Source: a virus
Length of the DNA stretch: 27,949 bases
Reading direction: 5' to 3' (one strand)
IMG/VR virus record: IMGVR_UViG_3300033571_007242
Location: 1-27,949 of that record
Made by a program: the position numbers and the translations under genes. The notes under the pieces were generated by a model that was not told the origin of the DNA, did no database searches, and saw only the letters and a program-made list of their open reading frames with translations. Shown here in pieces: positions 1-27,949 of this stretch; position 1 is the first letter of the stretch, and each line of letters opens with the position of its first letter.

Positions 1-314
1 CCGCGCTGTTCGGCATCGGCGACATCGTCATCGAGGACGCCGTCAAGGTCTCGACCCAGAAGGGCGCGACCCGAGCGGCTGACTACATCCTCGGCGATGG
101 CAAGGTCCTCTTCCTGTCCCGTCCGCAGGGTCTCGTCGGCGTCGAGGGTGGGTCGAACTTCGCGACCATCACCAACTTCGTCTACGAGGACATGACGGTC
201 GAGACCTTCGACGACCCGAAGAACCGCCGCACGGTCGGCAGCATCGTGGACAACAGCGTCCCCGAGCTGACCGCTCCGCTCGCCGGCATCTACGTCGCGA
301 ACATCTTCGCCTGA
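1..314 (+). CDS. Major capsid protein, C-terminal part (5' end outside window)
   Basis: An open frame enters from the left edge (first full codon at base 3) and ends at TGA 312-314, giving about 103 residues. The fragment has a late 'RPQGLVGVEGG' turn, an aromatic/acidic strand (NFVYEDMTVETFDD) and a final stretch that ends in hydrophobic residues (GIYVANIFA). That layout fits the P-domain/C-terminal end of an HK97-fold capsid subunit. Position supports it: a hairpin, a neck gene, tail completion and tail tube follow at once, which is the usual order after a capsid gene. There is no diagnostic motif in this short piece, so another virion protein remains possible. The missing N-terminal part would settle it. 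Confidence 0.6.
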   Translation, partial: ALFGIGDIVIEDAVKVSTQKGATRAADYILGDGKVLFLSRPQGLVGVEGGSNFATITNFVYEDMTVETFDDPKNRRTVGSIVDNSVPELTAPLAGIYVANIFA

Positions 315-340
315 TCGGGACGATCTCTCTCTTTTCGTGG

Positions 341-374
341 GGGGAGGGGTGGGCCTAAGAACCCATCCCTCCCC
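341..374 (+). terminator. Strong 13-bp hairpin after the capsid gene
   Basis: Bases 341-353 pair with 362-374 over 13 bp with one G-U wobble, leaving the 8-base loop 354-361. The stem lies 26 bases after the capsid stop and just before the ribosome binding site of the next gene (GGAGGG at 380-385). Only 'TTATC' follows, so it lacks a good U-tract. It may be a partial terminator or an RNA-stability/processing hairpin that lets capsid mRNA exceed the downstream neck and tail genes. Confidence 0.7.
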
Positions 375-388
375 TTATCGGAGGGCAC

Positions 389-880
389 ATGCCCGTTCCA
401 TACGCGACCGTGGCGCAGTTCATCCTTTCGGTCGACCAGCGTCTCCTCGCGGAGCTCGGCATCGACGCGGAGGCGGACGGCGTCGTCGACAACACGAACA
501 CGATCATCGTCACGGCGCTCACCCGGGCATCGCACGAGGTGCAGACCTATGCGCTCCGTGGCGGCGTGTACACCGAGGGTGACCTCGACGCGCTCCAGTC
601 GGCGACGAACTGGAGCCTGATCGGCGTCGTTTGCGACCTGGCGCTCGGCATCCTGCTCGCGCGCCGTGGCGGTCCATTCGGCGATGCCGTCAAGGACCGC
701 ATGGACAAGGCGAACGCGATGTTGCTCGATCTCCGCGACGGCGGCAGGGTGTTCCCCGTCGCGGCGAACATCGACGCATCGAAGCCGATGCTGTCCGTCA
801 TCAGCCAGGTCCAGCGCGGCAACCTCGGGATGGTCGCCGACAGCGAGTTCTTCCCGAGAAGGAAGTACACGGCATCGTGA
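389..880 (+). CDS. Head-tail connector / neck protein (Mu gp36-like, DUF1320 type)
   Basis: This gene encodes 163 residues, starting at ATG 389 behind GGAGGG. The protein begins with a short 'PYATVAQFILSVDQRLLAEL' segment. It continues with an alanine-rich helix around residues 47-60 (ALTRASHEVQTYALR) and a helix with 'CDLALGILLARRG' around 88-101. This helical layout, with an entry segment, an 'ALxxASxEV' helix and a 'CDLALxxL' helix, matches the Mu gp36/DUF1320 and HK97 gp6-like neck proteins, which are about 130-160 residues long. These sit under the portal and join capsid to tail. Its place directly after the capsid gene and before tail completion agrees. The call rests on pattern and position, not on an alignment. 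Confidence 0.6.
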   Translation: MPVPYATVAQFILSVDQRLLAELGIDAEADGVVDNTNTIIVTALTRASHEVQTYALRGGVYTEGDLDALQSATNWSLIGVVCDLALGILLARRGGPFGDAVKDRMDKANAMLLDLRDGGRVFPVAANIDASKPMLSVISQVQRGNLGMVADSEFFPRRKYTAS

Positions 881-1398
881 CTCCGCGCAGGCTCGCCATG
901 ATCCGATCGATCGTCGCAGCCGTGTCGAACGACGTGGCGGAGGCGCTTCGCCGGAACCTCGAGCGCAGCGAGGGCGCTCAGGGCGGGAACCGAGTCCGTC
1001 TCGAGCCGCTCGCGATCTGGGACAGCAAGTTCCTTCCGTTCGAGGCGGACAGGACAAACGCGGACAGGCCGCTCCTCGACACGGGGAACCTGTATCAGTC
1101 CGTGAAGGTCGGCAATCCCGAAATCTCATCGCTTGGCAATGGCGGCATCCAGGTGTCCGTCGCTATCCTGTCGAAAGATTACGGAGTCGATCAGGCGCGC
1201 GGAGGGACGTTCAGCGACGTGTATCTCGGTCGCACGAAGGGCATCCGCAGGATGCGAAACTTCGCCGAGCTGACCGAAGGCGTCGACTTCGTCGTCAAGA
1301 AGAAGGTGAGGGTTCCTTCGAGGCCGTGGAACGACATATCGAGGGAAGACATGGACGAGATCGTGAACAACGCGATGGACCGCATCGCTGGAGCATGA
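877..1398 (+). CDS. Tail completion / virion morphogenesis protein (Mu gpG / HK97 gp10-like)
   Basis: This gene encodes 173 residues. GTG 877 overlaps the preceding TGA (GTGA), the same coupling style seen through the whole window; ATG 898 is an in-frame alternative that would drop 7 residues. 'RPLLDTGNLYQSV' in the middle and 'VPSRPWNDISREDMDEIV' near the end are the typical signatures of the phage virion morphogenesis family, which has an 'LLDTGxLxxSI' strand and an 'R-P-F/W-x-x-L' segment before a final helix. Proteins of this family occupy the head-tail joint and are needed to attach tails. No transmembrane segment or signal peptide is seen. The family call is fairly secure; the start is less so. 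Confidence 0.7.
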   Translation: MTPRRLAMIRSIVAAVSNDVAEALRRNLERSEGAQGGNRVRLEPLAIWDSKFLPFEADRTNADRPLLDTGNLYQSVKVGNPEISSLGNGGIQVSVAILSKDYGVDQARGGTFSDVYLGRTKGIRRMRNFAELTEGVDFVVKKKVRVPSRPWNDISREDMDEIVNNAMDRIAGA

Positions 1399-1399
1399 C

Positions 1400-1945
1400 A
1401 TGGCCGCAGGCGACTTTCATGTAAATGGACCGACGAAGATCTACTGGGGTGCTGGCGCTGGCGTTGTCAATTCAAGCCTCGCCGAACTAGGTCGCACGGA
1501 CAACGAGGATCTCGTCCGCATCAGCGGGCGAGATCACTACCGCACCTTCTCCCGCACCGATCTCGGCGACATGATCGCGGAGGCGGTGCTCGCCGGCACG
1601 ACGTGGTCGATCGACTTCACGATGGTCGCATGGGACCAAGGCGAAGTGAACAAGCTGATCGCTAAGTGCCGACAGAACAAGACCTCCAGCCAGACCATCG
1701 CAGACGAGGGCGAGGAGGCAACTGTCGGCGGCGTGGTCGTCACGGGCGGAGCGCGCATGGTCACGCTCAAGATCGAGCCTGACCGCACTGGAGAGACGGT
1801 CTATGTCTTCAACTGCATGTTGAGCGCGGGACCCGAATACATGGACATGGGAAACACCGTCAAGCGAATCGCACTCTCGTTCACGAGCGTGCATGACGGA
1901 ACGAACAACCCATTGACGACAAGCGCAAAGTCATCAAACCCGTAA
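1400..1945 (+). CDS. Major tail tube protein
   Basis: This gene encodes 181 residues, starting at ATG 1400 one base after the previous stop, with GGAG at 1390-1393. The protein is mostly beta-rich and soluble. It opens 'MAAGDFHVNGPTKIYWG', has a central 'GTTWSIDFTMVAWDQGEVNKL' segment and ends with a low-complexity 'TTSAKSSNP' tail. Size, strand-rich character and position between tail completion and the frameshifted chaperones are those of a siphovirus tail-tube subunit (lambda gpV-like fold), which polymerises as stacked hexamers around the tape measure. No Ig-like C-terminal domain is present. I recognise the slot and character rather than a sequence family. Confidence 0.65.
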   Translation: MAAGDFHVNGPTKIYWGAGAGVVNSSLAELGRTDNEDLVRISGRDHYRTFSRTDLGDMIAEAVLAGTTWSIDFTMVAWDQGEVNKLIAKCRQNKTSSQTIADEGEEATVGGVVVTGGARMVTLKIEPDRTGETVYVFNCMLSAGPEYMDMGNTVKRIALSFTSVHDGTNNPLTTSAKSSNP

Positions 1946-1955
1946 AGGACGAGAG

Positions 1956-2213
1956 ATGCCACAGCGAATCGAGATCGGCAACGACGAGTGGAACTTCACC
2001 TTCGCGAAGGGAGAGCGGGAGTACCGCATCGACTCCCTCGTCTACACGAGCATCCTGCTCGACAAGACGAAGGGCGACGAGAATCCCCCGAAGGAGGCGG
2101 TGATCGAGGCGATGAAGGCGGCGATGGACAACCATGAGGGACTCAGCGACCATGAGATCTGGGCACTCAGCGTGCGCCTGTCCAGGCTGATGAACAAAGC
2201 GGGAAACGCCTAA
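1956..2213 (+). CDS. Tail assembly chaperone, short product (gpG-like)
   Basis: This gene encodes 85 residues from ATG 1956, behind 'AAAGGACGAGAG'. It is a small charged protein: residues 1-40 look strand-rich (IEIGNDEWNFTFAKGEREY), and residues 45-80 are helical. It occupies the position of lambda gpG, between tube and tape measure. The last sense codons contain a -1 frameshift signal, so this is the in-frame product and the GT fusion is the minor one. Such chaperones coat the tape measure during tail assembly and are not part of the finished virion. The call relies on the frameshift plus gene order. Confidence 0.75.
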   Translation: MPQRIEIGNDEWNFTFAKGEREYRIDSLVYTSILLDKTKGDENPPKEAVIEAMKAAMDNHEGLSDHEIWALSVRLSRLMNKAGNA

Positions 2214-2467
2214 AGGCGGCTGCGCTCTTCGCCGCCGCCTACGGGTTCCCGCCGAGTGCTTGCAAGAACGAGGAGGAGGCCGTGGGACTATTCCAGAACA
2301 TCCGCACTGCGATGGCCGTCCAGAGCGCGATGTTCGCCCGTGGAATCGCCGCCTGCCTCTCCGCCGACGCCAACGCCGAACTCATCAAGGACTGCGGCGG
2401 ATCCGCAAAGGACATCGCCAAGATGAAGATCGAGGCGATGAAGCAGAAGTCGGGGTTCCCGCGATGA
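1956..2467 (+). CDS. Tail assembly chaperone, -1 frameshift fusion (gpGT-like)
   Basis: Reading the first 84 codons (1956-2207), slipping back one base and continuing from 2207 gives a fusion of 170 residues that ends at TGA 2465-2467. The second half has no plausible independent start with a ribosome binding site near 2207, but it is open without interruption. It is helical (residues about 110-165, e.g. MFARGIAACLSADANAELI), as expected for a T domain that binds the tape measure. Its stop overlaps the ATG of the next gene (2464), so termination of the fusion may couple to that gene. A GTG at 2282 lies in the same frame but looks like an internal codon. Confidence 0.75.
2201..2240 (+). promoter_or_regulatory. 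-1 programmed ribosomal frameshift site (slippery heptamer plus hairpin)
   Basis: The heptamer G-GGA-AAC lies at 2201-2207 with GGA and AAC as zero-frame codons, which is exactly the X-XXY-YYZ phase. After a 7-base spacer a GC-only stem follows: 2215-2220 pairs with 2231-2236 (6 bp, 10-base loop). An alternative pairing, 2214-2220 with 2234-2240, gives 7 bp. The zero-frame stop TAA (2211-2213) lies inside the spacer. Spacing and phase match known tail-chaperone frameshift signals. Confidence 0.85.
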
Positions 2468-3264
2468 TCGTGATCACGCAGGCACAGCTCTACCGCGCGC
2501 TCCGCGCAAGGCTCGTCGACGCGCTTGCCCTGCCGGAGAGCCGCGTCTACCTGACGAACGAGCCGCGCTTCACCGAGGCGATGGACTTCGTCGTCCAGAT
2601 CTCGCCCGTCGCCGCCGGCGCGACGAACGAGATGAACCGGACTGGCCTTGGGTTCGTCACGGAGCGGTTCGCCGTCACCACGTTCGTCCGCACCGCGTCC
2701 GACAACGACATGAAGCAGAGCCGGCAGCTCGCCGGCGAAAGCCACGGCGTCATCGAGCGGCAGGGAGCGATCAGGAGTGCGCTGATCCAGCACGAGCTCG
2801 ACGGGATCCTCCAGGTCCCGATCAGGTTCGTCTCGAGCGGTCCTGTCCGAATGGAGCCGAGGGCGCAGCTTCATCTGTCCGCCACCGACATCTTCGTCTG
2901 CTCGTATGCCCTTGCGTGGCCTGTCGCCGGCGCGATGAAGTTCGGATACAGCGCAACGCAGCCCGCATGGGGAGACCTTGCGAGCGAGGCGTTCCACAAT
3001 GGGTCGCTGAACTTCACGACATCGGTGAACCGTGCTGGGACCTCGAGCGCGTATGCGTGGTTCCTGATCCCGCAGGACATCCATGCGCAGGGCGTGACGT
3101 TCAAGACCGCGCAGGGTCTCGAGCCGTTCTACCACTCTGGATTCCTTCCGCCGAGCGGTCCCGCCACGGGAACCGTCGTGCAGGACGGCGTGACGTACTA
3201 CCGATACCGCAGGGCTTACCCGACGACGGCGACTAGCCTGTCGTACAGGCTGGAGATCGGCTGA
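2464..3264 (+). CDS. Tail-terminator-like protein fused to an adhesion-type C-terminal domain
   Basis: This gene encodes 266 residues from ATG 2464, which overlaps the fusion-chaperone stop. Residues 1-155 have the layout of tail terminator/gpU-type proteins: an N-terminal helix (AQLYRALRARLVDAL), then alternating strands, a helix with 'GVIERQGAIRSALIQHEL' at about 95-112, and a final strand pair. Residues 158-266 are different: 'KFGYSATQ', a serine/threonine-rich strand, 'AYAWFLIP', 'FYHSGFLP' and 'VTYYRYRRAYPTT'. That order resembles a C-terminal domain often seen at the end of phage fibre and adhesion proteins, with a Y-x-W-F-x-I-P strand and a final Y-R-S/Y-R-R strand. Placement between GT and the tape measure is unusual, because these normally adjoin. 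Confidence 0.5.
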   Translation: MIVITQAQLYRALRARLVDALALPESRVYLTNEPRFTEAMDFVVQISPVAAGATNEMNRTGLGFVTERFAVTTFVRTASDNDMKQSRQLAGESHGVIERQGAIRSALIQHELDGILQVPIRFVSSGPVRMEPRAQLHLSATDIFVCSYALAWPVAGAMKFGYSATQPAWGDLASEAFHNGSLNFTTSVNRAGTSSAYAWFLIPQDIHAQGVTFKTAQGLEPFYHSGFLPPSGPATGTVVQDGVTYYRYRRAYPTTATSLSYRLEIG

Positions 3265-4577
3265 TGGCGGATATCCCGACGCACAACCTCGTGTTCCAGT
3301 TCCCCGACGACGGCGGCGGCGATCCCGCGCGCGGTGGCGGCGACGGCGGCATGAGCTCCGTCCTCGAGACGCTGAAGCACATCCAGGTCAACGTCGGCGC
3401 GATCAACGGCAACGTGCGGGCGATCCTGGACACTCTTCGCCGCATCGCGACCAGCGGACGGTCGCTTGGAGGAGAGGCTGGGATCGGCAGCAGGGGCGGC
3501 AGGGGCGGAAGTGGATCAAGCGTGGGCGTCGAGCGCGTGTTCCATGTCGATCCGCGCAAGGCGATCGTCCCTTACTCGCCATATGGATCTCCTTCGTATG
3601 CGAGTTCAGCTCCATTCTCTCCCCTTCGCGCACAGGCGGAGCACATGCGGGCGATGGGCAGGATCAGGAGAGGACTTCTCCTTCCTCCTTCAGCCGCAGA
3701 GGCGAACAGACCGAAGGTCCCGACTCCATTTGGGTTCGAGACTCCGGAAGGCATTAAGCAGTCCGGATATGGATTCTTCTCTCTTCACAGCCAAGGCTTT
3801 GGCGGAATCCCTGGAATCATGGGAGAGGGCAAGAATGCGATGAGGATGCCCTCGAGGTATGACCTCACGACGGGAAAGTTCATCCCAGGATCGGACAAGG
3901 TAAAGGTTCCAAAGCCAGTTCCAGAGGGATCCGAGAAGACCGCCTCCGAGAAGGGAGCCGTCATGGCTCTTGTCTCAGGCGTCGGAAAGGTCCTTGCGAC
4001 GATCAGCATGATCGGACAAGCGATCAGGACCATCGTCAGCTTCGTCAAGTATGTCCCTAACCTTGCTGTAGAGATGCGATCGCGCATGGGAAACGTCAGC
4101 GTTCCGATGGCGCAGATGAACGCGAATGTCCGCATGGCCGAGATCCTCGATCAGATGAAGATCGCCAACAATCGTAGCGTGGTCAATGCATACGCATCGT
4201 TTACTCAGTCTCAGCTTGGTTTCATCCAGGAAAGCCGTCCGATCAGGCAGTTCTTCACTGAATCTGCTGCCCAGATCGGAGCTCTTGGATTGGGTCTTGG
4301 ATCGGCTGCATCGACGTTTGCTACAGGTGTCTTCGGACTCGACTTGCAGAAGACGATTATGGGATTTTACGGCATCTTGGGATCCACGAGTCCTCATCTC
4401 ATGTGGATGAGGACTGTGTACGACGGATATGTCGCGTCTGAACTTGCAAAGAGCAGGACAGCGCAGAATGGGATGTTTGTTGATCCATTGCGAGAGATGA
4501 CCGGCGGACGGTTCAGCCTTGACAGGGCTTATCCGGGAAATAGCAACGAAACAAACTGGTGGAGCAGCAGGCCATGA
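3264..4577 (+). CDS. Tape measure protein (short)
   Basis: This gene encodes 437 residues, with ATG 3264 overlapping the previous TGA. The N-terminus is glycine-rich (residues 17-30), a probable coiled coil runs over 31-63, and a second glycine-rich stretch covers 69-87. Two long hydrophobic stretches follow, at about 231-265 (MALVSGVGKVLATISMIGQA) and 334-375. Helical segments flanking hydrophobic blocks, right after the G/GT chaperones and one gene, fit a tape measure that sets tail length and enters the host envelope. At about 0.15 nm per residue it would give a tail near 65 nm, short for a siphovirus. No lytic transglycosylase or peptidase domain is visible. Another tail-tip membrane protein is possible. 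Confidence 0.6.
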   Translation: MADIPTHNLVFQFPDDGGGDPARGGGDGGMSSVLETLKHIQVNVGAINGNVRAILDTLRRIATSGRSLGGEAGIGSRGGRGGSGSSVGVERVFHVDPRKAIVPYSPYGSPSYASSAPFSPLRAQAEHMRAMGRIRRGLLLPPSAAEANRPKVPTPFGFETPEGIKQSGYGFFSLHSQGFGGIPGIMGEGKNAMRMPSRYDLTTGKFIPGSDKVKVPKPVPEGSEKTASEKGAVMALVSGVGKVLATISMIGQAIRTIVSFVKYVPNLAVEMRSRMGNVSVPMAQMNANVRMAEILDQMKIANNRSVVNAYASFTQSQLGFIQESRPIRQFFTESAAQIGALGLGLGSAASTFATGVFGLDLQKTIMGFYGILGSTSPHLMWMRTVYDGYVASELAKSRTAQNGMFVDPLREMTGGRFSLDRAYPGNSNETNWWSSRP

Positions 4578-6640
4578 GCGAGACAACCGTTACCTACAAC
4601 GGCGTCACTCTGCGCCAAGTCAGGATCACGGAGTTCAGGATCGAGAATCCATCGAACTTCGGATCCCCTTCGTCTGGCATTCTGCTGCACTCCGTAAGCG
4701 GAGAGGCGCTTGTATTCAACGAGACCGGCGAATTCACCAACTCGAACTCGAACTTCGCGACGAAGCTGCTTGAGTCCCTGAACCAGCCACGCAAGGCGCT
4801 GAGGATCAGGATAATCGATCAGTCGAACCAGACGTTCACCGTAATCGACACGACTCAAGGCGGAACATCCGCCCTTGCCGCCGATTCCATGAATGGCCCG
4901 TTCTTCCGCGCGAACGTGACGCAAATCACCGGAACGAACGCACTGATGGTGAACTTCACCGTCGAGTACGCAAAGACCGCATCATCTCTGAACAAGATCA
5001 AGTCCTTCTACTGCACGGCGTCCTTCTCCATCGACGAGATGGGAATGACGACGGTCAGGAAGACTGGTTCATTGCAGATGTCTGCGGCTCCCGAGTTCAC
5101 CTCGGCTAGCAACAATCTCGCCGGACTGGCATCGGACAGGGCTGGGTCGGTGAACACGGCGACCGAGCAGGACAGGTACGTCGTCGGAGATGCGGGACGA
5201 AGCGATGTGGTGATCGACTTCATCACTTCGCATGGCGTCGATGCGGTCTTCGCCGACTACTACCGCCGGTTCGTCTCGGGAAACATGTACCGTGGATTCC
5301 GCCGCATGAGGCAGGAATACGCCATCGACGAGAGCAGGACAAGGCTCATCTTCGACGTGACCGACCAGGAGTTCTCGCGCGGCCTTCCCGCTCCTGCCCG
5401 CGTAGGAAACTGCTCGTACACCTTCGAGCGGTCGCTCGAGGACAACCAGCTTCTCGGCATCAAGCACTTCATCGCCTCGGTCAAGGGCGACAGGAACGTG
5501 ACCGCAGGTGCGCTCCTCACGCTCTGCATCAGGCTCTCGCAGAACAGGATCGACTGGCGCGAGGACCTGATCGTGAAGATCCGCGTCACCGAGGAGAACA
5601 TGCTCACCGAGAACGCCATCACCTTCGAGGTGGTGTCGAAGGGAGCGTCGGCACAGTCGTATGTGGCGACTTCGACTCAGGGAAATGAGTCGCGTGGAGA
5701 GGTGACTCCGATTCTTGACTATCACTCGTTGCCTGGAGCAGGCTTGCTCCGAAACATCCTTTCCGGCATCAAGCTCGGCGGATCGGAGAACAACGAGGGC
5801 ATGTTCAAGTTCGTTCCATCTCCGCAGCCCGATGCGTATGGATCGGCTCTCCTGCTCCGCGTCACTCCTGGAGCATTTGACGCCCAGCGCGTGCAGACAA
5901 GCTCGTCTCCCGAACTCTCGTATCCGACGACGCTCAAGATCGACTCTGAGCAGCCTGTCATCTATTCGTTCCCCGATGCGGTCTTCGACTCGACATCGGC
6001 AGACGAGCAGGATGGAATCAACCGATACATCGGACCAGGCGGAACTCTTGCAAGGGTCCCATCAGGGCCGAATGGCGGCGATCTTCGCAAGAACAATGCT
6101 CCGTCGTCAGGCGGAAACAACGGTGATGGACGAATCCCTCTTCCGAGGCGTCCACTTCGATCAAGCGGCAAGCAGAAGATTTCGGTTAGCACCAACATCG
6201 TTCCCGCACATGCGGTCAGCATGTCAGGAGGAACCGTTGCGTTCCAGATCGGCGCTCCATATGCCGTCGTCATAGACGCCCTCGACGGATCGAAGAGCAA
6301 CGAGCCTCCGCTCAGGGCCTTCAACGACAAGCCGAACACGTCGTTCGTCATGGATTATGACTTTGCCGTGACGAGCGGAACCCCTGATCCAAATGGAAAC
6401 CGGGTGAACACGGCATCCTATGGGCGCAGGGCGATGATCTACGCGCCGAACGATGTTCCATCCAACGGGGCATCCACGGTGAATCCTGCATTTGCAGTCG
6501 CTTCCTTCAACATGGATGGAGAGACTGTCAAGTTCATGCGCTTCTTCCCGAACTCGCTCAAAATGCCGAACGACGAGACGAGGGGTGAAAGCGACTCTTC
6601 GTACACGGCTGGTCTTGGAACTCCAGAGGTCCTTGCATGA
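4574..6640 (+). CDS. Large tail protein, unknown family (probable distal tail/baseplate)
   Basis: This gene encodes 688 residues. ATG 4574 overlaps the previous stop (ATGA) with GGAG at 4561-4564; an in-frame GTG at 4559 would add 5 residues but sits on that GGAG. The protein is soluble and strand-rich. Residues about 1-180 are mixed strands. Residues about 190-340 hold a more helical, arginine-rich part (FADYYRRFVSGNMYRGFRRM). A glycine/proline/asparagine-rich linker lies near 490-525, followed by a final beta domain. No enzyme motif is visible. By position, directly after the tape measure, it should be a distal tail or tail-tip component, but I do not recognise the family. Confidence 0.5.
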   Translation: MSETTVTYNGVTLRQVRITEFRIENPSNFGSPSSGILLHSVSGEALVFNETGEFTNSNSNFATKLLESLNQPRKALRIRIIDQSNQTFTVIDTTQGGTSALAADSMNGPFFRANVTQITGTNALMVNFTVEYAKTASSLNKIKSFYCTASFSIDEMGMTTVRKTGSLQMSAAPEFTSASNNLAGLASDRAGSVNTATEQDRYVVGDAGRSDVVIDFITSHGVDAVFADYYRRFVSGNMYRGFRRMRQEYAIDESRTRLIFDVTDQEFSRGLPAPARVGNCSYTFERSLEDNQLLGIKHFIASVKGDRNVTAGALLTLCIRLSQNRIDWREDLIVKIRVTEENMLTENAITFEVVSKGASAQSYVATSTQGNESRGEVTPILDYHSLPGAGLLRNILSGIKLGGSENNEGMFKFVPSPQPDAYGSALLLRVTPGAFDAQRVQTSSSPELSYPTTLKIDSEQPVIYSFPDAVFDSTSADEQDGINRYIGPGGTLARVPSGPNGGDLRKNNAPSSGGNNGDGRIPLPRRPLRSSGKQKISVSTNIVPAHAVSMSGGTVAFQIGAPYAVVIDALDGSKSNEPPLRAFNDKPNTSFVMDYDFAVTSGTPDPNGNRVNTASYGRRAMIYAPNDVPSNGASTVNPAFAVASFNMDGETVKFMRFFPNSLKMPNDETRGESDSSYTAGLGTPEVLA

Positions 6641-8664
6641 GCGTCAAGGGCGGACAGGTCGAGATTAGGATCACCCGTGGCAACAGGAACGCAACGGCAA
6701 GGCTCCTTACGCCAGAGCTCGAGCGCGCCATCGCAAGGCAGAACATCGAAACCGCCGACATCAATTGCATGAAGTGGCCGGTGTTCGGTCTATCGCGTCA
6801 TGCCACATGCAGGCTTCTGATGCTTCAGCGAGACATGATGCAGCTTCTCGCAAGCGATCCAGAGGACTGGTCTGACGAGACATACTCGGCCAACGACGAT
6901 GGATTCCGCGTTTGGTTCATCATCGGAAGCGAGGCTGATTCCTCGAGCACATGCTTTAGCAGGATGCACGTCGCGAAGATCGAGCCGCTGATGCTCTCCG
7001 AGTTCGGCAAGGAAGGCTATGGAGAGGCATTCTACATCGTCACATTCAAATGCGATCGATGGGCGGCGAGAAGCAATCGCTTTGACGCTGATCTCTCTGG
7101 ATCCGTTCTTGGACAATATTTCTCGCGCGGATGGGATCCGGCTGCGTTCGTCGACTCGTATCAGTCTGCGGACAGGCCGCTCGCTGGCAATGTGATATCG
7201 GGAGCGATCACCAAGTTCAACCAGACGAGCTACTGGCGCTTGTTCAGGACCGGTACGGATGCGTTCTCCGACTCCAGCGCAGGAGCTTCCCTCGAGATCA
7301 GAGGCATCGACACGCTTCTACAGAAACCCCTGGCCGTCATGGTGGATGAAGTGGCGCAGCGGGCCGGAGTCGCGATCGCCTACACGCCTTCACCTACCAC
7401 GACGGCATCTCCCGGCGTTTATCGGTTCACAGTCGTCGATGTCTACATGGGCGCTCAGAGGATGGTTTCGTTCCTGAACGACTACTCCGTGGACATTCAG
7501 GCAGGGTCGATCCTCGACATCAAGGATGGAACGGGAGCATCGACGCTTTCTGGATTCTCCGCTCTCGCGAAGGTTCCAAACGTGATCGCGCAGTCGATTC
7601 GTCCTAAGCGCGCGATCGTCGCCGTCAAGCGCAACATGGTCGCCGATGGCACTCCTCCCGACGTGTTCTCTCTTTCCGAGACTACTGCGGCGACATCTGG
7701 AACCGGAAAGTTCCAGAGCGAGTACCTCAACGATCCATTCTCTCGGTCCATTCCTTCCGACGCCATCAACCGTGTTGCCGTATCTGGATCTCCGACATTC
7801 GGCGAGGGCGGAGCAGTCCACATCAATGCGGACAACTGGCAGACGGCTGCAAGGAATGACAGAAGGGCATATTCGGTAACGAACTACGCCTCTCCATTCA
7901 GCGAGGCAGAGTACATCTCCAACGAAGTGGCTGGAAGATGGTCAAGCCGATACCAGTCCGGAATCTGCGACATCTGGTTCCGTGGATGGATCTTCCCATC
8001 GCATTTGACTGCATGGCCGGGTGGATCATGGATCGAGCTCCGACTACAGACAGACTCGAGGGGATTCGGGTTTCCGACGACCCGCATCTGCGGCGATATT
8101 GACGATCCGATGCTAGGTCCCGTCGCCGACGACAGGCAGCATGAAGTCGAGGGATCTGGAATGGCTCAGGTGTGGCGCGGAGAGGATGGAAGGATCCGCG
8201 TACATGTCGGCTATCCATTCGGCATCCCGTGCCTCATCAAGATCATCTCAAGGGAGTCGATCGGTGGTGGAGCGAAGATCTGGCAATACACCGCCAAGAT
8301 CGTATATCGAAAGGGAAGCGACACGGCAACGACGACCTACAAGGGCGGAATCGAATCATTCCTCGACATCGACGCAAGCGATCCGACGTTGATCGCCTAC
8401 AACCTGTCCGAGCTGGCGAACACGGCTGGATACGCTGCGCCTGGGTACACGCTTCCTCTTGCACAGCAGGGATTCGACGTGGTTCCCATCGGCGGAGACA
8501 GGACGAGCGGAACGCATGAGGTAATTGTTCCCGCCATGCTCTATCTCGGAAGCAATGGCGCAGAGCATAGGACCGTCGCCTACTTCTGCATGACGAACGC
8601 CATCGACGGCGAGTGCCCGACTCCCCTCACGCTCGACCAGAGCCTTGACGGAGGGACCTACTGA
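6637..8664 (+). CDS. Large tail protein, unknown family (probable tail hub)
   Basis: This gene encodes 675 residues from ATG 6637, overlapping the previous stop (ATGA). The first 70 residues are basic (VEIRITRGNRNATARLL). The rest is long, strand-rich and without membrane segments or recognisable catalytic motifs. It ends in 'SLDGGTY', the first of four consecutive genes with a DGGx[F/Y] terminus. The codons for D-G-G also supply the GGAGGG ribosome binding site (8650-8655) for the next gene. Together with the upstream 688-residue protein it occupies the place where Dit and Tal/hub proteins are normally found. Base use is somewhat richer in A and T than in the neighbouring capsid and replication genes. 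Confidence 0.5.
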   Translation: MSVKGGQVEIRITRGNRNATARLLTPELERAIARQNIETADINCMKWPVFGLSRHATCRLLMLQRDMMQLLASDPEDWSDETYSANDDGFRVWFIIGSEADSSSTCFSRMHVAKIEPLMLSEFGKEGYGEAFYIVTFKCDRWAARSNRFDADLSGSVLGQYFSRGWDPAAFVDSYQSADRPLAGNVISGAITKFNQTSYWRLFRTGTDAFSDSSAGASLEIRGIDTLLQKPLAVMVDEVAQRAGVAIAYTPSPTTTASPGVYRFTVVDVYMGAQRMVSFLNDYSVDIQAGSILDIKDGTGASTLSGFSALAKVPNVIAQSIRPKRAIVAVKRNMVADGTPPDVFSLSETTAATSGTGKFQSEYLNDPFSRSIPSDAINRVAVSGSPTFGEGGAVHINADNWQTAARNDRRAYSVTNYASPFSEAEYISNEVAGRWSSRYQSGICDIWFRGWIFPSHLTAWPGGSWIELRLQTDSRGFGFPTTRICGDIDDPMLGPVADDRQHEVEGSGMAQVWRGEDGRIRVHVGYPFGIPCLIKIISRESIGGGAKIWQYTAKIVYRKGSDTATTTYKGGIESFLDIDASDPTLIAYNLSELANTAGYAAPGYTLPLAQQGFDVVPIGGDRTSGTHEVIVPAMLYLGSNGAEHRTVAYFCMTNAIDGECPTPLTLDQSLDGGTY

Positions 8665-8852
8665 TGGCTGACCTGATCCTGCTCAAGAGGTCGGCCACGT
8701 CCGGCTCGGTGCCCGCGCCGGCGCAGCTCACCACGGGCGAGCTTGCAATCAACACCGCTGATGCAAAGATGTACATGAAGAAGTCGAACGGGACGGTCGT
8801 AGAGGTCAGCGGGATCAAGGACGGCGAACAGATAGACGGAGGTAACTTCTGA
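8664..8852 (+). CDS. Stand-alone Mtd-type N-terminal domain protein (62 aa)
   Basis: ATG 8664 overlaps TGA 8662-8664 and has GGAGGG 8 bases upstream. Residues 1-48 carry the pattern 'LKRSATSG', 'LTTGELAINTADAKMY' and 'KKSNGTVVEV', the short beta module found at the N-terminus of many phage receptor-binding proteins, including major tropism determinants. It normally anchors a fibre; here it stands alone and ends with 'QIDGGNF'. It is very close in pattern to the N-terminus of the gene at 12663. It may be a tail-tip cap or adaptor, or a remnant left after loss of a fibre. The domain call is good; the role is inferred. Confidence 0.7.
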   Translation: MADLILLKRSATSGSVPAPAQLTTGELAINTADAKMYMKKSNGTVVEVSGIKDGEQIDGGNF

Positions 8853-9307
8853 TGCCACACACGGAATCAGTCTTTCCGCTCGGAGTGCCGATCGCGCCTA
8901 CGGAGCCGAACGACACGAACCCGACCCACATCGCCGAGTACGGGCGCGGCGGACTCATGTCCGTCGCCGACCTGACCGCCCGTGACGCGATCGCAAGCGA
9001 CCGCAAGAAGGTCGGAATGCTCGTCTATGTCCAGTCAGAGGCGAAGTATTTCACGCTGACGGCTATTCCGAACACATGGATAGAGCTCGCGACCGGAGGA
9101 GGTCTGACTCCGCTTGTTCCGTCTCCTGCCGGCACGTTCAACTTTGCGAACGTGACCGTAGATCAGTATGGACGAGTCACGTCGGCAACGCAGAACAACG
9201 ACGTGGCGAGCGCGACGACGCAGCAGCAGATCCTCGCGACGGTCGATTTCCTCATCAACGACATCTCTGTGAACGGCGTGAACGGCGGATCCTGGGACCA
9301 GAACTAA
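8852..9307 (+). CDS. Tail fibre/tip protein (151 aa)
   Basis: This gene encodes 151 residues from ATG 8852, with GGAGGT (8838-8843) 8 bases upstream inside the previous gene's end. Residues about 38-82 have the common fibre segment 'VADLTARDAI', 'KKVGMLVYVQSEAKYFTL', 'WIEL'. Residues about 98-112 have 'FANVTVDQYGRVTSA', another motif typical of phage fibre shafts. The last 30 residues are a helix (TTQQQILATVDFL) and a glycine-asparagine turn. These are structural adhesin modules with no enzymatic motif. It is translationally coupled to the genes on either side, suggesting a fixed ratio in one tip complex. Confidence 0.6.
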   Translation: MPHTESVFPLGVPIAPTEPNDTNPTHIAEYGRGGLMSVADLTARDAIASDRKKVGMLVYVQSEAKYFTLTAIPNTWIELATGGGLTPLVPSPAGTFNFANVTVDQYGRVTSATQNNDVASATTQQQILATVDFLINDISVNGVNGGSWDQN

Positions 9308-10395
9308 TGCTGATCGGATACCCCTACGACCCCGTGACGCAGGATCTATGGCTCTACCAGGACATCACTGTATCATGGACTGCCCCGATCCCTGGAAGCC
9401 AGGTCGTGAAGCAGCCGTATGCATGGAATCCGAGCAGTCCTCTCTATGGCTATAGAAACTCGCTCATCGGCATCTCGGCGAGGTTGAGAACCCTTGATAC
9501 CGAGAGTCCCAGGCTCGGTTCGGGATCAACAGCTCCGTACAGCACATACAACGATCCATTCAATCCGGTCAACAGGCCGGTCTGGTACAACTCGTTTCCG
9601 ATGACGTTCCTGATGCTGGCGGATGGATTCGCGGTCAGTTGCGCGCATTGCTACTCGGGTTTCAATATCCCTAGAAATCCGTCAGTGAGGCTCGTCGGAA
9701 CGGGTGGTTATACGGCCAATGGTCGGTTCGACGCTATATTTACCGCATCGACGCGATGGCTGAACGCGGACAACAGCCTTCGGTTCGCCGCTGATCCAAA
9801 GAACATCATTCCGTTCGGATCGGACACCTTTCAGTCGATCGCATTCCAGATGGCGGTCGACCTAAATGTCTTCGAGTGCCTCGATCTATCGGACGTTCCG
9901 CCGGTCATCCCGGTGGATTGCAGGTCGATGTCGTTAGGGCAGACGGCATGGGTGCTCGACAGTAACCATAAGATCATCAGGGTCCGATCCGTCAAGAACT
10001 ACGTCGACAGCGGCGACCTGCGCTCGCTGTTCAAGGCGGTAAATCCCGATGGGACTGAATCGCCGGTCGATGTCGAGCTGTTCCTCCACGACAGTGGAAC
10101 ATTCGCCCTTGCCGAGATCAAGCCGCCGACCAGCGCGGCTGCGGGAGACGGGATCATGGGCGTCCTCGTGGCATCCGTGAAGTCACCGAACGAACTCGTC
10201 GGAGACCAGCCGTTGCAGCAGCCGATGTCTCCTCCGACGACGGGATACCTTGCGAACAAGCCAAGCCTCTCAAGGAACCTATACGAATACTTCAGCGCGA
10301 GGGGATCTCCGGTCAATCCGCTTACGTTCGCACGCAGGACGGGAGCACATGCGACCGAGACCGTGGAGCAGCAGATCCTCTCGATACTGACATGA
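9307..10395 (+). CDS. Putative trypsin-like serine protease domain protein of the tail tip
   Basis: This gene encodes 362 residues. ATG 9307 overlaps the previous TAA (TAATG); the frame is open upstream, but the coupled start is preferred. Residues 103-116 read as a strand into 'AVSCAHCY', matching the trypsin-family 'TAAHC' motif with His114. 'VDLNVFECLDL' at 184-194 resembles the 'DVAVLEL' strand with Asp185. 'LFLHDSGTFALAE' at 258-270 resembles the nucleophile motif (G)DSG with Ser263. Order H-D-S, spacing and the 'AWVLDSN' strand (214-220) fit a chymotrypsin fold. The oxyanion 'GDSGGP' is altered to HDSGTF, so activity is uncertain. The position among fibres suggests self-processing of adhesins or attack on host surface protein. 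It could be a dead, structural copy of the fold. Confidence 0.5.
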   Translation: MLIGYPYDPVTQDLWLYQDITVSWTAPIPGSQVVKQPYAWNPSSPLYGYRNSLIGISARLRTLDTESPRLGSGSTAPYSTYNDPFNPVNRPVWYNSFPMTFLMLADGFAVSCAHCYSGFNIPRNPSVRLVGTGGYTANGRFDAIFTASTRWLNADNSLRFAADPKNIIPFGSDTFQSIAFQMAVDLNVFECLDLSDVPPVIPVDCRSMSLGQTAWVLDSNHKIIRVRSVKNYVDSGDLRSLFKAVNPDGTESPVDVELFLHDSGTFALAEIKPPTSAAAGDGIMGVLVASVKSPNELVGDQPLQQPMSPPTTGYLANKPSLSRNLYEYFSARGSPVNPLTFARRTGAHATETVEQQILSILT

Positions 10396-10407
10396 CGGAG
10401 TAAATCC

Positions 10408-11565
10408 ATGCCATTGACCGGACCAGTCATTCCATGCGCATTTCGAGCAAACCAGAATATCCCTGCGATTGCACCGAATCCCGAGCCCATTCCTGTTACG
10501 GGTGATTCCGGTCAGTATGGTGAGATCATCACCTGTCTACGAACTGGACGCATGTGGATTCTGGGAAAACTTCCCGATGGCACTGCGACCTACAGGCCGA
10601 TCTCGGGATCCGACGTTCGTGCGTTCGTCCACAACAGCTCTGGTGCGACCCTGAATAAGGGAAAGGTCGTCTACGTCACGGGATCGAACGGCGTGGACAA
10701 GATCACGGTCGCCCTCGCCGATGCCAATGTCGAGAGCATGTCGGCGAAGACCCTCGGAGTCGTATGGGAGGACATTGCCAACGGAGCCGATGGGTTCGTC
10801 GTCACCGAGGGCTTGCTGACGGGTATTGCGACAAACGCCATCGGAAATGCCGGAGACGCGATCTGGCTTTCCGCCACGGCAGGCTTGTTCACCACGACCC
10901 GTCCGACCCAGCCTGACCACGGGGTCTTCATCGGGTGGATCGTCAAGAGCGCGGGGGCGGGCGCAGGCAGCATCTTCGTCAAGGTCATCAACTATCCCGA
11001 GCTCGACGAGCTGCATGATGTCCTGATCGCGAATCTCCTCGACAACGAGGCCCTGATCTACGACGCCGCCTCTGGGCTTTGGAAGAACGAGAAGGTCTCC
11101 TACTCGAGCATCCAGGATGTCGAGGCTTCGTCCCTGCTCGGTCGGTCGAACGCCAGCAATGGGGTGACGCAGGAGATCAAGCTCTCGGCGCAGTTCGTAT
11201 GGGGCACGGCGGGCGGCAAGCCCCAGCTGTCCATCGCCACGGTCTCGGATGCCACGAAGGTCGACACCAGCACCACGCTGACGGCAGGGGTCGGTTTGAC
11301 TGGTGGTGGCGACCTGACGACCAGCCGCAGCTTCGCTGTCGACTTCGCCTCGAGCGGCACGGTCAGCACGACGAAGGCCGTGCGGGCCGACGACGCGCGC
11401 CTGAGCAATGCCAGGACGCCTACAGCCCACGCGCACCTAATCAACGATCTAACAGACTTTGCTGTCAGCGCCGTTGCTGACAAGAACGTACTGCAATATT
11501 CTTCCGCCACAGGTAAATGGGTGAACGTCTCCCAGGCCGATCTGGTCGATGGCGGCGTCTTCTAA
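10408..11565 (+). CDS. Tail fibre protein (385 aa)
   Basis: This gene encodes 385 residues from ATG 10408, with GGAG at 10397-10400. The N-terminal 70 residues are unassigned. Residues about 75-195 form a virion domain with 'VRAFVHNSSGATLNKGKVVY', repeated glycine turns and 'GIATNAIGNAGDAIWLSA', of a kind common in phage surface proteins. The C-terminal half has standard shaft motifs: 'TLTAGVGLTGGGDLTTSRSF', 'RADDARLSNARTPTAHAH' and 'NVLQYSSATGKWVNVSQADL'. It ends in 'LVDGGVF'. No catalytic motif is seen. It is probably one of several fibres at the tail tip. Confidence 0.7.
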   Translation: MPLTGPVIPCAFRANQNIPAIAPNPEPIPVTGDSGQYGEIITCLRTGRMWILGKLPDGTATYRPISGSDVRAFVHNSSGATLNKGKVVYVTGSNGVDKITVALADANVESMSAKTLGVVWEDIANGADGFVVTEGLLTGIATNAIGNAGDAIWLSATAGLFTTTRPTQPDHGVFIGWIVKSAGAGAGSIFVKVINYPELDELHDVLIANLLDNEALIYDAASGLWKNEKVSYSSIQDVEASSLLGRSNASNGVTQEIKLSAQFVWGTAGGKPQLSIATVSDATKVDTSTTLTAGVGLTGGGDLTTSRSFAVDFASSGTVSTTKAVRADDARLSNARTPTAHAHLINDLTDFAVSAVADKNVLQYSSATGKWVNVSQADLVDGGVF

Positions 11566-11577
11566 AGGTTCAAATCC

Positions 11578-12663
11578 ATGTCTAACACGCTCAGGATCAA
11601 GCGGCGGGCCAGCGGTGCTTCAGGAGCCCCCTCATCCCTCTCCAACGCCGAGCTTGCGTTCAACGAGGTCGATGACACGCTGTACTACGGGAAGGGCAGC
11701 GGAGGCGCTGGAGGCACGGCCACGACGGTGGAGGCCATCGGCGGTCGCGGTGCATTCGTCTCCCTCACCGGCAACCAGACCATCTCGGGAACGAAGGCAT
11801 TCACTGGTGCAATTACCGCTCCGACGATGCCGGCGGTTGATTCATCCACCAACGTCGCGACTACGGCATGGGTGAACAGCCAGGGATACCTGACGAGCGC
11901 AGTCTCGAGCGTCGGCCTTTCCCTTCCGTCGTTCATCACCGTGACCAACTCCCCCGTCACGGTGAGCGGCACGCTCACGGGAACGCTAGCAACCCAGACG
12001 GCCAACACCGTCTTTGCCGCTCCGAACGGATCGAGCGGAGCTCCGACTTTCCGCACGCTTGCGTCGGCAGACATCCCTGACCTTTCCGCATCGTACCTGC
12101 CCATCGCCGGCGGAACGATCACGTCGAACCTGACCGTCACGGGAAACCTGACCGTCAACGGAACGACCACGACCGTCAACTCGACGACGATCGACGTGGC
12201 GGACAAGAACATCACGCTCGGCAACGTCGCATCGCCGACGAACACCACTGCCGATGGCGGCGGCATCACGCTCAGGGGAACGACCGACAAGACGTTCAAC
12301 TGGGTCAGCGCCAACAGCGCGTGGACCTCGAGCGAGTCAATCCGCCTCAATCCGCAGAAGGGCTTCTACCTTCTCGCAGGAACGAAGGGCTTCTACTCGA
12401 CGGCGAGCCTTGCGGTACTGACCGCCCATGCGGTGAGCACCGACGACCTCACCGTGACGAATGCCATCTCCGGCAGCGTGACGGGTACCGCAGCGAACGT
12501 GACCGGCACGGTCGCCATTGCGAACGGCGGAACGGGGGCCACTGATGCTCCGACCGCGCGCACGAACCTGGGGCTCGGCACGATCGCCACGCAGGCCGCG
12601 AGCAACGTCTCGATCACCGGCGGAAGCATCGACAACATCACCCTTGACGGCGGAACCTTCTGA
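11578..12663 (+). CDS. Tail fibre protein with divergent Mtd-type N-terminus (361 aa)
   Basis: This gene encodes 361 residues from ATG 11578, 12 bases after the previous stop; 'TAAAGG' is the only candidate binding site. Residues 1-45 are a divergent copy of the N-terminal module seen at 8664 and 12663 (IKRRASGA, LSNAELAFNEVDDTLYYGKG). Then come shaft motifs widespread in phage fibres: 'TISGTKAFTGAI', 'ATTAWVNSQGYLT', 'YLPIAGGTITSNLTVTGNLT', 'STTIDVADKNITLGNVASPT' and 'ANGGTGATDAPTARTNLGLG'. Its end, 'NITLDGGTF', is the third DGGxF terminus. It is a threonine/serine-rich beta-structured trimeric fibre with no enzyme domain. Confidence 0.75.
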   Translation: MSNTLRIKRRASGASGAPSSLSNAELAFNEVDDTLYYGKGSGGAGGTATTVEAIGGRGAFVSLTGNQTISGTKAFTGAITAPTMPAVDSSTNVATTAWVNSQGYLTSAVSSVGLSLPSFITVTNSPVTVSGTLTGTLATQTANTVFAAPNGSSGAPTFRTLASADIPDLSASYLPIAGGTITSNLTVTGNLTVNGTTTTVNSTTIDVADKNITLGNVASPTNTTADGGGITLRGTTDKTFNWVSANSAWTSSESIRLNPQKGFYLLAGTKGFYSTASLAVLTAHAVSTDDLTVTNAISGSVTGTAANVTGTVAIANGGTGATDAPTARTNLGLGTIATQAASNVSITGGSIDNITLDGGTF

Positions 12664-13856
12664 TGGCAAACACGATCCTCCATAAGCGATCCAGCACGGC
12701 AGGTGTCACTCCTGCCGCCGGCAGCCTCACGCAGGGCGAGCTTGCGATTAACACTGCGGACGGCAAGCTGTTCACGAAGAAGGTCGATGGAACGGTCGTC
12801 GAGATCGGCGGCGGCGGCGGTGGTGTAAGCGATGGCGACAAGGGCGACATCACCGTCTCTTCGAGCGGATCTACATGGACGATCGACAATGGCGTCGTGA
12901 CGGTCGCCAAGATCAGTGCGACGGGAACGCCGAGCAGCACCACATATCTGCGCGGTGATGGTTCTTGGTCAACGCCGTCAGGTGGCGGCGGCGGGTTCAC
13001 TCCTGTCAGAATGGCTTACGCCACGACCACAAGCGGTATTTCGATCCCAAGCGGAGCAACGAAACTGCGCGTACTCGCGTGGGGAGGAGGCGGCGGTGGT
13101 GGCGGCGGTGCCTTGAACATCGCTGGAACGGCCCGTTGCGGCGGCGGTGGCGGTAGCGGGTGTATGATGAATATCTTCGATTGGGATGTCGCCGATCTTT
13201 CGGGAACTTTGTCTGTCGTAATCGCTGCTGGAGGCATCGGAGGAATCGGAGCCACAACGAATGGCGGAAACCCTACTGCGGCAACGAATGGAGGGACCAG
13301 CACCGTTACGGGAACATGGAAAGGCAATTCCATGCGCTTGGGGTATGGGTCGAATGGATTGGCTGGTGGCTTCTCCGCAACAGGAACTAGTTCTAGCGGA
13401 GGAACCCCTGGTTCGCAGGGCTACACAGGAGGCACAGGCGGCGGTGGCAGCGTCACTTTTGCGGGATTTGGAGGAGGTAGTGCTAGTTCAACTGGACTTT
13501 CCCGACCGAGTCATGGCGGCGGCGGCGGTGGAGGAGTGCAAGCGGGAGGTACCGTTATTAGCGGCGGTCAATCATTCGGAAGTTTCGTAAACCAAGATTT
13601 GCCTTCGAATGGTGGTGCCGCAGGTGGCGGTAATGGCGATTCCGAATCTGCTGGCCGTGGTACGGATTGGGACTACAGCCGAGCGGGCGGTGGCGGTGGA
13701 GGCGGAAACGATGCGGGAAGCGGCGGCAACGGAGGAAACGGTGGCTACGGAGCGGGCGGAGGCGGCGGCGGCGGCGGTACGAATCTAGGCACAGGCGAAA
13801 AGGGTGGCAACGGCGGCAACGGTGGAAGCGGCTTGGTCGTTCTGTATTGGAGTTGA
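12663..13856 (+). CDS. Polyglycine-rich tail fibre adhesin (397 aa)
   Basis: ATG 12663 overlaps the previous TGA. Residues 1-50 are the Mtd-type anchor (HKRSSTAGV, LTQGELAINTADGKLF). Residues about 58-105 are a common shaft spacer (DGDKGDITVSSSGSTWTIDN, TTYLRGDGSWSTPSG). The remainder is dominated by runs of 5-9 glycines and GGxGG units. It holds four or five short non-glycine loops and ends with 'GGSGLVVLYWS'. This is the architecture of glycine-rich adhesins such as T4-like gp38 and related distal fibre domains, where polyglycine-II helices pack together and the loops between them bind the receptor. The loops (around residues 175-290) are the likely host-range determinants. Confidence 0.8.
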   Translation: MANTILHKRSSTAGVTPAAGSLTQGELAINTADGKLFTKKVDGTVVEIGGGGGGVSDGDKGDITVSSSGSTWTIDNGVVTVAKISATGTPSSTTYLRGDGSWSTPSGGGGGFTPVRMAYATTTSGISIPSGATKLRVLAWGGGGGGGGGALNIAGTARCGGGGGSGCMMNIFDWDVADLSGTLSVVIAAGGIGGIGATTNGGNPTAATNGGTSTVTGTWKGNSMRLGYGSNGLAGGFSATGTSSSGGTPGSQGYTGGTGGGGSVTFAGFGGGSASSTGLSRPSHGGGGGGGVQAGGTVISGGQSFGSFVNQDLPSNGGAAGGGNGDSESAGRGTDWDYSRAGGGGGGGNDAGSGGNGGNGGYGAGGGGGGGGTNLGTGEKGGNGGNGGSGLVVLYWS

Positions 13857-13858
13857 CT

Positions 13859-14035
13859 ATGCGATACGCGGTTATTGATTCAAGCGGAATTGTGTCAAAC
13901 ATCATCCTCATGGATGATCCAGCGCAGTGGGCTGGTGCCGAAATCGTTGTCCTCATTGCAGAAGACGAATGGGTTGACACTGGCTGTTCCTACGACGAAA
14001 ACGCTACGCCGCGGTTCATTCCGCCTGTGGAGTGA
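13859..14035 (+). CDS. Small fibre-associated protein (58 aa)
   Basis: ATG 13859 lies two bases after the adhesin stop. 'MRYAVIDSSGIVSNIILMDD', then 'WVDTGCSYDENATPRFIPP', follows the pattern of small proteins found just after phage fibre genes: a 'YAxIDxxGxVxNII' strand pair and a final 'G-x-x-Y-x-x-x-x-x-F-x-P-P'. Related segments occur at the start of tail-fibre assembly chaperones. It may help fold or cap the polyglycine adhesin. It has one cysteine, no membrane segment and no clear ribosome binding site, so it probably depends on coupling. Confidence 0.6.
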   Translation: MRYAVIDSSGIVSNIILMDDPAQWAGAEIVVLIAEDEWVDTGCSYDENATPRFIPPVE

Positions 14036-14077
14036 GTCTGGCATCGTGACGGCGGAAAGGAAGACGGAGATCCTGTC

Positions 14078-14278
14078 GTGAGCTTCGATCAACTTGGAAC
14101 CATCATTGCGCCTATGGCGACGATCCTTGCGGCGTCGGCGTGGATCCACAACAGCCTCAACCGCCTCGCCGTGAAGGTCGAGGTTCTTGCATCAAAGCTC
14201 GATGACTACGGCGAGCGTATCCGCCGGATCGAGCACGAACTTGATGAGATCAGGAGAAACACTCATGGAAGAAACTAA
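14078..14278 (+). CDS. Membrane-anchored coiled-coil protein of the lysis region (66 aa)
   Basis: GTG 14078 has GGAG at 14066-14069. Residues about 6-24 form a weakly hydrophobic N-terminal segment (LGTIIAPMATILAASAWI). Residues 28-60 are a charged heptad-like helix (VEVLASKLDDYGERIRRIEH). A short N-terminal anchor followed by a coiled coil, immediately upstream of the holin and overlapping it by 14 bases, resembles XhlA-like holin partners and inner-membrane spanin subunits, although it is short for an i-spanin. The function is inferred from layout only. Confidence 0.55.
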   Translation: MSFDQLGTIIAPMATILAASAWIHNSLNRLAVKVEVLASKLDDYGERIRRIEHELDEIRRNTHGRN

Positions 14279-14453
14279 ACCCGGATACAAGACGACCGAG
14301 TTCTGGCTCGCCTTCGTGGCGATGGTGATCGGCGCGGCATTCGCGTCGGGGATCTTCCCTGCGGAGAGCGCGGGCGACAAGGTGCTCGGTCTCGCGGCGA
14401 CCGTGCTCACCGCCCTCGGCTACACGGTCAGCCGAACGATGGTGAAGAAGTGA
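14265..14453 (+). CDS. Holin-like membrane protein (62 aa)
   Basis: ATG 14265 follows AGGAG (14252-14256) at a good distance. After a charged start (EETKPGYKTTEFW), residues 13-31 form a transmembrane helix (FWLALVA-type: FWLAFVAMVIGAAFASGIF). A second, less hydrophobic segment spans residues 41-55 (VLGLAATVLTALGYT), and the protein ends in a basic 'SRTMVKK' tail. Size, one or two membrane segments and a basic tail are typical of small phage holins, which open the inner membrane at lysis. It overlaps the gene before it and lies one base from the next. Confidence 0.7.
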   Translation: MEETKPGYKTTEFWLAFVAMVIGAAFASGIFPAESAGDKVLGLAATVLTALGYTVSRTMVKK

Positions 14454-14454
14454 C

Positions 14455-14616
14455 ATGCTCGAGCGCATCGTCGCACAGGTCACCGTCGCGCTCATCGCGT
14501 GGCTCGACAAGCGCATCTCGCAGAGCCCAGTGGGCACGGATGCTGCTCCTGATCCTGATGCTCTTCGCCGCGCTGGCGACCGCATCTCTCAGTGGATGCG
14601 GGACGGCAGGAAATAG
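14455..14616 (+). CDS. Small amphipathic protein overlapping the lipoprotein gene (53 aa)
   Basis: ATG 14455 begins one base after the holin stop. The product starts with an amphipathic helix (MLERIVAQVTVALIAWLDKR). It then has a proline/aspartate linker (GTDAAPDPDALRRA) and a basic helical end (DRISQWMRDGRK). The 3' half, 14540-14616, is shared out of frame with the lipoprotein gene, an arrangement like Rz/Rz1. It is too short and not hydrophobic enough for a normal i-spanin. Its regular position after the holin suggests a part in lysis, for example membrane disturbance. The function is unknown. Confidence 0.55.
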   Translation: MLERIVAQVTVALIAWLDKRISQSPVGTDAAPDPDALRRAGDRISQWMRDGRK

Positions 14617-14779
14617 GACTGTCTTCGTTCCCGAGGCTTCGCCGATGCGGATCGGCCCGAAGGCTCGGTTCAAGGTCTGGATCAGGACGCAGGGATCGAC
14701 CGACTGGGAGCTTTCCTCCAACGAAGTCGCGATCCCCGAGGGTTGGTACATCGTGCCACCCTCATACGTCAGGGAATGA
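14540..14779 (+). CDS. Phage lipoprotein, possible outer-membrane spanin (79 aa)
   Basis: From ATG 14540 the product has a signal peptide 'MLLLILMLFAALATASLSGC' with a perfect lipobox Leu17-Ser18-Gly19-Cys20. The mature part is about 60 residues: 'TVFVPEASPMRIGPKARFKV' and 'VAIPEGWYIVPP'. Cys20 would be lipidated and the protein sorted to a membrane. The gene starts inside the preceding 53-residue gene in the +1 frame, as Rz1 does inside Rz. O-spanins are usually proline-rich; this one has only a few prolines, so it may be another type of lysis or superinfection-exclusion lipoprotein. No strong ribosome binding site precedes it. Confidence 0.65.
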   Translation: MLLLILMLFAALATASLSGCGTAGNRTVFVPEASPMRIGPKARFKVWIRTQGSTDWELSSNEVAIPEGWYIVPPSYVRE

Positions 14780-14795
14780 CGGAAACAGGGGTGTC

Positions 14796-15668
14796 ATGGG
14801 AATCCTCGACAGAGTCTCCGTCAGGAAGGCCGACAAGGCTGTCCTGCGGATCGAGTTTCGACCCGAGCGCAACTCGGACTACCTGTGGATGCTGCTCCGC
14901 TCGGACGCGCACCACGACAATGCACACACGGACATCGAGATGGAGCGCCGGCATCTCGAGGAGGCGAAGCGCCGAGAGGCCCTGATCCTCGACAACGGCG
15001 ACCTGCACTGCGCGATGCAGGGGCGGTGGGACAAGCGAGCCGACCGCAGCGCCATGCGACCCGAGTACCAGTTCGGGAACTACCTTGACCGTCTGGTCGA
15101 CGAAGCGGTCAAGTTCTACGGCCCGTATGCTCCTAACTGGTGCATGATGGGTCTTGGCAACCACGAGACGGCGATCCTGAAGCACCACGAGACGAACCTG
15201 ACGGAGCGGGTCGTCGAGAGGCTCAAGCTCGAGGGAGCCGGCAACCTGCACGCCTGCGGATACGCCGGGTGGGTCAGACTCCTCATCTTCGCGCCGAACA
15301 CAAGGCGCTCGGGGAGCCTGTGGATCTACCGGCACCACGGCTACGGCGGAGGCGGCCCCGTGACGCGTGGCACCATCCAGACCTCGCGCATGGCGGTCTA
15401 CCTGCCCGATGCGCAGATCGTGTGGACGGGGCATACCCACGACCAGTGGATCATGCCGATCGAGCGATACAGGGTCACGCACGCGGACAGCCCATACACG
15501 GACAGGCAGGTCCACGTCAGGACCCCGGGCTACAAGGACGAGTTTACGCCGCAGGATGGGTGGCACACGGAGCGCGGAGGTCCGCCGAAGCCCCGTGGGG
15601 CGCTCTGGCTCAGGGCTAGAATAACCCAGGACGGCACAGTAGACTACGACATTACGGAGGCGCGCTGA
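14796..15668 (+). CDS. Calcineurin-like metallophosphoesterase (290 aa)
   Basis: This gene encodes 290 residues from ATG 14796. All the metal-binding motifs of the family appear in order: D-x-H in 'RSDAHHD' (Asp37, His39), G-D in 'NGDLH' (Asp69), G-N-H-E (Asn122, His123), a histidine in 'YRHHGYGG' (His181) and 'GHTHD' (His213, His215). It should bind two metal ions and cleave phosphomono- or phosphodiesters. The substrate cannot be told from the motifs; DNA, RNA, nucleotides or a cell-envelope phosphate are all possible. The location, between a lysis cassette and surface proteins instead of with the replication genes, is unexpected. No signal peptide is present. TGATG coupling follows. Confidence 0.85.
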   Translation: MGILDRVSVRKADKAVLRIEFRPERNSDYLWMLLRSDAHHDNAHTDIEMERRHLEEAKRREALILDNGDLHCAMQGRWDKRADRSAMRPEYQFGNYLDRLVDEAVKFYGPYAPNWCMMGLGNHETAILKHHETNLTERVVERLKLEGAGNLHACGYAGWVRLLIFAPNTRRSGSLWIYRHHGYGGGGPVTRGTIQTSRMAVYLPDAQIVWTGHTHDQWIMPIERYRVTHADSPYTDRQVHVRTPGYKDEFTPQDGWHTERGGPPKPRGALWLRARITQDGTVDYDITEAR

Positions 15669-16015
15669 TGGCGGCGGGAATCTACAACTTCACGATCGAG
15701 CAGGGTGCTACGTTCACCAAGGGCTTCACATGGAACGACGATGACGGAAATCCCGTCAACCTGACTGGCTACACGGCGCGGATGCAGTGTCGCGCGAGCA
15801 TCGGTTCGACGGCGACCATCTTCTCGTACACGACTCCATCGGCAAACCTGTCGATTCCGACTCCTGCCAATGGAACGATCGTCCTGTCCATTTCCGCGAC
15901 GGACACGTCGAACTTTCCGGTTGGCGGCGTCTATGACCTCGAGCTCGTGAGCGGTACCACCGTCACGCGCCTGCTTCAGGGAACCATCAGCCTTTCAGGG
16001 GAGATCACGCGATGA
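15668..16015 (+). CDS. Virion surface protein with Ig-like/BppU-type N-terminal fold (115 aa)
   Basis: ATG 15668 overlaps the previous TGA. 'YNFTIEQGATFTKGFTWNDD' followed by 'GNPVNLTGYTARMQCRASIG', 'GTIVLSISATDTSNFPVGGV', 'YDLELVSGTTVTRLLQGTI' and a final 'EITR' is a widespread pattern among phage proteins. It has the 'Q-G-x-x-x-x-x-x-x-W-x-x-x-D-G-x-P-V-x-L' strand pair found in baseplate upper proteins and decoration-like proteins. It is all beta, about 115 residues, the usual size for this single domain. It is probably a linker or base for the adhesin encoded next, with which it overlaps by four bases. Confidence 0.65.
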   Translation: MAAGIYNFTIEQGATFTKGFTWNDDDGNPVNLTGYTARMQCRASIGSTATIFSYTTPSANLSIPTPANGTIVLSISATDTSNFPVGGVYDLELVSGTTVTRLLQGTISLSGEITR

Positions 16016-16830
16016 GCGTTACCGTCACCGAGACCAACAACAACGTGACGATCACTGGATCGTATTTCTTCCCGCCCGCGTCATACATCCAGGACGCGAT
16101 CACCGAACAGTTCATCCGCTCTCAGGATGCCTACGACCCAGCGGAAGTGGCTCGGCTCTACAGCGACTTCACGGGCACGTTTGATCCATTCAGCTTCTGC
16201 TCGGGAACAATCGGCGCTCCAGGAAGCGGATTCTACCAGTTTGTTACTGGAGATCCGACCTTGTTTGGTGTGATCACAATCGTGACAAATGGATTATCCT
16301 CTGGATGCAGGGCGGGATTGTTTGCCACTCCCCTCGATAACAATGGAAACAACGTGCTCCGAGGTTTCATTTTCGGAATCGCACAGGCTCGCCTCAAGGC
16401 CAAATGCAGCTTTGTGATCGGCCTTCAGACGAGCCGCGTTGTGGTGGGATGCGCAGTCACCCACGCTGGCAACGATGTCAGCGGTGGAAAGCTGATGATG
16501 CAGTACGGCATCGCATTCGTTGCATACGGAACAGGCGGAAACTGGATCGCCACTACGGCAGACAACAACGTGCTGACCGAGGTCGACACCGGAGTCCCTG
16601 CCAGCCAGTGGTCGAACCTCGAGATCATCGTGTCAGCCGATGGAAACACCGCTACATGGCTGATCGACGGAGTCGTTAAGCGAACGAGCACCAATGGGCC
16701 GTTCTTCGACTACAACGCAAATGCATGCGCATGGGGCATTGAGATGCGCGACAAGCTCGCAGGCGGAGCTGGATCTCCCTCCCAGTTCTCCATCGACTAC
16801 ATGCTTGTAGAGCGAACCGCATCTCGGTGA
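16012..16830 (+). CDS. Putative lectin-fold adhesin (272 aa)
   Basis: ATG 16012 is in an ATGA overlap. The first 28 residues are a threonine/asparagine-rich strand segment. The rest is a glycine- and aromatic-rich beta domain. 'WSNLEIIVSADGNTATWLID' followed by 'GVVKRTSTNGP' near residues 202-232, with 'FSIDYMLVERT' at the end, is the pattern of concanavalin/LamG-like jelly rolls: a W-x-x-L-x-I strand, a D-G-x-T turn, then 'W-x-I-D-G' and a final strand. It is likely a carbohydrate- or surface-binding virion protein. Specific binding residues cannot be assigned. Confidence 0.5.
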   Translation: MSVTVTETNNNVTITGSYFFPPASYIQDAITEQFIRSQDAYDPAEVARLYSDFTGTFDPFSFCSGTIGAPGSGFYQFVTGDPTLFGVITIVTNGLSSGCRAGLFATPLDNNGNNVLRGFIFGIAQARLKAKCSFVIGLQTSRVVVGCAVTHAGNDVSGGKLMMQYGIAFVAYGTGGNWIATTADNNVLTEVDTGVPASQWSNLEIIVSADGNTATWLIDGVVKRTSTNGPFFDYNANACAWGIEMRDKLAGGAGSPSQFSIDYMLVERTASR

Positions 16831-16841
16831 AGGAGGTCTTC

Positions 16842-17108
16842 ATGGCCCGCAAGCCGAAGAAGGACGAGGGCGACCCGGTCGACCTCACTCCCCTGTACCA
16901 CGCAGAGCAGCTCTGCCGTGGATTCATCGAGCAGGTCGGAGCGGACGCGGTCGTGGTCGTCTGGACGACGCAGAGCGGGCGCGCGACGAAGTACTGGCGT
17001 CACCAGCTCGGCAATGCGATGCTCTGCAATGCCCTCGTCACGAAGACGAGCGAGCAGCAGGAGGAGTCGGAGTGCGAGACCGAAGAGGAAGAGGAGGATG
17101 ACGATTGA
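16842..17108 (+). CDS. Small protein with extremely acidic C-terminal tail (88 aa)
   Basis: ATG 16842 is chosen because AAGGAGGT lies just upstream (around 16830); an in-frame GTG at 16827 is without a site. Residues 1-12 are basic (MARKPKKDEGD). Residues 15-62 look like a small mixed fold (EQLCRGFIEQVGADAVVVVW). The last 19 residues are almost all Glu/Asp (SECETEEEEEDDD). The acidic codons also build the GGAGG (17093-17097) for the next gene. Acidic tails occur in DNA-mimic proteins and in chaperones. Pairing with the cysteine-rich gene after it suggests a chaperone or partner, but no family is recognised. Confidence 0.5.
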   Translation: MARKPKKDEGDPVDLTPLYHAEQLCRGFIEQVGADAVVVVWTTQSGRATKYWRHQLGNAMLCNALVTKTSEQQEESECETEEEEEDDD

Positions 17109-19255
17109 GCACTGCAAGGGGCTGCTGCTGCACTCCCACCGACAAATGCGACAAGGACTGCATCTGGGGCACGGAGATCGAGAGCGGATGCTGCCACAAG
17201 GACGACGTTCTGCTCTTCTGGGCGGAGCGCAACGCCTACAACCTGCGCACCAACATCTCGTCGGTCGGACCTGATCCGGAGAACTTCGGCGGCATCCTTG
17301 TCAAGGAGATCTGCTGCGACCACAGCCAGCCGCAGGAAGGTCCGATCCAGGCGATCTACAAGTACCACGACTGCTACTGGCGCTGCATCAAGCTCGGCCT
17401 GTCGGGACTTCCCGGCGTCGAGCCACTCGCCGAGATGTGCCCCGATGCGACGTGCGACTACGGCGTCGATCAGAACGGCAATCAAGTCCCCTTGCCATGC
17501 CTTGCGTTCCGTGATCCCGATTGCTGGTGCTGCAACGACCCGATCTACAACCAGCAGCAATGGAGCAGCAACACGCTTCCGTGCTGCGCCAACTGCAACA
17601 CGGGAATGATGTCCGAGTGGCGCAAGAGGCGCATGGCTTCGGTCGACCGATGGAAGTGGTTTGTCGAGGCGGTCTGCCACAAGAACGGTCTTGACCTTGG
17701 ATCCGCAGGCGACTGCGAGACGATCACGACGAGCGATGGAAACGCCACCTATGGGAATTGCAGCCGCCTGCTGAACCAGGCGTTGTGCGTCGTCCACTTC
17801 GAGCGATGGTGGAAGATCGCCGAGTGCGCCGAGGGCGACCGCATCTATGTACCCGGATGCACGCCCGGTCCTGGTGGATTCGACTGTGGCGGCAACATCT
17901 ATCAGTCGACCGAGCTTGTTCCGAAGTGGTGGATCTTCGCGTGCTCGGGAATCCCGCTCTACGCCGGCGACCTGATCGACGCGGTTCGCTTCGAGGTCAT
18001 CACCGAGGCCGAGGCCATCTCCGTCCTCGACGATCTCGGCGATGGTTGCCGTCATCCGTCGCAGACGATCCTGCGCAAGCTCGCGGTCGCCGGCTACATC
18101 CGCGCGAACGACTGGCGCGACGAGCAGCGTCAGGCATTCATCGAGCTCGACGCCAGGTTCCCCGGCGCTGGCTATGCGTCTTGCATCGAGGACACGCACC
18201 TCATGCACACGCTCGGTCCGTTCCGCAAGCGCATGACCTACAAGACGGTCGGCACGAGCACGCAGCCGCTCCTGCGCAAGAACGACGTTGTCGACAACCC
18301 CGATCTCATTCCGTTGCAGGCGGATTGCTTCGTCGCCTATCCGGGCGCGACGACGGGCGCGACGGCGCAGGCTGACTACGACTACTGGGCGGAACGCCAG
18401 TGGGTCTACTTCCGTGGCCGTCCGGGCGGATGGCAGTGGGCCGGCTGGGGCGCGACCCAGTGCGGAGGAGGGGAGCAGAACGAGATCCTGTCGATCCTGC
18501 TCGGCAACGGGCGCGGCGACGATTCGTGCATCGAGTCGTTCAAGGGAGGCGGTCGATCGCCCGGTACCGACACGCCATGCTCGTGCTGCAACACGAGCCT
18601 GCCCGTTGGCTACAGGCTCGACTGCCGGGGCTGCTCCTACGGCGACTTCGACACAAGCCTTATTCCCGCGTGCCAGCCGCCGAGCGTCTGCAAGCTGCTC
18701 TCGTACCGACCGTTCTGCGAGGGCCTGCACATCCAGTTCTCGAACTACGAGTTCGAGACGGACCTGCGTTCCCCGGGCAGCGATCCGAATGGCGGCGGGA
18801 TCCTCTGCGACCTGTGCTCGAAGAACCAGTGCCTCGTCAAGACGAACGCATATCTCGTCGAGGCGCGCCGCGTGGTCGATTCATGGAACGACGCGATCCC
18901 GTTCACCTGCCGTCCAGAGTCGCCGCCGCTTCCTCCGTTCACGAGCTGGCCTGCATGGGTGAAGAACCATCCTGCTCCGCAGAGCTCGATCTGCAACTTC
19001 GCCATCGAGCCCGGTCAGGATCAATCGGCGTGGTGCTGGTGCGCGACTCCTCCGTGCGCTCCGAGCGAATACACCGACCGCATGTGCTGCGGAGGCATGT
19101 GCCAGGACTTCCTGTGCGACTGCGTGCCCGAGGCGGTCGATCCATACAGCGGACCATCTGCGCCTGCATGTCCGGCCAGCAACGATTGTCCTCCGCACTC
19201 GACGCAAGGACAGATAGGCTGCATCGGGTACACGCCTGATTGCCAACAGACATGA
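17105..19255 (+). CDS. Large cysteine-rich protein, unknown (716 aa)
   Basis: TTG 17105 overlaps the previous TGA and has GGAGG (17093-17097) 7 bases upstream. By hand count the protein has about 58 cysteines in 716 residues (about 8%), spread over the whole length. They include CCC near residue 7 and vicinal CC pairs (GCCH, ICCD, CWCC, PCCANC, CSCC, MCCGG). It is also rich in Trp, Tyr, Gly and Pro. The last 100 residues are densest (AWCWCATPPC, MCCGGMCQDFLCDC). I see no signal peptide, membrane segment, enzyme motif or regular EGF-like spacing. It is in the late, surface-protein region, so a disulfide-stabilised or metal-binding virion appendage is a reasonable guess. It follows an acidic-tail protein and precedes a zinc-ribbon-like one. 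Confidence 0.7.
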   Translation: MSTARGCCCTPTDKCDKDCIWGTEIESGCCHKDDVLLFWAERNAYNLRTNISSVGPDPENFGGILVKEICCDHSQPQEGPIQAIYKYHDCYWRCIKLGLSGLPGVEPLAEMCPDATCDYGVDQNGNQVPLPCLAFRDPDCWCCNDPIYNQQQWSSNTLPCCANCNTGMMSEWRKRRMASVDRWKWFVEAVCHKNGLDLGSAGDCETITTSDGNATYGNCSRLLNQALCVVHFERWWKIAECAEGDRIYVPGCTPGPGGFDCGGNIYQSTELVPKWWIFACSGIPLYAGDLIDAVRFEVITEAEAISVLDDLGDGCRHPSQTILRKLAVAGYIRANDWRDEQRQAFIELDARFPGAGYASCIEDTHLMHTLGPFRKRMTYKTVGTSTQPLLRKNDVVDNPDLIPLQADCFVAYPGATTGATAQADYDYWAERQWVYFRGRPGGWQWAGWGATQCGGGEQNEILSILLGNGRGDDSCIESFKGGGRSPGTDTPCSCCNTSLPVGYRLDCRGCSYGDFDTSLIPACQPPSVCKLLSYRPFCEGLHIQFSNYEFETDLRSPGSDPNGGGILCDLCSKNQCLVKTNAYLVEARRVVDSWNDAIPFTCRPESPPLPPFTSWPAWVKNHPAPQSSICNFAIEPGQDQSAWCWCATPPCAPSEYTDRMCCGGMCQDFLCDCVPEAVDPYSGPSAPACPASNDCPPHSTQGQIGCIGYTPDCQQT

Positions 19256-19683
19256 ATGAGAGAAACTCCTACATATCGTCGCATACCTCCGTCCAGTCGA
19301 ACCCGACGCCGACGCATCCGAAGCAGCCTGCTCCGCAGCAGCAAGGCGATCCGCAGATGAAGGTCACGGTCGCGAACGCGGCCAAGTACGTCACGGCGGA
19401 GATGAGCCTCCAGCTCTACGGACCCGTTCCTGATCCGATCTTCGAGGAGCGCAAGGCGCAGTGCATGGCGTGCCCGAGCCGGAAGACGAGCACGTCGATG
19501 CACGACGACATCGGGTTCTGCGCAAGCTGCGGCTGCGGCGTGAACGACCGCTCGAGGCTTACGGTCAAGCTTCGGATGCCGAAGGCGACCTGCCCCATGA
19601 ACAAGTGGGGCGAGGCGGACGGACGGCACGATCGGATTATCGACCGCATCAAATCCTTCATCGCGCGCACCATCATCGGTTGA
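19252..19683 (+). CDS. Small zinc-ribbon-like phage protein (143 aa)
   Basis: ATG 19252 overlaps the previous stop (ATGA); an in-frame TTG at 19240 would add four residues. Residues 1-35 are a flexible Ser/Pro/Gln linker (THPKQPAPQQQGDPQ). Residues 71-118 carry C-x2-C, C-x2-C-x-C and a final cysteine: Cys71, Cys74, Cys90, Cys93, Cys95, Cys114, in the pattern 'CMACPSRK', 'IGFCASCGCG', 'KATCPMNKW'. A small cysteine domain ending in 'A-x-C-P-x-x-K-W' is common in phage genomes but has no established role; metal binding is likely. Its stop codon overlaps the -35 box of the promoter for the next operon, so it closes the late transcription unit. Confidence 0.65.
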   Translation: MNERNSYISSHTSVQSNPTPTHPKQPAPQQQGDPQMKVTVANAAKYVTAEMSLQLYGPVPDPIFEERKAQCMACPSRKTSTSMHDDIGFCASCGCGVNDRSRLTVKLRMPKATCPMNKWGEADGRHDRIIDRIKSFIARTIIG

Positions 19684-19707
19684 CAGGCGCGGCGAAGGCG
19701 CTATGAT
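19680..19707 (+). promoter_or_regulatory. Sigma70-type promoter for the replication/recombination operon
   Basis: TTGACA at 19680-19685 (perfect -35) is followed after 16 bases by TATGAT at 19702-19707 (5 of 6 to the -10 consensus). The -35 overlaps the stop codon of the zinc-ribbon gene. The expected start of transcription is near 19714, giving a 5' leader of about 134 bases before the exonuclease. It is the best consensus promoter I found in the window and lies exactly at the boundary from late to early-type genes. Confidence 0.75.
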
Positions 19708-19713
19708 TGCCGC

Positions 19714-19847
19714 CGAGCCACCGTCAGAGAACCGAGCCTTCGCTCGCACACCCCTCCCCCGTCCCGCGCGTTCCGCGTGTCTATCGCAGGTGGCTCCTTC
19801 GATGGGTTCTCCGCGCGGGACGGGGGTTTCTTGAGAGAGGACGAACA
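19714..19847 (+). other. Structured 5' leader with 15-bp terminator-like stem
   Basis: Bases 19756-19770 pair perfectly with 19812-19826 (15 bp, GC-rich, 41-base loop), and TTTCTT follows at 19827. Two more complementary pairs lie in the same leader: 19715-19722 with 19789-19796 (8 bp), and 19727-19733 with 19805-19811 (7 bp). The three pairs cross each other in order, so they imply a pseudoknot or mutually exclusive folds. A small hairpin also forms at 19733-19746. The exonuclease binding site (GAGAGAGGACG) starts right after. The frame is open back to a TTG at 19707 but codes for an unlikely basic peptide, so I treat this stretch as untranslated. It may be an attenuator or a regulatory RNA. 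Confidence 0.6.
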
Positions 19848-20660
19848 ATGAGAGTCGATCGGAACATGCCCGACGCCGAGTACCACTCGGTCAGGGCTGC
19901 GTCGGCGAGCCGCCTGAAGGCGCTGCGCCGTTCCCCCGCGCATCTCCGCATGATGGACGAGGAGCCCCTGAAGGGCGATGCGCTCGCGTTCGGATCCGCG
20001 TTCCACATGGCGATCCTCGAGCCGATGCGGTTCGCGGATCAGTATGTCGTCGCGCCAGATGTCGACCGCCGCACGAAGGACGGCAAGGCGGCGTGGCAGC
20101 AGTTCCAGGATTCGCTGATCGGATCGGGACAGACGGCGCTCACCGTCGACGACCACCTCGCGATCACGGGCATGGCTCGGGCCGTGTCGGCGAATCCCGT
20201 GGCGAACGACCTGATCGTCGGACGCACCGAGACCGAGTTGAGCCTGTTTTGGGATGAGCTCGACATCCCGTGCAAGGCGCGCGTCGACGCCTACAACCTC
20301 GAGCAGCGGTGCATCATCGACCTGAAGAGCACGCAGGATGCCTCGCCGGAGGAGTTCCCGCGCTCGGTCGCCAAGTTCGGCTACCACATCCAGGCCGCGT
20401 GGTACATGCGCTCGATGCGGCTCGCCGGCTTCGAGGTCGAGACGATGGTGTTCATCGCCGTCGAGAAGACCGCTCCATACGGGGTCGCGTGCTACACGCT
20501 CGACCGCGATGCGCTCGACGAGGGCGAGCGCGAGATCGCGCGGCTACTTCCGATCATGTCGAACTGCGTCCACACGAACAGCTGGCACGGGTACGACCCG
20601 ACGATCCAGACGATCCGCCTGCCGCGCTGGGCGCTGCGCGGAGAGGAGGCATCGCTATGA
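19848..20660 (+). CDS. PD-(D/E)XK exonuclease, RecE/DUF3799-like (270 aa)
   Basis: ATG 19848 follows 'GAGAGAGGACG'. The opening 'MPDAEYHSVRAASASRLKAL' followed by 'SPAHLRMM' and 'LAFGSAFHMAILEP' is the usual start of phage RecE-type exonucleases (His53 in the G-x-A-x-H motif). The nuclease core follows: 'CKARVDAY' with Asp147, 'CIIDLKST' with Asp158 and Lys160, and 'YHIQAAWYM' with Gln182. It should resect double-stranded ends 5' to 3' to leave 3' single strands for the annealing protein encoded three genes downstream. The length, 270 residues, is normal for the family. It is the first gene of the operon. Confidence 0.85.
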   Translation: MRVDRNMPDAEYHSVRAASASRLKALRRSPAHLRMMDEEPLKGDALAFGSAFHMAILEPMRFADQYVVAPDVDRRTKDGKAAWQQFQDSLIGSGQTALTVDDHLAITGMARAVSANPVANDLIVGRTETELSLFWDELDIPCKARVDAYNLEQRCIIDLKSTQDASPEEFPRSVAKFGYHIQAAWYMRSMRLAGFEVETMVFIAVEKTAPYGVACYTLDRDALDEGEREIARLLPIMSNCVHTNSWHGYDPTIQTIRLPRWALRGEEASL

Positions 20661-20944
20661 GCTGCGACTGGGATCAGCCGGTGAACATCGACGTGACCAA
20701 GAAGGTCGGCGTGTACGAGAATGGAATCCCCTCGAGGCTGCGCACGATGGCTATGGAGATCGTGATGGACAGGCCGTTCGGCGAGGCGAGGGAGATCGCC
20801 ATGCGCATCCTGATGGATGCCGCTGAGAACATCGAGCATGACCGCCGGCACATGAGGAACCTGTCCGAGGAGAACGCAAAGCTGAAGGCGAGCATCAGGA
20901 AGATGCGCGCTGAAAGGGAACCCCAAGAAGGAGCCACGACATGA
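20657..20944 (+). CDS. Hypothetical protein with C-terminal coiled coil (95 aa)
   Basis: ATG 20657 overlaps the exonuclease stop (ATGA) with 'GAGAGGAGG' upstream. Residues 1-20 are polar, 24-50 helical (RLRTMAMEIVMDRPFGEAR), and 55-88 a long charged helix (ENIEHDRRHMRNLSEENAKL) with heptad character. No family is recognised. Position between the exonuclease and the annealase suggests an accessory role in recombination, such as oligomerisation or linking the two proteins, but nothing in the sequence proves it. Confidence 0.6.
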   Translation: MSCDWDQPVNIDVTKKVGVYENGIPSRLRTMAMEIVMDRPFGEAREIAMRILMDAAENIEHDRRHMRNLSEENAKLKASIRKMRAEREPQEGATT

Positions 20945-21156
20945 GTGAAGTGAAGACCAACGTGAAGACGATGAAGTCCGCCGACTGGAACCAGATCGAG
21001 CAGGACGTGGTGAGCCGCATCCGCGCCATGAAGGCGACGGTCGAGCACATGGAGGAGAACGCCGTAAACGACCAGATTTGCCAGGACGTGATCCTGCCCC
21101 TGATCGAGATGCTGACGGAGTTCTGCTTGCACATCGAGGCGGGGGACGAGGAATGA
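20941..21156 (+). CDS. Hypothetical small acidic protein (71 aa)
   Basis: ATG 20941 is in an ATGA overlap, with 'GAAGGAGCC' upstream. The product is all helical and acidic: '[20 protein letters not shown]' then '[20 protein letters not shown]' and an acidic end. It has two cysteines and no motif. It is coupled on both sides (its stop overlaps the Bet start), so it is made with the exonuclease and annealase. The function is unknown. Confidence 0.6.
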
Positions 21157-22049
21157 CCACCGCACTCGCCATCAGCAAGTTCTCGAGCGAGCAGGTCGCC
21201 CTCATCGCCCGCACGATCGCGAAGGGAGCCACGCAGGACGAGCTCTCGCTATTCATCGCCGTCAGCGAGAAGACGGGTCTCGACCCGTTCACGCGGCAGA
21301 TCTACTCCGTCCCGAGGTGGGACAGCCGGCTCCGCTGCGAGGTCCGCCAAATCCAGGTCTCGATCGACGGCGCGCGCCTCGTGGCGCAGCGGTCGGGCGA
21401 GTACGCCGGTCAGGACGGACCGTGGTGGTGCGGCGAGGACGGGGTCTGGCGCGACGTGTGGCTGTCGAACAAGCCTCCCGTCGCCGCGAAGGTCGGCGTC
21501 AGCCGGCGGGGCTTTGTCGCCCCGCTGTCCGCCGTCGCCCTGTGGAACGAATACTGCCCGCGCAACAAGGACGGCCACCCAACGGGTCAGTGGCCGAAGA
21601 TGCCTGCGCTCATGCTCGCCAAGTGTGCAGAAATGCTCGCTTTGCGGAAGGCATTCCCCGCCGAGTTGTCCGGTCTCTACAGCGCCGAAGAGATGGCGCA
21701 GGCGTCCTCCGACCCTGCGCCATCCTTCGCCGCCCTGCCAGCCGCCGCAGAGCCCCGCCAAGGCGATCCCGATGTGGATCAGGCCGAGGAGGAGGCGATC
21801 CGTGCGGAGGCGGCAGAGGTCAATCCTGCCGCCCTCGAGACCGTCAAGGCGGTCGAGTGCCTGTCGAAGGCGGAGGCTACCGCCCTGCTGAAGGCTCTAC
21901 AGGCGAAGGGAATCCCGCTGTCTGATCTCGTCGACGCGATGAAGAAGGCGAATCCGCCGATCAACGCGCCGGAGGACATGACGAAGTGGGAGAAGGCTTG
22001 GAAGGACCGCATCAAGGGCTGGCTGTCGAAGCAGCCTGCCCGTACCTGA
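21153..22049 (+). CDS. bet: Single-strand annealing protein, Bet/RecT superfamily (298 aa)
   Basis: ATG 21153 overlaps the previous stop. Residues about 10-184 match the Bet core: '[20 protein letters not shown]', '[17 protein letters not shown]', '[20 protein letters not shown]', 'WWCGEDG', 'WNEY', '[20 protein letters not shown]' and '[15 protein letters not shown]'. This is the lambda Red beta type that anneals complementary single strands during phage recombination. The rest (185-298) is a variable alanine/glutamate-rich linker and a helical C-terminal part ([14 protein letters not shown]), which in such proteins contacts the exonuclease or host single-strand binding protein. It pairs functionally with the exonuclease at 19848. 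Confidence 0.88.
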
Positions 22050-22064
22050 ATCTCCTCTCGGTTG

Positions 22065-22096
22065 GCTCGGGGGGAAACCCCCGAGCTGACTTTCGA
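22065..22096 (+). terminator. Terminator-like hairpin with GAAA tetraloop
   Basis: Bases 22065-22073 pair perfectly with 22078-22086 (9 bp) around a GAAA tetraloop (22074-22077), 15 bases after the Bet stop. 'TGACTTTC' follows, so the U-tract is weak. It should end or reduce the exonuclease-Bet transcript before the next regulatory region. Confidence 0.75.
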
Positions 22097-22118
22097 CGGT
22101 TGTTCGCGATACGGGCGC

Positions 22119-22131
22119 TATAAGATATAGA
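22119..22131 (+). promoter_or_regulatory. Possible -10 region upstream of the RepL-like gene
   Basis: An AT-rich island 'TATAAGATATAGA' stands out in GC-rich surroundings within the 180-base gap 22050-22229. TATAAG (22119-22124) and TATAGA (22126-22131) are both candidate -10 boxes. No convincing -35 lies at the right distance (TTGTTC at 22100-22105 is 13 or 20 bases away). It lies upstream of the operator-like repeat, which would then sit near or just after the start of transcription. Confidence 0.35.
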
Positions 22132-22179
22132 AGGGGCGTTCGGAATCGGCGGAAAATAAGGCATTTGCGATAGCCCGAC

Positions 22180-22216
22180 TTACCACTAATGGTATGTCGC
22201 CTACCATTAGTGGTAA
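22180..22216 (+). repeat. Paired operator-like palindromes (perfect 15-bp inverted repeat)
   Basis: Bases 22180-22194 are the exact reverse complement of 22202-22216, with a 7-base spacer (22195-22201). Each arm is itself a dyad of the form TACCA-N4-TGGTA (22181-22194 and 22202-22215). The dyad centres are 21 bp apart, two helical turns, so two dimers could bind the same DNA face. The second site runs into the AAGGAGG ribosome binding site (22215-22221) of the RepL-like gene. The repeat could act as a DNA operator, as an initiator binding site, or as an mRNA hairpin covering the binding site. Confidence 0.8.
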
Positions 22217-22229
22217 GGAGGACGGCTAC

Positions 22230-22649
22230 ATGCAGCGACGGATTGCGAACGTGGATGTCGAGACAGGCGAGGTGATGGACGGGCTCGTTGCCTTCATCGC
22301 GCCTAAGCGACAGAATGCATTCAACGGATGGATTGCAATGGCACAGACCGCACTGCTCCAGCTTGCGTCGAGCGATCTTCGGGGAACCGACCTGAAGGTT
22401 TTGCTCATCTGCCTCGCCAAGATGAACTGGGACAACGGCATTCCGATCAACCAGTCGCAGATGGCGACTGAGATCGGCATCGCCGCGAGTCACTTCAACC
22501 GAAGTCTCAAGCGGCTGATGGACTTCGGAATCATCAGCCGTCGAGTTGACAAGGGAGTCAAGGTGTATAGACTCAACCCGCACTTCGGTTGGAAGGGCAG
22601 CGCCAAGAACCATCGGCAAGCCGTGACCAACCTGAAGCTCTCATCCTGA
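22230..22649 (+). CDS. RepL-like winged-helix protein (replication initiator or regulator, 139 aa)
   Basis: ATG 22230 is chosen for its AAGGAGG (22215-22221); an in-frame ATG at 22194 lies inside the operator repeat. Residues 52-120 form a winged helix: 'GTDLKVLLICLAKMNWDNGI', then 'INQSQMATEIGIAASHFNRS' as the recognition-helix unit, 'LKRLMDFGIISRR', and the wing 'VYRLNPHFGWKG'. The closing 'N-P-x-x-x-W-K-G' is characteristic of the RepL family of plasmid replication proteins. It could initiate replication, or regulate its own promoter through the two operator-like dyads directly upstream. Both roles may apply. Confidence 0.7.
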   Translation: MQRRIANVDVETGEVMDGLVAFIAPKRQNAFNGWIAMAQTALLQLASSDLRGTDLKVLLICLAKMNWDNGIPINQSQMATEIGIAASHFNRSLKRLMDFGIISRRVDKGVKVYRLNPHFGWKGSAKNHRQAVTNLKLSS

Positions 22650-22663
22650 TCTTTTCCCCCAAG

Positions 22664-22696
22664 CGCCTGCCGGTCTTGTCGACCAGTGGGCGTTTT
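22664..22696 (+). terminator. Possible terminator after the RepL-like gene
   Basis: Stem segments 22664-22667/22689-22692 and 22672-22675/22681-22684 pair around the loop 22676-22680. Between the two stem segments are wobble pairs and one mismatch. TTTTCTCT follows directly at 22693. The stem is imperfect but the U-tract is the best in the window. It lies in the 54-base gap before the next gene. Confidence 0.5.
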
Positions 22697-22703
22697 CTCT
22701 CCG

Positions 22704-23429
22704 ATGAACGAACTCACGACGACAGAGGTCAGCCGCCTCGAGAGCCTCGAGCGGATCATCAGCAAGGGCATGAGGTCGTTCGTCGATGTCGGCCTAGCCC
22801 TCGCCGAGATCCAGGGCAATCGCCTATATCGCGATCAGTATGAGACCTTCGAGTCATACTGCCAGGAGCGGTGGAACTTCACCGCCGCGCGCGGTCGCCA
22901 GCTTGCGGGAGCCGTGTCGGCGATGGCGAGCCTGCCGGCTGACCTTCCGAAGCCGTCTTCCGCATCGCAGGCCGAGGCGCTCGCCAAGGTCGACGACGAG
23001 GACCGTGCCGATGTCTGGCGCGAGGCGATCACGCAGGCTTCACGCTACGGGAAGAACCCGACCGCGAAGGACATCCGCGATATCGCCGAGACGTTCCGGC
23101 TGAAGGACGAGGAGGACGTGTCGGACTGGGTCGACCGATCCCACGGAGACGAGGAGATTGCCCTCGTCGGCCCTTTGTTCCTCGAGCTCACGCAGATCCT
23201 CAACCGCGCCGCAGACGTGGCATCGCTGCTCGCGAAGACGAGCGCCCGGGAATGGCTGCTGACGAGCGGATCGGCTCTTATCACGAACATCAAGGCGGCG
23301 AAGGACCACGTCCATGCGGCGAAGCCCGCAGGGGTCTGCCCGCTCTGCGGAGGCAAGGGATGTGCGAAATGCTTCGAGACGGGATGGATGAACTCCGCGC
23401 GCTTGTCATCCGCCAGGAAATCGAGATGA
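22704..23429 (+). CDS. Phage regulatory-type protein with DnaJ-like zinc finger (241 aa)
   Basis: ATG 22704; an in-frame GTG at 22686 is possible and neither start has a good binding site. Residues 11-75 carry a pattern seen in many phage and plasmid proteins of unknown role: 'LERIISKGMRSFVDVGLALA', 'LYRDQYETFESYCQERW' and 'TAARGRQLAGA', probably a helix-turn-helix-like unit. Residues 85-135 are helical and charged. Residues 212-228 form a small zinc finger 'CPLCGGKGCAKCFETGW' (Cys212, Cys215, Cys220, Cys223), like half of the DnaJ cysteine domain. It is probably a DNA-binding protein acting in early gene control or replication; the partner is unknown. Confidence 0.6.
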   Translation: MNELTTTEVSRLESLERIISKGMRSFVDVGLALAEIQGNRLYRDQYETFESYCQERWNFTAARGRQLAGAVSAMASLPADLPKPSSASQAEALAKVDDEDRADVWREAITQASRYGKNPTAKDIRDIAETFRLKDEEDVSDWVDRSHGDEEIALVGPLFLELTQILNRAADVASLLAKTSAREWLLTSGSALITNIKAAKDHVHAAKPAGVCPLCGGKGCAKCFETGWMNSARLSSARKSR

Positions 23430-23683
23430 CCACGCTCACGATCCTCGGTCGAATCAACAGGCATCTCGGCGTCGTCTATGGATCCCCGATGCCATGCGAG
23501 ATAGCGCAGCTCAAGCGCATCGTCGTGATCGGACTGTGCAGGGACAAGCTCGGCGCGACGATCAACCACCTTTCTGCGCTGACATGCGAGACGGCGGAGG
23601 AGACGACTACACTTCTCAACAAGTGGCGTACCTTCGATCCATCGACTCGAGAGGCGTGGTGGAAGGTAGCCAGCGATGAATGA
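23426..23683 (+). CDS. Hypothetical protein (85 aa)
   Basis: ATG 23426 overlaps the previous stop (ATGA). The product begins 'MTTLTILGRINRHLGVVYGS' and continues 'LKRIVVIGLCRDKLGATINH'. It then has a threonine-rich helix 'LTCETAEETTTLLNKWRTFD' and ends 'WWKVASDE'. It is a small mixed or helical soluble protein without a motif I know. Coupling to the zinc-finger gene upstream and closeness to the helicase suggest it belongs to the replication operon. Confidence 0.55.
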   Translation: MTTLTILGRINRHLGVVYGSPMPCEIAQLKRIVVIGLCRDKLGATINHLSALTCETAEETTTLLNKWRTFDPSTREAWWKVASDE

Positions 23684-23694
23684 AGGAGCCACAC

Positions 23695-25371
23695 ATGGAA
23701 CTGAGACCCTATCAGCAGACTGCGGTCGCGGCGATAGATGCGCGCTTGCAGGAGAGCCGGTCGACGGTCGCGGTGCTCGCGACTGGTCTAGGCAAGACAG
23801 TCATCTTTGCGAAGGCGATTGAGAACGCGCTGCGCATACCCGGGCGCAGGGCGATCGTGCTCGCGCACCGCGAGGAGCTGATCCACCAGGCCGCCGACCG
23901 CATCCGCCAGGTCACGGGCATCGAGCCCGACATCGAGATGGCCGACATGCGCGCGGTCGAGGACGGCTTTAACCGCTCGCCCGTGATCGTCTCGAGCATC
24001 CAGACTCAGAACGCTGGGCGCGGCGACTCGAGGCGGATGCACAGGTTCAGCAACCGGAACCCGTGGCTCGTCGTCGTCGACGAATGCCACCATGCCGTCA
24101 GCGCCTCGTACCTTCAGGTCATCGAGCACTACATGGAGAACCCGCAGTCGCGCCTGCTCGGCGTGACCGCGACACCCGACAGGCTCGACGGCAAGGCGCT
24201 CGGCAGGCTGTTCGACTCGGTGGCGTTCAACTACGACGTATCCGATGGGATACGCGACGGATGGCTCGTGCCGGTGCGCCAGCGGTTCGTGACATGCGAG
24301 CACCTCGACCTGTCGGCTGCGCGCACGAGCGGCGGCGACTTCCAGCTCTCCGACCTCGAGGAAGCCCTCGAGCGGTCGTTGCAGGAGATGGTCGTGCCGA
24401 TGGTGCGCATCGTCGGCGAGAGGCGCACGCTCGTCTTCGCGGCGACGGTGAAGCACGCCGAGCGCATCGCCGAGATCATCAACCGTCCCGGCATGAAGAC
24501 GGGCCACGCCGAGGTCGTCCACGGCAAGACGCCGAAGGACCGCCGCGCCGAGATCTTCCGTTCGTTCGGGGAGGGCAAGACGCAGTACCTCGTGAACGTC
24601 GCCGTCGCCACGGAGGGATGGGACGATCCCGCGCTCGACGGCAAGGGCGTTCAGGTGATCGCCATGATGCGCCCGACGAAGAGCCGCGCGCTGTATGTCC
24701 AGATGCTCGGTCGCGGGACGCGCGCGCTCCCTGGCACGTTCGCCGGCACGTCGGATGCCGAGGAGCGCAGGGCATCCATATCCATGTCCATAAAGGACCA
24801 CATCCTTTGCCTCGACTTCCTCGGGAACAGCGGCAGGCACACGCTCGTCCACGCCGGCGACATCCTCGGCGGCAGGATGACCGAGGGCGCGGCGAAGCGG
24901 TACGAGCGCAAGGCGAAGGCGAAGGGAGTCGAGGAGGAAATCGACGTGCTCGCCGAGCTCGACTTGTCGCAGCGCGAGGAGGATCAGGAGAAGGAACGCA
25001 AGCGCCGGCTGCATGTCGTCGGTCGCGCCCAGTTCGTCACGCAGGACATCGACCCGTTCGAGCAGCTCGGAATCGTCCCGCGCACCGTGCCGCGCTGGCA
25101 GACTCGCATTCCTGCGACGGACAAGCAGCGCGTCATGCTCGAGCGCAACGGCCTGCGCCTACCGAAGGATCTCGACACAGGACGCGCATCGCAGTTGATC
25201 GAGGCGCTCATGTCGAAGCCAACGGAGAAGCAGGCATGGTTCATCCGTCGCGCCGGACTCGACCCAGTCGGTCTCGATCGCAAGGCTGCGTCGAACATCA
25301 TCGACCTGTTGAAGCAGAACAAGCACGCTGATGCGCGCGCTGCCCTTGACAGGATCAAACAACCCTCATAA
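23695..25371 (+). CDS. SF2 DEAD/DEAH-type helicase (558 aa)
   Basis: ATG 23695 has GAAGGAG at 23682-23688; an in-frame ATG at 23680 lies before that site and is less likely. All helicase motifs are present: 'LRPYQ' (3-7), Walker A 'ATGLGKT' (29-35), 'VVDECHH' with DECH at 129-132, 'TATP' (158-161), 'TLVFA' (245-249), 'VATEGWDDP' (304-312) and 'QMLGRGTR' (336-343). This is the family of phage UvsW/RadD-like ATP-driven DNA translocases. Residues after about 440 are a separate C-terminal part holding two copies of a 'T-x-K-Q ... A-S-x-L-I' helical unit (about 474-505 and 509-540). It likely acts in fork restart, strand separation or recombination with the Red-type pair upstream. Confidence 0.88.
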   Translation: MELRPYQQTAVAAIDARLQESRSTVAVLATGLGKTVIFAKAIENALRIPGRRAIVLAHREELIHQAADRIRQVTGIEPDIEMADMRAVEDGFNRSPVIVSSIQTQNAGRGDSRRMHRFSNRNPWLVVVDECHHAVSASYLQVIEHYMENPQSRLLGVTATPDRLDGKALGRLFDSVAFNYDVSDGIRDGWLVPVRQRFVTCEHLDLSAARTSGGDFQLSDLEEALERSLQEMVVPMVRIVGERRTLVFAATVKHAERIAEIINRPGMKTGHAEVVHGKTPKDRRAEIFRSFGEGKTQYLVNVAVATEGWDDPALDGKGVQVIAMMRPTKSRALYVQMLGRGTRALPGTFAGTSDAEERRASISMSIKDHILCLDFLGNSGRHTLVHAGDILGGRMTEGAAKRYERKAKAKGVEEEIDVLAELDLSQREEDQEKERKRRLHVVGRAQFVTQDIDPFEQLGIVPRTVPRWQTRIPATDKQRVMLERNGLRLPKDLDTGRASQLIEALMSKPTEKQAWFIRRAGLDPVGLDRKAASNIIDLLKQNKHADARAALDRIKQPS

Positions 25372-25374
25372 CCT
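25346..25374 (+). promoter_or_regulatory. Possible promoter for the small-gene cluster
   Basis: TTGACA at 25346-25351 (perfect -35) is followed after 17 bases by TAACCT at 25369-25374. The -10 keeps the key first T, second A and last T but only 3 of 6 bases in all. It overlaps the helicase end and precedes a strong AAGGAGGTG site. Plausible, not compelling. Confidence 0.4.
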
Positions 25375-25395
25375 GATCGAACAAGGAGGTGTGAT

Positions 25396-25608
25396 ATGCC
25401 GATTGTCACGAAGAAAAGGCACAACGCGGTCACGGTCGATCTTCAGACCGACGAGCAGTTGAACCAGCTTTCGCGGTTCTTCACCAAGAAGTTCAAGACG
25501 AAGGTGTCGAAGACGGACGTGATCCGCATGGGAATCACGTCGATCTGCACCCTGCATCCCGATGCGCTGATCGACGGGGGGCACTATGCGGCACAGAAGC
25601 GTAAATGA
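25396..25608 (+). CDS. Small ribbon-helix-helix-like protein (70 aa)
   Basis: ATG 25396 follows an ideal AAGGAGGTG. 'NAVTVDLQTDEQLNQLSRFF' gives a basic strand and helix, and 'VSKTDVIRMGITSICTLHPD' a second helix after a lysine-rich turn. The strand-helix-helix layout and size fit MetJ/Arc-type repressors, which bind DNA as dimers through the N-terminal strand. It would be a candidate regulator for the promoter just upstream. The call is by pattern; a non-DNA-binding small protein remains possible. Confidence 0.55.
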   Translation: MPIVTKKRHNAVTVDLQTDEQLNQLSRFFTKKFKTKVSKTDVIRMGITSICTLHPDALIDGGHYAAQKRK

Positions 25609-25870
25609 CCCGCGCGCGGTCGCCGAGCATGACCAGCATCTTGCGAGCCTGAAGGATCAGATTCGCGAGCTTTCCAAGGAAGATCATTCGCTGATCTTGC
25701 GGCGACTGAATGATTTCGCGATTGCTCCGGCATCGACGAATGAAAGGCTGTTCGGCGAAATCACTGCTCTTGCATTTCTCATCGCCGCGCACGCCGGCAT
25801 CACGCTGATGAACGAGATCGCGCTGGAGAAGTGGGGAACAAACGGAACGGAGAGGGACGATGGACGTTGA
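25586..25870 (+). CDS. Hypothetical protein (94 aa)
   Basis: ATG 25586 overlaps the previous gene by 23 bases. Residues 10-50 are charged helix (EHDQHLASLKDQIRELSKED). Residues 55-80 are a more hydrophobic stretch (LFGEITALAFLIAAHAGITL), long enough to touch or cross a membrane, and the end is acidic. No family is recognised. The hydrophobic stretch links it by character to the three membrane peptides that follow. Confidence 0.5.
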   Translation: MRHRSVNDPRAVAEHDQHLASLKDQIRELSKEDHSLILRRLNDFAIAPASTNERLFGEITALAFLIAAHAGITLMNEIALEKWGTNGTERDDGR

Positions 25871-25952
25871 ACTGGTCGCGAAGATGTTCCTGATCCTTGC
25901 GTTCGCGTGGATCATGTCGTGCATCCTGCTGCCGAGGAGCGACCATGAATGA
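25860..25952 (+). CDS. Single-pass membrane peptide (30 aa)
   Basis: ATG 25860 follows 'GGAGAGGG' at a good distance and overlaps the end of the previous gene. The 30-residue product is 'MDVELVAKMFLILAFAWIMS' plus 'CILLPRSDHE'. Residues 4-25 are one hydrophobic helix with a polar, charged tail. Overlaps on both sides and a good binding site support a real small gene. The function is unknown. Confidence 0.5.
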   Translation: MDVELVAKMFLILAFAWIMSCILLPRSDHE

Positions 25953-26082
25953 CCTTCCGCTTCCATGCATCATGGGTTTGTCCCTTGCCATCTTCGCGGT
26001 GTTCTGCGTCGGATATCTAGTCGGCCTGTCGACTGCGTATGAGAGGATCAACAAGGGGAATGCAGATGACGAATGGTCCTGA
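25945..26082 (+). CDS. Single-pass membrane peptide (45 aa)
   Basis: ATG 25945 overlaps the previous stop by 8 bases; GAGGAGCG lies just upstream. Residues 6-30 are hydrophobic (LPCIMGLSLAIFAVFCVGYL), followed by a charged tail 'YERINKGNADDEWS', suggesting a single transmembrane helix with the tail in the cytoplasm. No family is recognised. Confidence 0.55.
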   Translation: MNDLPLPCIMGLSLAIFAVFCVGYLVGLSTAYERINKGNADDEWS

Positions 26083-26227
26083 CCTCGACATTATTGAGCG
26101 GCTGCTCAGGTTCGGCATGAAACCGATTGACCGATACGACGATGACTATCTACTGATTTGGATTTTCATCGTCAGTTTCGGATTCTTTGCAGGTGTCATG
26201 TTCTTCTTTTGGTGGAGGCACGCATGA
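26066..26227 (+). CDS. Single-pass membrane protein (53 aa)
   Basis: ATG 26066 with AAGGGG upstream overlaps the previous gene by 17 bases. Residues 1-27 are polar and charged (IIERLLRFGMKPIDRYDDDY). Residues 28-50 are a strong, aromatic transmembrane helix (LLIWIFIVSFGFFAGVMFFF) ending 'WWRHA'. The cluster of three adjacent membrane peptides suggests a role at the host membrane, such as exclusion or takeover, but this is inference. Confidence 0.6.
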   Translation: MTNGPDLDIIERLLRFGMKPIDRYDDDYLLIWIFIVSFGFFAGVMFFFWWRHA

Positions 26228-26478
26228 CCGATGACATCGTGGCGCGGCTGCGCCTGTACGCGAATGCCTCTATAGACGGTGGGTGGGCGAGTGTGTTCAG
26301 GGCTGATCTAAACATTGCCGCCGACGAGATCGAACAGCTGCGCGGCGAGCTCAATGCAGCTCGCGCTGAGGTTTGTTTTTTCCATCCAAGCGTCTGCCGC
26401 GGCGCGCAGACCGCCGAGGCATACGCAAAGGCGCGTGGATGGGACTGCTTCAAGGACGAAGATGCCAAAGCCGAATGA
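26224..26478 (+). CDS. Small phage protein, MTDDIVxRLR type (84 aa)
   Basis: ATG 26224 is in an ATGA overlap. The start 'MTDDIVARLRLYANASIDGG' with the helix 'AADEIEQLRGELNAARAEVC' is a pattern common in small phage proteins of unknown function: 'D-I-V-x-R-L-R' followed later by 'A-A-x-E-I-E-x-L-R'. The C-terminal part (FHPSVCRGAQTAEAYAKARG) has three cysteines counted with the previous helix. The helix is probably coiled coil. Confidence 0.6.
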   Translation: MTDDIVARLRLYANASIDGGWASVFRADLNIAADEIEQLRGELNAARAEVCFFHPSVCRGAQTAEAYAKARGWDCFKDEDAKAE

Positions 26479-26656
26479 CATCGCCTACTTCCGCGTGCGG
26501 ATCGCCTCGGAGGAGTTCGACCTTGCCGGACGCAAGTGCGTCGGAGTCGAGCCCGTCACGAAGGGCGGCCTGACCGCCGACTCGCCGTGGGTGTTCTGCA
26601 TACCTACCGAGTGGCTCATTCCCCTGGACGAGATGCGGAAGGCGGTGCGCAAGTGA
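26462..26656 (+). CDS. Hypothetical protein (64 aa)
   Basis: ATG 26462 starts inside the end of the previous gene (17-base overlap) with 'AAGGACGAAG' upstream. 'NDIAYFRVRIASEEFDLAGR' and 'SPWVFCIPTEWLIPLDEMRK' suggest a small beta-strand domain with a short C-terminal helix. No motif is known. Confidence 0.5.
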   Translation: MPKPNDIAYFRVRIASEEFDLAGRKCVGVEPVTKGGLTADSPWVFCIPTEWLIPLDEMRKAVRK

Positions 26657-26916
26657 GCGCGATCGACATCCACCTGTGCTCCGATGTCGTCCCGTGCGTT
26701 CTCTTCGATGACGCGATCAAGCTCATCAGGAAGCATGACGGCAAGTACCGCGCGCTGCTGACCATCGACAGTGACTCGATGCACCCGCTTCCAGACTTCC
26801 TCATCGAGGGCTGGGACGGCGAGCGGTGGACGGCGCTGTTCTCGGTGACGGTGACGAAGGCCGAGATGAAGATCGCATTGGATGCGTGCCAGCGGATCAA
26901 GGAGGATTGCCAATGA
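26653..26916 (+). CDS. Hypothetical protein (87 aa)
   Basis: GTG 26653 overlaps the previous stop (GTGA). 'SAIDIHLCSDVVPCVLFDDA', 'KYRALLTIDSDSMHPLPDFL' and a C-terminal helix 'KAEMKIALDACQRIKEDC' indicate a small alpha/beta protein. Three or four cysteines have no zinc-like spacing. AGGAGG near its end (around 26900) serves as the binding site of the methyltransferase that follows, so the two are co-translated. Confidence 0.5.
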   Translation: MSAIDIHLCSDVVPCVLFDDAIKLIRKHDGKYRALLTIDSDSMHPLPDFLIEGWDGERWTALFSVTVTKAEMKIALDACQRIKEDCQ

Positions 26917-27949
26917 AGGTAGGTTCCCTGTTCGCAGGCATCGGCGGCTTCGACCTCGGCTTTGAGCGCGCTGGATTCGAGGTCGCATGGTGCGTCGAGT
27001 GGGACAAGAACGCGCAGGCTGTCCTCCGCAAGCGGTTCCCGAATGCGCAGGTCTACGGCGACATCCGCGAGGTCGATCCCGACAAGCTCGAGCGCGTAGA
27101 CGTCATCTGCGGAGGATTCCCGTGCCAGGATCTATCGGTGGCAGGAAAGCGCGCCGGCCTCGCCGGAGAAAGGTCAGGTCTCTTCCATGATGCAATGCGG
27201 ATTGTTCGACAACTCCGACCGTCCGTCCTCATTCTCGAGAATGTCCCAGGACTGCTGTCGAGCAATCGAGGACTCGACTTCGCCACCGTCCTCCGTGAAG
27301 TGGGCGAAGGGTGGGATTGTGCGGAGGTCGGCTGGCGAGTTCTGGACAGCCAGTACTTCGGAGTGGCCCAGAGACGCCGACGTGTGTTCGTTGTCGCAGG
27401 TTCTCGAGTCGGATGCGCCGAGCAGATACTTGCTCTCGCCGAAGGCGGCGGCGGGGATCCTCCGTCGCGCGACGAAGCGCGGAAAGACGCTCCCTCCGAT
27501 GCTGCGGGAGGCACTGGAATCGGTAGCTGGTGGGACGGATCAGACTGCTCGGCGACCTTGACGAAGCAGAATGCGAACGGCTCGCAGCGGATGCCGGACA
27601 AGGGAAATTTCGGCGCAGTTGTAATCGACCGCGCTGCCTTCAATCAAGGAACGAATGCCGCGTACGAGCAACGGATTGAGCAGCCAGAGTCGATGTCCGC
27701 ACTTGTTGCGCGCGGACCGCACGCGGTGGCTTATCCGATCAATGGAATGTGCATACATAAAGAGCTTCGCGATAAACAGATGACCGGTATCGGATTGGAA
27801 AATGATCCGATGTACGCGATCCGCGCATTGGGAACGCAGCACTCTGTCGCAATATCGTTTCATTCCACGCAAGATCCGATCTCAAGCGCCGAAAGAACAC
27901 ACGCGCTTGGGTGCGACTCAAAGCAGGGATGCGCGAATGTTGCGGTCGC
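26913..27949 (+). CDS. DNA cytosine-5 methyltransferase, Dcm type (3' end outside window)
   Basis: ATG 26913 overlaps the previous stop; 345 codons are visible and the frame is still open at the edge. The C5-methyltransferase motifs are clear: motif I 'SLFAGIGGFDLGF' (5-17), motif IV 'GGFPCQDLS' with catalytic Cys71, motif VI 'LENVPG' (109-113) and motif VIII 'QRRRRVFVV' (153-161). Residues after about 175 are a long target-recognition/insert region with repeating S-A-L/T-L-type segments (SDCSATLTKQ, ESMSALVARG, GCANVAV); motifs IX-X must lie beyond the window. It methylates cytosine at C5 and probably protects phage DNA from host restriction. No partner endonuclease is visible. The insert is more A+T-rich than the catalytic half. 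Confidence 0.9.
   Translation, partial: MKVGSLFAGIGGFDLGFERAGFEVAWCVEWDKNAQAVLRKRFPNAQVYGDIREVDPDKLERVDVICGGFPCQDLSVAGKRAGLAGERSGLFHDAMRIVRQLRPSVLILENVPGLLSSNRGLDFATVLREVGEGWDCAEVGWRVLDSQYFGVAQRRRRVFVVAGSRVGCAEQILALAEGGGGDPPSRDEARKDAPSDAAGGTGIGSWWDGSDCSATLTKQNANGSQRMPDKGNFGAVVIDRAAFNQGTNAAYEQRIEQPESMSALVARGPHAVAYPINGMCIHKELRDKQMTGIGLENDPMYAIRALGTQHSVAISFHSTQDPISSAERTHALGCDSKQGCANVAV

Follow-up and report, generated by a model that had tools for sequence, protein, structure and literature searches.

The CYS locus

The window analysed here, a virus record of 27,949 bases, contains the three coupled open reading frames that the initial annotation of this DNA had described; they are joined to one another by 4-base overlaps. 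The largest encodes a 716-residue protein (CYS) whose 58 counted cysteines agree with the approximate number given there. The features of the locus are as follows.

16842..17108, plus strand: 88-residue protein with an acidic tail, seen immediately before CYS-family genes and nowhere else
17092-17097, plus strand: AGGAGG Shine-Dalgarno sequence of CYS, within the acidic-tail codons and 7 nt before the TTG
17105..19255, plus strand: CYS, CCC-headed, 716 residues, 58 Cys, representing one of the module's ~20 body families (see below)
17105..17131, plus strand: N-terminal head of CYS, MSTARGCCC, a proposed docking peptide; body swaps elsewhere break here
19252..19683, plus strand: partner A, a six-Cys zinc-ribbon-like, phrog_13558-like protein, whose start overlaps the CYS stop (ATGA)

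CYS begins at a TTG codon and carries a single CCC, at residues 7-9. Cysteine makes up 8.1% of the protein, which also contains 23 Trp and 25 Tyr; other large proteins of the window have 3-9 Cys. Partner A follows the pattern CxxC...GFCxxCGC...CP..KW. Its six motif cysteines, already recognized in the initial annotation, are invariant in relatives. Its start most likely lies at ATG 19252 and not at 19240, because that Met is invariant among the same proteins. A profile match to phrog_13558 (E 6.7e-5) covers positions 20-68 of 69, and the score against DUF6171 (PF19668) was 13.4 bits, under the Pfam gathering cut-off of 27.

The acidic protein ends in EEEEEDDD. The three genes had been proposed to form one assembly in which an acidic chaperone, a metal- or disulfide-rich appendage and a metal-handling partner act together. 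Gene order lends this some support. At each of the 14 loci where the acidic gene was seen, the next gene is a member of the CYS family, and partner A follows if the contig extends far enough; over all 23 CYS loci with downstream sequence, partner A comes immediately after CYS in 19. The acidic tail is retained in most cases. However, the acidic gene is absent from half of the CYS loci and was not found beside any other body family. Its tail codons overlap the ribosome-binding site of CYS, and the AGGAGG they contain partly explains the acidic tail. The order of the genes was thus upheld where all are present, but the trio as a unit was not, since the acidic gene accompanies the CYS family only and the partner can be either of two types; we consider a three-gene assembly improbable.

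Conserved cysteines and predicted fold of CYS

The CYS family comprises 28 loci and is conserved. Relatives contain 29-69 Cys each, a range that takes in truncated copies, and about 32 of the 58 Cys positions are present in at least 90% of them, which indicates that the cysteine load is selected rather than a product of chance. The spacing of the cysteines is close to that expected from composition (5 CxC against 4.5 expected; 5 CxxC against 4.7), and this lack of enrichment speaks against a zinc-knuckle or metallothionein build. A metallothionein-like metal sink, for which we looked for CxC/CxxC enrichment over composition, was rejected on these counts. Covariation within the family revealed a few paired cysteine losses (252/261, 19/280 and 67/ins511); most perfect pairs merely separate one clade, so that losses such as 252/261 hint only weakly at disulfides.

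Structure prediction of CYS, proposed with the initial annotation, was carried out with AlphaFold2 using 24 natural sequences and gave a folded, fairly confident model (pLDDT 78, pTM 0.81). Foldseek comparison of this model with PDB and BFVD yielded nothing credible (best E 0.72 and 0.33), known receptor-binding folds included, and the CYS profile had no significant match among PDB sequences. The CYS body is therefore predicted to adopt a fold that has no counterpart in PDB or BFVD. None of the 24 members had a credible match in Pfam or PHROG, tail families included, in line with the suggestion that this is an undescribed assembly and not an ordinary annotated tail family. No relatives of CYS were found among 50,697 records of cultured phages.

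A CCC head and a Cys-motif partner form a two-gene module

A scan of viral contigs for partner A returned 90 loci, or 87 distinct contigs once three duplicates were removed. In all 87, each with upstream sequence, the upstream neighbour of partner A is a Cys-rich open reading frame (3.7-13.5% Cys); two of these are cut at the 5' end, and selection by length weighted for cysteine is a possible source of bias, nearly all of the picks being longer than 300 residues. A literal CCC occurs in 76 of the 87 and nine others have N-terminal CC/CxC clusters, whereas none of 410 other open reading frames of at least 200 residues has CCC within its first 80 residues. Among representatives of the 20 families, 15 have CCC within the first 45 residues, against 0.34 expected for shuffled composition, and L165 has it too, behind a start that was probably mis-called. 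Nearly all of the upstream Cys-rich proteins thus share a head of ~6-12 residues ending in CCC. Head residues, assessed by eye, are mostly polar or small. A bacterial lipoprotein reading of the head was rejected, as no hydrophobic signal segment or lipobox precedes the first Cys.

By blastp, the bodies that follow the head group into 20 families; the proteins are as long as 1258 residues. Profile comparison with hhalign indicated that these families are mostly unrelated: several pairs align only at the head, most remaining pairs score near zero, and few are joined by profile (L071/L130/L105 share a domain and L080/L160 a short stretch). The L080 body contains IPT/TIG domains. A second body that we modelled, from family L118, gave a poor structure (pLDDT 57). 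Searches by tblastn with six proteins from four body families found no relatives in the 50,697 phage records, and matches of the ribbon to cultured phages were short generic ribbons (cyanophages and others) with no CCC neighbour in the six records examined.

In three CYS loci (L023, L028 and L030) the position of partner A is taken by a small GLGD...CGCKxRxEALNRxVPF protein, and in one (L031) CYS has neither partner. The substitute belongs to a second type, partner B (GLGD...CxxCxxRxEALNRLVPF), which is unrelated to partner A, occupies the same position and often has CGPC or CGC adjoining a helix-like stretch. A scan for partner B placed a Cys-rich gene upstream in 43 of 66 loci, 38 of them with CCC; in the remaining loci, members of this broad family occur in other settings. 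Both partners occur with four body families (A/B counts 7/20, 12/12, 13/3 for CYS and 8/2), which means that two unrelated partners replace each other in place. No other observation points as strongly as this interchange to a joint action of partner and CCC protein. In general, the module consists of two genes, one for a Cys-rich protein with a CCC head and one for a small Cys-motif partner of either type.

These constant parts invite a reading in which the CCC head is a signal for chemical modification or attachment. The partner would be an enzyme or redox factor that modifies the head, oxidises it or loads it with metal, and the body could be any cargo, virion-borne or secreted. Head and partner are indeed the only constant parts, the CGPC/CGC of partner B recalls redox motifs, and the pattern of partner A is zinc-ribbon-like. 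Neither partner matched an enzyme fold or family, however, and the missing hydrophobic segment argues against a classical lipoprotein. We regard this reading as unlikely, though it deserves more weight than the other alternatives.

Bodies are exchanged behind a constant head

Close relatives provide a direct view of how bodies change. Three near-identical phages carry unrelated bodies behind the same head.

L183:2827-3531, L184:2674-3513, L185:2543-3496: unrelated bodies with the same head

Over the 2.0-2.6 kb preceding the head these phages have 95.7-98.4% identity; their bodies share no similarity, and the partner region is again 96.8-98.6% identical. They form a natural set for a functional test. 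Similarly, when L236/L237/L240 are compared with the L225-L239 group, identity is lost where the CCC codons end (-4 to 0 bp) and returns in the partner (92-100%). In near-identical genomes the break falls between -4 and +9 bp relative to the CCC codons. We recorded 46 swap pairs from 17 loci, including partial swaps that start ~120 bp later; these pairs are not independent and correspond to about three to four events. No body swaps were seen within the CYS family itself, the swaps coming from module relatives. A constant N-terminus followed by a body exchanged through recombination, as looked for in receptor-binding proteins, was thus found in these relatives. Such swaps are typical of other arms-race genes as well.

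Genome neighbourhood

The window runs from tail-fibre-like through lysis-like and LtfC-like genes to the module, and the lysis-like genes sit between the fibres and CYS. Neighbouring genes that bear on the setting are listed below.

9301..10395, plus strand: structural-region gene; homologues lie upstream of CCC genes in SU10-type-adaptor phages
10408..11565, plus strand: fibre-like gene; in other types of phage its homologues precede CCC genes
15668..16015, plus strand: small beta-sandwich protein, phrog_1084 (3e-28), LtfC-like tail-fibre assembly (phrog_3304, 7e-13)
16012..16830, plus strand: upstream structural-module gene, lectin-like, with a weak ConA-like/Laminin_G match (E 0.012, below cut-off)

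Contigs such as L170 encode, in order, a terminase (phrog_38, 5e-37), three presumed head genes that have no family match and an SU10-type adaptor (PF24175, 3e-6), followed by homologues of the window genes at 9301 and 10408, another gene, the CCC gene and partner A. In L171 a 1229-residue protein with a CBM96 match (2e-8) comes after partner A. The module of L183 is preceded by a presumed tape-measure gene, and its partner, which is of type B, has a tail-fibre-like gene (phrog_9729, 1e-7) behind it. In phages of several types the module has tail or head-neck genes around it, and location in a tail or host-recognition gene region, a further property of receptor-binding proteins, is therefore found here too.

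Two further explanations turn on this setting. One would see an ordinary tail fibre family whose cysteine load is an effect of host or habitat and whose linkage is plain synteny of related phages; the module is in tail position and related contigs are among the matches. Against this, the arrangement recurs across twenty body families and phages of different types, and with two partners that are unrelated to each other, CYS relatives match no PHROG or Pfam tail family, and no independent assortment of partner A and the CCC protein was found, so we consider this explanation highly improbable. The other holds that the Cys-rich proteins are not virion parts, rather intracellular counter-host factors (metal or thiol sinks, or inhibitors) under arms-race selection. 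Whole-body swaps would suit any antagonistic gene and the module of the window lies near lysis and replication genes, but the tail, adaptor and fibre genes that surround the module in phages of several types, CxxC/CxC frequencies in CYS unlike those of metal sinks, sizes up to 1258 residues and the TIG domains of one body all argue the other way. We think a counter-host role distinctly unlikely, a little more so than a modification signal.

Several other features of these regions were recorded. Homologues of the 16012-16830 gene form a tandem duplicate in L020, L025 and L034. Positions 14078-14779 are a probable lysis cassette of two small membrane proteins and an LSGC-lipobox lipoprotein; the lipoprotein gene is nested with another small open reading frame and is found near CYS homologues in many relatives. 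A metallophosphoesterase-like gene (14790-15668; phrog_7339, 4e-13) lies in the tail/lysis region; many relatives carry a homologue close to the module, and in L061/L064 a gene resembling it is downstream of partner A. L171:15271-18957 and its relatives in 31 loci make up a family of very large virion-region proteins with the start ETTLDKRLERPGVQRG and the CBM96 match, and this family adjoins partner A in SU10-type-adaptor phages. The gene after the CYS homologue of L031 encodes a small protein that matches a prohead PHROG weakly. A YxWxEV-domain gene was rejected as a general upstream neighbour, as its end is no more than 160 bp from the head at only 21 of the 74 type A loci and at none of the 34 of type B; in many other loci it is one gene further upstream. 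A search for prophages and hosts in ~400 genomes each from the G001 and G002 phyla returned only two MAG contigs that were already known, and these may be misbinned viral contigs.

Proposed role of the module

Five directly supported observations bear on function: the pairing of the two genes, the head common to unrelated bodies, the whole-body swap, the replacement of one partner by another, and the tail or neck position. The reading that we favour, and hold to be somewhat probable, is that the module is an exchangeable tail-tip or receptor-binding part of the phage, with CYS as one of its bodies, docked by the CCC head and served by a dedicated partner. The ~6-12-residue N-terminal head ending in CCC would dock the protein on the particle, and the long Cys-rich body, probably stabilised by disulfides, would contact the host and be replaced wholesale by recombination. 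The downstream Cys-motif protein, whether type A or B, would be specialised for assembly or maturation of the CCC protein, either recognising its head or acting on the thiols of the head. What we infer in this proposal is that the CCC protein is part of the virion, that it binds a receptor, that its cysteines form disulfides and do not hold metal, and that head and partner touch, together with the chemistry of the CCC. In evolution and genome position the module resembles receptor-binding proteins, and it is this resemblance rather than membership that we claim. Points against a receptor-binding reading are the CYS homologue of L031 that is accompanied by no partner of either type, the lysis-like genes that intervene in the window and the lack of a fold match.

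A more specific and decidedly tentative version of the docking proposal is that docking is keyed by thiols. Either of the two Cys-motif partners, themselves unrelated, would recognise the CCC head on unrelated, exchangeable Cys-rich bodies and, through disulfide exchange or a shared metal site, fix the body to the particle while the particle is leaving the reducing cytoplasm.

Literature searches found no description of the module, and it is probably a type that has not been described before, spread through uncultivated bacterial viruses. Because the bodies have almost no known relatives, homology does not help to recognise them; a simple sequence rule (CCC head plus adjoining Cys-motif partner) picks out probable host-recognition proteins of uncultivated phages. 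The module raises the chemical question of how proteins with dozens of conserved cysteines can serve phages that are produced in a reducing cytoplasm, and the further question of why two unrelated small proteins can serve one head.

Comparison with known systems

The six-Cys ribbons of the phrog_13558/DUF6171 type have the same CxxC...CxxCGC...CP..KW pattern as partner A, but in the cultured cyanophages examined they are shorter and have no CCC neighbour. Collagen-type cystine knots adjoin triple helices, and by analogy the CCC head might staple chains in the manner of such a knot. CYS differs in having no collagen repeat; a point of likeness is that a collagen-like protein (GPQGPPGPPGP) with a CC-rich start is encoded directly upstream of CYS homologues (L031:2692-4095 and L012:5371-6804), itself a possible cystine-knot fibre.

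Like tail fibre assembly chaperones of the Tfa/gp38 type, the partner is a small gene directly downstream of a large one, yet partners A and B had no sequence match to chaperone families. In Alteromonas phage A5, a tail fibre and its cognate chaperone are exchanged between distant phages as a host-recognition module (PMC10579305). The two systems share a large variable protein with a small dedicated gene, common to distant phages, and differ in that the partners here are zinc-ribbon-like or CxxC proteins of two unrelated types that alternate, neither with a chaperone match.

A further parallel is provided by the modular receptor-binding proteins of T7/K1F, K1-5, G7C and Klebsiella phages, in which short conserved N-terminal peptides, in some cases a hepta- or undecapeptide, dock exchangeable bodies (PMC6872550). 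The module described here differs in its CCC head, in Cys-rich bodies unrelated to known receptor-binding proteins and in an adjoining Cys-motif partner; it is like them in its constant N-terminal piece, in a body exchanged by horizontal transfer and in its place among tail genes.
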